64,000 nucleotides of DNA from Branchinecta lynchi (lineage: Eukaryota > Arthropoda > Branchiopoda > Anostraca > Branchinectidae): positions 16,053,998 to 16,117,997 of the forward strand of contig JAKZAP010000020.1 in NCBI GenBank assembly GCA_023053575.1. The letters run 5' to 3'. The position numbers and the translations under genes are program-made. This document shows, piece after piece, positions 1 to 64,000 of the stretch. The stretch's first letter is position 1. Each line of letters begins with the position of its first letter. The notes below the pieces were generated by a model, which was not told the origin of the DNA, ran no database searches, and worked only from the letters and a program-made list of their open reading frames with translations.

Positions 1-804
1 ACCAGTAGGCTAATTTTTGTTTTTTGTCCACGTTACACGAAACAGCAGTCACATAGTGAGTGATCAATTGCTGCTGAAAAATTACAGAATCTCCAAATGA
101 CACTAGGCGATGCCTATGTTGAAGAACCCGATGAAAAAGTTGTAGCCTGTGTAGTTGTATGATAATTCTACGAAAAAGTTGCATATATTGATATGTAATT
201 GTAAAGAATACTATCATTTAATGTGCCTCAGACTGGGCCAATCTTAAGCAGTAGTATCCAGTAGCATCCAGTCTTGCTAATAGTAGCATGCAGTAGAATG
301 CAGTAACACAATAGCCTTGAAGTAGAAGCATGTAGCAACATCAGTTAGTACTGCATGCTACTTTTTCGTACAAATTCATACTGCTATTTCGAGATAAAGT
401 TTTCGGGAAGCTGAAGAACTGAAGAAGAAGTAGGCGGCAATCACTTTTACCTCCAAATTGGATGATCAGCTCCATATGAATGCATTGGCCAGATTGCTAT
501 GCGCTTGTGCTAGACTCATGGTCAGGAAATCCCCAGAGTGTGATGGGTGGTAAAAACGTTCCTGTTCCATGCTTACTACACACAACTTTATAGTCAGAGA
601 TGGACTATCTCTTGTGACTAATATCTGTCAGGTGTAGTAATTTTGTGTGTGTTCTATACAATAACTCCCGCTGGCGGTAGCACGTTTTCGCTTGGAATTG
701 TAGTGCCTTGGCAATTTTATTTGCTGAAGATCTCCCATCTTTCTCTGGAGTCAGTAGATCTTTGAGTCTTTCACTTCAGAACAGGAATAAGAATAGGAAC
801 AGCC
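1..804. other. Sgt intron 1, left part
   Basis: No gene is seen here. The stretch should be intron of the minus-strand Sgt gene whose first coding exon lies at 3140-3367. Short CAGTAGCAT-like direct repeats occur at 250-330, and a perfect 13-bp inverted repeat (GTAGCATGCAGTA at 283-295 against 349-361) lies in the same patch. I looked on the minus strand for the TPR exons of Sgt and found none. Confidence 0.4.
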
Positions 805-1269
805 CAGAGATGGGCGAATCCGAATCCGATTCGAATCCAGGATTCGTCCTTTTGGCCGGATTCGAATCCGGATTCGAATATTCTGCTTCTCAGGCTGGAT
901 TTGGATTCGGACGGAGATTCCAAACCATCAATCTTACGAATTCACTCAAATTTCTATTCTGCATCCTTCCTGCTTCCGTTTTCCCCATTTTCACACAGTG
1001 GGCTTAGATAATCAAATTTGTTTGGTGTACACCACCAAACATGTTAAGTAATTTATCACATTATCCGATTACCTGAAATATCAGTGTTTTTTGACACCTC
1101 TGATTTTTAAACTATAACTTATGTACATGATTTGATTTTTGTTAAGGTCGGATTCGAATCCGGATTCGAATCCTCAGAATGAAATGGTGGATTCGGATTC
1201 GTACCTAGCCCTGGATTCGGATTCGGATTCAGATTCGAATCCTTTCATGACTGGATTCGCCCATCTCTG
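805..1269. mobile_element. hAT-type MITE, 465 bp
   Basis: The ends form a 17-bp perfect terminal inverted repeat (CAGAGATGGGCGAATCC). They are flanked by an 8-bp near-duplication, GAACAGCC at 797-804 and GACCAGCC at 1270-1277, as hAT elements make. The subterminal regions are packed with GATTCGAATCC palindromic units on both sides. There is no transposase frame, so this is a non-autonomous element. The open frames that cross it are produced by the ATTCG repeats and are not genes. Confidence 0.85.
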
Positions 1270-1289
1270 GACCAGCCCCTTGTTTGGTA

Positions 1290-1516
1290 GTCTCACAGAA
1301 TCGGCCTACATATATGACAGTACAAAACGGATACACCCAAAATACACCCTCGGAATTATGAATTTTAAATTGACATGTTTTTTAAATATGTTTGTTACTG
1401 GATTGTGTTTTAAAATTTTAAAATTGTAACATATATGTGATTATTTATGACTATGACGATCCACCGCCATTTTGTTGAAAGATATCATGGAAATAAACGA
1501 ATTTGAATTGAATTAG
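1290..1516 (+). repeat. Possible LINE 3' end
   Basis: A short A+T-rich stretch ends in AATAAA-like sequence and a GAATTGAATT tail at about 1490-1516. It resembles the 3' ends of decayed non-LTR elements elsewhere in the window (6780-7010, 41735-41985). No coding motif remains, so the call rests on tail structure only. Confidence 0.25.
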
Positions 1517-2036
1517 ATATGTCAGCAAGTTCACAATTTGGTTTGGTTGTTTTTTAAAGTTGTTTTTTCCACCAGTTCATTTTCCAGCTTGGGTGGAATT
1601 TTAAGACTTCTTCTGCATCTACTAGCTAGTTTTATTAATCTACCAGTGAGATAAATGAATTTGGACAGAAAATTCTTCTGGTTTGAAAGCAATCAACTTC
1701 TGGCAACCAGAGCCTTGTTTTTGTTGCAATAGAGCTGCCGCATCACTGCTGCAGCACTTCTTTGCTTTTGCATAATATGCATTTTTGGATTCACTTTTTT
1801 CTTGGTTGAAGCGGCAGCGCTGCAGCATCTTGCAGGGAAGCACGGATTTGGTCGGGGAGCAAGTCCGTGATTCTCAAGAAGAGCTGCTGTCTTCCTCGGA
1901 AGCGCTGCAGTGCAAAAACGGATGTAGAAACAATCAGTCCGGAATACGCCGAGAAGTGGACCTACAGCATGCAACAAAAACGAGGCTCAGTGGGCACCTT
2001 GTTCGGTGAAAGATAAAATTCTGTTAAACTTTTCAG

Positions 2037-2125
2037 GTTCAGGACCACCTATTGACAGAAGTGCACTTTATTTCATCCCGATGGATCTAGATGACTGCAT
2101 CCTAGAAAGTGAAAGGAATTGCAAG
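2037..2125 (+). other. Candidate exon of unknown gene
   Basis: A polypyrimidine-AG (CTTTTCAG) precedes an 89-bp stretch open in one frame that ends at AAG|GTACTT. The frame reads GPPIDRSALYFIPMDLDDC and continues to ERNCK, which looks protein-like. It sits in Sgt intron 1 on the opposite strand. No neighbouring exon with matching phase was found, so it may be a chance splice-like window or a fragment of a mobile element. Confidence 0.2.
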
Positions 2126-2665
2126 GTACTTAAAAGTTTATCTGCACAGGAGGGGTATCCAACCTCAGACAAGATTTGAGAGGAGTCTATCCTTCAGAAT
2201 AATCTAGCCTATCTGGCTTAAAAAGAACCAACAAATATGAAAAGTATATGGAACTGAAGCTAATTGAATGGCTTACAGATTGGGTAAATAAATATTGTTT
2301 CAATATTTCTAGTTAAACACATTTTTCTTTTCAAACAAGACCACATCTTTCTAACCTTAGCCCGAATTCCCGCCATTACTTACAAAATGATGAAAAGGTA
2401 GTTATCAAAGTCAATAGCCAGAAAATCCCTTTTCAAAGCAGCTTAAAAACAAAGAAAAGGATACAGAGTTTGAGTATCTTTGGACAAATGAGCATGACTG
2501 TTAAAAAAAAGTCATATTTTGCCTCTTGACTGTCAGGACAGCATGTACATTTTATTTTAACATTTTCGTGGCAACATTCGAGGTAGTCTAAGAACAAGGT
2601 CAGGTACCCCTCCTGTACACAGTCAAACTGAGAATTCAATTTTCTTGGCAAGTTTATATGCAGTA

Positions 2666-3057
2666 CGGTAGAGGTATGCTTATGTGAACGTCTGCTAACA
2701 GTGAACGATCGCTGAAGAAAAAACTAAAACCCAAACCAGGCATTTTTTCCTAAAAACACTAGTAATAATCACTCACTCTTTTGTCGCTTTTTGAATATTT
2801 TTGCTAATTCATCTACGAAAGTAACTAAGCTGACACCTGGTTTGCTTTTTATAATTTGAAAAGTTTGCTGTAAGGAACGCACCTTCAATGGAGAAGTTGG
2901 CGGTCCAAACGTCAGATGCCTTCCAAAGAGGAAGGACCTTTTAAATAAATTCAAAATCAAAGAAAGTTAATTGAATTTCTGCTTTTTTATATGCAAGTAA
3001 GAAAGCCAAGGTAGTGGAAAAAGTTAAAAAAGTGTTCACATAAGCATACCTCTACTG
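2666..3057. mobile_element. pogo/mariner-like MITE, TA target duplication
   Basis: Terminal inverted repeats of about 24 bp (CGGTAGAGGTATGCTTATG on the left; the right reverse complement begins CAGTAGAGGTATGC) are flanked on both sides by TA (2664-2665 and 3058-3059). TA duplication and a CAGTAGAGG start fit the Tc1/mariner-pogo group. The interior has no transposase. A further partial terminus, CAGTAGAGGTGTAG, follows at about 3100. The element lies only about 80 bp from the Sgt exon 1 splice donor. Confidence 0.75.
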
Positions 3058-3139
3058 TAATGGAATTCTTTCACTGTTTGGTGACATTCAAATAAACATA
3101 CAGTAGAGGTGTAGTCTATGGCCTAATGTTTACTCTTAC

Positions 3140-3367
3140 CATTTCGTCTTTTGTTGCATTATGGAAGATATCAAGCAGAGAAGAGGATACAGACATTGCT
3201 GCTTGGTCTGCAGAGAGCCCAAATGCACGTTCCAGGCACTGAATTGCAACCTCAAGACCCTCTTTACTATCTTCAGAAATCGTCGGCAATTGACACTGTT
3301 CAGCAAGAAACTGAACGATGGAGAAAGCTAGACGTTTAATAGATAGTTCCACTGGGACCCCTGACAT
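3140..3367 (-). CDS. Sgt: Sgt first coding exon (SGTA dimerisation domain)
   Basis: The 76 codons run from ATG (3367) to a splice donor, ATG|GTAAGA, at 3139-3138; the exon ends in phase 0. The product matches the N-terminal homodimerisation domain of SGTA/SGTB co-chaperones: KRLAFSIVQFLAEQ, then LEVAIQCLERAFGLS and a DIF..A segment. Known family role: the dimer domain binds the UBL domains of the BAG6/GET4-5 machinery, while downstream TPRs bind Hsp70/Hsp90 and a Q-rich tail binds hydrophobic tail-anchored clients in the cytosol. Only this exon lies in the window; the TPR and Q-rich exons must lie left of position 1. The start context (AAAATGT) is good. The neighbour, Lasp, starts 348 bp away on the other strand. 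Confidence 0.92.
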
Positions 3368-3715
3368 TTTCTGTCCTCGTTCTGATATAGATTTGAAATT
3401 CCCGGAAATGACTGAAAAGTAATCAAAACAATTGGTTTGTTGTCGTATTTATGGAGCTAGCCTAGAAAAAGCGTGCCATAGAAGTCTTTCAGGGCTCGGT
3501 TCAGTCCGTCCACCAGTTGACGTTATCGGTATTTCTTTCTGTGTTTGTTTTAATTTTTGTGTCCAACTGGTTTCCAGAAACTGGAAAAGACCTTCTTAAT
3601 TTAGCGGCTTCTTGGGCTACAGTTGTCAAGGTTATAGAATACCTGATTTGGTGAAGTGTTTTCAAACAGTGCGTGGGTTTGAAAATTGTGTTTTGCTTAA
3701 AAATTAAGCAGTAAA
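3368..3715. promoter_or_regulatory. Shared intergenic region between Sgt and Lasp
   Basis: The 348 bp between the two divergent start codons must hold both 5' UTRs and promoters, unless further 5' non-coding exons exist. A CAG precedes each ATG closely (…GGACAG-AAAATG for Sgt, …AAGCAG-TAAAATG for Lasp), so a spliced 5' UTR cannot be excluded for either gene. No TATA box or CpG-rich core is obvious. Confidence 0.5.
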
Positions 3716-3784
3716 ATGATGAAAAATTGTGGCAGATGTGAACGGCCAGTTTATCCAACAGAAGAGTTGAAATGTCTGGACAAG
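3716..3784 (+). CDS. Lasp: Lasp exon 1 (first half of LIM domain)
   Basis: The 69-bp exon starts ATGATG and ends GACAAG|GTAATA, phase 0. It encodes CGRCERPVYPTEELKCLDK, the first zinc-finger half of a LASP-type LIM domain (human LASP1 has the same CxxC, VYPTE and CLDK pattern). Either tandem Met could start; the second gives the length closest to vertebrate LASP1. Lasp binds actin filaments through its nebulin repeats and links them to SH3 partners at focal adhesions and muscle. Joining to exon 2 restores the LIM ligand set C4, C7, H25, C28, C31, C34, C52, H55 (numbered from the second Met). Confidence 0.95.
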
Positions 3785-4111
3785 GTAATAATTCTGGTTG
3801 TCACAAATAAATAAGGGTGAAAATTCGGTATTGTTTTTGTGACTTGCACTCGTTTCACAAGCCTTTTTTCTGATTTTCCAAGTAACCATGGAACTTCCAG
3901 TGACTGTGCATACATCAATAAATGGAAAAAAAAATGGCTTTCATTCGCTATACCAATACTTTGCCAAGCTCTGTTAGATCGTTCTTAAAGTTTGTTAGAA
4001 AAATGTGACTTACCGACAGCAGAAGGATTTTCCAGCCTGAGAATTCAAGAGACAAACTGATAACATTGAGTTTTGAACTGGAGAGGTATAGGACCCCAAT
4101 GGAAGTCTCGC

Positions 4112-4915
4112 TTATTTAAGGGCTTCATAGAACTGTTCAGCAGTGTTAACACTAACTTGTCCTCGCAAAGTCTTCAGCCAGACCTGGCGCTTTCCTTCGG
4201 CTCCAATACCATCCATGGGACCTTTACCGTGAGCTGTTCCTGAAAGAGTCTTCGTTCCACAACACCAATGATCTGATGTGTGCAAGTGCACCAATCGTGT
4301 AGTGATCCTTGTACTGACTGCCAGCAACTTCATTCCAGTGATGTGTAATGGTAGGCTGTAAATGATGTGCACAAAAATGGTCAACACAAAATCTTGGTAA
4401 AAGCTACAACAGAATTCTTGTCATGGATCCGCTTCCAAACATGCTGATTTTGCCACGTGGCAACCGGTGGCAACGTGGCATTTGCTGAACACTAGGTTAG
4501 GTCGTCACTTACGATTACATAGCTCAAGTATGCAAGGCCCCCTTTCAGGCCACTTTAGTAAATAACATGTGAAGATTGAAACAGAGGTACGGTACTAACC
4601 CAGTACCCACTGAAGATTTCATTTTGTTCCTTGATTGCATAGATCTCAGCAAAGTTGGACTGCAAGACAGTGTCAGCCCCTCATAGAGTTTCTTTGACTT
4701 TCCTGAGCTCATAGTGCTGTCGATGCGCTTTATGGAGATACATGGAGATTGTTTTGAGGTGCTCTTAGAGGCAATAAGAACTTCTTGAGCAGATCCAGTC
4801 CTTGTGCCTTTGTGCATCTCGCACTTTTATGTCTTGATGTTGACTTTATTGACTGTTCTGCATAGCTCACCTCAACTTCTTCGTCATACCTATTCTGGGC
4901 CAAAATGACAATCAA
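4112..4915 (-). pseudogene. Decayed transposon-type ORF with HGKGPxDGIG motif
   Basis: Minus-strand fragments in shifting frames read, in order, NFAEIYAIKEQNEI (about 4660-4600), SQYKDHYTIGALAHI (about 4300) and HGKGPMDGIGAEGKRQVW (about 4230-4170). The order and spacing match a protein family common in invertebrate genomes (DFAENY...QNEIQ, then SDG..QYKNR, then TSHGKGPxDGIGG). I believe this is a DDE-type transposase-like family but cannot name it with certainty. At least two frameshifts and internal stops separate the pieces, so it is dead. It lies in Lasp intron 1. Confidence 0.55.
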
Positions 4916-6779
4916 CAGTGTTCAAAAAGATGTGTGACCCCTGCTCTCCACAAACGTGGAAGACTCGTTTTGCGCATTCCACTTTCGGCAAAGTGTTGTC
5001 CGCTTTTCATAAGGGCAGAAAGTAATCAACATTGCCAAGGAAAGCTAATAAAATCAAACACAGTGCGGTAATTAATCTTTTTCTAACATAGAATTGAAGT
5101 AAATTGTGTTTTCTCTTCAAAACGTGACTTACCCTCGAATTCGAGGGTAACTCACACTTTTTGACCCTGTGGTAAATAACCTCGCACACGGAAACCGCTG
5201 GTCTTACTGAAAATTTGGTTGCATATTATAGATTGTGGATGGATGCATCAGAGCCGGACATGTTTGGACACGATTCTGGTTTGATTTGTGTTATGGGTGA
5301 AAACAATACGTGCTCAAAAGTGAATTACCTTCGCAGTAAAAAAGGGTAGCTTAAAATGAGTAGGCAAAAGCTTGTTTAATTAGATGGCGATTGTCGCAAG
5401 AACAACAATAAAGTCTTGTCTAATGATGGCAGTAATTTCAGATTTTTTTCTAAAGGAATGTTAAGAGATATCTCTCATATTGCCGGACCGGTTCGCGAGG
5501 GTATGTCATGTTAACAAAAAAAAATTGTTTAGAAAAAGCTCAATTACTTTTTCTTCTATTCTTTTAAAGCTGAACCGACTTCAGAATCAAACAGTTTGGA
5601 TTCTTACCTTTCTAATGATGTATTCATAAGTCCAAAATTGTAACTTTTAGAATTTTGTCCATGTGTCTGAAATACAGTATTTTCACCCATAACGCAAGTC
5701 AGTTTTTAGGGCTGTGACACGTTGTTGCAGCAGTTAACCTAGGTATCTCAAGTGCCTAATTCTAATTAATAGAGAGATTGCAGTCTTTTTACTCTCGCTT
5801 GCACATTTTTTTTTTTGGGGGGGGGGGTTCGGGTTGATCTTGCTGAGTGTCAGTGGGCTGACGGGTTCCTGTCTAGTGGTGAGTCCAAGGTGAGTCATGG
5901 AATTATCAATATTTATTTATTTAATTAGTTAGCCTAGACATCAAATAGATTTGTTCTATAATGTACTGGGGATTTGTCCATCCGCCTTGACCCTCTGCTC
6001 TATTTGTTATCATTTTACACAAAAGTGTAAATTAAAACCTTGAACCAAACGAAAATGGATAAAAAAAAGAGGAATTATTATTACAAACTATGGGACTTCT
6101 GACTTTGAGACTGAGTTATCCATGTTTGATAATTATTCTAAGCCCTTAAATAGCTGGAAACATTTTGCTGGCTTTTTTTTAAATTTTATAGCCTAATCAT
6201 GTCATAGCTTTATACTATTTATGGAGAAGTCTCATCAGAAATGAGAGCTTGGAGGCTTCAGACTTCCACTACAAAAATGAATCCTGCTTCCTATTCGTTG
6301 TTTTTTTAATGACAAGTCATAACCAACCAATAAGATTTGAGACTCTGTTTTTGGGTTCAGATTTTGAAGCCTTCAGGCTCTCACTTCCATGGAAACTCTT
6401 GCAAAAATGGAATTATCCAATCAGTGATTAGTCCAATTAACGTGGTTCAGAATGACAACCAAACATGGATAATTTGGTTTCAGTCAGAAGTCCTTTACCT
6501 CTCAATTTAAATTATTTTGTTATACTCCCCTTATAATGGTGTAGAAATATCTGTTTCTCGTCGATAGGATGCAATCTTTCTATTTCTGACACGGATAAGC
6601 TGTAACCTAGGACCCTATGATCTGGCATAGGCTAGCATATGCTAAATGCTGCCACACTTAACTCAGTAAAGTATTGTAGTGATGATTTGTGTGAGAAACT
6701 GAAAACAAGGTTCCATTCTCGAACTTACTCGTGTTTCATAAATCCAATATTGTAAATTCCAACTTTAGGCCTATTTACC
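4916..6779. other. Lasp intron 1, no gene seen
   Basis: A+T-rich intron sequence without coding signals. It includes a 22-bp perfect palindrome centred on GAATTC at 5129-5150, which is 32 bp long if one mismatched pair is allowed, and a T/G homopolymer junction at about 5810-5830. Confidence 0.4.
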
Positions 6780-7010
6780 AGTTTGGTAAGAAAAATTAAA
6801 AATGGTCAGCCAATTTCTCAGTCACAAATATAACTGTTGAACTTGATGAGCTACATAGAAAGCTGTTAGTAGCAGCATTCTTTCTGCATTGTGGTCTTGT
6901 CTGTTGTTTGAGGTGTAAATTTCTGTTCTAATTTTAATATAAGTTGTGTCCTTTTTTCTATATGTACTCAACTATCTTATAGAAGTGGGTAGGTAAAAAT
7001 ATTCAGTCTT
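6780..7010 (+). repeat. LINE 3'-end repeat, copy 1
   Basis: This segment matches 41735-41985 in the same orientation, sharing for example ATAACTGTT(G/A)AACTTGA, GTGTAAATTT and TATAGAAGTGGGTA. Both copies end near a short tail (TATTCAGTC / GATTAATTCATTC), the pattern of 5'-truncated non-LTR elements. No intact coding sequence remains. Confidence 0.55.
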
Positions 7011-7882
7011 TCATTTGGTGTATCCCTCCCAGTTGTCCATAAAATAGTAGAAATATCCCAGTAGAAATATCTAGGACACTTCGTCTTCTTTTCACAGTTT
7101 TGCTAGTTCAGAAAAATATATATGACTAACCAAAATTTGGAAAAGATCCTACTGTACTGTACTAAATTTGGTCTCTGTGTGCCCTATTTGCTCCAAAAAT
7201 AGCTGTATAAACAAAGATGGTCACATTACTAGTTCACAAAAATTACTTGTCCGCTAATTTGACAGGGATACTGAAATCCCTCTGTTGTTGACACTATCAG
7301 AAACTTTACTGCACTGGATGAGAATTGAACAAGAAGAAGAAAAATAAAGTGAAATGTTTATGACAGAAGAGTGATGTTAAGACATATCCTTAGCATCAAT
7401 ATTTGGGTCTAAGGTATATCTGTGTCCAGCACTTGCAAAACAAAAATGACGAAAACAACAAGTGATCCTGTAGCTTGGATTGAGTGGGAAAGAGAAGTGA
7501 TTTGAGGAAGTTAATTCATGAGAAATGTTTACACCTCTGGGTCACCTACATTGAACTTGCATGTGATAATGAGATGTCTTGAGGTCTGATTGGGAAATAT
7601 ATGGGTGGCTACCTTCGGACTACCTCCTAACAGGAACCAAATAGAAAGAAAACTGTTTATCCAGTGGAGGAGTTAGAAGTTAAAATAATAACACAAAAAC
7701 AGCTAATTATTTGTCAGGGTCTGTTCATTTCAGCAAACATGACTTCAGTTCTTTGTATGACTCAGCTAAGCACAGATACCTAGGCACGTGCACAGGCTTA
7801 GCCAGGCATCCGAGTTGTAGAGCCTAGAGCCTGGCCCAAAACCTGTGTCAAGGTATGGGTGTGAATGGTGGTGCCAGGCATG

Positions 7883-8102
7883 TGCCTAGGGATCTGTGCT
7901 AGTTATGGGACTTAAGGACTGAATACCATCACACTTATGAAAAATCAATGAGTGTGTGAGAGGTTGTGCTAAATATTTCATGCATGTTTCTGCCTAGGGA
8001 TCTGTGCTAGTTAATGGGACTTAAGCTTAGTGAATACAATCAGACTTATACAAAATCAATGAGTGTGTGAGAAGTTGTGAGAAAATATTTCATGCATGTT
8101 TC
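7883..8102 (+). repeat. Tandem duplication, about 110 bp x2
   Basis: 7883-7990 and 7991-8102 are two head-to-tail copies, each starting TGCCTAGGGATCTGTGCTAG and ending with CATGCATGTTTC, about 85-90% alike. It lies in Lasp intron 1 with no coding potential. Confidence 0.8.
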
Positions 8103-8162
8103 TGTTGTTTAGGGATAGTGCGGACTATTCGTGGGATTTTTCAGAAAGAATGTGTTTAGAAA

Positions 8163-8606
8163 CACTAGCGTATATTAGGGGGGGGGGGGGCGACAGGGCG
8201 ATCGCCCCCCCCCCAGAAATTCTTGAGAAAAGGGTTTTTAATTCGAAAAACGTGTGAGAAATACGGGCGACAGGGGCGATGTTCATCCGAAATTCTCGGA
8301 AAAAGAGTTTTTCTACGGGAAAAACGTACGCGAAAATACAAATTGAGAAGCTAAATCAAAATTATTTACAGTAGCCTATGGTTCAGCAATTGATCTCAGA
8401 AACAGTTTTTGAGTCGTCGTGTGCATGATTACAAGATTAAAAGGTGTTTTTTGCACCTACAGGTATTTTTAGTGTTAAAAACGGTCAAAATATGCAAAAA
8501 ACGCCGAAAAATTTTCGGGCTTCTGGCCGATAAGGGGGTGGCCTTCGGCCGCAGATTTTCACTGAGCTGTCGCCCCTCCCGAAAATAATCGGAATGTACG
8601 CTACTG
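8163..8606. mobile_element. hAT-type MITE, 444 bp
   Basis: The terminal inverted repeat is CACTAGCGTATATT on the left and, reverse complemented, CAGTAGCGTACATT on the right. Flanks are TTTAGAAA (8155-8162) and TTTGGAAA (8607-8614), an 8-bp target duplication with one mismatch. G-runs lie just inside both ends. No transposase is present. It ends 204 bp before Lasp exon 2. Confidence 0.85.
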
Positions 8607-8810
8607 TTTGGAAAGGTAACCATTCCTAGTGATGTGATTGTTTCTCCCCATTTTTTTTGCTCTCAGTCTCTTTCCTGATGTTTGTGTTCTGTTTTTGTTT
8701 TGTGTTTTCTGTTTTTGTTCTGGTTTGTGTTTCTGTTTGTGCTTTTTGTTATCTGCGGGAGAAATCCAGAGGTTGAAAGTGTGTCTTTTTGAGAAATTCT
8801 TGTTTTTCAG

Positions 8811-8905
8811 ACATGGCACAGGACCTGCTTCAAGTGTCAAAGCTGCAATATGACTCTAAACATGAAGACATATAAGGGTTTCGACAAACTGCCATATTGT
8901 GAAGC
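8811..8905 (+). CDS. Lasp: Lasp exon 2 (second half of LIM domain)
   Basis: The acceptor TTTTTCAG precedes 95 bp encoding [19 protein letters not shown] and on to LPYCEA, ending GAAGC|GTAAGT in phase 2. It supplies H25, C28, C31, C34 and C52 of the LIM zinc sites; the last ligand, H55, comes from exon 3. WH.(T/A)CF.C..C.MTLNMK.YKG is the diagnostic LASP/nebulette LIM signature. The phases of exons 1 to 3 agree. Confidence 0.96.
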
Positions 8906-9297
8906 GTAAGTGTCGCAGAATGAGATTTCACCATTGTGCAAGCCTGTTATTAATTATCACGGAAAAACTTGCATGAAATTTACGATTGTACTTTTCAGTG
9001 ATAAAGGATCACTCGTTGGGCATCGAAAGACTACTTAGCTTTTCGGCTAGATGATAGCTCTTATTGTGGAGCCATTAGACTATTTATAGGCTAAAGATCT
9101 ATTTCTTTTCATAGTTCGTATTTGATTTCTTTCAGAGTATTGTAGGCTACATAGTGCAGTTTTGAACATTTAAAGGTCTTTAACGGAGGTCATAATTATT
9201 CATGTCTAGGACTTTAGACCATGCCTGATTTGAGTATTAAATTGTTTAAAATCTAGTCTAGCCCACTGGTAGCTATAGCTTTTGATTCTCCTTTTAG

Positions 9298-9382
9298 TCA
9301 TATCCCAAAAGCCAAAGCTACAACCGTTTCCGAAACACCAGAGTACAGAAGAATAGCTGAAAACACCAAGCTACAGTCACAG
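9298..9382 (+). CDS. Lasp: Lasp exon 3 (end of LIM, start of nebulin repeat 1)
   Basis: After CTCCTTTTAG, 85 bp complete the split Ala codon and encode HIPKAKATTVSETPEYRRIA then ENTKLQSQ, ending CAG|GTGAGT in phase 0. The first His is the last LIM zinc ligand. The V(S/A)(E/D)TPE..R segment is the linker that opens the first nebulin repeat in LASP proteins. Confidence 0.95.
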
Positions 9383-10073
9383 GTGAGTTTGTCCTTCTTT
9401 TTTATTTTTTTACGTTGAAAAACTTTGTTGCTGATTAGTTCAACTGTACTTACGTGCATTGGTATTGCTTACCAGTATGTTATAGTCAAAGGGGAGACAC
9501 CAGCAATATTTTTAGTTACTTATCTTTAACAATATTGAACAATCTGATTCAAGAAACTAATGCTCCCATTTATCCACACTAGGGAGCTTGCGCGATATGT
9601 AAACTAAGAGACAGTTTGTCTATAACATTTTCAGCGTTTGACTCAACCCTTTGGTGCCTGAATATACTATATATATACCCATATACTCATCGCGTTTCCA
9701 TTGGTCAGTCCGTATATCTGTCTGTCTGTCCGCTGTTAAGGTAGTTTTTTCTGTTGTTTTTTTAGTGAAAGAGAGTTTATTGAACAAACAGTACTATATA
9801 AGGACCGCCCAAGAAAGCACTGGCCTGTCCTAGGGGGCGACCGTTTCACAAGTAGGGCAAATGCAGGGGATGGGTGCAGGGGTAAAAACTTCGCGGGTGA
9901 GACATACATCGAGCCGCGGCCATTTTTTACGGAAGAGCCATTCGACCTCGGCAGCGCCAACCTTAGCTATCACCACAAAATAAAAGGCCAAGCAGGTATG
10001 TAAAACTGTAGCCTATCTGTAAAAACGGATAAATGATCAAAACGGATATATCTGAAAACGGATAATTCAGTTA

Positions 10074-10455
10074 CCCTAAGTTCACACAGACGTTCACACT
10101 GAGGCGATATCGGCCATCGCCGAGATTTTCGTCGCCAAAATCGGCGATTTCTGTTGCTTCGGCAGGCGATTTTCAGCGTTCTCAACTTTAATCGAGTGAC
10201 AGTACGATTTTATGCACGCAACAGCTACATGGACGACCCTTTTGATGATTCACTTTTAGAAAAACTAATTATTGCTGTTCATTTCTATCCCATTTTGTAT
10301 GAAAAGCGAGAAAAGGGATTTTTTTTTCAAATTTGTTGCGTTAAATTCTGTTGCCGACGAAAATTCAGCGTGAACATCCAGGCGATACAAATCTTCTGTC
10401 GCTGCGATTGAAAAATCTCGTTCATCGCCGCGATTTGCTCTGTGTGAACCTAGGG
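10074..10455. mobile_element. Harbinger-like MITE, copy 1
   Basis: The 382-bp element has CCCTA..TTCACAC-type inverted ends and TTA on both sides (10071-10073, 10456-10458), the TWA duplication expected of PIF/Harbinger. The interior is rich in GGCGAT/ATCGCC units. It matches 45602-45975 in the same orientation. There is no transposase. Confidence 0.8.
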
Positions 10456-10570
10456 TTAGGGTATTCTTCAGCGATATTTCGGTCCTTCTTATCAAGTGTC
10501 TTCTTCAGACACTAGTTGGAAGAAACGAAACGTGCAAACAATTCTTAATTCTATTAGAAAATGACATTGT

Positions 10571-10865
10571 GAGCGTGTTCCAACCTTCTAACAATAGTGA
10601 CTATTAGTTACTATTTCCGTTCCATCCTCATGAAAAGTTACTACGCTGACCCTTCCAACCTTCTCGAAATAGTAACAATTTGCTTACCATGCTCGGGAGC
10701 GTAGTAAGCGTGGTAACTACGGATCTCTGTAACGTGATTGGCTGGGTTACCCCGTGAAGAGATATTTTGACGAAAATGGAAAAATGTGTTCCACCCTTGA
10801 CGCCAAAAAAACACAATTCGTGACGTCATGCGTAGTAAATACGGTAAGCAGCGTGGAACACGCTC
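10571..10865 (-). mobile_element. GAGCGTGTTCC MITE, copy 1
   Basis: The termini GAGCGTGTTCC...GGAACACGCTC are flanked by TGT on each side, a 3-bp duplication. It is inverted relative to the copies at 19588-19883 (flank TTA) and 24943-25179 (flank ACA). The interior is built of TAGTAACTA units. Three different 3-bp duplications argue for a 3-bp target duplication with no fixed target. The superfamily is not assigned. It ends only 32 bp before the Lasp exon 4 acceptor boundary. Confidence 0.85.
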
Positions 10866-10897
10866 TGTATTCGATGAATCAGAATATGTATCTCTAG

Positions 10898-10998
10898 GTG
10901 AAGTACCACGAAGATTTCGAAAAGGCGAAAGGAAAATTCACTCAAGTTGCAGACGATCCCGAAACATTAAGAATAAAAGCCAACACGAAAATTATCAG
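10898..10998 (+). CDS. Lasp: Lasp exon 4 (nebulin repeat 1)
   Basis: The acceptor TATCTCTAG precedes 101 bp encoding VKYHEDFEKAKGKFTQVADD then PETLRIKANTKIIS, ending ATCAG|GTCAGT in phase 2. This aligns with human LASP1 V(R/K)Y.EEFEK.KGK...VADTPE..RIK....IS, the first nebulin actin-binding repeat. The intron that follows is 25,047 bp, and joining to exon 5 makes AG|C (Ser). Confidence 0.95.
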
Positions 10999-11052
10999 GT
11001 CAGTATTTCTTTATATTCATTCTGGAATTGTGTTAATAAGAATGTCGTATAA

Positions 11053-11560
11053 ATGAATGAATTAATATCTCCAAAAAGTCTGAGTCTCCAAAAATATGCA
11101 ATACTCGTTAGTTCTAAGCGTCGTTACAATAAACACATACTGGCCCAGCTATATTCCGCATTCGCTATGCCTCGCATACTAGCCCTGTCGTCATTTGTAT
11201 CACTACTGACTATGAAAGATAAAAAATGCATTTGTTCCATATTTTATAGGCATTGCATATATCTTCTAGGACTACGGACCCGTAATTCCTAGATTGTCGG
11301 CAAAGTATAATGTCACCGATCCATTTATTGCAGTATGTGAGAGAATTGCACGTTTTATTCGTTCGCTTGATGCCAGCCACACTTTGTGTAGGGCTATGTT
11401 GCCCCATGTGTAAATAACAGTATCAAAATTTATGTGTTACATTTTGTGTGTTCTTGTCTTTTTTCTTTAATTTCTTTCATACTCCATTTTTGACTTTTGG
11501 ACCCCTCTTCCTAATTCTACATTTTAGAATATACTTAGCTCCCATATGGAATTACAAGCT
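11053..11560 (+). pseudogene. LINE ORF2 3' fragment, family L2
   Basis: The plus strand reads LLAQLYSAFAMPRILALSSF, then after decay LLGLRTRN, and further on RFIRSLDASHT. This matches the post-RT region of the minus-strand LINE at 51850-52716 (LLAKLYSAVALPHVL...MPPWTRNRYL). Several stops and frameshifts mark it as a dead, 5'-truncated copy. Its 3' part (ATGTTGC..., TGTGTTACAT) is also shared with 32690-32880. Confidence 0.6.
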
Positions 11561-14312
11561 TCTAGAATCCACACTTTTCTCCATTGGTTCGTTTCATAAC
11601 TACGATTTTTTAGCGCTTTTTCGGACCTGCCGAGTTTTCCGTCACTCAACGTAAAGTTTGCCGGAATTGTAACTCTTTCACAAATAAGGATGTGATAATC
11701 TTCTGTTTATTACTTGGTTTTGTTTGCTTAGTTTTCCCACTTTTTAACCAAGGCACGTTCAGTTTTCAAATCTTTTGCGCCCAGCCGCCGCGTCGGAGAG
11801 CAGGAAGGATGCATATAATCGACAAGCGCTAACAAGAGAATCGCTAGTTTCAGGTGGAAAGAAATGGTATTTTCGAAAACGTTTTTTCTGATCCATTTTA
11901 CAGGGAAAAGATTATTTCTAGTAAGAATTGTGCTTTAAAAATGGGAAATAAGTTTCATTCATTCATGTGTGACTATATTACTCGTGAACTAGTTTTGGGT
12001 TTCCGGCAAGCTATTTCGAACTTGAGATCCACACAGTTGGCAAGTCAGTATCCTCTTCTTCAGTAGGACAGTTCTTTTTTGTTCACACTTCCTATTTGTT
12101 AGTTGAGTTTGTTAGACGGGTGCGGGACTGTAGTGTAGGTTAGGCTTCGCCTTCCACATTTTTCTTTCGGATTCGAGATATCCGTTTTCCTCGAGGCTCA
12201 TGTGATCGAGGCAATTTGTTTAGAGAAGAAATAAATATGCAAACAGACGGGGTGGGGAAAGGGAGAGTGACTGGGAGGCAAGAGATGAACGAAAGATCTC
12301 CGAAATTTAGAATAATAGCGAAATTAGCTGTAATTATTTTAATGGTGTCCAGGTGAGACAAATGATTTCTCTTGATTATAAAAGCCAGGCTTCACATTGT
12401 TACCTTCCAGGCTGCCAGATATACGGGTCGGGTCTTCAGCACGGTCAGAGTTTGCTGTTCTTCGACATTTCCTTGATGTTATCTTCAAACATCTCTTGCC
12501 TCCTAGTCACAACTGTCAATCACTCTTCCTTTCTTTACTACCCCATTCATTTGCGTATTTGTTATGTCTCTCAAATGTGTTCTTGTATGACACCCCTCCT
12601 GATTTCGCTGTCTAACAATCTCGATATTCAGTGTTTTTATCTGGGCTCCACCTTCCGAGTCAGCCTTGACGAAAAGGTATGTCTGGAATCCGGAAGAAAA
12701 ATCTGGAAGGTGAAGCCTGTCTTTAAAGGATTTCTTAAACGGCGTGGGTAAGGTTTGTAAGATTTTTCTCAAGTATGTTCCATAAAGTTCGACGCCGCTC
12801 AGATAAGAATCTGACCTATTATTATAAAGAAAAAAATCGCCCTAATTGTTCTTAAAAAATCAAAAAAATCTCTTGAAACTATTTGACCGTGTCACCATAT
12901 GTACGTACCTTAGCAGTAAATTTGTGGTTTCTCGATTCCACTTTTTATAATTTATTTAAAACTTTGTGGTGGGTGTGGTGTCCTATTGGTCAACCTTGTG
13001 AATTCACGGAAAAAAAAAGTTAACAATCAATTAGTCAATCAAGTTTAATCCGAGTAGCTACAGCTAGAAAAGGAATACAAATTTACAAAATACACAGACA
13101 CACAAGAAACAAATTAACTAGTACACTTACAAGAAATTACCAGAAATAAATGATGGAATGAAACTACGTAGAAATTGTGTAGAAGAATTAGCGGGATATG
13201 GGGAAAACTTATTGCCAGTATTCCTCTCGGACCGACGCACGGAAGACGGGAGGGGAGGGGGGAATAGATGGGTCATCTGGGGACAACACGTTATCTTAGC
13301 TCCAGATTTGTTTGAAAGAGTAACTTGAAGTCGAACTTCTTCCCTGCTGTCGTTACTCAGGTTTTACGGAACAGCTTTACGAACTCGGATGATGCCGGTT
13401 CAAGTTGGGCTGACTCATAATTAAATAGATGCGAAAACATATTACAGGGAACAGAAGGTAAGGATTTAACAAAAGGTATAGGAAAACCACAACCCAACTG
13501 ACTTTACAAACGCTGTCCTTTAGACTCCACTGTTCATCGCTACTGCTAGGTTTTGAAGCCTTTCTGACCCCTCGGTAGGATGCAATTCCCCAGCCGCGAT
13601 AGTTTTACGACATCCCAAACGTTTGGCCGCCGCCGGGCCGCAAATATTCCAGTGATCAATGACGCATTTCTAACATTCCTTGGCAGTTCTTGTGGTTTCC
13701 TAAGGGTTGGATTTCAGGAACAAAATTAGGTCTTTTCGTTGATAGAGTTATTTGCCTAGAGGGACCGTGAGGGGAGGGAGAGAGCGAAGGAAATGTCTGG
13801 AAAAGTGATATCAGGTTCAAAGTGAAAAATAATTGGGTTCATGTAGAGCCTGCGTCTGTGTTCTGTTTCCCGGAAAATCTTTCTCAGAGACAGTTTTTCT
13901 TGTGGTAGAACGGATAGGGAAGGGAAAAAAACTATGAGAAATTTTGGACGAATAAAAGAGAATTATAAAGCAATGTTTTGATTTAAATGATTATATGTTC
14001 GTTGAAACTTTGCATTTTAGGTTAATATCCTAAAAAAACAAAAAAATTAGTGCGTCCATCAAACACAGAAAATCATTACTTAGCTCAAATTTTGTTATGT
14101 AGCCATTTGGCCGTTGATCAATACTCTCCGCTAGATTGGCCCCTGGTATATTTTTTTCCATCGTTTTTTCAAAGATCCAGTTTGCCCTCCTAAACCGCTA
14201 AACCTCCTAAATCAGAAAATATTCCAGCGCTTACCCCTTGCCAGAACAAGAAGATATAATAAAAAGCTCTTGTTGGCTTCGTGAACAAATGATTTTTCTG
14301 GCCCTTTTTTCT
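11561..14312. other. Lasp intron 4, no gene seen
   Basis: No coding or repeat signal that I can support. Open frames at 12353-12751 on both strands have no recognisable domains or splice context. Confidence 0.4.
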
Positions 14313-16598
14313 GGCACTTGCCCTTCGGCCAAGTGCCATATAGCGATTTAAATTTTTGTCCGTCAGTCGGTATGTCGGTCCCGATTTTGCTATCCGGAAA
14401 AAGTAGGGAAAATGAGATAACTTTAGCTTACGAACGGGTGATCGAATCTTAATGAAATTTGGCGTATGGAAGGACCACGTGTCTCAGACGTTCCATTTTA
14501 AATCCAGACCGGATCCGGTGACGGGTGAAGGGGGAAACCGGAAATCTTGGAAAACACTTAGAGTGGAGAGATCCCAATGAAACTTAGTGGAAAGAACAAG
14601 CACAAGTCCTAGATACGGGAGTGATATAACCGGAACGGATCCGCTCACTTTGGGGGAGTTTGGGGGGGGGGGCGTATTTCTAGTGATCCCTCGAGTTTGG
14701 TGCTTCCTGATGTGCTAGGACGACGATAGTTGGCAGGCATGTCAGGGACCCGACCAGATTTATTAGGAAATAGTCACTTACCCGATTCGACCATCGTGGG
14801 GGAATGGAGGGAGGGGGAAGCCAAAAATTTAGGTATTTTTAACTTGCGAACGGGTGATTGGATCTTAATGAAAGTTGATATTTAGGATGATCTCGTCTCT
14901 GAGACGTCGCACTTTAAATCCGGGCCGGATCCGATGACACTAGGGGGAGTTGGAGGAGGAAAGCGGAAATCTTGAGAAACGCTTAGAGTGGAGTGATCAG
15001 GATGCAACTTGGCGGGAAGAACAAGCACAAGTCCTAGATACGTCATTGACATAACCGGACAGGATCCGGGCACTGGGGGGGGGGGGGGCTCCGGATTTCT
15101 AGCGATCCCGCTTCATACTTCCTGATGTGCTTGGACGATGAAACTTGGCAGGTATGTCGGGGATCCGAACAGGTTGACTTGAGAATAGTCGTATCCCCGA
15201 TCCGACCATCGTTGGCGGAGTGGAAGGATGGGGAGTCCTTGCATGCATAAATGCATAACTTTTGAACGGGTGATCGGATTTGAATGAAACTTGTAGGGTG
15301 GAAAGACCTATCACCTCAGACGTTTAGTGTCGATTCCGGACCGGGTCCGATACCTGTGGGGGGATGGGGGGGGGTCGGAAAGCTCCAGAAACGCTTAAAG
15401 CAGAGGGACTGGGACGGAACTTAATGGAGAGAACAAACATTGGGCCTAGATACGAAATTGACAGAGTCAATGGTTTCAGGGCTCTGTGGGGTGAGTTGGA
15501 GGGGTTTCCGGGAATTCCGGTAGTCGCGAGTTAGAATAGTTCCCGACTTACTAAGACAACTAAACTTTGCAGGCGTATTAGTAACCTGACACAACATACC
15601 CCGGAACCTTGCGTTCCTAGATCCGAGCATTTTTGGTGCAGCGAGGGAAGGGAAATATGGAAATTGACTTTTGCAAATTGCGAACGAGTCGTCTGATTTG
15701 AGTGAAACTTAATGGGTGATAGGAATCGATGACCTAGACATGTAAAACACGTGTTCAGACTAAATGCGACCACGGTTGGGGGAATGGGGGGGGGGCGGAA
15801 GCTTTTGACAGGGGGCGGAAGCTTTTGACATGCACAAAAACCAAACGGATGGACCGAATGAGATGCAAGTTCGACAGTGCCGAGTTTATGCGGCCTAGAT
15901 TTGTTATTTGGCGTCCGGTCCGGATTCGGCCAAGGTAGGGGGGGGGGTACCGGAAATTTCCGTATAGGATATGCTCTGATTTGAGTAAGATTTGATGGAC
16001 GGGAAGAGGGGATTAAGAGATACGATGTTTGTGTTTCCAAGTCCTCTTCCGCCACAGTGGGGGGAGGTGGAGGGAGATTGCCGGAAACTTTGAGGCTCGC
16101 ATAGGGGTCAAACGAGTGCATCAGTTTAAATGAAACTTGGAATGCACAGATAGCATATACCCTAGATGCCAAATTTTAGGGTCCGAACCGGATCCGACAA
16201 CGGGGGGGGGGGTACCGGAATTTTCCAAAAATGCTCAGATTCGGGTGAAACTCGATAGATGGTATACAAGAAGATGCTTTGGATGATCCATTTTTTTGTT
16301 CGAACTAGATTCGGCCCGGTAGGTGGAGATGGAGGGAGTATCGGAAATCCTGTGGCACGTCTAGCTATCAAACGAGTGGATTGATTGGCCTGAAACTTGG
16401 AAGTTCGAACAGTCATGCGCATTTGCTACAGATAATGCGAGAACGATGTCGGAACTGCTCAGAATTGAATGAAACTAAACATCCTATTTGTATTTCTGAA
16501 CCGCATTTTTGGACGGCGGGTGTATTTTATGACGTTCTCATCTACTTTCTGGTACCGCCTACTCATAACAAGTGCCATATGAGTTCGTAGCTCTTGTT
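14313..16598 (+). repeat. 2.2-kb modular repeat family 1, copy i
   Basis: It begins with a hairpin (GGCACTTG-CCCTTCGG-CCAAGTGCC), then GTCCGTCAGTCGGT, then about 20 degenerate modules of 80-115 bp. Each module contains a core like GATGAAACTTGG and a G-run such as GGGGGGAGTTGG. The end is CAAGTGCCATATGAG then CGTAGCTCTTGTT. Full-length copies at 26825-29081 and 29321-31554 keep the same module order. No protein is encoded; the proline-rich minus-strand frames are translations of the G-runs. The class of element is unknown. Confidence 0.8.
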
Positions 16599-16684
16599 AA
16601 TTTTATCTTTAGGTTTCAATGACAAGCCTTTTTTTTTATTTATTTTTTTTATTTGTATGTGTAATACCTGACAAGAGACACAAA

Positions 16685-17153
16685 AGGCCTTTTTCCGTGA
16701 CACAGTTGTGGCCACACACCTCTGAGTGTTAGTCACGGAAACACGATGCCACACACTCGAGCCACTAGTTGAAACTCGCGGAAACGCCGTTTTGTCTATT
16801 TTTGTTGGCGGTGATGTCAAATATATGAAAATAAAAATAAATTTCATGTAAAATCTCAGTAAATAGAACTCCAGGCTTATTTCCATACCATTCTGTATAA
16901 AAATCTTCCTTAGTTTTAAGTCTATAAGCTTGAAAAGGTAGTTAACTTTATTGTGTAGACACTATTTCGCTGCTTAATTTGAATTTCCCGCCCGAATCGA
17001 GCCACAAAATCGACAATCACCTCGCCAGTTCTTTGTCGAAAAGCCACAAGCGAATCACGAAAATCTTGTTGGTCGCGGAAACACACATGCGGGACACTCT
17101 TTTCGAGACACAGTCGACCCAAAAACTGTTTGTGGGAGCATGGAAAAACGCCT
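16685..17153 (+). mobile_element. TIR element family C, copy 1
   Basis: The ends AGGCCTTTTTCCGTG and GGAAAAACGCCT form an imperfect inverted repeat of about 15 bp. It matches 40939-41434 in the same orientation, with GAGCCACTAGTTGAAACTCG, TGGCTTATTTCC and AATCGACAATCACCTCG conserved. The target duplication is not clear, and there is no transposase. Confidence 0.65.
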
Positions 17154-17288
17154 TAAACTTCGGCATTTGTGCTGTGAATTTTTTCGGAAAAATGAGCCAT
17201 CGTCATCATCAATTTAATCATGGATTCGCATTAAAAAGAACTAGGCTTTAGGCTTTTAGTCCTAAGAAATAGAGCATGTTCGTGTCAT

Positions 17289-18042
17289 CAAGAACAAATT
17301 ATCAGATAGAAATCCCGTCTACCTATCTCGGTAATATAAACATGCGGAATCGAATATTTCCCAGTACCCTGCCCGATCCAAACGAGCAAAGGATAGGAGC
17401 TACGCGGCACATCACGTTTCGTTACCCCTAGAAATACCTATATCGCTGTGAAGCCGCGTAGAAGAAAAAGTCAAAGCTGCTTGGTTCTCTAAACGTGCTC
17501 CAGAGCGGGTCAGCCTGCCTCCCGTACTTAATGCCCTGTGATGAGCAACGGCGAAGACTGAAGTAGACGGGTATCAACTCTAAAGCTAGAGGAAGTAACC
17601 TCTAGCTCCTCTGTTTTGTTGGGCCATCCATACGCCCTTCATAAAATTCCTTCCAGATTCGTTTTGCTTAGGCCGCTAGAGGCAGCATGAAGTACATAAT
17701 GACGCTACTTCTTGATGCACTTTTAGATAGATTTGTTTGATTATATTCAATTACTCTTAGGCCTAGTTATGTTTAAAACTGTTAAAATGCCTCTGAAAAT
17801 CCTGGCTTGAGACTTCAGTGCTGAGTACTGGTTAACTTTTCCACTGGGCTAATGTGCGACTCGGTATGAAGCGAAAGCATAATCGGTTGTTCACCCTTCA
17901 GATAACTTATACCAAGATCTCACGTGTGATTGTTATTGCTGCTCTATCACACCTGGCGGCAGTTCGTCATTTGATTTTATGAGGGGCGTGTAGTCACTGC
18001 ATGAGACCAAAGACGGATGTTCTATCTGATAATTTGTTCTTG
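17289..18042. mobile_element. TIR element family E, copy 1
   Basis: A 23-bp perfect inverted repeat (starting CAAGAACAAATTATCAGATA) bounds 754 bp. The interior (ACCCGATCCAAACGAG-like, then GGAGCTACGCGG) is shared in order with 61678-61976, whose ends read C(A)AGAACAAATAAGC. No target duplication or ORF was recognised. Confidence 0.7.
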
Positions 18043-18462
18043 GTATTATGGACATAAACATTCGACCTTGATTGTTAGAACGTTGGCTACAGCTCAGAAA
18101 CACTGTTCTGTCCGTTTTTTACGTTATCATAGCTAAACCAGAATGACAGCTAATGAAAAAATTACTGCCTCGTTGTGCGTGCAAGGCTTTGTGCCTTGCG
18201 CTTATGAGTTAATTAATGTAATTAAACGAACTTTGTATCACCATGTTACTGGGTTAAAAGTACATTCAAATTATGCGAGAAGGCTGTGGCTGGTTTGATG
18301 CTTGGAATGTTTTACTAAATAATGTAATAGATAGCTTATGATGAAAATAACGATAAGGATGAATGAGGCCTGGACCTGAGGGATTGAGATTATTCGGTCC
18401 GGGATATTTCCTTGTATTGATATCACTGTTTCCTCGGATTTTGTTACCTGTTTTGTTTGTTT

Positions 18463-18990
18463 TTGTATCCCAAAACGTAAGGGGATACCTATGACATCGC
18501 AAAGGTTGTCCGTCCGTTCGTCTGTCAACTCGATAACTCTGGAAGGGAATGAGGTATTTTGATGAATCTTGGTGTGAGGGTTCTTTGGGAGGGTTATTAG
18601 GGTTATTAGATGGGCTCTGTAGCCCTTAATTTAGGGGTTGGTGAGGGGGTTCGGTAACAAACCATTTTTAAACAGCTAGTGAGATAGTCGATTAATGGGT
18701 AAGAAGACATGCTGAACACGATTATCAAAACTATTTTCTCGCCGGACACGTGATCCGGCTGAAACTGGAAAATTTGTTATAAGTTAGACTTTTATTTGAA
18801 GTTGATTAGATTTTCGGTATAGGGGTAAGGACATACGGTTAATTCATTTTTCAGCTTTTTTTTTTGCCGGACAAGCAGTTAGCCCGGAATTTGGCGGAAA
18901 CTGGAAATTTGGCAGAAGTAAGGCAGGCATCAGTTTCGTAAAATAGATATGACTATAAATCAAGGGACCAAACAGACTCAAATGAACTGA
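18463..18990 (+). repeat. Family 2 repeat, truncated copy
   Basis: It matches the 5' part of the elements at 33130-34470 and 52788-54196: CCCAAAACGTAAGGGGATAC, a GTCCGTCCGT stretch, GATAACTCT.GAAGGGAATGAG, then several units with GCCGGACA and CTGGAAA. It stops near 18990 without the 3' palindrome. Confidence 0.65.
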
Positions 18991-19587
18991 ATAACGGCAA
19001 ATGTGATATTTGTTAGGTTTGTTGAAGTAATTTCTAACAGGAGGTGAGAACGAATGGAGCCAACGGGTGGTACTTACTGCTGGAAACGGCTTCAGTAAAT
19101 TTGAACGCCTTGTGACTTTGTCGGGTCAAGGAGTTGGCGAAATCCGACTGACTGCACTCTTGCCAAAATCAATCGTTAAATTGTGGCGTCTTTTCTTCAG
19201 CGGTTATAGCCGGGGAACTTAAGGCACTTGGTCATAATTGGTGTAATCGTGTTACACTCACCCGTCTAGCGAGTTTTAATATATTCTTTTACACACAAAA
19301 TTAGCGAAACAGCGTGGGGTTTCCTGAAAAAACTCTTTTGAAACGAAAATATATTTGAGTCATTTATATTCTTAGAGGTAAGGACGTTATTTATTTGGGG
19401 GGACAGGGGAGCGCTATAGCTTTTAAGCTGTAGGAAAAAATATCCATAGTAGGAATTGACCAATCGTAGTATGTTCTAACCACTGATACCGCTAGCCTAG
19501 AAGGGTTACTGGCTAGAGTATTCTCTGTTTCTGGGTGAAAGGGGGACGATGCGCCTGGATCCTGCGTAGTGTAAAAGGCTTCACTTA

Positions 19588-19883
19588 GAGAGTGTTCCAC
19601 CCTACTTACCGTAGTTACTACGCATGACGTCACGAATTCTGACTTTTCGCCGTCAAGGCTGGAACGATTTTTCTAATTTCCAGCAGGATCTCACGCCAGG
19701 GGCGAATCCGACCAATCACGTTACAGAGATGCGTAGTTACTACGCTCCCGAGCATGGTAAGCAAATAGTAACTATTAGTTACTATTCCGACAAGGTTGGA
19801 ACGGTCAGCGTAGTAACTTTTCGTGAGGATGAAACGGAAATAGTAACTAATAGTAACTATTGTTAGAAGGGTGGAACACGCTC
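19588..19883 (+). mobile_element. GAGCGTGTTCC MITE, copy 2
   Basis: It runs GAGAGTGTTCCACC...GGTGGAACACGCTC, flanked by TTA (19585-19587 and 19884-19886). It is about the same length as copy 1 (295 bp) in the opposite orientation. The TAGTAACTATTAGTTACTA palindromic cluster in the interior is preserved. Confidence 0.85.
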
Positions 19884-20912
19884 TTATAATACTAATTACC
19901 AATACCTGCTTGACGTTTTTGAGGTTTTCGACTGAAGCTCAAGATTGAACGGGCTTTTCCCGCTAACCTGAATTGTTTGTAAAAAGAGCGTTGTGTGATG
20001 ATTCTGCATATTTGGTTATTTTGAGCTTCATCATAATGCTGGAGAAGCTGCTTTGTTGATGTATGACCAGGCATGATATTATCTGGGGTTTGCGGTACCA
20101 CTACCGGATGCTCAGTGAGCTCCTAACTCTTTATGTCCATGTTGAAATTTTCATTGTTCGATTGTGCTTTAACCTGAAATCCTGAAATATATCGTGGTCG
20201 AGGGGTAAGTAACTCCCGAGGATCTGCTGTACACCCTTTCCCGGCACTGGCCAACACTAGCGGTGCCGGTGCGAGCCTGCAGTTAAAGATTTCCTATTCA
20301 GGTCATACTGCACACCCTTGTACTGCCTTGCGTTTGTGCAGAGTGTTCCCTCTAAGTGCGAGAACAGATTCGGGTTCTTTATAACAATTCCTTCCGGTGG
20401 CTTCATGATCTTCCCTGGAATTGAAGTGCCTCTAGTATGTTGGCTGGTGGTGGTCTACCTTCGTGTGGGGAGCTTAAGAGGAAAGCTGTGTTTTCGGTTC
20501 AGTCTAGAATCCTCAGCTCGACTAATCCGCTCCTTTTGGTGCTTTCTGGGACTAGACTTACTTTAGGATCTCTCTTCCGCTGCGGAAGGAATGGACACAT
20601 GTGCTTTATGCGATCCCGCGGGAGAGCTAATTCTTTGCTGTTGTTTTTGCTTCTATGTTGTTGTTGTCGTTGTCTTGTGTGTATGACCCTTGTTGGTCGT
20701 TGAAGAAATAAAATAAATAAATAAATAGGCGATTCCCGCTTCAAACACGCTGATTTTAATGTTATATCACGGGCAATCGGGGGCCGGCTGGTGTCAGCCG
20801 GTGCTGGCACCCGGCACTTGCTGCACACTAAAATCGACTCCTTCTATCTTAGTTTCCACCAGGTGAAGGAAACTTTAACTGAAATTTAAAACGGTCTTCC
20901 TTACCGTATACC

Positions 20913-21162
20913 CAGGTTCGTATCCAGGAATTTATTTCGGGGGGGGGGGAGGTGCCCGCGGGGGTTGCCCCCCAAAAAAGCAAAAAAAAATACATATATC
21001 AGATGTTAAAGCCTATAAGCCCCCCCCCCCCCCACCACCACCACCACCACCAAAAAGTACAAAAAAGACATCGATCAGACGATGAAACCTATAAAAAGGA
21101 TTTTTTTTTTATATTTCGTGGAGGGGGGGGGGGGCAACCCCGCCCCTCTGAATACGGCCTTG
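20913..21162. mobile_element. Probable hAT-type MITE with G/C-run ends
   Basis: The left end CAGGTTCGTATCCAGGAATT and the right end (reverse complement CAAGGCCGTATTCAGAGG) share CGTAT(C/T)CAG. Long G and C runs lie inside each end. The flanking 8-mers match at only five positions, so the border call is weaker than for the other hAT elements. A (CAC)n run lies at 21030-21052. Confidence 0.5.
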
Positions 21163-21925
21163 CATATTACCCGTTCAGTTTATTTTCTTCCTTCATCTGC
21201 TCATTTGGTCAGGGATGAAATAACTACTCGTTCGCCTTCGTTTTACCTTATTGTCATTCACTCGACGATTCACTCGGTCCTAAGTTTGTGGGCACCAGTG
21301 TTCAACCTCCTTGAGCATTGGCCGGGCACTCGGCATTTACTGTACAGCTATTTTGGGAGTGAGCACCTCCTCGCTGCTAATCTGCTGACATTTGTAAATT
21401 ACTTAAACAGGTTGCGTAGCGGTTGCGCTTGCGTACAGGTTGCGTAGCGTATCTTTCACACTTGCGCGAGAAGCTTTCATGGTGGATGCGTATCGTTTTC
21501 CTTTCTGTGTTTTCGTTTCGTACTCGTATTGCGTTCCACCGAGTTATAATCAGTTATGATCGTTACGAATCTTTCATTATTTTCGTTCCACCGTCCGGCA
21601 AGATAAGAAAATTAGCCTCTCCCATCCCTCTTATCATTTTCGTTCCACAATTTTTAAGATCATTAAAATTGACTTATGATGGTCGGGAGCGTCATGTTTT
21701 TTTTCAGGATTCAACAACTTTACTGACAAAAATTCATTCCGGCTTGACGACCGGTTACAAACAAAGCACATACATGGTGGAAAAACGCAACCAGTACTCA
21801 TTTACTACCATACTATATAACTGATCAAACCACTAAAACAAACTAAAAATGAATTAATTAATTTGTCAATTTGCCCTCTCTCGTCTTCTAAACCCTCCAC
21901 TTACCAACTACCATCAAGGAGATAT
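21163..21925. other. Lasp intron 4, no gene seen
   Basis: Repetitive CGTTCCACC phrases occur at about 21530-21660 but no element borders could be fixed. The open frames here carry no recognisable domain. Confidence 0.35.
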
Positions 21926-22410
21926 TTATTTAACTTTCCGCTTCTCGAATTAAGTCTGGAAAAGTATTCCAAACTTCCGTACCTGAATGCCTTGCCGCAT
22001 GGCTAGAACGAACCGTACTTCTTGGCTCACTTACCAGGTGTCCAGCATGCATCGTAGCATGTCCGTGATAATATGATTCAAAACGAAACAAATTACTAAA
22101 AACATCAGGCGTTAAACACAAAAATTTGGAAATCTCTAATTTGACCTACCTTCAAAATCCTAAGTTTCCTAAAGATTGACTCAGTACTTAAAACTCCTGT
22201 ATCATACTTACCAATTAATCTCACTGCTTGATTTTGCTGAATCTGCAATCGTTTGAAATTGCACGTAAAATTACTAGCCCAAATCATGCATACATAATTA
22301 TACACGGCGCAATCAAAGAATGATATAAAAGAACTAAAATATGATAAGGTAAAATTTCCTGGGAATTGTGTTGCGAGAGCAAAACTTTGGTTTTGTCCTC
22401 GTTTTTTTTT
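21926..22410 (-). pseudogene. LINE ORF2 C-terminal fragment (CR1/Jockey-like)
   Basis: In two minus-strand frames the sequence reads YNYVCMIWASNFTCNFKRLQ, IQQNQAVRLI and LRILKVGQIRDFQIF, then EPRSTVRSSHAARHSGTEVW and NTFPDLIRE. This is the order of the post-RT C-terminal region of CR1/Jockey-type LINEs (..VWG...L..LQ.KAVR.I, then a basic stretch, then WN.LP..I). It is truncated upstream of the RT core and frameshifted once. Confidence 0.7.
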
Positions 22411-22539
22411 TTTTTTGCCAAGTGCCAAATTTCCGTGACATGGGGATGTGAACTGGTTAGATGAATTTGCCTTCGGGCCTGTTTCTATGGCCGGCTTCTA
22501 CCAGACTGTTGTATTGGTTTCCGAACTCTGTTCACAAGC

Positions 22540-22612
22540 CCCTCGGTAGCTCAGTTGGTAGAGCGACTGCCTTGTAAGCAGAGGGTCCTGTGTTCAAATC
22601 CCGGCTGAGGAG
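22540..22612 (+). tRNA. tRNA-Thr(UGU)-like gene
   Basis: The cloverleaf is complete: acceptor 22540-22546, D arm GCTC/GAGC, anticodon loop CTTGTAA (22571-22577, anticodon TGT), variable GGGTC, T loop TTCAAAT. A-box TAGCTCAGTTGG and B-box GTTCAAATC are intact, and TTTTT follows at 22615, a Pol III terminator. Mismatches at the first acceptor pair (C-A), one anticodon-stem pair (A-A) and one T-stem pair (T-C) suggest decay or a tRNA-derived repeat. A relative with similar flanks lies at 38744-38821. Confidence 0.6.
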
Positions 22613-22635
22613 CATTTTTGTCTATTAGTTCACTA

Positions 22636-24395
22636 CTTATATAACCAGACTGGTTTCGGGCACTGTGGGGGGGGGGGATTCGGTGATCCCGCGAGTTCGG
22701 TACTAGGTCAATGGAATATGGTAGGTATATTAAGGACCCGAACAGACTGCCTTGAGAATAGTCGTTTATCTGATCCGACTATCGTGGGGGGGTGAAGGGG
22801 TGGGGAATCCAGAATCTAGTGGCATGCATAACTTTTGTACGGGTGAACGAATTTTAATGAAACTTGGCAATTGGAAAATTTTTTGTCTCAGATGTTCCAC
22901 GTCCACGACCGGATACGATACTTGTGGGGGGAGTTGGAGGGGGGCACCGGGATTCTCGTGAAACGCTTAGAGTCGACGGATCGGGATAGAATTTGGTAAG
23001 AAAAACAAGCATAAGCCCTAGACACGTTCTTGAAAGAACCAGATCTTTTCGGGGCTCTTTAGGGGGAGATTGGGGGGTTTCCCGGAATTCCGATGATCGC
23101 AAGTTATGTATACTTCCGAGGACGATAAAACTTAGCGGGCTTTATGCTGACCCGACCAAATAGACTAAAGAACCCGACACGATGCCCCTTCCTGGATCTG
23201 ACCATTTTTTAGGGAGCTAAGGGAAGGGGAATCCGGAACTTACTGAGTTCCGTAGGTTGCGAATAGGAGGTCCAATCGAGTGAAACTGTATGGGTGATAA
23301 GAACTGATGACCTAAATATACAAAACATGTGTCCGAACCACATGCCGGCATGGTTGGGGGAGTTGGAGGGGGGTCTGGAAACTTTTTGACGTGCACAAAA
23401 AACAAACAAATGGGCCGAATGGGATGCAAGTTGGACAGGACCGAATTTATGCTACGTTATTTGGCGTCCGGTCTAGATCCATCCACGGTAGAAGGAGGAT
23501 GAAGCGGGAACCGGAAATCTGCAGATATGGTCCGACTCGAGTCAAAGTTGATGATGATGTGATGATGTTTTTATTGATCCACAAAAATTAATCATAATAA
23601 GATAAATGATTATATAACTTGGTGGACGAGAAGAGGAGATGTCAGAGATTCGAAGCCTATGTATCCGATTCGTATTCGGCCACAGGGGGGGAAGCAGGAG
23701 GGAGAGTCTCGGAAATTCTGTGGCTCGCATAGGGGTCATGAGTATAGCGATTTTAATGAAACTTGGAAAGTAGAGAGATCATATGGCCTAGATGACATAT
23801 TTTAGGGTCCGGACCGAATCCGAGCACGGTGGGGGGGGGGGGGTATCAAATTTCCAGAAAAATGCTCAGATTCGAGTGATACTTGATAGGCGGTAAGAGA
23901 AGATGCTTTAGATGATTTCATTTATGTGTCCGAACCAGATTTTGCCATGGCAGGGGGAGTTGGGGGGGGCGTACCGGAAATAGTGTGGCACGCTTAGAAA
24001 TCAAACAAGTGGATCTGAACTTAAAAGTTAGAAAAGTAATATGCCCTAGATGATCCGACGCAATGTCGGAAATACTCAGACTTGAGTGAAACTAGATATC
24101 CCATTTTAGGTCCGAACCTAGGGGGATTGAAGGGGATATTTAGTGACATTCTCATCTAATTTCTTGCACCGCCCCAGGGTTGGTCATCAAGAACCAGGGT
24201 GTACGAGTTACTTCAGGATATTTTGGGTTACTTTGGGTTACATTGCATTGGGTTACTTTGGGTTTCATTAGGGTACATTGGGTTACTTTGAGATACTTTT
24301 GGGTTACTTTCCAGGGTGTACGAAGTTACTTTTGGTGACCAACCCTGGGCACCGCCTACTCGTAACAAGTGCCATATGACCTCGTAGTTCTTGTT
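22636..24395 (+). repeat. Family 1 repeat, copy ii (5'-truncated)
   Basis: It lacks the opening hairpin and first modules and begins mid-element next to the tRNA-like gene. It then follows the same module order to the terminal GTGCCATATGACCTCGTAG. A 175-bp hAT MITE (24174-24348) is inserted in its last module. Confidence 0.75.
24174..24348 (+). mobile_element. hAT-type MITE, 175 bp, with GGGTTAC repeats
   Basis: The 13-bp perfect terminal inverted repeat CCAGGGTTGGTCA is flanked by a perfect 8-bp duplication, GCACCGCC (24166-24173 and 24349-24356), inside a family 1 copy. The whole interior is an irregular tandem of GGGTTACTTT/GGGTTACATT units. The duplication of family 1 sequence shows the MITE is younger than its host repeat. 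Confidence 0.92.
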
Positions 24396-24942
24396 TGCTT
24401 TGAGAGTTACTCTAAGTAATCCAACCCTGCCCATTCAGTTTTTACTCGTCATCCATTAGACAACATCTCATTTAGTACTTTCAATAGTTTTGTTAGTTCA
24501 CCCTACAGGTAGAAAACCCAGAACATGAATTCTCAAGAACTAGACTTGAAATCAGCAAATATCTTAAGTTCGTGTTTGCCAACCTTTCACCTCAAGCACA
24601 ATGAATCCACAGTATAATCAGCGAAGGAGCGCACATCAATCATGAGAGCATATCAATAATTACCCCCTCTACCGAAGCTAAACAAGGGTATACCATGGTG
24701 TATTAGTAGTTGCTCGTCGTCTCATTAAGATATCGCAATGTGATTGTCACACGTATCGTGGAGTCTCAATGAGACCGCAAAGAAAAGTTAATTATGTATA
24801 GCCTACGTGAGTTAGTTTTTCGCTTACATAGAAGCAAAGAAAAAACAGGAAGGAACAAAAGAAAACTAGAAAAAATAAAACCATGACAGAACCAGAAGTG
24901 TTGGTCCTGCAAAACGCAATAAATCCACACACAAGAGATACA

Positions 24943-25179
24943 GAGCGTGCTCCACCCTACTTACCATAGTCACTACCCATGACGTCACGAATACGGGCGA
25001 ATCCGACCAATCACATTACAGAGACGCGTACTCCGCTTACTACGCCCAGTGCATGGTAAGCAAATAGTTACTGTTAGTTACTATTTCGAGAAGGTTGGAA
25101 CGGTGTGTTAACTTTTTACGAGGGAAGAAAATATTAACTACTAGTTAGCCTACTATTGTTAGAAGGGTGGAACACGCTC
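24943..25179 (+). mobile_element. GAGCGTGTTCC MITE, copy 3
   Basis: GAGCGTGCTCC...GGAACACGCTC is flanked by ACA at 24940-24942 and 25180-25182. It has the same orientation as copy 2 but is about 60 bp shorter through internal deletion. The third distinct 3-bp flank supports a real 3-bp target duplication. Confidence 0.85.
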
Positions 25180-25489
25180 ACAAATTCTAAGACTTGTATT
25201 TTCTTACATTTGTGTTCTGTTGTGAGATTTCATATCACATTATGCTATTTTTGTTTCTTTTGTGTAGTCCTCATAGCTTGCGTCAATTTGATGGGTAGTA
25301 AATTTTGTCATTCCAACGAAGAATTAACATGTGGATTGCGCAAAGATTTTAGCGCCTTGGCTCGAGCATTTCTCTCAATTTATTTCTAACTTATTGTTTT
25401 GGTTTTTTTATTTTGTATTTGGTTGAAAACTCCTGAGCAAACAGCGTTCTTGAAGCATGTGGTACATTTGCTTTGATCAAGTACCATTA

Positions 25490-25539
25490 AAAATAAAAGT
25501 GGCAATATGTATAAAGTACGTAAAGCGTAATATCGGCGT
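25490..25539 (+). repeat. LINE L2 3' fragment, left half (interrupted by hAT)
   Basis: Together with 32690-32880 this forms a 3' end related to 11300-11560 (RFIRSLDAS region in that copy, VR.LDASH here). The two halves are separated by the hAT element 25540-32689, whose target duplication is ATCGGC(G/A)T. Confidence 0.5.
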
Positions 25540-26189
25540 CAGGGGTGGGAGTGAGACCTATATATCCTATATTTTAAAACTTGTCCTATAATATAATATA
25601 TTGAGTAAAAAACCCTATATTCTCCTATATTTAAGCTTTTGCTGGGTTTTTTTTTTCGTAAATTTCGAAGTTAATTCTGCCAAAACTGGGCAAAGGTCGA
25701 AGTAATTAATATTTCTGCAGAAATGTTTTCTATTTCCTCTGCATATTTCCCTTGTGAGTTTTTGTTTCCATCAGTTATGGCAACGCTGGGTTGCCCAAGT
25801 TCTACTGTGTGGTGGAAAAAGGAGGCTTATTGAAACTCAGAAGAAAAATGATCCTGTAGGATTGAATCTGCAAAAACTCTCATTGAGCTTTCGGAGAGCA
25901 AAGTGTGTGAAAGTGTTGCAGACCTTTCTGCTCTTCAGAAAAAGAGAAAAAAAGCAGATGAAAAGCAAAGTGGTCTCATGGAGAAGCTTTCTTCATTTGA
26001 AAGGCGCTGTTGACACTCAGTTAAACGCGGTTGTGTGGTTTTCTGGTCCTTTTCTGAAGTTTTCACGAAGTCAATCAGTAGTCTGTTTGTCAGGGCGTCC
26101 CGAGGGGCGGGGGAGGGCGCAGTCGCCGAAGGCAAGAATTCGTCAAAACGGTCATCGCGGCGAAGCCGTGATGCCTGTTCTATATGCCC

Positions 26190-26800
26190 ATATTTCCAAA
26201 TTTAACGTGTTTATTGGTTCCCATTCTTTACGAAGTTGGTAATTAATCCAACTTTTGTTCAGTCCGAGTCGATTTCACCGCATTCGGTACGTCCCTACAT
26301 ATTCTGTGATTTAACGTATTTATTTGGTCACATTCGTTGGCGAATTTGGTTGTTCACCGGACTTTTCTCAAGTCCGTATCTGTTCTATCGCATTCGGTCA
26401 GTCCATTTCATAATTCGGTCATTAATCAGATTCATTTGGTTCTGATTCGTGACCGAATTCGACAATTCATCCAGCTTTTGTTCAGTCCGAGTCGATTTCA
26501 CCGCATTCGGTACGTCCCTACGTAAATTCGGTGATTTTAACGTATTTATTTGGTCTCATTCGTTAGCGAATTCGGTTGTTCATCGGACTTTTCTCAAGTC
26601 TGTATCTGTTCTATCGCATTCGGTCGATCCATTTCATAGTTCGGTGATTAATCAGATTGATTTGATTCTAATTCGTTACGAATTCGGTAATTCACCTGAT
26701 TTTTGTTTGGTCCGCATCTGTTCTCAGACTTACCATATTCGGTTGTTTTAGGTAGTTCTACCAAGAGTTTTTCCATTCCGAAGTTCGGTCGTTATACCGC
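26190..26800 (+). repeat. Minisatellite, period about 222 bp, 2.6 units
   Basis: CGATTTCACCGCATTCGGTA recurs at about 26270 and 26492, and a diverged third unit follows near 26711. ATTCGGT phrases are repeated inside each unit. It is confined to the left interior of the inner hAT element. Confidence 0.75.
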
Positions 26801-26824
26801 TCCCGATCTGCTCCTTGTTTTTAT

Positions 26825-29081
26825 GGCACTTGAGCTTACTCAAGTGCCATATAGCGATTGTTATTTCTGTCCGTCAGTCGGTCTGTCGGTCCCGGTTTTG
26901 CTAGTTCGGGCACTTCCAGATAAGCTAGGACGATGAAACTTGGCAAGCATATCAGGAACTGGACCAGATTAAATTAGAAATTGTCGCTTCCTCGATCCGA
27001 CCATCTGGAGGGGAGTGGAAGGAGGGGGAATCCGGAAAAAATAGGAAAAATGAGATATTTTTAGCTTACGAACGGGTGATCGGATCTTAATGAAACTTAA
27101 TACATGGAAGGACTTCGTGTCTCAGACCCTCCATTTTAAATCCAGACCGGATCCGGTGACACTGGGGGGAGTTAGAGGGGGAAACCGGAAATCTTGGAAA
27201 ACACTTAGAGTGGAGGGATCCGAATGAAACTTGGTGGAAAGTACAAGCAAAAGTCCTAGATACGTGACTGATATAACCGGAACGGATCCGCTCACTTTGG
27301 GGGAGTTGGGGGGGGGAGAAGTCCGAATTTGTAGTGATCCCGCGAGTTCCGTGCTTCCTGATGTGCTGGGACGATGGAAATTGACAGGCATGTCTGGGAC
27401 CCGACCAGCTTAAATAGGAAATCATCAATTCTTCGATTCGACCATCTGGGGGGGGGGGGAGTGGAGGGAGGGTGAAGCCAAAATTTGAGGTATTTTTAGC
27501 TTGCGAACGGGTGATCGGATCTTGATGAAAATTGATATTTAGGATGACCTCGTGTCTCAGACACCTCACTTTAAATCCGGGCCGGATCCTATGACACTGG
27601 GGGGAGTTGGAGGAGGGAACCGGAAATTTTGAGAAACGCTTAAAGTGGAGGGATCGGGATGAAACTTGGTGGGAAAAACAAGCACAGGTCCTAGAAACGT
27701 CATTGACATAACCGGACCGGATCAGGGCACTGTGGGGGAGTTGGGGTGGGGAACCGGAAATTTTGAGAAACGCTTAAAGTGGAGGGATCGGGATGAAACT
27801 TGGTGGGAAAAACAAGCACAGGTCCTAGACACGTCATTGACATAAGCGGACCGGATCAGGGCACTGTGGGGGAGTTGGGATGGGGTTCCGGATTTCTAGC
27901 GATCCCGCGAGTTCGGCATACTTCCTGGTGTCCTAGAGCGATGAAACTTGGCAGGTATGTCAAGGATCCGAACAGATTGACTTGAGAACAGCCGTTTCCC
28001 CGACCCGACCATCGTGGGGGGAGTGGGTGGATGGGGAGAAACTCAAGAAACTCTAAAAGTAGAGGGATTGGGACGAAACTTAATGGATGGAACAAGCATT
28101 AGGCCTAGATGAAATTGACGGAGCCAGATGGTTTCGGGGCTCTGTGGGGGGAGTTGGAGGGGGTTTCATGGAATTCCGGTAGTCGTGAGTTAGAATAGTT
28201 CCAGATGTAAAACGACAACGAAACTTTGCAGGCATATTAGCGACCCGAATTATCTTGACTTAAAAACCTGACACAACGTACCCCCGGAAACTTCCGTTCC
28301 TAGATCCGAGCATTTTTGGGGGAGCAAGAGAAGAGAAATATGGACTTCTATAAATTGCGAACGAGTGGTCTGATTCGAGTGAAACTTCATGGGTGATACG
28401 AATCGATGGCCGCGACATGTAAAACATGCGTTCGAACCATATGCGACCACGATTAGGGGAATTGGGGGTGGGGGGACTTTTGACATGCACAAAAACCAAA
28501 CGGATGGACCGAATGAGATGCAATTCGACAGTGCCGAGTTTATGCGGCCTAGATTTGTTATTTGGCGTCTGGGCCGGATTCGGCCAAGGTAGGGGGGGGG
28601 GGGGTACTGGAAACTTGCAGATAGGCTATGCTCCAATTTCAGTCAAACTTGATGAGGGAATTAAGAGATTGGGCCCGAACCGGCTCCGACAACGTTGGTG
28701 GGAAGGGTACCGGAACTTTCCAAAAATGCTCAGATTCGAGTGAAACTTGGTAGATGGTATAAACGAAGATGCTTTAGGTGGTCGATTTTTGTTTTATTCC
28801 GAACCAGTTTCGGCCACGGTAGGTAGAAATAGAGCGAGTACCGGAAATCGTGTAGCACGTCTAGGGATCAAACAAATTGATTTATTGGGATGAAAGTTTG
28901 AACAGTCATGTGCATTTGCAATCGAGACGATGCCGGAACTGCTCAGAAATGAGTGAAACTAAATATCCTATTTCTATTTCCGAACCGCCTTTTTGGATGG
29001 CGGGTGTATTTTGTGACGTTTTCATCTACTTTCTTGTACAGCCTACTCGTACAAGTGCCATATGAGCTCGTAGCTCTTGTT
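26825..29081 (+). repeat. Family 1 repeat, copy iii (full length)
   Basis: It opens with GGCACTTGAGCTTACTCAAGTGCC (hairpin), then GTCCGTCAGTCGGT, and closes with GAGCTCGTAGCTCTTGTT. At about 27600-27850 one module is duplicated in tandem. It lies in the same orientation as copy iv, 240 bp away. Confidence 0.85.
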
Positions 29082-29320
29082 TAGTTAGTTTTTCAGTAGT
29101 ACAAATTCATTATTTGGTTCACCCCAGTTACTGATCTTGGTAATTTAAGTGGCATTTATTTAGCTCTTGTTCTTTACCATTGAACGGTAGCTTCATCTGG
29201 TCTCCATTCATTATTTAAAGCACAATGGGCACTAACTATGCTTTAACTTTTATAACGTACTTCAAACGTATACATTTCTGACTTCCACTAGATAGCGCTT
29301 CAGAAATAAGCCGTTTTTAT

Positions 29321-31554
29321 GGCACTTGCCCTTCGGCCAAGTGCCATATAGCGATTGTAATTTCTGTCCGTCAGTCGGTCTGTCGGTCCCGGTTTTGCTA
29401 GTTCGGGCACTTCCAGATAAGCTAGGACGATGAAACTTGGCAGGCATATCAGGGACTGGACCAGATTAAATAAGAAATAGTTGCTTTCCTGATCCGACCA
29501 TCTGGAGGGGAGTGGAGGGAGGGGGAATCCGGAAAAATTAGGAACACTCAAATATTTTTAGCTTACGAACGGGTAATCGGATCTTAATGAAACTTCATAT
29601 ATGGAAGGACGTCATGTCTCGGACGCTCCGTTTTAAATCCAGATCGGATCCGGTGACATTGGGGGGAGTTGGAGGGGGAAACCGGAAATCTTGGAAAACA
29701 CTTAGGGATCCGAATGAAACTTGGTGGAAAGAACAAGCAGAAGTCCTAGATACGTGACGGATATAACCGGAACGGATCCGCTCACTTTGGGGGAGTTGGG
29801 GGGGGGGGGGGGGGAGAAGTACGAATTTCTAGTGATCCCGCGAGTTTGGTGCTTCCTGATGTGCTGGGACGCTGAAAATTGGCAGGCATGTCAGGGACCC
29901 GACCAGATTAAATAGGAAATAGTCATTTCCCCGATCCGACCATCTGGGAGGGGAGTGGAGGGAGGGGGAAGCCAAAATTTGAGGTATTTTTGTCTTGCGA
30001 ACGAGTCATCGGATCTTGATGAAATTTTATATTTAGGATGACCTCGTGTCTCAGACGTCCCACTATAAAGCCGGACCGGATCCGATGACACTGGGGGGAG
30101 TTGGGGGAGGGAACCGGAAATCTTGAGAAACGTTTAGAGTGGAGGGATCGGGATGAAACTTGGTGGGAAGAACAAGCACAAGTCCTAGATACGTCATTGA
30201 TATAAGCGGACCAGATCCGGGCACTCTGGGGGAGTTGGCGGGGGGGTCCGGATTTCTAGCGATCCCGCGAGTTCGGCATACTTCCTGATGTGCTAGGGCG
30301 ATGAAACTTGGCAGGTATGTCAGGGACCCGAACAGGTTCACTTGAGAACAGCCGTTTCCTCGATCCGACCATAGTGGGGAGAGTGGATGGATGGGGAGTC
30401 CGGAATCTAGTGGCGTGTATAACTTTGGAACGGGTGATCGGAATTGAATGAAACTTGTATGGTGGAAAGAGCTATCGCCTCGGATGTTCAGTGTTAAGTC
30501 CGGGTCGGGTCGGGTTATACCTGTGGGGATGGGGGGGGGGGGGGACCGGAAAACTCAAGAAACGCTTAAAGCAGAGGGATTGGGACGGAATTTAATGGAG
30601 AGAACAAGCATTAGGCCTAGATCCGAATTTGACGGAGCCAGATAATTTCGGGGCTCTGTGGGGAGGGGGGCAGAGGGGGTTTCCTGGAATACCGGTAGTC
30701 GGGGTTAGAATAGTTCCAGAAGTACTAAGACAATGAAACTTTGCAGGCATATTAGCGACCCGACTTAATTGACGTATTTATTTAAACTAGGATACGACCA
30801 ACTAGGGTCAAACAAATGGGTGATAAGAATCGATAGCCTCGATAAGTAAAGATGCGTTCGAACAAATGCGACCACGGTTGGGGGAATTGGGGGGGGGGGG
30901 TGGACTTTAACCAAACGAATGGCCCGAATGAAGTGCAAGTTTGACAGTGCCGAGTTTATGCGGCCTAGATTTGTTATTTGGCGTCCGGGCCGGATGCGGC
31001 CAAGGTAGGGGGGGGGGGGGTACTGGAAACTTGCAGATAGGCTATGCTCCAATTTCAGTGAAACTTGATGGACAGGAAGAGGGAATTAGGAGATATGACG
31101 TGTATGTTTTCAAGTCCCGTTCGGCCACAGTGGCGGGAATTGGAGGGAGATTGCCGGAAACTTTGAGGCTCGCATAGGAGTCAAACGAGTGCATCAGTTT
31201 AAATGAAACATAGAACTTCAAGAGAGCATATACCCTAGATGACATATTATGGGCAAGGGTCCGGATCCGACAACGTTGGTGGGGGGAGGGGGTACGGAGG
31301 GAGTACCGGAAATATTGTAGCACGTCTAGGGATGAAACTAGTGGATTTATTAGGCTGAAACTTGGAAGTTTGAACAGTCATGTGCATTTGATAATCGAGA
31401 CGATGCCGGAACTGCTCAGAAGTGAGTGAAACAAAATATCCTACTTCTATTTCCGAACCGCATTTTTGGATGGCGGGTGTATTTTGTCACGTTCTCATCT
31501 ACTTTCTTGTACTGCCTACTCGTAACAAGTGCCATATGAGCTCGTAGCTCTTGT
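29321..31554 (+). repeat. Family 1 repeat, copy iv (full length)
   Basis: It has the same start hairpin as copy i (GGCACTTGCCCTTCGG..) and the same closing GAGCTCGTAGCTCTTGT. Module order is conserved, with a deletion near 30800-30900 relative to copy iii. The 239 bp between copies iii and iv hold nothing recognisable. Confidence 0.85.
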
Positions 31555-32689
31555 CTTGTTATCGCTTGTCATTGACTCTTCGGTGTATCGGCGGAGACGA
31601 TTTCAGATCCTGGTATTGCAAGGCGCGGAAATTCAAAACTCTCGTGCATCTCAGAAATCAATCGTTTTGTAGAGCTGAGTGACGAGAGTGCCATGGTTGC
31701 TAAATAAACTTTCTGTTGTTTGTCAGGAATAGGCACGTCTCTTCACGTGAAAACTAGCCTATTTTTGTTTGCTCTTAATTCAGAATAAATGTACATCTAC
31801 TTTACCCTGGATGGACCTTTTTTCGCCAGGCAGCTCTGTGGTTTAAAAGTTAGTCTTGGGATCGCAATAAGGCACTTTGATCATGAATGTGTCCAAAAAA
31901 TTTTGCATGCGGCACATTTAGCAGTCTTCACTATTTAGAAGAAGGGTATACGTCATTTACTTGGCGATTAAGACTTGGAATTTGTTGCGCTTGAACCACG
32001 TTAAAAGCTAGAATTTGCCAGAAAAAAGGTGGATTCAAAAATTTTTGCCTTAGGCGCTTTAATTTTTCCTGGGTACAGCTATTCACGACGTTGTCGCTTG
32101 GCAGCAACTGCGTTTTTTGTCGCCACATTTTCAAGTCCTGTTGGTAGAACTGCACGTCCCCCAAAGGTAAAAGGCTAGTGGCTAGTGGCGGCGTATTTTT
32201 GAAGAAAAAAAAACAAGTGGAAGAGCGTGAAAACACCAAATTTTCTCTTTAGACTTAATTTTGTACATACTATGCAACTTTTTACATTGTAGCTTCTTGA
32301 AGGCAACTCGCTGTGTTTTAGAAACAAATTAAATTCGGTCAGTATCAGGTACCGATTTGCCGTCAATTTTTACCAGTACCCCCCCCCCCCCCTCAATGAA
32401 GAAAGGCTCGGGACGCCCTTGGTGTTCGTAGTTCTTAATTTTGTTTTTGATCTCTGTTCATGGATAAAACTTACCCATGAAAGTCTCTCGTTTTGGATAC
32501 TATGTTTTTTGTTTTAAGGTGAGATCCTAAGTTGTTTTACCAGAATCGTCCTTTATTATTTTGCAGAAGATGTGGTCATGAGATTTTTTCATCCAAATAA
32601 GCTGTTTTTTATCTTATATTGTCCTATATTTTGATGTGAAAAACCATATATCCTATATATATTTTAGCCTTGGGTCACTCCCAGGCCTG

Positions 32690-32880
32690 ATCGGCATTAA
32701 ACATACACGTTTTGTTCGTTAGCTTGACGCTAGTCACCCACTATACAGGGCTATGTTGCGTCTTCTGTAAATAGGAGTGTTGACTCGTATGTGTTACATG
32801 TTGCTTGATTTTGTTTTCTTTCTCTTATACTCCGTCTTGTGGTTTTGTATTAGATATAGGTAAATAAACTTCATTCAGTA
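32690..32880 (+). repeat. LINE L2 3' fragment, right half
   Basis: It continues the 25490-25539 fragment after the hAT insertion and ends with AGGTAAATAAACTTCATTC, a LINE-type 3' end with AATAAA. It parallels 11340-11560. Confidence 0.5.
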
Positions 32881-33129
32881 TAAAAACGAAAACCTAGCCG
32901 TACTAAATACTGGGGCTGGAGAACCTATTCTGAAACTTCGACAATTGTTTGGGTTCGCATGGTTTTCAGCCAACCGGGAAGTAAAATCGAACGATACTAA
33001 AAATACTTGTCTCTTAAATGCGACACATTTCTTTGTCGTCTGCACGCTAGTCTCAGATGAGTCAGACATGTTTTTGTGACTACAGTCTGTTGGTCGAATA
33101 TCGACGTTGAACTCTCCAAGACTTCTATT

Positions 33130-34470
33130 TTTGGGATCCCAAAACGTAAGGGGAGGGATACCTATGCCATTGCAAAAGTTGTCCGTCTGTCTACCCGTCT
33201 GTAAGCACGATAACTCTCGAAGGGAATGAGATATTTTGATGAAACTTGGTGTGAGGATTTCTTAGGTCGGGTTCGTAGTTGGGCTTTGTAGCCCTAGATT
33301 TAGGGGTGGGTGAGGGGGTTCAAATCAAGGGGCTAACAAAATATTTGAAACAGCTAATAAGATAGTCGATTAAGGGGTAAGAGGACATGCTGAACACGAA
33401 TACGAGTTGAATAAGTTGTATTAGATGTTCGATTTAGAAGGCATGCTGAAAATTCCTGTGAAAATCATATTCCACCCGGACAAGTAGTTCGCCCGGAATC
33501 CGGCCAAAACTGGAAAATTTGTTAAAAGCAAAAGTTTTATTTGTAGTTGATTAGATGTCCGATTTTGGGGTAAGAAGAGATGCTGAATCCGTATATGACA
33601 ATCGTTTCTGTGGCCACACAGTTCGCCCGGAATCCGGATGAAACTGGAAACTTTGTTATAAGTAAAAGTTTTATTTGAAGTTAATTAGATGTTCGATATA
33701 GGGGCAAGGAGATAAGCTGAATCGATTTTGAGCTTTATTTTTTTTTTTGCCGGACTGGTAGTTCCGGAATTCGGCCAAAACCGGAAATTCGGCATAAGTA
33801 AGGTAAGTAATTTCGGTCAGAGCTCCGATAGTCGACAGTCACCACTACATTGGCAATCTGGTTGTTCAACTACTCCCAAACCACCCACTTCGCAAATCTA
33901 TCCCCCCAAAAGTCTGGTCCACAGGCCCATGTTTTCTTACATCATACCAGATGCGTCGACAAAACTTTTACGACCGCTCTAGTACAGTGGTTCCCAACCG
34001 GTGGTACGCGTACCCCAAGGGGTACGCGAAGGAACCAAAATTGATTTAGTCTGTAGCTTCAAAATCTCGCCTCACTCATTTTTGATTGCCGAAAGCTTAA
34101 TATTACCAGCAGAGGCATTACCACCCAACATGTGTCTTAAGGGGCATAGTATTTTAACTGACCGACAGGTCATTTTTACGGACTGTTTTTTTGTTTTTAA
34201 GTAACTGCTTTTACGAAAAGCAAGTAAGGTAGGAAGTTTCGATGAGTTTCGTCAGAATAGATATGACTTAGTTATAAGGGTAAACACACATGCTGAATCC
34301 ATATCAGAACTTGGTCTTCTCAGATGATTAGCTATTTGGCCTTAATCTGTTTCTAAATTTCAGTAGTAAAAATTTTCAAGGAGTCTGGAGAAGACTGGAA
34401 CTGGTGAATACAAAACCCAATTGTATGGATGAAAGATTAAGCTTTTGGGATCCCATCGGAACGTTTGGTC
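33130..34470 (+). repeat. Family 2 repeat, with internal insertion
   Basis: It begins TTTTGGGATCCCAAAACG, then GTCCGTCTGT, GATAACTCTCGAAGGGAATG, then units containing CATGCTGAA...GCCCGGAATCCGG...GGAAA. It closes with TTTTGGGATCCCATCGGAAC and TTTGGTCTTG. About 415 bp at 33806-34222 are foreign: an AAGTAAGGTA phrase is present on both sides, and the insert is absent from the copy at 52788. No ORF is supported. Confidence 0.75.
33809..33985 (+). repeat. 175-bp repeat D, copy 1
   Basis: It matches 39246-39425 in inverted orientation: TTTCGGTCAGA, CCACCCACTTCG, CCCATGTTTTCTTACATCAT and CGACCGCTCTAGTA are shared. Directly after it, CAGTGGTTCCCAACC (33985) is a typical hAT left terminus, but I could not find its right partner. 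Confidence 0.65.
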
Positions 34471-36045
34471 TTGAAAGTAGAAATTTAGATTTTTCAGTAG
34501 TAGGCTACTGGTGAATATGATTTGCATTTGTCAACTCGGTTATAGCTTTTTTTCTTTTATGGGTTGGATACTTACAATTGAGGGCCGGAAATAGAAATCG
34601 AGGAACTTTACTTTGATTTTTATTAACGTACTTTGATTTTTCTAAAATATACAAGCAGACTTCGAAATGGAATAGAAAAGTACCAACCATACTTTTGTTT
34701 ACACATTGTAATCTTGGTATTTACCACAGCGGTCCTTGGCCCTTCCGAAGTTGGAGCCCTGGAGGCCCTGTCCAAACAGAAAAGTATTTCTGGGCTAGGG
34801 ATTTTCTTGAAGCCTACTTTTTAATAATTTCTGATTGGTCCAGGCTCGAAGTATGTTGAGAAAAAAAGAGACGCAGCGGAAAAAGAGCAGACTTTTTTAC
34901 TATTTTTCTGTATTACGGTATTATTGTATATTTATACCTATTTCTTGTTAAGTAATATTTAGTATTTTAGCGAACAGAATGTCAAAACTTATACAACGAC
35001 ATTATTAACAAAAAGCCGAATGGCCCATGTTCACGCCCATAAACACATAGCCAAAATAATAAATTCGTTCGGATTAAAAACTGTGTTTGCTAGGATCGAC
35101 ACCACGGCATTCCACCTTTATTAATCCAGTTATTCTATCTTACAAAGTAGAGACTTTTCAACAAACTCACACATTCTGGTTATTTAGTTTAATTTGCTGA
35201 TCTTGCCATTGCTTTTATTTCGATAATTGAGCTGGTTACAAGTATGTCTGGGTCTAGGTGAGGAAAAACCTGGTGAACCCCCGGACATGACCCGCCCCCC
35301 CCCCCCCACACGTTAATAAAATGCAAAATATTTTGATGATAAGGATAGGTAGAGGCGAGCGGCCAGCGAGCCGTCGTCACGCGTTTACATTTAACTTGCG
35401 TGTCTAGGGAAAATCTTTAAAGTTTAAGTGATAAGCCAACTTATTTGTGTCATTTAACTGAATAGACTGAATTGTTTGGATTCAGCAAAGGGATTTTTTT
35501 TTATTTTCCGCTATCTGCTCTAGTACCTTCTGAATATCTGCGGCCCGTTCCCGTAGCTTAAATTCTACTATTGACGCGGGAAATTTTAATCTCAACACAA
35601 CTTTTTCGGTGGGCAGTGCTGAGATTGGTGAAGATCATTTAGTGTCTGAACAAAAATAAAATCATAAATCTTTCTCGTAAGGCAAACTACAAAAATACAA
35701 GCGCATAGAGGTACCCCAAACCCCACGAAAATTCCACTATTTGAAAATCAGATTATTCGTAAATAGCGTAACAACAAAGTAGCGCATTTTCAGTGGGTCT
35801 TCAAGCCAATTTGAAAGTGATGGGTAACTAGATTGTCCTATCCAAGTGTTCGCGGTCCAAAATGCAGTTTTTAATAAGATTATATAATTACCTATATATT
35901 TGCATCCGGGTGGGGGGGGGTAGGTTTGGTACCCGCCCTTTTTGGCCAGGAGATTTTGGCACTCGAGGGATTTTCGCCGGGGGTGGGGGTTCTATCCGGG
36001 ACCCGTCCTACCTACATTGGTTAATTATGTTTTGTTTTTTTTTAG
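34471..36045. other. Lasp intron 4, distal part, no gene seen
   Basis: No repeat family member is recognised. The last 20 bases before 36046 are a strong polypyrimidine-AG (TTTTGTTTTTTTTTAG). Confidence 0.4.
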
Positions 36046-36125
36046 CAATGTCGCTTATCACGGTGATCTTGAGAAGAAAGCCATTATGGAGCAAAAGCGG
36101 TCGCTCACCGCTGGAGAAGATGCAG
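36046..36125 (+). CDS. Lasp: Lasp exon 5 (nebulin repeat 2)
   Basis: A strong acceptor (TTTTTTTTTAG) precedes 80 bp whose first base completes the Ser codon split at exon 4. It reads NVAYHGDLEKKAIMEQKRSL then TAGEDA, ending GATGCAG|GTATGA in phase 1. S-N-(V/I)-x-Y-H-x-(D/E)-(L/F)-E-K is the second nebulin repeat of LASP. Exon 6 needs exactly one base from here and gives GTG (Val). Open sequence upstream of 36046 in this frame is intron and should not be counted as coding. Confidence 0.93.
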
Positions 36126-38500
36126 GTATGAGACAACTATTGCGATATCGATACAGAGACCTTTCTAAAATCGGCAACAATCGGGCGCCCGTCATTCGTC
36201 CGCCTCCGATTGCCAAGACTCAGCCACGCGTTGAGCCTCCCGACAAGCCGCCAATCGAGCCGCTCGATATAGGCGATGAACCAATCGGGTTGGACTACGA
36301 GAGCCTAAAGCGACACGATACGCGTATCGCGGTTAAGGAAAAAGAGGCGATAGTTGGTGGTTGTGTTAAAGGAAGTATCGATAAGTTGAAATTAAAGAAA
36401 AATGTTGAAAGTGGGGAAGCTGGGCTTGGTGGCAAATCCTCTGGTAAACGTAGACTTCTAGATGGGGCTGATGAAATAAGGGAATGTTCTAAAGGGAAGA
36501 AAGGTGAAAAAATGATTGAAGGAGAAACCGAAAGGGAAGTGCGAAAGGCAGAAGAACGAAGGAAGAAAAAAGAAGAAAGGGCGAAAGTAAAAGCGGCGTA
36601 CGGTGAAGTCGATCCCGGGTTTTTCGACCGTCTTTCTAGCTACCAAAACGCGATGAAAGATGTTAATCGACTAAAAGCTGTTTACGGGCTCCGGAAATTT
36701 AAGGAACTTTTCGGAAGCGGAATTTCAAATCGTCAGCCTGATTCGGCCGGAAGTCTAGACCTGCCGGAAAGCATTGGACGAGAATCATTCTTTAGTACCA
36801 GAGACAACGAAAATATAAAACTTATGAATAGTACGAAAAAGAAAGGTCTAATGGAAAACGGCTACTCAGTAGAAAATGTACAGGAAAAAGTAAAGAAACA
36901 TAGAACAAGAATAAACTCCGGTAGACGGGATGTTGGTACTGAAATAGAAGAGCAAAATGAAACTGGAAAACTGAGAAAAGCGACTGATGAACAAAAATGT
37001 AAAAGTAAAGAAGTCAAAGAAAGACAAAGGATAAAACAAGGCCGCGATCATGACATCAAAATAAAAAATGCCTCCGAAAGAAATCCGAACGAACGGGACG
37101 AAAACAAGAAAGGAAAACGACAAAATACAAAGAAAAACGGCAGAGAATATGATACCGGAGAAGAAGAAAATATAGAAGGAAAACTCTCAGAGAAAAAGCG
37201 AAGTAAGGCCACAGAAAATGAGAAAGCAAAACGAGTCAACAAACACAGAACGACTGAGGGAGTAGAGGAACAAGAGAAGGAAAGCCTAGGAAGAAAGGAA
37301 AAGATAGAGAAACTGTTTGAAAGAAAATGTGTTCTGTCAAAGCCGATGGGAAAACCCGCTTGCTTTGCGAACGCCATCGTTAAGAAGAGGAGTGTAACGC
37401 TTGGCGCGATAGCAAATGAGTCGGTAGATAGCGCTAGTAACGGCGCCATATTTGAACAGGTCGACTCAGAATTCAGCGACACGGATGGTGATTCGTACAA
37501 CGATACCGCATATGATTCATGGGACGAAGAATCCGATACAGAGAAAAGGCATTATGCAAATGGCGGAAACCCTAAGGGAAAATCCGGCCTTGGAGGTAAC
37601 AGATCTCGCACAGAAGAGGAATCCATGTCTACGAAAGAGAATGTAACGGTTGTAAATGGGGAGCCAAGCAGTAACAATGGAAAAAGGACCAAGAATGGTT
37701 TGGGTAGAAACCGAATGGTGGCCGAGAAAGATGGAGTAAATAACCCCTCTGAACAATCGTCACGATTAGAGAGGAGTAGGGAAATAGCGCAAGCAGTGTC
37801 TGTTACTGATCGGATTCGCGAGGTTCTCGAAGATATGAAGTTCGAAAAGCAGATAGACGACTTGTTCCTCGACTCCTATGCAAATCGGCGGAATATGATC
37901 TACGATTATGAATGCAAAACTATTCGAAAGCCGAAATTCTTCCATGAAACAGTCTTTGAAACGCTGAAAAATTATCCTGAACTGGCGACAGCCCTTGAGA
38001 TTGAAGACATCTATGGAAAATTCGACTGGGACGCTTTCTTTCAATTACCCTTTGAAGGACGAATTTTGTTTAAAGGGATCATGACGAGGCTCGAACCCAC
38101 GCCCCTTGATCCGGGGAAGTCGTCGGTGCGTCGACTATTCCGCTCCAAATCTGACATGGCGCTATCGAGCTGGATGCATCCGAGGAATTCAGTTGTGAAG
38201 TTGTCACATCGACATAAGACAACTTGGTATTCTGAGAACGATCTCTCAACGGAAGACTTCACTGAGCATATTTATGAAGAGTTCAAACAACGCAAGGCGG
38301 TCATTGATGAAAAGTTTAAAGCAGCGTTGGTGGGCGATGAGTGCATTGACTCGCTAAATGTCGACACGTTTGTTGATTTGAACAGCTGTGATTGCTGCTT
38401 TAAGGAAATCTTCAGACACTGCTCCGTAGACAATCCACTCTTGCCTGTTTTGATGAACTGCTTTGGCAACTACGATCAACATATTATATGGTCCTTTTAA
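36126..38500 (+). CDS. Lasp: Lasp exon 5 extension: alternative 3'-terminal coding region, 791 codons
   Basis: If the donor at 36126 is skipped, the exon 5 frame continues uninterrupted to TAA at 38498-38500, with AATAAA at 38650. Exons 1-5 plus this give 934 residues, of which 144-934 are isoform-specific. Visible parts: a Pro-rich stretch just after the junction (IRPPPIAKTQPRVEPPDKPP); a long Lys/Glu/Arg-rich region, about residues 212-545, probably helical or disordered, with basic clusters (KGKRQNTKKNGR) that could be nuclear signals; an acidic Ser/Asp patch near 588-619 (SEFSDTDGDSYNDTAYDSWD); and a better-ordered C-terminal part, about 699-934, with aromatic/hydrophobic spacing and a CDCCFKEIFRHC motif. 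I do not recognise a family. Such a long open frame cannot be chance at this base composition. Alternatives: a separate intronic gene starting at ATG 36086 (in frame, good context), or a captured mobile-element ORF. Confidence 0.75.
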
Positions 38501-38649
38501 AAGGAAGTTTGATCGCCACATAGTTGGACTACGAGTTTATAATGCACTGCCGCAAATGTGCTGGCTTAGGGGGTCCTCGTAGGGCCAACAACCATCTTGG
38601 TACTTTTTACGTAAAGATGATATTTATACACGAGATTTTAACTGTGACA

Positions 38650-38655
38650 AATAAA
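38650..38655 (+). promoter_or_regulatory. Candidate poly(A) signal for the exon 5 extension
   Basis: AATAAA lies 150 bp after the TAA that ends the extended exon 5 frame, a normal 3' UTR distance. It supports use of this region as a 3'-terminal exon. Confidence 0.5.
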
Positions 38656-38743
38656 CCTGAAAGAACTTTACATATAGAAGTCTGGGACTCCAATATCCCC
38701 TCGAATACAGTCCAGAGACGTAATGGCTTGCGGACCATGCTCA

Positions 38744-38821
38744 CAAGCCCATTGATGGCTCAGTTAGTCAGCGCAGCAGCAGTTCATGCCGAAGGTTACG
38801 GGTTCAAATCCCCCCCGAGGA
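38744..38821 (+). repeat. tRNA-like sequence (tRNA pseudogene or SINE head)
   Basis: It has an A-box-like TGGCTCAGTTAG and a B-box GGTTCAAATCC. It shares its flanks with the tRNA-Thr-like locus at 22540: GCTCACAAGCCC before it and GAGGA.CATT...TTAGTTCAC after it. Shared flanks indicate a repeat family and not two independent tRNA genes. The anticodon arm does not fold well. Confidence 0.5.
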
Positions 38822-39245
38822 TCATTGATCTTTTAGTTCACAGCTTGGAACACCAAAAAGAGTTGTAAAAGCAATACGAAAGGAATTATTTCATTTGATG
38901 TAAAAAAAAAAAGTTCAAAGAGGAGCAGAAACATCTTAGTGTTGAACAAAAAATCAAAGAAGTATTCAAGGAAGTATTCAAAGAAGTGTACGTCTTCTGT
39001 AGTCTGAACTGAGAAGATATCCTTGGGGAATATACAAATTGATGATTTTGAGGTACAGAACGACCCTTGATCAGTCGGAAAGACGTGCTTCAGAAGTCGC
39101 TACCTCTCGTGCCTGTTTGGATCGATCACTGGCAGCAGACACTATTTATTGTGCCCAGTAAAGTACTCCGTAGATTTATTGACCTTTTCACGGCGTTTTC
39201 AAACGTTACAGAAACTTTATCATGTGACGTTGTGTCAGCAAATAT

Positions 39246-39425
39246 CAGTCTACTAGAGCGGTCGTAAAAGTTTTCTCGAAGTATATCGTATGATGTAAGA
39301 AAACATGGGCCTGTGGACCAGACTTTTGGGGGGATTTGACAGATTTACGAAGTGGGTGGTTTGGGGGTAGCTGAACAACCATGTGGTGGTGACAGACGAC
39401 TGTCGGAGTTCTGACCGAAAACATT
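39246..39425 (-). repeat. 175-bp repeat D, copy 2
   Basis: Inverted copy of 33809-33985, about 85% alike. Borders: CTACTAGAGCGGTCG on the left and TTCTGACCGAAAA on the right. It has no coding potential. Confidence 0.7.
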
Positions 39426-40098
39426 GTTGATTTGCTTGCGGCAAGTTTTTACGTTGTGATTAAGTCTACGTTACTTAAAGGTCTTAGTACTGTTTTGTTT
39501 CTAATCTTTTGTGATCTTCTTACGCTTATTGTTATTTTAAAAAGCCAATTTCGGCTGTTTTTCAGTTCTTTCGTTTTGTGTACCCAGCGAATTGAAATAT
39601 TAAAAACCTTTTGCTTAGCCTATTTGGTAGCGCTTCATCTCCCAAAACTTCTTACACCGACATTAACGCATCATTCACTCACACGCACTACTTGTTCTTG
39701 CCCCTTCCCCCCTCCCCTTCCGGTCCTCTCAATCTTTGCTTATTCGTTTACTTTTTGTTGCATGTCCCCAGTCTTTTGCGAGAATGGAGGCATGTTGGTC
39801 CATAAATGTTTAGAAGCTCAGTTATTTTCCTAGTGTCTCTTCTGGGCGACCGCTCCGTCTAATCGTTCTTTTTACTGGACTGAGCAATTCGTTTTGTTGT
39901 TTCGTTTATCTTTATTTAGGCTAGAATTGCACACTTATACCTATACCAGGGAGGGAGCTCAGGAAAGAGTGCTTGAAAAATCATAGCCGACTTTTCGTTT
40001 TTGAGTAATTTGCATATATCGTCTCTGTCACGAATTAAGGGGTCAAGCGACATTTTTCAGAATAAATATTCCTTCAGCCCAAGCTGACTGCGAATCAT

Positions 40099-40306
40099 AT
40101 TTGATAATGCAAAACGGACACGTCAGCTGAATTTTATTGGAGCTATATTTCGGCCCTTCTTGGCAAGGGTCCTCTTCAGGCTCAAAACCGCTCAACTTGG
40201 AAAAACGAACTTGTGGGAAAACCTTGTGGGAACTTGTGGTTTTCCCCACGACCGAAATATGGCTCCAATAAAATTCAGCTGACGTATCCGTTTTGCACTA
40301 TCAAAT
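40099..40306. mobile_element. Foldback element F, copy 1
   Basis: The 55-bp inverted repeats (starting ATTTGATAATGCAAAACGGA) differ at only three positions and bound 208 bp. TA dinucleotides flank the ends. A shorter relative lies at 44450-44530 (81 bp), and an isolated left end near 45355. Confidence 0.8.
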
Positions 40307-40535
40307 ATAAATTTTCAGAATGTTCAGGAAAAGAAAAACGTTTTAAATAATCTGTTTTTGACCCGATCTTGGTGACTTTTATGTCGAATGACATCTTTCT
40401 TTACAGCGGATAGAAGAAAGGAACATACGAAAAATGTTTTTTACGGATATACCAATGATCTTTAAGTCGCTTAGCTCTTTCTGACCGTTGTTGCTCCTCG
40501 TGTTGCTCTGCTCTGTTTGACCGTTCTAGTGGTGG

Positions 40536-40867
40536 CACAGGCGTTACTAGCCAAAATGTTTTTTTGGGGGGGGGGCGAGGCATTTACCGACTGGCTGGTA
40601 ATTTTTACCGACTTTTTCTGCAGAAAAAAATGACTGTTTTCAACAACAAAAATGACATTTTTGAAAAAACATCGACTGATTTTCAGAAAAACCGACCATT
40701 TTGACGAAAAATCGACCAATTTTCAGAAAAACCGACTGTTTTCATGAAAAAAAATCAACTGTTTTGACGAAAAATCGCGAGGATTCGCGCCGACTCGGTT
40801 ATATTTTACCGACTACCCGGCAGCATTGGGTGGGCGTCCCCCCCCCCCTCCAGTCGTGACGCCCCTG
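40536..40867. mobile_element. hAT-type MITE, 332 bp
   Basis: A perfect 8-bp duplication, AGTGGTGG (40528-40535 and 40868-40875), flanks CACAGGCGTTACTAG and (reverse complement) CAGGGGCGTCACGAC. G-runs lie inside both ends. The interior is a degenerate tandem of about 36 bp built on GAAAAACCGAC and TTTTGACGAAAAATCG. Confidence 0.8.
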
Positions 40868-40938
40868 AGTGGTGGTTAGATCTTTGGAGCCTCTGAAAAC
40901 ATTTACAGTAGATGCAGGAGTTAAGACCCATAGTCCTG

Positions 40939-41434
40939 AGGCCTTTTTCCGCGAAACAATTGTGGGCCACACACTTTTGAGTATTTGTCGCGGAAACACG
41001 ATTGTGTGCCACACAGTCGAGCCACTAGTTGAAACTCGCAGAAACGTCGTTTGTCTATTTTTTGCGGTAATTTCAAATATCTGAAAATAAAAACAAAATT
41101 TGTGTAAAAATCTCGATAAATAGAACTCCTGGCTTATTTCCTTACCATTCTGTACAAAAAGTAGCCTCAGTTTTAAGTCTGTATGCTCGAAAAATTAGTT
41201 AGCTTTATCGTTTAGACACTATTTTGCTGCTTAATTTGAATTTCCCGCCAGAATCGAACCACAAAATCGACAATCACCTCGCCCGTTCTTTGTCGAATTT
41301 GAGCCACAAAGCGAGCCACGAAAATCTTGTTGGTAGCGGAAACAAACTTGTGGGCCGCACGAAGGACCTGCGGAAACACTCTTTTGGAGCCACAGTCGAC
41401 CCACGAACTGTTTGTGGAGCACGGAAAAACGCCT
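40939..41434 (+). mobile_element. TIR element family C, copy 2
   Basis: It runs AGGCCTTTTTCCGCG...CACGGAAAAACGCCT, colinear with 16685-17153 and slightly longer. The interior keeps CCCGCC.GAATCGA.CCAC and AATCTTGTTGGT.GCGGAAAC. No ORF is supported. Confidence 0.65.
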
Positions 41435-41587
41435 CTAGTATCAATAACTCATTTTCACAAAATCTATCGCTTGAACCCTTAATCCTTGACAGTGACCATA
41501 TGATTCCCAGTAGCTTGGACAAAAGGAGTATTCTTTTCATACTCCATTTATGACGAATTCTTTATCATACAAATTGATAATAAATAC

Positions 41588-41607
41588 ATCATCATCATCA
41601 TCATTTA
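41588..41607 (+). repeat. (CAT)n microsatellite
   Basis: Six uninterrupted CAT units (ATCATCATCATCATCATT) lie next to an A+T-rich stretch. Confidence 0.9.
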
Positions 41608-41734
41608 GGGCAGGCTACGTGCAAACAAAAAATATAAAAGTTGAAAAACAAATGGAACAAAAGGATGTAGCAGCTATTCGAATAGTATACTTCCGCTACT
41701 GTAAATCCCTCCTGTACTTGCCAATTTGATATAA

Positions 41735-41985
41735 AAGTCGAAAAATGATAAATAAATTTTCAGTAACTAAAATATAACTGTTAAACTTGACGAGCTGCAT
41801 AGGACTCTGTCGGTCGCCGCGTTTTCTCCGCATCACGGTCTTGTCCGTTTGTTTGAAGTTTAATCTGTTTGAAGTGTAAATTTGTATCCTAATTTGAGTT
41901 GTGTTTCTTTCTTTCCTCTATTACTCCATTATTTCTGTTTTATAGAAGTGGGTAAAGAAAAAGATTAATTCATTCAAAACAAAAA
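41735..41985 (+). repeat. LINE 3'-end repeat, copy 2
   Basis: Same orientation as 6780-7010 and colinear with it through TATAGAAGTGGGTA and the AT-rich tail. Only the 3' part of an element remains. Confidence 0.55.
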
Positions 41986-44299
41986 AGGGTAGAGAAAAGG
42001 ATAAAAAGAAACAACAAGAGAAAAACGAAAGGGACGAAACAAACCTGGAGGAGAACAGTGTTGGATCTTACTCAGCGTATTACTCCGGCTGTCCGGTGAA
42101 TACACCACTTTTATTTTCACGGGCCGGCAAAATCCGGACTGTGACGGGATCTTTTTAAGTAGGATACGCTCGATTTTCGAAAGGAAATCGGTGTAGAAAT
42201 CTCCGCTACTTCTCAGATTTTCGCCGTTTTGAGCCCAGTGTGGCCAGGCTCTGAAGCTTGCCAAACTCCATTCCAGTCTGCCATGATCGTGAGCGACTCG
42301 AGTCAGCTCCCATACTATTTGTATGCAATTATTTAACCTTTGAGCTCGTGAATAACAGGTGAAATCACGGAGTACGTAGAAAAAGAGAAGAAAAGCACAC
42401 ATTTTAGCAGCGCTTCTTCGAACTCTCTCCTTGACTTTAACAATTCGCTATTCGGGGTGAATCACATTATTAGGCCTTCAAATAGGAGTATTTAAGACCC
42501 ATAATGGCAATGTCAGACAAAACTTCCAATCACCTGAAATTGCAAGTCCTAAGTTGCACAAAACGAAACAATGGATAAAGATGGGGGTTTCAAAAGCTTA
42601 TAATTCCATAACGGAGCTAGGTATATTATATAAGGCAGAATAAGTAAGAGGGGTCCTTTAAAATAGTTCTGATTACAAAGATATTAGTAAATAAATAAAT
42701 ATACAAATAATGTATAACAGTGAAGGAAAGTTTTTAAATGTGAAATATTAACGAACGTCGCTGACAGGAGGGGGAGCCGTAGCTCCAAAGGTAAACAAAA
42801 AAAATAAGAAAATGGGAAACGATGATACGCGGATTTAAAGTTTAACTGAAAAGATAGCTTATTTTTAAATGTTTATCGGGATTTAATGAATATGTACACG
42901 AATATATTTTTTTATTCGGTAGTAGTGGAACAAGACATTTTTATCTAGTTCCGAAAATTGACTCGCACGTGTTTCGGCCCTATTCCGTGAACCTTTAAAT
43001 ACATGCATAGCAGCATAGGGTAACGTACACATAGTCGCGCGTCGCTGGAGTTCTTGGTACAGCATTGGGCTTGGTATGATCAAGCATTGCATAGCCACTG
43101 CATGTCTGCATGGATACAATAATAAAACGAAGGTTCTCCTTCAAGATTGTTTGTTCTTTCTTAGTACATTGCTCCTGTGTAGCTTATTGTCATCCACAAG
43201 GTCCTTCCACTGTCGTGATTCCTCGGCGACCTTGCCCCTATCATAAGTTTCCTTAGTTTAGATCAGTGGTTCCCAACCTTTTTCGTGCCGCGTACCCCTA
43301 ATCAAGGATCCAAAAGGTTGCGTACCCCCTTTTCCAGAACTTGGAAAACACATTATTTATTGTCATAAATGATGAGTCATACATGGGTAGGAAAGTACAA
43401 AATTGAATACCACATCAATAAGACACATTTGAGGCTGCTTTACAGCAAAAATTTGTTCAAATCTTAATTCAATGTCATTAATTGTTAAGTCAGCCTGTTT
43501 CTACCGGATCAGCACATCACGATAGCAGCAACTGGATTTTGGATCCAGTTATAAGTTGTAGCCCATTACTGCAAACTAATAAATACCTGTCACGGGAATA
43601 TTTTTCTCTTATGTCAGGAAAATCAAGACTATAATCAGTGCTCCATGTGACACATCTTGTTTTCATCGAACTGTTTAGCAAACAAATTAGTTAGCTTAAT
43701 TCGCGACCTGATTGACAATATCACTTGCTATGTCTTCGATTCTTCTTGAAACAATATTGTTTGACACGGGAACAAGTTTGACGGCAGTTGGCTAGCTGTT
43801 TTGAAATCAATATGATATAATTCAATTTCACTAGAGGCTTGTAATCAGAGGCGTAACGTACGGGTTACCTCCCCCCCCCCCCCCCCATTAGTAAGGTGTA
43901 GTTAGCGGACTTAGAATGTAACATATGGAATTTGCGTCTCGGGGGTTAGGAAGAATGAATTCACTTACGGAAGTAGGTTGCCTTGGCATTATAGACACGA
44001 CGGGTCCTTTAAAGTTTAGGTGAACGAGTTCGCAGTCGTTTTATCTATGTTGGGTAACATGATAGCAGCAAGATAGAGGGGGTTCAGAGAAATATTATGG
44101 CAATCGTGAAGAGTGGGTTGATTGGGGCAGAACGATCGCAGTATTCAATCTGACCATAGAGATGGCCCATCATCGCTATATCGGGTAGGGGACAGAAGTG
44201 CCCAAAGTTAGGATAAGTTAGGTTTTTGGATTGTTTAGCTAAACATGAATACAAAGCCTATGAAGAATAAAACTTATTGCAACAAAAGGACAAGACCAA
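41986..44299. other. Lasp intron 5, little recognised
   Basis: Two orphan hAT-type left ends are visible: CAGTGGTTCCCAACC at 43264 and CAGAGGCGTAACG at 43846, the latter followed by a run of C. No right ends or target duplications could be paired with them. No gene is seen. Confidence 0.4.
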
Positions 44300-45060
44300 A
44301 GGTTTCGATGGGATCCCAAAATTTTAATATTTGCTCCGGACAATTCGGTCTTCTTGGTATTCGGTCTCCAACAGACTTCTAAACATTTTTACTTTGAAAT
44401 TTTAAAACAGATTAAGGTCATTGGTAATAATCGGATAGACCAAGTTCGTATTTGACTGTGCAAAACAGATACGCCAGCTGAGATTCGCTAAGTTCAGACA
44501 TATTCAGATATCCGTTTTGCGCTATCAAATATTCAGACATGGATTCAAGATATGGTTTACCCTATAGCCTACGTTGCATCTCCTTCCTTCCTTACTTCCG
44601 CCCAACTTCCGGTTTCGGAAGGATTCCGGACAAACTACTTTTCTGGCAAAACACTAAAGCTCAAAAACTAATTCAGCATGTCTTCTTGCCCCTACATTGT
44701 ATCTCTAATCAACTTCAGATTAAACTTTTACTTTTTACAAAGTTTCCGGTTTTCGCCAGATTCCAGGTGAACTGTTTTTCCGGCGAGAAAATAAATTTCG
44801 TATTCGATTCAGTATGTCTCCTTACCGCTAATTCGTCTGTTTAATTAGCTTTTAAACAATATTTTTTGTTCCCTTAATTTCAAACCCCTCCCCCACCCGT
44901 AAATATAAGGCTACATAGCCCATCTTTGGCTATGGTACCAAGTTTGATCAAAATGTCACAACCCCTTAGAGAGTTATCGTGCTAACAGACGGACAACGTT
45001 TGCGATGTCAGAGGTATCCCTCCACTTACGTTTTCGTCCACCAAAAGCCCAAGGGCTTGT
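44300..45060 (-). repeat. Family 2 repeat, inverted copy with deletions
   Basis: Read on the minus strand it starts near CGTAAGTGGAGGGATACC and ends TGGGATCCCATCGAAACC then TTTGGTCTTG, as in the copies at 33130 and 52788. Fewer internal units are present. A small foldback element (44450-44530) is inserted in it. Confidence 0.65.
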
Positions 45061-45601
45061 GCTGCAGATGACTAATAACTAAAATAACTAACAAGCAATA
45101 ACAAAAACGTCATAATTCTTAACTTTTTATCTACCAAACTAGGATGAAAAGAAAAGAAAAATGAGAAGAAAGAGAATTGAGTCGAAAAGTACCTTTCGCA
45201 GTGAAGACCCAAATTTAACTTTATCGCCAGCATAAAAAGAAAGTATTAGCCATTTCGTAACCGTCGATAATTTAGGATATTTTAAGTTAGAATATAGGAC
45301 CAAAAATAAGATACTATAGTTTTCCTTTCGTCCAAGCTGACTTCAAACCCTATAATTTGACTACGCGAAACAGATTGGCACTTTTGGGAAGGTTTATACT
45401 AAGACTAGTGACCACCTTTACGACAAAGGAGGAACAAAGCTCTTTGTGCACCTTTCATGCGTTGCAGCAATCGTGAAAAAAAGCACCAAGAAAAAGATAT
45501 ATCTGTTGAAGTATAGGCAGTGGACGGTCCTTGCGAACAACTGAACGATTTGCATACGCCTTTGCTAAGACCTGCTTCCTTCAGACCAATAGCGCCTGTT
45601 A

Positions 45602-45975
45602 CCCTGGGTTCACACTGAGGCGATATCGGCCATCGCCGAGATTTTCGTCGCCAAAATCGGCGATTTCTGTTGCTTCTTCAGGCGATTTTCAATATTGGGA
45701 AAGTTCAACTTTAATCGGGCGACAGTACGATTTTATTCAAGCAACAGCAACATGGACGACCCTTTGATGATTCACTTTTAGAAAATTAATTATTGCTGTT
45801 CAGTTCTACCCCATTTTGTATGAAAAGCGAGAAAAGGGCTGTAATTTCAAATTGTTCGCGTTAAGTTCTATTGCCGACGAAAATTCAGTGTGAACATCCA
45901 GGCGATAAAAATCTTCTGTCGCCGCGATTGAAAAGTCTCGTTCATCGCCGCGATTTGCTCTGTGTGAACCTAGGG
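45602..45975. mobile_element. Harbinger-like MITE, copy 2
   Basis: It runs CCCTGGGTTCACAC...GTGTGAACCTAGGG, 374 bp, flanked by TTA at 45599-45601 and 45976-45978. About 85-90% identical to 10074-10455 over its length. Confidence 0.85.
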
Positions 45976-46144
45976 TTAGTAGACCCGGTCTTGCACCCAT
46001 TTTCCCGTCGAGAACGTGCTTATGATTTTGGGCATGCGCCCGAAATTGAAATTGGGCATGCGCCCGCCGGTTCGGAGCCCCTTTTTAGTTGCCCCTGTGT
46101 TTTTCGTTACTAATTTTGTTTGTTTTTTGGCTTGCTCCGTCCAG

Positions 46145-46402
46145 TGTCGTCCGAGTCTCCCGAGCCCAAGGAGACAATCCCTGAGTACCAGCCCCCCCTA
46201 CCCGCTTCTGCCTACCACAACACTCAGACACAAAAGCCACTCATTGATCCTAATGCGAATCAGTATACACCCGTCAAGATACCGGTAGCGAGCCAACAGA
46301 AATTTAGTGTGGGGAGTGTGCCGTCCACCCAGAATGACTCGCCGTACTCTGCCAGACAGCATTCCAGCTCGACTGTTATCTATTCTTCACAACAGAAAGA
46401 AG
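46145..46402 (+). CDS. Lasp: Lasp exon 6 (linker region)
   Basis: The acceptor CTTGCTCCGTCCAG precedes 258 bp open in one frame and ends GAAAGAAG|GTATTT. Entry and exit are both phase 1, and joining to exon 5 gives GEDA-V-SSESPEPKE. The product is Pro/Ser/Gln/Tyr-rich (IPEYQPPLPASAYHNT, DPNANQYTPVKIPVAS, SPYSARQHSSSTVIYSSQQ), like the unstructured linker between the nebulin repeats and SH3 domain of LASP proteins. Exact phase agreement with exon 5 is the main support. Confidence 0.8.
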
Positions 46403-46471
46403 GTATTTTAGTTAAACTATATGCATGCAGGTCCTGTCGGTGCTAACACCTTGTGATTGAATATCTTATTA

Positions 46472-46839
46472 GTTGCGTTTTTGCAGATACTCTATGGTAT
46501 CTGTTACAACGGTAACGGGGTCTGCAATTCGTAGTTTTTGCAGTTACTGTGGTATCTGATATACGCTTGCTCTGCAAAAACGACAATTACCGAAATTGCG
46601 GTTTTCCAAGTCATCCCAAAAAAAAACTGATATTCAGTCACATCACTAAGTGCCAAACTTCTTTCCTACCATTTGACAAAAACTGATGAAAGTGAGATGA
46701 CTTTTCTACGATCAGTTACCACGGTCGGACCGTGGTATCTGAATATCAGATACCACGATAACTGGCCAGATACCACGATGTCTGCAAGAACGACTTTAGA
46801 CCGTGGTATCAGGTACCATGGTATCTGCAAAAACGCAAC
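46472..46839. mobile_element. TA-flanked MITE, 368 bp
   Basis: A 19-bp perfect inverted repeat (GTTGCGTTTTTGCAGATAC) with TA on each side suggests the Tc1/mariner group. The interior carries many GGTATCTG/CAGATACC palindromes. It lies 70 bp after Lasp exon 6. Confidence 0.8.
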
Positions 46840-47439
46840 TATTGCCACGCTGTCAGACAAAGTTTGATACATATGATTACATTTGCGCAATTACAACAGA
46901 TAAGAATTTGGATGTTACCAGTTAATGTTACAGAAAATGCACGTTCTGAGCGTTTGAGTGTTATGTTTGCTTAAAATATAACAGCAAACATGGGTTGTAC
47001 TGTTTCTTGCAACGAAAATATACAGTTATAGGTAATAATGGAATAAATCTGTAATGTAACATATATTGTGTTATCTGTATCTGCTAAAGTTGCGCATAGC
47101 ATATCCTTCTCTCAAAGTGCTGACAGTGTAATTATTCGTGTTGTGTGGGAAAACCTGCGGGCTTTGGTACCTTTCCCTAAAAATATACAGTACCCGGAAT
47201 AGCCTACCTATCTCGATCCGTTCTTACTCCGAGGTTTCGAATATTTTAAGATATACGTTATCCAACCTAACGACAGTTGACTGTTACTCTAAGAAGATCG
47301 ATTATTTTCATATCTATCAACTCTAAGGTAGTTGGACCATTTACTCTAAAACCGCAAAAAAAAAAGAAAATGTAAGAAACCCTGGATAAAGATTTTCTTG
47401 TTTCGTTTTGTTTTTTGTCTGTTGAAAATCGCCAACATA

Positions 47440-48429
47440 GATACTATGTATCAGCAGAAGCTAAAAGGAGGAATGCAAATAATTAACCCTGAAGCTAAGT
47501 CAAGAGAACTTTTCGTCAGACAGCTCTAGAAAATATGACCGAGAAAAAAGAATCAGTATTAAATTCGTGGATGTTAACGAGAAAACGCGGGAAAAAAGGA
47601 TACCCACGAAGCCTAGAAATCGCGTCTATGGACATAGAAGAGATGAGAAAAGAAATAATTGTCAATTCCGATGTAAGAGAAATACCAAAAGAAGGGATAC
47701 GAAATTTTTACCGAGAAAAGATGAGTCTACCGGATATAAAATTAATTGAAGAGAAACGGATAGACGAAGACCAAGCAAACCGAACTTTCAATCTCCTACA
47801 TACATCGATGCTTTCGCCGAAAGTAAAACAGCATATGTTTTACCAAATACTTAACGTTCTACCTACAGAAGAAAGAAAGCACCGAATTTTCCCTGAACAT
47901 AAAACGGGAAAATGCAAAAATTGTAATGAAATCGAAGATGTAAATCATTTTCTCATTAAATGCGAGAAGAAAAAGGAGCGACTAAGGAAATTTGAAAAAA
48001 TTATGTGTTCTTTAATGGAATATGGATATAAATGGCATTTAAAGGAAGAAATGAGCCGTATAAATCATGGATTAAAAAGAGAAAGGACAATGGCATTTAT
48101 GATATCGACATTTTGTTATTATGCGTGGAAAGAAAAAGAAAAAGGTGAGGATGATTCCGGATTAATGAAAGTTCAAAAATGTTGGAAAATAATAAAAGGT
48201 AGTAAAGATAAAGTAGGAAATGATTTGGAATTAAATTTTAATATTGAAGATTTAGTTTGAAATTTAATTTAAAAAAAAAATAATAAGTGGGAAATTACAG
48301 TTATATTTAAATGATAAATTTTCAAGCAACCAAATTAGTTTTATATTAAGAAAATTGGTTATGGTTAAAAAAAAATTTCATTTAATCGTACTAATTAATT
48401 GTATGTATCTTTAAAAAAAGAAAAAAAAA
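47440..48429 (+). pseudogene. LINE ORF2 C-terminal fragment with poly(A) tail
   Basis: An open frame from 47535 to 48260 (241 residues) ends with a CxxC-x8-H-x4-C knuckle (CKNCNEIEDVNHFLIKC), typical of the C-terminus of non-LTR ORF2 proteins. Upstream in another frame, LKGGMQIINPEAKSRELFVR continues the similarity at about 47460-47520. The 3' end is A-rich (48410-48429). It is 5'-truncated, with no RT core. The long open frame suggests a fairly recent insertion. Confidence 0.65.
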
Positions 48430-49549
48430 GAGTTTTGGTATCGGAGACGGAAATGAAAAAGATTGTAAGAAATGCCACTGCAAAAGCCCGAACGTATAAA
48501 AGAAACACAAAAACGGAGCAAATCTTGTTCGGGGAACCTATGTTTAGCAAGTAGCTTCAGCACATGAAGGCCGGTGTGTCCACGCTTTACCATTTCCTTC
48601 GTTTGGAGTTCCCGTTTTAAATCGTTTGATATAATTAGACCGAGGAGTTTTATTTGGTTTACACGCAAAGGATCTGGAATAGGAGGTTCACAAATTGGCC
48701 CTTCTTTCAGGAAAGAAATTGTAAGAATTGCAGACTTCTTTTCATTCACAGCAATGTCTGAATTTAAAGTATCGGCCTGTATCTGCGAAACTATATTGGC
48801 CGCTTCACTACTTTGTCCTTTTCCACATATTTTAATAAGAGAAAGATCGTCAACGTATTTCCATCTTGCGGGTCTGTCAGAAGCTGTATTGTTAATCATT
48901 ACAAGAAAAAGTAACGGACCTAAAATTGATCCCTGTGGCACACCACAGAAAATTTCCTGCGAGTCCGACAAATTATTATTATATTTTAGAATTTGGGACC
49001 TATCACTCAAAAATCCTACAATAATTTTTACAATATTGGGGTTAGCATTAAATTCGTCCAAAATTTTATCAATTAGAATATTATGGTTTATAAGGTCGAA
49101 ACCTTTTTTAAAATCAATCGCGATTAAATTAATCAATTTGGAGGGTTCATCAGTGTTTTTAAAACTAAAATCTAAAAGATTTACCATATAATGGCTGGTT
49201 GATGTTTTAGGTCGATTTCCAAACTGTTTTGGATCCAGACGCATACAAATTTCTTTGTGTTAACCATTCAGCAATAAAACTTTCACACACACTTTACTGA
49301 AGATTGGGGTTAGGGAAATTGGGTGCACTCTGTCAAAACCAATTTTTGCATCTTTTTTGGGTAGGGTATTGGTGTTACATGGCCAACTTTCCAAATAGCT
49401 GGGTATTCTGAAGTTGAAGAAATAGTATTGAAAATATTTGTAAGGGGGTTTAACAAGCTTATATGGGGACGCTTTGATTAAATCAACAGGGATGTCTACT
49501 GGTGCCACACTACTACGTTTTAATCGTTTTAATTTGACTAGTACCTCAC

Positions 49550-50065
49550 CTTTATTCGACCCTTATATTCGACCCTTAGTCGAATACGCTTGTCCGGTTT
49601 GGCACTTTGCTCTTACCCAATGTGAAACTGATAAAATACAGCGGGTTCAGAAGAGATCGCTGCAAATTATCTATGGCGGTTCTCTTTTTACCTCAAAGAA
49701 TTTAAAATTGAATCCCTTTCTTCTCGCAAGGAAATCTATGCCGTAACTTCGGCTCCTCCCTTCTCCAGCACCCCATATACCGTTCATTCCTTCCCCCACC
49801 CTTTGTTCCTGTAAGATCTCGCCCCCCCCCCCCCCCCCCCCCCCCCCCGAGAAGTGGCTGAGAAGGTTCCCAAACTGACCCCAATCTACTGTAACACTAT
49901 GCGTTACAGTAGAAGCTTTGTGCCGAGCTTCGTAAAGCAATATAATGATCTTTAGCATTTTTCTGCCCTGTTATTTTTTTTCTGTTGAAAACTTATTTTA
50001 CTCTTGTTTATGACTAAAAATTCTGCCCACGAGAGATATGTTTGCTTTATTATCAAATAAATTGA
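49550..50065 (+). pseudogene. LINE 3' end inserted in the minus-strand LINE
   Basis: The plus strand reads IRPLVEYACPVWHFALTQCE, DKIQRVQKRSLQIIYGG and, after a frameshift, NTMRYSRSFVPSFVKQYNDL. This is the C-terminal region of a CR1-like ORF2, followed by TCAAATAAATTG. The host minus-strand frame resumes on both sides (TESDF / GEVLVK), so this is a separate 5'-truncated insertion. It contains a C-run of about 30 bases at 49820-49848. Confidence 0.7.
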
Positions 50066-50227
50066 AAATCACTTTCTGTAATTTTCGGTAATTCCTTGTT
50101 ATTGTCATTATCAGGAACCGGATCGACAGTATTTAATTTTGGTAGAGATTGTACAATTTTTGCAAGGTGGATGTTTAGGTCATTAGCAATTTGGAAATCA
50201 ATTTCATCGGAGTCAATATTTAAATTT

Positions 50228-50886
50228 CAATGGGCACATCAAACTACACCAATCCCACTCTGTAGCAACCTAGGAACAATGCTTACCCCTTATATCAGCA
50301 GCTTTTTCAACAGTTTCCTCTCTGTGATATTTCAAAGCGTAATTTTTTGGGCCAGTACATGCTCAGTTTACTAGCTTGGACAAAGATTAAAGTGATGTTT
50401 CTTATAATACTTAGTAGATCTTTATTTTATGCATAAATCAGCTTGTATAATTCAGATTTGAATATGTTACTTGTTTTTGCATGATTTTTGTAGCTATGTT
50501 TTTTTGTATAAGCTTATTGCATATTCTGGTACATTTTATAAAACAAGCTAATCAAGCTTCACAACAATATTCCACAAAGAAAAACTTTTAATAGGCTTAA
50601 GCCATGGAACTTCTGATGAAACACTAGAACAATCAGGTAAACTGCACCTGCGGCTTGACTTTGGTTGCATCTCAAATATATCCTTTTCTATCAAGCATTG
50701 CTGGGAGTTTTTGAATTTCCTGCCACGACATCCCAGCTCCTAAGATTTCGATCGCCGAAATGCCAAAGAGGTAAAGACAAGGGATAACAAGAAAACGGCC
50801 TATTTTCGTAGCGCCTCCTAAAGGAAGTGGGAAATGTTTATTTGTGAAGCATTTAATACAAACTAAAGCATTAGAAGTGTCCATTG
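50228..50886 (+). mobile_element. Repeat A, copy 1 (uninterrupted), 659 bp
   Basis: The termini CAATGGGCACATC and (reverse complement) CAATGGACACTTC form a 13-bp imperfect inverted repeat. It lies inside the minus-strand LINE. It is the uninterrupted reference for copy 2 (52765-61432), which carries three insertions. It encodes nothing recognisable. Confidence 0.75.
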
Positions 50887-51849
50887 TGCTTTAAGGGTGA
50901 TTCAGCTTTACTACAAATCTTTTTCACTTCCTTATGCCAACGACTTGGTTTCGTCGCAAAAAGATTAGTTACTGCTTTTGAATAATGGGCAGCAGCTGCT
51001 TCTCTTATCATCTTTCGAATCTTGTTTCGTAGCTTATTTGCCTCTTCTCTTTTTCCCCGACGAAAAAGGCTCATTTTGCGGTGTATAAGCTATTTATATA
51101 TTTTTTGTGATATACGGCCTGTCGGTACTGCAACGTTTGACTGTTCTTTCCGGAAACGCGGTTTCGTACTCCGTTCTAAGCTTTTCTTGAATTATTTTCT
51201 GCATCATCAACTGACAGATGAATCAGTTCCGTCAAAGTGTGGGAGGGTGTTTAGTCTGCATGTCAGAAATATGGCTTCGACACGGAAGATTAAGTTAATT
51301 CCGGAACTATTCCTAGGTATCCAATCACTTTATTTTTGCCTTTCAACTTACGAGATGTTTTGCTAACTGGTTTCCCCAAAACTGGCGATTGCTCAGGCTG
51401 CCTCTTCGCGCGTCTGCATAGTTCCTAAACGGCGAATCGCTTTATTTTTTGGCGCGTCAACATACGAGTTTTTTGCTAGCAGGTTCCCCTAAATGCTGGC
51501 ATGGCTTACTCAGGGGATACTTACTAGTGTGTATTGGAGTACACAATAATGTCCATTTCGCAACCCCTTTGTACCTTTCTGTACCGATTGTTTGGCTTAA
51601 CAGCATTGGCAATATCTGATTCCACCAGAAAACATTGAGATTTACGGATTGAGTGGAAAATTTTAATATCTAATTCGTAATGTGTTATGTTTAGTTTCAG
51701 AGTCACCGGTTTAAGTCACAGAATTAAGTTGCCGGTGGGCGAGGGGCTAAAGCAATATACTTTGAATTGTGATGTACGTGGGCCCCGGTTCAAGTATGTA
51801 TGTATGTGTATTCTTTGTAACCCGTTACGTTCAAACTGAACAAGAACGG

Positions 51850-52716
51850 AGTAAATGGAAGAAAAAGAAATAAGAAGAAAAGAGAGAAACAATTAACGAT
51901 CAACGACAAAATGTATACAGCACTCCAAATAAAGTAAAACATAAAGGGCGAGTTAATCAGTAGTCATCCATTGGGTACAAAGTACCGGTAACCACGGGTG
52001 TGCGGCCGTTTCGAGAACTTTCTGGACTAACTTTTCTACAGCCTCGTTGGGTTCTACCAGGCTGAATTTTCTTATTAGGTACCTGTTGCGTGTCCACGGT
52101 GGCATTTTTAGCAAATATTTTAGGCAACCAAAATAGAGCGACCGGACTCGCGACTGCTCGGTAGTCGTGAATAGTTTCCAAAATGGAGCCAGATATAAAA
52201 CGTGGGGTAGCGCTACAGCGCTGTAGAGTTTGGCGAGCAGACTGCGTGAAAAGTGGACCTTGTTTGTCACGATGGAAGGGTAAGCGAGTTGAAGTTTCTT
52301 CTCCGTGTTTTGTAAAAGGAGAGACCGAGTCTCTTTTAGGTTCCTTCCTATGGGGACACCAAGGTACGTTACCGATTCTGTCGGACAAAGCATAGAGCTA
52401 CCAAGTTGGACTGGTCTGCACATTTTTCTCGATCATAAAAGAATAGTACGTCTGACTTTGAAGCATTGGACTTGAGTCCGATCAAGCTATACTCAGCCTC
52501 TAAAATAATGAAATTTCTTTCAATACTTAGAGATGATCTACTTAAGTTAAGTACGTCGTCAGCATAAGGTAACAGCGAGACGTCAATATTTTTTAGGACA
52601 CAAGAAGAAGGGACTTTTGATTGGGCATTTATGGCGCTATTATTATAGTCCTCGCTCAGGAGCTTTGTCAGTCGAGAAGGTGTCAGGTTGTGTAAGACTA
52701 ACTGCTGAATACCCAC
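51850..52716 (-). pseudogene. LINE ORF2 RT to C-terminus fragment, family L2
   Basis: Two overlapping minus-strand frames give the RT catalytic box LLPYADDVLNLSRS, then EAEYSLIGLKSNASKSDVLF, then TYLGVPIGRN, LLAKLYSAVALPHVLYLAPF and MPPWTRNRYLI. It starts in the RT domain (5'-truncated), with a frameshift at about 52370-52420. Related pieces lie at 11053-11560 and 32690-32880. Confidence 0.75.
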
Positions 52717-52787
52717 TCATAAGCACATATCCAGACCTGACAGGTTAGGATTAAAGTTAAATCACAATGGACACTTCTAATGCTTTA

Positions 52788-54196
52788 CCTTTTGGGATCC
52801 CAAAACGTAAGTGGAGGGATACCTATGACATCGCAAAAGTTGTCCGTCTGTCCGTCCGTCCGTCTGTAAGCACGATAACTCTCGAAGGGAATGAGATATT
52901 TTGATGAAATTTGGTGTGAGGGTTCGTTGGGTCGTCGGACCAGTCAAGTTCGTAGATGGGCTTTGTAGCTCTACATTTAGGGGTGGGAGAGGGGATTCAA
53001 ATTAAGGGACAAACAAAATATTTTGAAACAGCTAATGTGATAGTCGATTATGGGGTAAGAAGACATGCTGAACACGATGATGAAAACCATTTTGTCATCG
53101 GACAACTAGTTCGCCCGGAATCCGGCCAAAACCGGAAAGTTTGTTGAAAGTAAAAGGTTTATTTGAAGTTGATTAGATGTTCGATTTAGGGGTAGGAAGA
53201 CATGCTGAAGACGATGGTGAAAATTATTTTCTCGACGGACAAGTATTTCGCCCGGAATCCGGCCCAAACCGGAAAGTTTGTTGAAAGTAAAAGTTTTATT
53301 TGAAATTGATTAGATGTTCGATTTAGGGGTAGGAAGACATGCTGACGACGATGGTGAAAACTATTTTCTCGACGGACAAGTATTTCGCCCGGAATCCGGC
53401 CCAAACCGGAAAGTTTGTTGAAAGTAAAAGTTTTATTTGATGTTGATTAAACGTTGGATCAGAGGTAGGAAGACATGCTGAATTCGATGGTGAAAACTAT
53501 TTTCTCGACGGACAAGTATTTCGACCGGAATCCGACCCAAACCGGAAAGTATGTCAAAATTAAAAGTTTTATTTGGAGTTGATTAGATATTCGATCTAGG
53601 GCAAGAAGACATGCTGAACACTTATGTGAAAACAAGTTTCTACCCGGACATGTAGTTCATCCGGAATCCGGCCAAAACCGGAAAACTGTTGGAAGTCAAA
53701 GTTTTATTTCTAGTTGATTAGATAAGTGATTTAGGGGTAAGAAGAGATGCTGAGTCCCTGTATGACAATCGTATTTTACCCGGACATATAGTTCGACCGG
53801 AATCCGGCTGGAATCGGAAAATTTGTTATAAGCTAAATTTCTATTTGAAGTTGATTAGATGTTCATTACTGGGGAAAGAAGATACCCTGATTTCGTCTTT
53901 GAGCTTTCTTTTTTCGCCGGACAAGTAGTTCTAGAGTTCGGCCGGAACCGGGAAATTGGAAGAAGTGGCAGGAAGTTTTTGTCAAAACAGATATGACCTA
54001 TAGGGGTAAACACACATGCTGAATCCAAATCTGAACTTGGTTTCTCAGGTGATTAGCTATTTGGCCTTAATCTGTTTCTGAATTTTAATTGTAAAAATGT
54101 TCAAGGAGTCTGGCGAAGACTGGATCTGGCTAAGACAAGGCCCAGTTGTCTGGATCAGATATTGAATTTTTGGGATCCCATCGAAACCTTTGGTCT
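52788..54196 (+). repeat. Family 2 repeat, full copy, inserted in repeat A
   Basis: It starts TTTTGGGATCCCAAAACG, with CGTAAGTGGAGGGATACC and GTCCGTCTGTCCGTCCGTCC, and ends TTTTGGGATCCCATCGAAAC then CTTTGGTCTTG. Between 53040 and 53900 lie six to seven tandem units of about 135 bp (AAGACATGCTGA...GCCCGGAATCCGG...TTTATTTGAAGTTGATTAG). TGGGATCCCA palindromes mark both ends. No ORF is supported. Confidence 0.8.
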
Positions 54197-54383
54197 TGTT
54201 ATTAAATGCTTCACAAATGAACATTTTCCGACTTCCTTTAGAAGGCGCTACGAAAATCGGCCGTTTTCTTGTTATCCCTTGTCTTTACCTCTCTGGCATT
54301 CCGACGCTCCAAATCTTAGGAGCTGGGATATCGTGGCAGGAAATTCAAAAACTCCCAGCAATGCTTGATAGAAAAGGATATAG

Positions 54384-54399
54384 ATAGATAGATAGATAG
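54384..54399 (+). repeat. (GATA)n tail of the LINE
   Basis: Four GATA units (TATC on the element strand) directly follow the AATAAA of the LINE, forming its 3' terminus in place of a poly(A). Confidence 0.9.
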
Positions 54400-54506
54400 T
54401 TTATTGCTATAAGCAGCCCGAGGGCCATGGCAAAAATTTGTCATACAAAAAAACAACAAAAAACACTAATATATAATAACACTCTTTTCCTTTTAATTTG
54501 TTTTAC

Positions 54507-57500
54507 TTATTCCAAAAACCTACTTCTGTGTTCCATCGCTAGCCTCAAAAATCGCCCCATTTTCTTTATACCAGCAAAACACTCATCCTTAAAAATTCGT
54601 TTTACCCACTCTTCGTCAAATACACGCACACCATACTCTTCTTTTCTCCATTCACTCAGCTCCACACAATCGCAAAGCATGTGAATCACACTCTCATCCA
54701 CGCACCCACACATCGGACAAAAGTAAGGACCGAACTTCTGCTTACACTGACCAATATAACGTCTTCTACCCCCAATTGGCAGACAATCTGCCAACAATTC
54801 AATAATTATTTTTAACTCATCCCGTCTAAGACCCGCTTTAAACATTATATTCTCACCCCATGTCTCTCTTACCGCAGCATAAAACCCCAAAGATTCCGAC
54901 TGGTCCTTCTGGGCATGCCAAACCTGTACTTCCTGGCTCTTAAGTATTTCTTTCACAACCTTAGTCACTCCTTCCTCCTTTCCTAATCCATCATTCCATA
55001 ATTCTCCAACTCCGCAATCATCCAGTATCTTTTTTACTAGATACGGCCATGAAGTAGGCGATTCTTCTTTCAACGCTTCTAAATATGCAGATTTTAATAA
55101 TCTAACACGTGGCATCCTAACAATCCTTTCCCAAAACCTAACCATATTCACTAGTCTTACATTTCTTAGGGAAGTTAACCCTAACTCGCCCCTAACAACT
55201 ACACTATTTGTCGATTTACTTACTCCTAGCCACCTCTTAAAATAACCTAACTGCACTACTTCTATCTTATCTATCTTCTCATACCCCCATACTTCAGACC
55301 CATAATGCATAACCCCCACCACCTTAGACCTAAATATTTCTTTGTGGGCCCTAAGGTTTCTAACATCCTTTAGTTCACTCCTAAGTATCGAATTCGAACA
55401 TAATCTACCCTTCTCTACACTCTTTTCAATATGTTTACTAAACGTCTTACCTTTAGCTCTAAATATTACTCCCAGGTATGTCCACTCTTCCTCAACTTCT
55501 ATTTCTTTCCCTCCATAATTAAACTTATCTTCCGTCCTCAAATTTCCTCTTTTTCTGAATACTAATACTACCGTCTTACGTGTGTTTAGCTCCAGTTTTT
55601 TACCTTCTAAGTACTCTCTCAACAAATCAAGTAAAATCTGCAGATTATTCCTACTATCACTTAACAAAACTATGTCGTCAGCGAACAGGAGCATACACAA
55701 CAAAGATATATCTAAAGAAACCGTGGGCGCTCCTTTTTTTAACATAAACTCCACAACATCATTAATAAATATTCCAAACAGTTTTGGCGACAGAGTACAG
55801 CCTTGTTTTACACCCATATTATAACTTATTACTTTAGATAATTGTTTCCCTACCCTTACTATCAACCGTGTAAATCTGTACATTTCTGCTAACATTAACA
55901 CAAATGTTACTGGTAGTCCTATACTTATCAGACTATCTATCAATAAAACTCTCTCTACATTGTCAAACGCCCCTTTCAGGTCTACGAATGCCGCATACAG
56001 TCTTCCATTTCTAGGCCTAGTATACTTATCAATCACCACTTTTAATGCGAAAATATTATCCATCGGTCCGTAACCTTGTCTAAACCCTGCCTGTACATGA
56101 TTTAAAACCTCCCTACAATCTAACCATTTCTTTAACCTATTATCTAAAATCTTACAAAAAACCTTTGATATGCTATTCCCCAGGTGTATCCCCCTATAAT
56201 TCCCAACCTCCTGCCTATTACCTTTCTTAAACAGGGGTGTCATTATTGATAAACTCCATTGCTCCGGCCACACACCCTTACTTAATATACCTGAAAATAG
56301 TAATGCCAGGGTCTGTAATAGATATGTTCTAACCCGTTTCCAAATAATTGTGGGGATCCCGTCAGGTCCCGGTGATGACCCTCCCCTCATCTTCTTCATG
56401 GACTCCCACACTTCGTCTTGGCTAACAGGATCCGTCAGGGCGTAATCCTCCTCTCTCAAAGGAAATTCTACTTGTTCCTTCAGTCGCTGCGCTGTTCGTT
56501 TTAAGTTATCTTCACTTGAATGTTTCTTTTCCAGGTAATCCGTCCACACCTTTGTTGAAGGGCCAATCCCCAGCTCCTCTTGTCGAAGTGACCCCTTAAT
56601 TCCATTCCAAAACTCTTTCTTATTTTTCTTAACATAATCCTCCTCCATCATTTTTATTCGTTTTTCATCTAATTCACTTTTTTTCTTCTTTATTAACTGC
56701 TTATACTCCCGTCGTTGCACCCTATACTCATCTAAAAATACTTTATCAACATAAATACTATCCTTAATTCTTAGAAGGGCGACACTAACCTTACTTCTCT
56801 TCGCTTCACATTCCTTATCAAAAAAGTCCTTACCTTGTCTTCTATACATTAGTTTATCATTATCTTCATCCCCTCTGCTTACCTCCCTAACAATCTTACA
56901 AATTGCTTCAATTCCATCTTCCATTCTACCCGACGCAATAATAGATCTACATTTCTCTATCCGCTCTTCTGTTAAATCCTGCTCTAACCTACTACTCAAA
57001 GTTTTATCACTTACATTTTCTGACCTAATTTTTGGGAATACCAACATCCTATCATTTAAATCCAGATCTAATCCAATATTTGAATTCCGACCTCCCTGAA
57101 CAGACATTCTGATACCTATTGTTGCTTCTATTGGCACGTGGTCCGAACCAACCACCGAGAGCACCCTGAAGTCTGTACACCACGGCCAAAGAGACATATC
57201 CACTAAAATATAATCAACTATACTAGGCATCCTCCCCGCAAAACAAGTAAAATCACCGACATTTTTATCTTTCCCCAATCTACCATTTAAAATTACCAAA
57301 TTTTCAATCCCGCAAAAATCCAGTATTTTTCCACCCCATTTATTAACCTTCCGAATTCGGTCCTTACTTGTCCTCTCTACCGGTCGTTCCAGTTGAGCAT
57401 CCACACAAACTCCATTCATACCAACAAATCCAGGGTCGGGGTCCTCATGCGGCAGCGACGGTACAAAAGTCCTTTCCATTTTACTACTCGTATACCCATT

Positions 57501-57953
57501 GAAGTCGCCTAAAAATACAAACTGATAACTTTTATGAATTCGCTTATACTGATAAGTTTCATTAAACAAAATACCCCACGTATCTTCCTTTTCACTATAA
57601 CTGCTAGTCTCCGGCGGAATATATACACCACAAACCATCAGGGAAACATTTCCTAATGTCAACTTCATCCATACAATGTTTTCAGATGACGATTTTAACT
57701 GAACGCACTTACTAAATACACCACTCTTAACTAACATAGAAACACCACCGTACACTCTATTATTTTTACTTCTCCTCCGCGATACTCCAAAAGAATCATA
57801 ATCAACTCGTACAATCAGATCAGGTTTCCAGCTTTCCACAATACAAACAATATCCCAACTTCCTGCTATAAATAAACTATCAAACTTAACATCACTATAT
57901 CCCTGAATGTTCCATTCCACAATTTTTAGACTCAGCTCATGGCCCTCTTTACC
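54507..57953 (-). CDS. LINE ORF2: endonuclease-reverse transcriptase
   Basis: The frame starts right after the ORF1 stop with GKEGHELSLKIVEWNIQG and runs to 54509. The APE endonuclease comes first (WNIQG; catalytic Glu in CIVESW; GDFNGYTSS; SDHVPIEA near residue 240), then RT (SPGPDGIPTIIWK, GNYRGIHL, QAGFRQGYG, FVDLKGAFDNV, GVKQGCTLSPKLFG, catalytic LLFADDIVLLSDS), then a C-terminal CPMC-x8-HMLC zinc knuckle. It is uninterrupted. There is no AUG before the endonuclease core: the first in-frame Met (SMLVKSG) lies about 60 residues in, after WNIQG and the catalytic Glu. The frame is identical to ORF1, separated only by TAG, so translation by readthrough is likely. Confidence 0.93.
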   Translation of the reverse strand, partial: GKEGHELSLKIVEWNIQGYSDVKFDSLFIAGSWDIVCIVESWKPDLIVRVDYDSFGVSRRRSKNNRVYGGVSMLVKSGVFSKCVQLKSSSENIVWMKLTLGNVSLMVCGVYIPPETSSYSEKEDTWGILFNETYQYKRIHKSYQFVFLGDFNGYTSSKMERTFVPSLPHEDPDPGFVGMNGVCVDAQLERPVERTSKDRIRKVNKWGGKILDFCGIENLVILNGRLGKDKNVGDFTCFAGRMPSIVDYILVDMSLWPWCTDFRVLSVVGSDHVPIEATIGIRMSVQGGRNSNIGLDLDLNDRMLVFPKIRSENVSDKTLSSRLEQDLTEERIEKCRSIIASGRMEDGIEAICKIVREVSRGDEDNDKLMYRRQGKDFFDKECEAKRSKVSVALLRIKDSIYVDKVFLDEYRVQRREYKQLIKKKKSELDEKRIKMMEEDYVKKNKKEFWNGIKGSLRQEELGIGPSTKVWTDYLEKKHSSEDNLKRTAQRLKEQVEFPLREEDYALTDPVSQDEVWESMKKMRGGSSPGPDGIPTIIWKRVRTYLLQTLALLFSGILSKGVWPEQWSLSIMTPLFKKGNRQEVGNYRGIHLGNSISKVFCKILDNRLKKWLDCREVLNHVQAGFRQGYGPMDNIFALKVVIDKYTRPRNGRLYAAFVDLKGAFDNVERVLLIDSLISIGLPVTFVLMLAEMYRFTRLIVRVGKQLSKVISYNMGVKQGCTLSPKLFGIFINDVVEFMLKKGAPTVSLDISLLCMLLFADDIVLLSDSRNNLQILLDLLREYLEGKKLELNTRKTVVLVFRKRGNLRTEDKFNYGGKEIEVEEEWTYLGVIFRAKGKTFSKHIEKSVEKGRLCSNSILRSELKDVRNLRAHKEIFRSKVVGVMHYGSEVWGYEKIDKIEVVQLGYFKRWLGVSKSTNSVVVRGELGLTSLRNVRLVNMVRFWERIVRMPRVRLLKSAYLEALKEESPTSWPYLVKKILDDCGVGELWNDGLGKEEGVTKVVKEILKSQEVQVWHAQKDQSESLGFYAAVRETWGENIMFKAGLRRDELKIIIELLADCLPIGGRRRYIGQCKQKFGPYFCPMCGCVDESVIHMLCDCVELSEWRKEEYGVRVFDEEWVKRIFKDECFAGIKKMGRFLRLAMEHRSRFLE

Positions 57954-59036
57954 CTAGTAATCTTCTATCTCTTGTGGACCGAAGTTAAACCGGTAGTAAT
58001 CGCCAGTATACCTGTCACTTCGTTCCCTGAAAGAACGGTACCCTGGACGCGCAAAGTTTCTGTTTCCCACACGAGGATTTTTGGGGGCGTGCCTTTCATG
58101 TTCTACAGGGCTGATTTCGCTACTCTTTCTGGCACGACCTCCTGACACTGCTTGTTTATAACTCCTAGTAGGGACCTCTACCACCGTATTCGCATCACTG
58201 TCATTACCATCTGAGCTTAACGCATCGACACTCTCGCGACTTACCATTTCTGATTCCATCGCTGAACTGGTCCCTGGCTTACCACTGGGCCGTTCCGAAT
58301 GCTCGGTAATTTCCTTCACCTGAGGTGATTGCTCAGTTTCCATTACACTACCTTGGGCTACACATTGACTGTCTCTACCCGCTGCAAACCCTTCAACACC
58401 AGCCTCTGGAGATGCTACTTTTTTAAGTTTTTTTGTCGCTCCCTCATATACGAAAAGTTCACCGTCTACAAACAGTTTGTCACCCCTCAGATACGCCCGT
58501 CGATTCTCGTCCAATGCTTTTTCAAGAAATGGCTTAAGGGCTCTGCGCGCTTCACGTTGAATGAATGAGTAATCAGGGCTAACTCCGACATTTTCTCTTC
58601 GAATTATTTTCGCATTCCGTAAGACATGATTACGAAGATCCATCGTCGCGAATTTAACTACAACTGGGCCTGCTCTTAATCTATACGCTTCAACCACATC
58701 GTGACGGGAAATGTTAAGAGACGGGAAGCAATAATCCAGCAGGGAAGTAACATCTGCTGCCACTGATGAGCCTGGCCTATTTGGTCTAAAATCGTGCAAG
58801 ACCAGGTTAAATCGCTTATCCTTCACTTCCAATTGGTTGATTTTAGCCTCGGCTGTTACCAGGGCCCTACGTAGACTTGCGATTTCAGCCTTTGCTGCCT
58901 CCCCTGCTTCAGCACTCCGGGCAATTTGGACAGACATTTCCGAGATTTTGCTCTGGATGTTTGATACATCCTCTGAAACTTTCGGAATAAGGGCTAGCTT
59001 GGAGTTAATTTCCTGTAGACATTGGGCTTCCGTCAT
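57954..59036 (-). CDS. LINE ORF1: coiled-coil RNA-binding protein
   Basis: 360 residues from ATG 59036 to TAG 57954. Order: heptad-rich coiled coil (about residues 8-75), then an RRM-like segment (RFNLVLHDFRPN.., VVVKFATMDLRNHVLRNAKI, residues 76-150), then a C-terminal basic domain (EARRALKPFLEKALDENRRA), then a Ser/Glu-rich linker and an Arg/Tyr-rich tail (GNRNFARPGYRSFRERSDRY). This is the layout of L1-type ORF1 proteins, which trimerise and coat the element RNA. No CCHC knuckle is present. It ends DY-TAG, with TAG in frame with ORF2. Confidence 0.9.
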   Translation of the reverse strand: MTEAQCLQEINSKLALIPKVSEDVSNIQSKISEMSVQIARSAEAGEAAKAEIASLRRALVTAEAKINQLEVKDKRFNLVLHDFRPNRPGSSVAADVTSLLDYCFPSLNISRHDVVEAYRLRAGPVVVKFATMDLRNHVLRNAKIIRRENVGVSPDYSFIQREARRALKPFLEKALDENRRAYLRGDKLFVDGELFVYEGATKKLKKVASPEAGVEGFAAGRDSQCVAQGSVMETEQSPQVKEITEHSERPSGKPGTSSAMESEMVSRESVDALSSDGNDSDANTVVEVPTRSYKQAVSGGRARKSSEISPVEHERHAPKNPRVGNRNFARPGYRSFRERSDRYTGDYYRFNFGPQEIEDY

Positions 59037-59409
59037 ATTGCCTCCGAACTGTTCTTGACCGGTTGAAACTCCTTCCGTAAAATTAAATCGAATCTTTTAC
59101 CTGATTTTCTCCCAGCAATAATACGCTCCGGGAGCAGAGTTCTTTCGTGTTATCCCACTTTGGCCTGGGATATGGCTTTGTAAATCCAGTATCCGAATAT
59201 CGCTTCCTGCTATTTGGCTCTACTGATAAGTTAGGTCTTACACTGAGATGTCACCAAAGTCAAGCCGCAGATGCAGTTTACCTGAATGTTCTAGTGTTTC
59301 ATCAGAAGTTCCATGGCTTAAAGTGCCTATTACAAGTTTTTCTTTGTGGAATAGTGTTGTGAAGCTTGATTAACTTGCTTTACAAAATGTACCAGAATAA
59401 AATAAAAAT

Positions 59410-59451
59410 CTACTAAGTATTATTAGATTTACTTCTAATAATACTTAGTAG
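59410..59451. repeat. Perfect 18-bp stem hairpin within repeat A copy 2
   Basis: CTACTAAGTATTATTAGA (59410-59427) is exactly complementary to 59434-59451 with a 6-base loop. The corresponding place in copy 1 has only one arm (about 50405-50420), so the second arm arose in copy 2. Confidence 0.85.
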
Positions 59452-59634
59452 AAGGGGGTAAGCATCACTTTTATCTTTGTCCAAGATAGTAAATGGAGCA
59501 TGTAGCCTACTGGCCCAAAAATTACGCTTTGAAATATCACAGAGAGGAAACTGTTGAAAAACCCGCTGATCTAGGGGGTAAGCATTGTTCCTAGGTTGTT
59601 ACATAGTGGGATTGGGGTAGTTTGATGTGTCCAT

Positions 59635-61422
59635 CAAGGGCGTCACTATGGGGGGGGGGAGGAGGGGGGGACTCCCCCCCCCCCTAAAGCTCTTGAGAAA
59701 GTACTTTCATCGGGCGAAGCCCGGCGAAAGTTCACTAGTTTGTCGGCGCGAAGCGCCGGCAAACACAGAAAAAATGAAATTTGTTATGCTTTTACCGAGC
59801 GTCGGCACATCGGGTTCTGTTTACACGCAAGATATCAAATTCTGCAGACGTTTGTCGGGCAAAACACACACGAAAATTGAATGTATATGCTTTTTTCGGG
59901 CCTTGGGTGTTCTCGTTGGCACATTGGAATCTTTTATACAGAAGAAACTAAATTTTGTCTGCTTAGTCGGGCTTCGGTCGGCTCGTCGGCACATCAGGTC
60001 CTGCAAACATTTGTCGGGCGCACCCTGGAAGTTTAAGACTCGTCGGCACATCAAATTATTTTCAAATGTAAGAAATCTTGTACTGTACAGTCTTGTCGGG
60101 CAAAATACAGAAGAAATCAAATGTTGTATGGTTTGTCGGGCGTCGGTATTTTCGTCCGCACATCGGGTTCTTTTTATTAGTAAGAAATCTAATTCTGAAA
60201 AAGTTTATCGGGCGCATTCCGAAAGCTTAAATTTCGTCGGCACATCGGCTTTTATTTACACGTAAGAAATAAAGTGTCGGGCAAAGCGCAGAAGAAATCG
60301 AATTCTGGATGCTTTGGTCGGGCGGTCGCAGCATGTCTTTTAACATGAAAACTACTTCTTTTGCTGTAAATTCAAAACAAATCTACTCTATACCTATTAT
60401 GTCGTGGATGACAACTAATTTTTCTGACGGAGAGATCTGCGGTTTCACAAGTAGCCTTACTTTAATTTGTGATCGCAAAAAGGCGCTCCACTCATCAGTG
60501 TTTCCCAAAAAATTCGCCTGCGGCGAGTTTCTTAGTATTCTCTATTCTAAGAACGGTGTTGCAGTTAGTTGGCGTTTCAGGCTTGAAATTCTTGGTGTTT
60601 TTAAACACATTAAAAAGCAAGAACTTGTTGGTATACATAAGATATTTCCTGAAAAGACAGATTAAAAAATTTCGCCTGCGGCGCTTAATTTCACTTAGTT
60701 AAACGGTTAGTTTCACACGAAATTTCTCCTGAAATTTTCGCTTTCGCTTTCCAAGGGGTTTCTATTAGAGTAACGTTGTTTCATTGAGTTGGCGTCTTAG
60801 GACTGAAATTCTTGGGGGTTTGAAACACATTAAAAGCTAGAATTTGTATGGTAGGAACAGCTGAATTTCTAGAAAAAAGGCAGATTAAAAAAATTTCGCC
60901 TGCGGCGCTTAGTTTAAATTGTTCAGTCTTAGTTAAACAGTTAGTTTCAACGAAAAATCGCCTGAAATTTTCGCTTTCCAAGGGTTTTCTATTCGAGTAA
61001 GGTTGTTTCATTTAGTTGGCGTTTTACGACTGAAATCCTTGGGGGTTTCAAACACGTTAAAAGCTAGAACTTGTATGGTAGGTACAGCTAAATTTGTCTA
61101 GAAAAAAGGAAGATTTAAAAATTGTTTGCCAACGGCGCTTAGTTTAACGTGTTTTGGGCACAGTCGTTGGAAGCTTCACTTTTTAACGAAGGCTGAAATG
61201 AAAAACGGATATGTGAATTTAAATATTCGAATTTACGTTCAAGGAATAATATCAACTGATACATTACAAAGATCTTTTGACACCGGTTCTATTCTCTACT
61301 GGCGGGAAATGCCCGCCGTTGCCGCGAAGCGGCAACGGCGTTTTTTGTCGGCACATTTCTTAGTCCGTCGGCACAAACTGGACGTCCCCCCCCCCAAAGG
61401 TAAAAGGCTAGTGACGCCCCTG
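59635..61422 (+). mobile_element. hAT-type element, 1.79 kb, inserted in repeat A
   Basis: A perfect 8-bp duplication, GTGTCCAT (59627-59634 and 61423-61430), flanks CAAGGGCGTCACTA and (reverse complement) CAGGGGCGTCACTA, 13 of 14 identical. The interior holds no transposase. It has one tandem block based on GTCGGCACATC (59790-60340, about 115-bp units) and one on TTCGCCTGCGGCG (60500-61140, about 235-bp units). At least three GC-rich hairpins with a GAA loop lie at 59711-59723, 59744-59758 and 61315-61339. A remnant of the same family forms the right part of the hAT at 26091-32421. Confidence 0.88.
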
Positions 61423-61445
61423 GTGTCCATTGAACTTAGCTGCAG

Positions 61446-61546
61446 TATTTGCTACTGGGATTAACCTTATCTCTACTGGACAAGATTAATCCGAATTAGA
61501 GATAAACTTATCTCAGTAGAGACAAGATTAATCCCAGTAGCAAATA
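61446..61546. mobile_element. 101-bp foldback MITE, TA-flanked
   Basis: The two arms of about 33 bp (TATTTGCTACTGGGATTAA...) differ at about three positions and are separated by about 33 bp. TA at both outer edges could be the target duplication. It lies 13 bp after the end of repeat A. Confidence 0.7.
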
Positions 61547-61677
61547 TCTTTTTTAAAGTCTATTTACTCACCCGAATCAAGAAAATCGACAAAGAAGAGA
61601 AAATTTAAAACTTTTATTTATAACCTATATTTATTTATCTATTTCAAAAGATAGCCCTGCGATGACCCCGTGGGACA

Positions 61678-61976
61678 CAGAACAAATAAGCAACAGAACC
61701 TCCGTCTTCCTATCTCTGTAATACGACCATGCGGAGTCGAATAGATTCGTATACCCTACCCGATGCAAACGAGCGGAGGGTAGGAGCTACGCGGAACATC
61801 ACAGATCGTTACCTCTACAAACTGCTATATCGCGCCTCCTGCAGTATTTCCCTCTGATATGCGCAGGGGCAAAGAAGGCTCAGGAAGTACCTCTAGCCCG
61901 GCTCTGTTTTTTTCGGGGTATCCATAGTCGCTGCATGAGACCAAAGATGGAGGTTTTATTGGCTTATTTGTTCTTG
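61678..61976. mobile_element. TIR element family E, copy 2 (short)
   Basis: It runs CAGAACAAATAAGC...GCTTATTTGTTCTTG. The interior shares ACCCGATGCAAACGAGCG, GTAGGAGCTACGCGG.ACATC and CTGCATGAGACCAAAGA with 17289-18042 in the same order, with internal deletion. Confidence 0.65.
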
Positions 61977-62439
61977 GTGTGACTTAGTAATGCGCTTAAA
62001 GTGCGGTGGAGCTTCATTCGACTCAAAGAACGCTACGAAGTTCGACTGACTGACCACGATTTTTCGAATTTCACCGCGTTAGTTGAGTTGAAATATCAGT
62101 AGGTTAATGCATAGTAACTTGTCTTGATATTCTTCCTATGTCCCACGGGAAGTTATTTTACGACAATTACTTTTGTGGAGGATGTTACGACATCGTATCA
62201 TCCTCCAGAGAGGCTGATACGAAGCCGTAACAGCCTCCGCAGAAGTTCATCGAGCACTTTGCTCAAATACTCAGTTCATCGAGCACTTTTTCTCAAATAC
62301 AGAAAAATAGAAGCTAACTTTTCACAAAAAAATTAATTAGAAAAAAAACTTTCAGTAAAATTAAAAAAATATACTTAAAAAATAAAAAAAAATAAAAAAA
62401 TAAGAAATAGAATGAATGTTGAAAATGACAGAACATTTT

Positions 62440-62740
62440 TACCAGACAACCAGTCTGTTCCCTAGGTCATAGCTTGTCATAGTCAGATTACCACTGAAAA
62501 TACAGCTTGCCAACTGAGACAACATCCTACTACCCCTTGCTTTCCAAAAACTAGTTATTTAGCATTGACAAAATTACAGAACATCTTACTCTCATAGCCA
62601 ACCAGCCTTTGCCCTGGGTTGTACTTCGACACAATCAGATTTCCACTGAAAATTACAGCTTGTCAACTGAAACAACATCCTACTATCCCTTGCTTTCCAA
62701 AGGCTAGCTATTCAGCATTGATCTTTGTTCTGGAATTTTC
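62440..62740 (+). repeat. Tandem duplication, about 155 bp x2
   Basis: 62440-62590 and 62595-62740 share CCACTGAAAATTACAGCTTG (one base shorter in the first), ACAACATCCTACTA and CCCTTGCTTTCCAAA in order. A smaller tandem (AGTTCATCGAGCACTTT, 2 units) lies at 62243-62300. No coding signal. Confidence 0.7.
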
Positions 62741-63338
62741 TTGTTTCTCAGAAGCCTTCACGTTTGTTTTGTTATTGTTTACTTTTTACTTGCACGACCC
62801 CTAGAGCAGTCATTTTAGTAGATCTGTTCTAGGTTTTGACCGCTAGTTGGCATCTGAATCGCCAAAGAAGTAAATGACTATATTGGTAGAAACTGAAGTG
62901 CTTGAGTCCCAACAGTAGACATTTTATTAAGTCTACAGTAGGCTTGGGTTGCTACTTTACTAAAATAAAATTCCCTACCTCCATTAGCGAAAAAGTACAA
63001 CAAAAGGAAGAATAAGACCTACCTATAAAAATATTCTGTTCGAAAAAGTTATAATAGTTAACATACCTCCATCGGTCCATATCGGTATAACAACCTGGAC
63101 GGCTTTTAGAACCTGCCTCGCCTTCGGCTCGTCAGGTTATTTTCAATGGCCGTCTCGTTGTTATTTTCCGATATCAACCTCGATGTCTGAAGTTAACCTT
63201 TATTGTGTATTGTATAATGATATAGAGAGAGTAGAAAGAGATAGAATTACAAAATTAAAAATAAGATACAGGGTTCGTGAAAGTCTGTTTGATTTTCGTA
63301 CAAGTACCGCTAATTTGTTTTTTGTTGTTGTTGCACAG

Positions 63339-63416
63339 ATGGGATGGTGGAATACGTCTGGGATCCTAGTTGCAACAAGGCATTTGCTGTTCAGCTGTCC
63401 GTTGCGCGTGGTGATG
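63339..63416 (+). CDS. Lasp: Candidate Lasp exon 7
   Basis: A strong acceptor (TTTGTTGTTGTTGCACAG) precedes 78 bp ending GATG|GTGAGC. Phase 1 at both ends fits exon 6: joined they read QKE-DGMVEYVWDPSCNKAFAV then QLSVARGDG. The peptide does not match the LASP SH3 domain or any linker I know, so it may be a lineage-specific or alternative exon, or belong to another gene. The SH3-coding exons are not in the window. Confidence 0.4.
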
Positions 63417-64000
63417 GTGAGCTTTAATTTGGCTGGCATGAAATGATACATTTGGAATGAATTTTGTCGGAATTCTAACAGCTAGCGTTTCCGTCGTGTC
63501 TTGATTTTGGTTTACTCAACAGATTAAGTTGAGGAGTTTGCAACTGCAGTAACGGATAATGCTATAGAAGTATGCTGGTTATTATTAAAATTTAACATAA
63601 AGTCGACTGGCATGAAAAAAAAAATACTTGACACGAAATCGACTCGGAGTTCTAACACCCAAGTGTTTTCGTTTTGTCTTGATTTTAGTTTGAGTTTACG
63701 GCTAATCGAATTGACAGGTTTGCAATTGCAGTAGCAGATAGTCCTATAAGAACAGACTTTGTTGTATAATTGCTTTGTATATTGGTCGATAGCGCTAACC
63801 TACTAACAGTTAGTAAATACTTGTGCTTTGTGTAATTTAATGGTTCCTCATCGCATCTTTATTTTAACAGCTTGCTTCAGATTCTTTAGTTTCAAATGAC
63901 CTTGTGTTTTTTCTCTATTTTTTTTTGTGCTGCACTGTCAGAAGTTCCATAACAGATAACACGAGGATGCGCGGTTTCAACAGATAGTGCGTAACAGATA
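63417..64000. other. Distal intron, no gene seen
   Basis: A+T-rich sequence with two similar phrases (GTTTTCGT..TGTCTTGATTTT at about 63490 and 63665) that look like a diverged tandem duplication. No LASP SH3 coding sequence was found before the end of the window. Confidence 0.4.

Follow-up and report, generated by a model that had tools for sequence, protein, structure and literature searches.

A conserved in-frame extension of Lasp exon 5 in the fairy shrimp Branchinecta lynchi predicts a LIM-nebulin protein with a long tail and without SH3

In the available text of PMC3305314, LASP is described as the founder of the nebulin family and its main member in invertebrates, with an architecture that is called rigid. 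We analyzed a Lasp locus in a window of 64,000 nucleotides from Branchinecta lynchi (assembly GCA_023053575.1, contig JAKZAP010000020.1, positions 16,053,998 to 16,117,997 of the forward strand). Like LASP1 and LASP2 (LIM-nebulette), it encodes one N-terminal LIM domain and two nebulin repeats at the spacing of the family, and it also holds linker and SH3 exons; it differs from them in a predicted long form that is without linker and SH3 and carries a 791-codon tail. The combination of LIM and nebulin repeats without SH3 is also that of NRAP, a LASP-class protein according to the same available text (PMC3305314), but NRAP comes from a vertebrate gene of its own and has many nebulin repeats, whereas the form predicted from the window has two repeats followed by a non-nebulin tail and would arise from a normal LASP locus. 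Similarly, nebulette and LIM-nebulette are quite different nebulin-family forms of one locus (available text of PMC2359764 and PMC3305314), but there the 5' ends vary and SH3 is kept, whereas in the Lasp locus the 3' ends would vary and SH3 would be lost. The predicted ending is arranged like a composite terminal exon, of which the IgM heavy chain is an example: inhibition of a 5' splice site turns the adjacent intron into the last exon, which brings a poly(A) site of its own (available text of PMC7554721). The same order of donor and adjacent intronic ending can be read from Lasp, although the Lasp tail, with 2.4 kb of coding sequence, is unusually long and includes a conserved region of its own, and its poly(A) use is a prediction. 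The initial annotation knew of no LASP or nebulette with such a tail, and we too found no description of a tailed LASP without SH3 in the open full-text literature.

All Lasp exons within the window lie on its forward strand. Coding exon 1 (3716-3784; first half of LIM, with ATG at 3716 and donor AAG|GTAATA) was located by tblastn with human LASP1 and Artemia P0004 as queries, and is followed by exon 2 (8811-8905; second half of LIM), exon 3 (9298-9382; the interval from LIM to the nebulin repeats), exon 4 (10898-10998; nebulin repeats) and the shared part of exon 5 (36046-36125; SNVAYHGDLEKK..., the end of nebulin repeat 2). The latter begins at 36046 after a T-run and AG, and ends at the donor ATGCAG|GTATGAG at 36125/36126, the good splice site that had been recognized at the outset. 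Intron 4 houses a tRNA-Thr (TGT) gene (22540-22613, forward strand) that both ARAGORN and Rfam report. Splicing 3716-3784, 8811-8905, 9298-9382, 10898-10998 and 36046-38497 yields 934 residues and no stop, reproducing the phase and the count of the initial annotation; three alternative splice-site combinations are likewise open (932, 936 and 938 aa), and only the 934-residue splice, among the open combinations, gives a gapless match to the LASP family. Over 142 residues, its core shares 88.7% identity with Artemia franciscana P0004; the core is also 84.4% identical to a Daphnia pulex model and 76% identical to barnacle P0046. The single N-terminal LIM domain is assigned by homology to P0004, in which a Pfam scan finds PF00412, and the two nebulin repeats after it by homology to Artemia P0001, which shares the core and has two PF00880 stretches. 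A C-terminal SH3 domain is missing from the long form, whose extension has no Pfam match even at E 10, and we class the locus as a LASP member with a predicted SH3-less isoform.

Past the donor, the nebulin frame continues through 38497 to a TAA at 38498-38500, giving exon 5 an in-frame extension of 791 codons plus TAA (36126-38500, forward strand), the proposed composite terminal exon. Both this run-on and the abundance of stops in the surrounding intron had been claimed before, and both were recovered: the long frame measures 858 codons from stop to stop, and the longest frame per reading frame in the flanking intron (5.0 kb upstream and 4.5 kb downstream, six frames) spans 65-157 codons. 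The longest forward frames in 300 base shuffles of the extension had a mean of 83 and a maximum of 162 codons, and these shuffles, together with the conservation described below, rule out a chance open reading frame; composition by codon position (GC1/2/3 = 0.51/0.38/0.43) is coding-like. Features of composite terminal exons found here are an internal exon that has a usable-looking 5' splice site and a frame running on into the intron, and a coding tail conserved between species (in Artemia and, at the C-end, in the barnacle). A candidate intronic poly(A) signal, the previously annotated AATAAA at 38650-38655 (forward strand), lies 150 nt after the stop, the next such hexamers following 1561, 1767 and 2586 nt after the stop; because AATAAA-type hexamers recur about every kb in intron 5, its presence is weak evidence. 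Just past the proposed poly(A) site, a tRNA-like stretch, perhaps a SINE, was noticed by eye at 38740-38820 (forward strand; ...gctcagttagtcagcg...ggttacgggttcaaatcc...), for which ARAGORN and Rfam gave no tRNA call.

The ordinary ending of the gene is present as well. Exon 6, the linker of the normal form (VSSESPEPKETIPEYQPP...; 46145-46401 or 46402, forward strand), is in phase with exon 5 and 58% identical to the linker of Artemia P0004; additional linker pieces were matched at L002:1152-1295 and L002:6893-7255, and the SH3 exon with its stop sits in the expected place 10 kb beyond the window (window coordinate 73964-74140; L003:162-338). These exons are seen in the sequence, and their splicing into an ordinary LASP by way of exons 5 and 6, as originally suggested, is what homology predicts. 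Because both the linker exon and the SH3 exon are present, the locus can code for both forms. In P0004, the normal LASP of A. franciscana, the linker block VKSESPEPLSIS... occurs twice, through either exon duplication or a prediction fault.

To what extent the tail recurs in relatives was addressed by protein searches. With the last 258 residues as query, 1088 candidates contained one hit, A. franciscana P0001 (E 1e-59), a 904-aa annotated protein in the order LIM, nebulin and then the same extension, so that the search of C-terminal residues proposed by the initial annotation did find them attached to a LIM-nebulin protein; P0001 is a single gene model, 5' partial. It also ranked first of 74 hits when the query was the spliced protein's first 345 residues (length window about 514-1634 aa). 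From nebulin repeat 2 on, window and P0001 are 43% identical over 223 residues, an alignment that includes 26 residues of the shared exon 5, and the size of the extension, about 790 codons, is retained in Artemia too. Whether homologues would sit directly after nebulin repeat 2 had likewise been raised: they do in Artemia, and the barnacle tail starts there as well.

Conservation with Artemia is concentrated in blocks, the first of which (GMRQLLRYRYRDLSKIG; 36126-36175, forward strand) adjoins the donor and has 16/17 residues identical. This block bears on an alternative in which the extension is an independent gene lying inside Lasp intron 5, with a start such as ATG 36128 beside the exon-5 donor, that gene predictors fused to Lasp in Artemia and the barnacle. 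Such a gene would account for the Met at extension residue 2 in both window and Artemia, and the conserved C-terminal region does resemble an independent unit; however, part of the Gly-Met-Arg conservation after the donor is explained by the donor itself, a promoter would need to overlap exon 5, and the nebulin frame is kept with no intervening stop in the window, Artemia and the barnacle. Given that the 17 residues following the donor are conserved in the frame of the nebulin repeats and that Met is missing from the first 31 residues of the barnacle tail, the separate gene, against which the initial annotation had already cautioned, is disfavored, and we regard it as improbable.

The second block (about AAYGEVDPGFFDRLSSYQNAMKDVNRLKAVYGLRKFKELFG; 36593-36715, forward strand) also aligns with P0001, and the third, the conserved C-terminal region (MKFEKQIDDLFLDSYANRR...HKTTWYSENDLS...EEFKQ; 37832-38292, forward strand), is 52% identical to it over 215 residues. 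An LxRxxS-type motif at 38135-38152 (forward strand), LFRSKS in the window and LVRSKS in Artemia, is one that we take to be a putative phosphorylation site, of the basophilic-kinase or 14-3-3 type. Residues 601-690 of the frame are the most conserved part (70-77% identical to Artemia), and the middle third of the extension shows little conservation (7-40% in blocks of 30). That poorly conserved middle, like the failure to see the tail in most of the arthropod LASPs listed, would suit an ancient, once-coding 3' end that is now unused or occurs only in rare intron-retained RNA, with the open frame as a remnant. But continued selection is needed to keep 791 codons in the window and about 790 in Artemia free of stops, and to keep 70-77% identity over the best 90 residues when the shared LIM-nebulin core has 89%, such that we consider a remnant less probable again than a nested gene.

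The Artemia models also inform the question of two endings at one locus. P0004, the SH3 form, lies on a contig as long as that of P0001 (45,252,357), and because their contigs are equally long, a single Artemia locus probably yields both the tailed and the SH3 form. Counting against a two-ended gene, P0004, which bears a RefSeq-style name, is the SH3 form only, and as the only other Artemia LASP among the proteins listed it makes an abundantly used long form slightly less likely. The last ~17 residues of P0001 (888-904) do not match the C-end of the window, which the barnacle does share, and the P0001 model is probably wrong at its 3' end. P0001 would appear to derive from the A. franciscana annotation JAVRJZ, whose description in PMC11492255 does not, in its available text, contain the tag QYM36. 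According to that text, RNA-Seq, Iso-Seq, protein and ab initio evidence were combined, with RNA-Seq and Iso-Seq weighted 50 to 1 over ab initio (PMC11492255), and given this weighting a transcript basis for P0001 is possible.

Outside the fairy and brine shrimps, barnacle P0046 (Amphibalanus amphitrite; 546 aa) has LIM and nebulin without SH3, and its tail mostly looks different from that of the window. The two have in common a C-terminal segment (CDCCFKEIFRHCSVDNPLLPVLMNCFGNYDQHIIWSF; 38375-38497, forward strand), weakly shared by an ostracod: CGACLDEIL...LLPLLLGVFGSRRNHVIFSF of P0046 is identical to the last ~40 residues of the predicted window protein at 15/37 positions. This alignment scores 68, compared with at most 41 when the window piece is shuffled 1000 times, and 0/1000 shuffles of the barnacle tail reach that score. 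With the window tail as query, phmmer places P0046 at E 0.0026 among 67 tails including the window's own. The barnacle tail does not stand out with a window-plus-Artemia profile (E 0.47) because the Artemia model is without that segment, and on these alignments the link between window and barnacle is carried by the C-end only.

The ostracod protein, P0048 of Darwinula, has a read-through tail of about 490 residues, then linker and SH3. Plain local alignment of P0048 was not significant for the C-end (211-222/1000 shuffles) or for block 2 (417-429/1000 shuffles), and a two-sequence motif HMM left it unlisted. By an ungapped 22-column score, its DMLFHVLSEISGWGNHSIVWSV comes first among 192 proteins barring the barnacle (20 vs 14 for the next), a score reached by 6/1000 shuffles for a likeness first spotted by eye, post hoc; we treat this apparent trace of the C-terminal segment as a lead only, and the Darwinula and Amphibalanus gene models could be mispredicted. 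The order of parts in P0048 would fit a further alternative, in which the SH3 form is not a second ending: either certain tissues always use the extension, exon 5 being skipped downstream, or the extension serves as an internal exon that continues by splicing into the linker and SH3 exons, making one very long LASP with SH3. The end of P0001, which differs from the window, may similarly reflect splicing near its end. However, the window frame closes at a clean TAA right after the conserved IIWSF segment, with AATAAA following, and the barnacle model is without SH3; of the alternatives considered, we find this one the least probable.

When the four proteins were aligned and the alignment served as query in a third search (about 218-693 aa), 471 hits resulted, and no further tailed forms were seen among the best 120, which were examined. 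The 192 proteins listed likewise showed no tailed form from Daphnia, decapods or insects, and blocks 1, 2 and most of block 3 found no convincing match in the other 191; protein searches of this kind would miss a tailed LASP with few shared 5-residue words or a lower rank. A pattern test flagged 37 of the 192 as lacking SH3, and 25 of these, picked by hand, are short Lasp exon 5 read-throughs that stop 2-91 codons past the donor, nearly all of them insect-like. It is possible, though we would stop short of calling it probable, that the tail belongs to an ancient pancrustacean second LASP form in which donor read-through replaces the SH3 end by a conserved region not described before. Such a form would occur in fairy/brine shrimps and barnacles, and perhaps in ostracods, and would be lost or unrecognized in insects.

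No significant match to the extension was returned by Pfam, NCBIfam or PDB; an INAD PDZ domain in PDB (E 0.16 by sequence, 1.6 by two-sequence profile) was taken as chance. The C-terminal 232 residues have one match in the 576-Mb genome (with only the best candidates scored), and a mobile-element ORF, which the initial annotation had named as a reading that would undo its own and which calls for several copies and element domains, is disfavored by this single match and the missing element domains. The better-ordered C-terminus that had been claimed coincides with the most conserved part of the tail, but its order was unconfirmed by AlphaFold2, which gave the C-terminal 238 residues a mean pLDDT of 36 from a two-row alignment. 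Elsewhere in the window, adjacent frames of 1148 and 380 codons (54507-57953 and 57954-59096, reverse strand) form a non-LTR retrotransposon apparently intact in frame, the former with a reverse transcriptase (PF00078) and a sub-threshold endonuclease match, and other retrotransposon fragments at 47499-48260 (forward strand) and 48411-49259 (reverse strand) show zf-RVT (PF13966) and reverse transcriptase (PF00078) matches.

Because Artemia has the same ending and the barnacle shares its last stretch, the extension has the look of a real protein variant, and we consider it likely to be a conserved protein-coding alternative 3' end of the Lasp locus, formed as a composite terminal exon. The conservation whose absence would have spoken against the original proposal is found in Artemia and, for the last ~40 residues, in the barnacle; with the exon structure, the open frame and the normal 3' exons also there to be seen, one Lasp gene with a normal and a giant SH3-less form is supported at the level of sequence. 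With the donor at 36125/36126 recognized, splicing would lead from exon 5 through exon 6 to the SH3 exon, producing ordinary LASP. Were the donor skipped and the transcript ended at an intron 5 poly(A) site (candidate AATAAA at 38650), exon 5 would become the last exon and translation would continue in the nebulin frame for 791 codons; donor skipping, poly(A) use, stability and translation are the steps that we infer.

The 934-residue product would keep LIM and both nebulin repeats and should still bind actin, but would be without the linker and without SH3; the SH3 domain of LASP1 has zyxin, LPP, VASP, palladin and others as binding partners (available text of PMC4381576). In their place it would gain a tail with a short basic beginning, a middle that is charged and poorly conserved, and a conserved C-terminal region that has no known relatives in Pfam, NCBIfam or PDB. 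The most likely role of the tail would be as a different partner-binding or anchoring end that redirects LIM-nebulin to other thin-filament places, in competition with normal LASP, and the conserved LxRxxS site may regulate it. If this is true, a simple choice of splicing or poly(A) use would have sufficed to break the architectural rigidity of LASP, and the role of SH3 in muscle could be studied with a LASP that naturally lacks it; the locus would also add one more unknown conserved region to annotate. If the tailed form is indeed ancient among pancrustaceans, it would constitute a second lineage-wide kind of SH3-less nebulin-family protein, set by the choice between splicing and poly(A) use.
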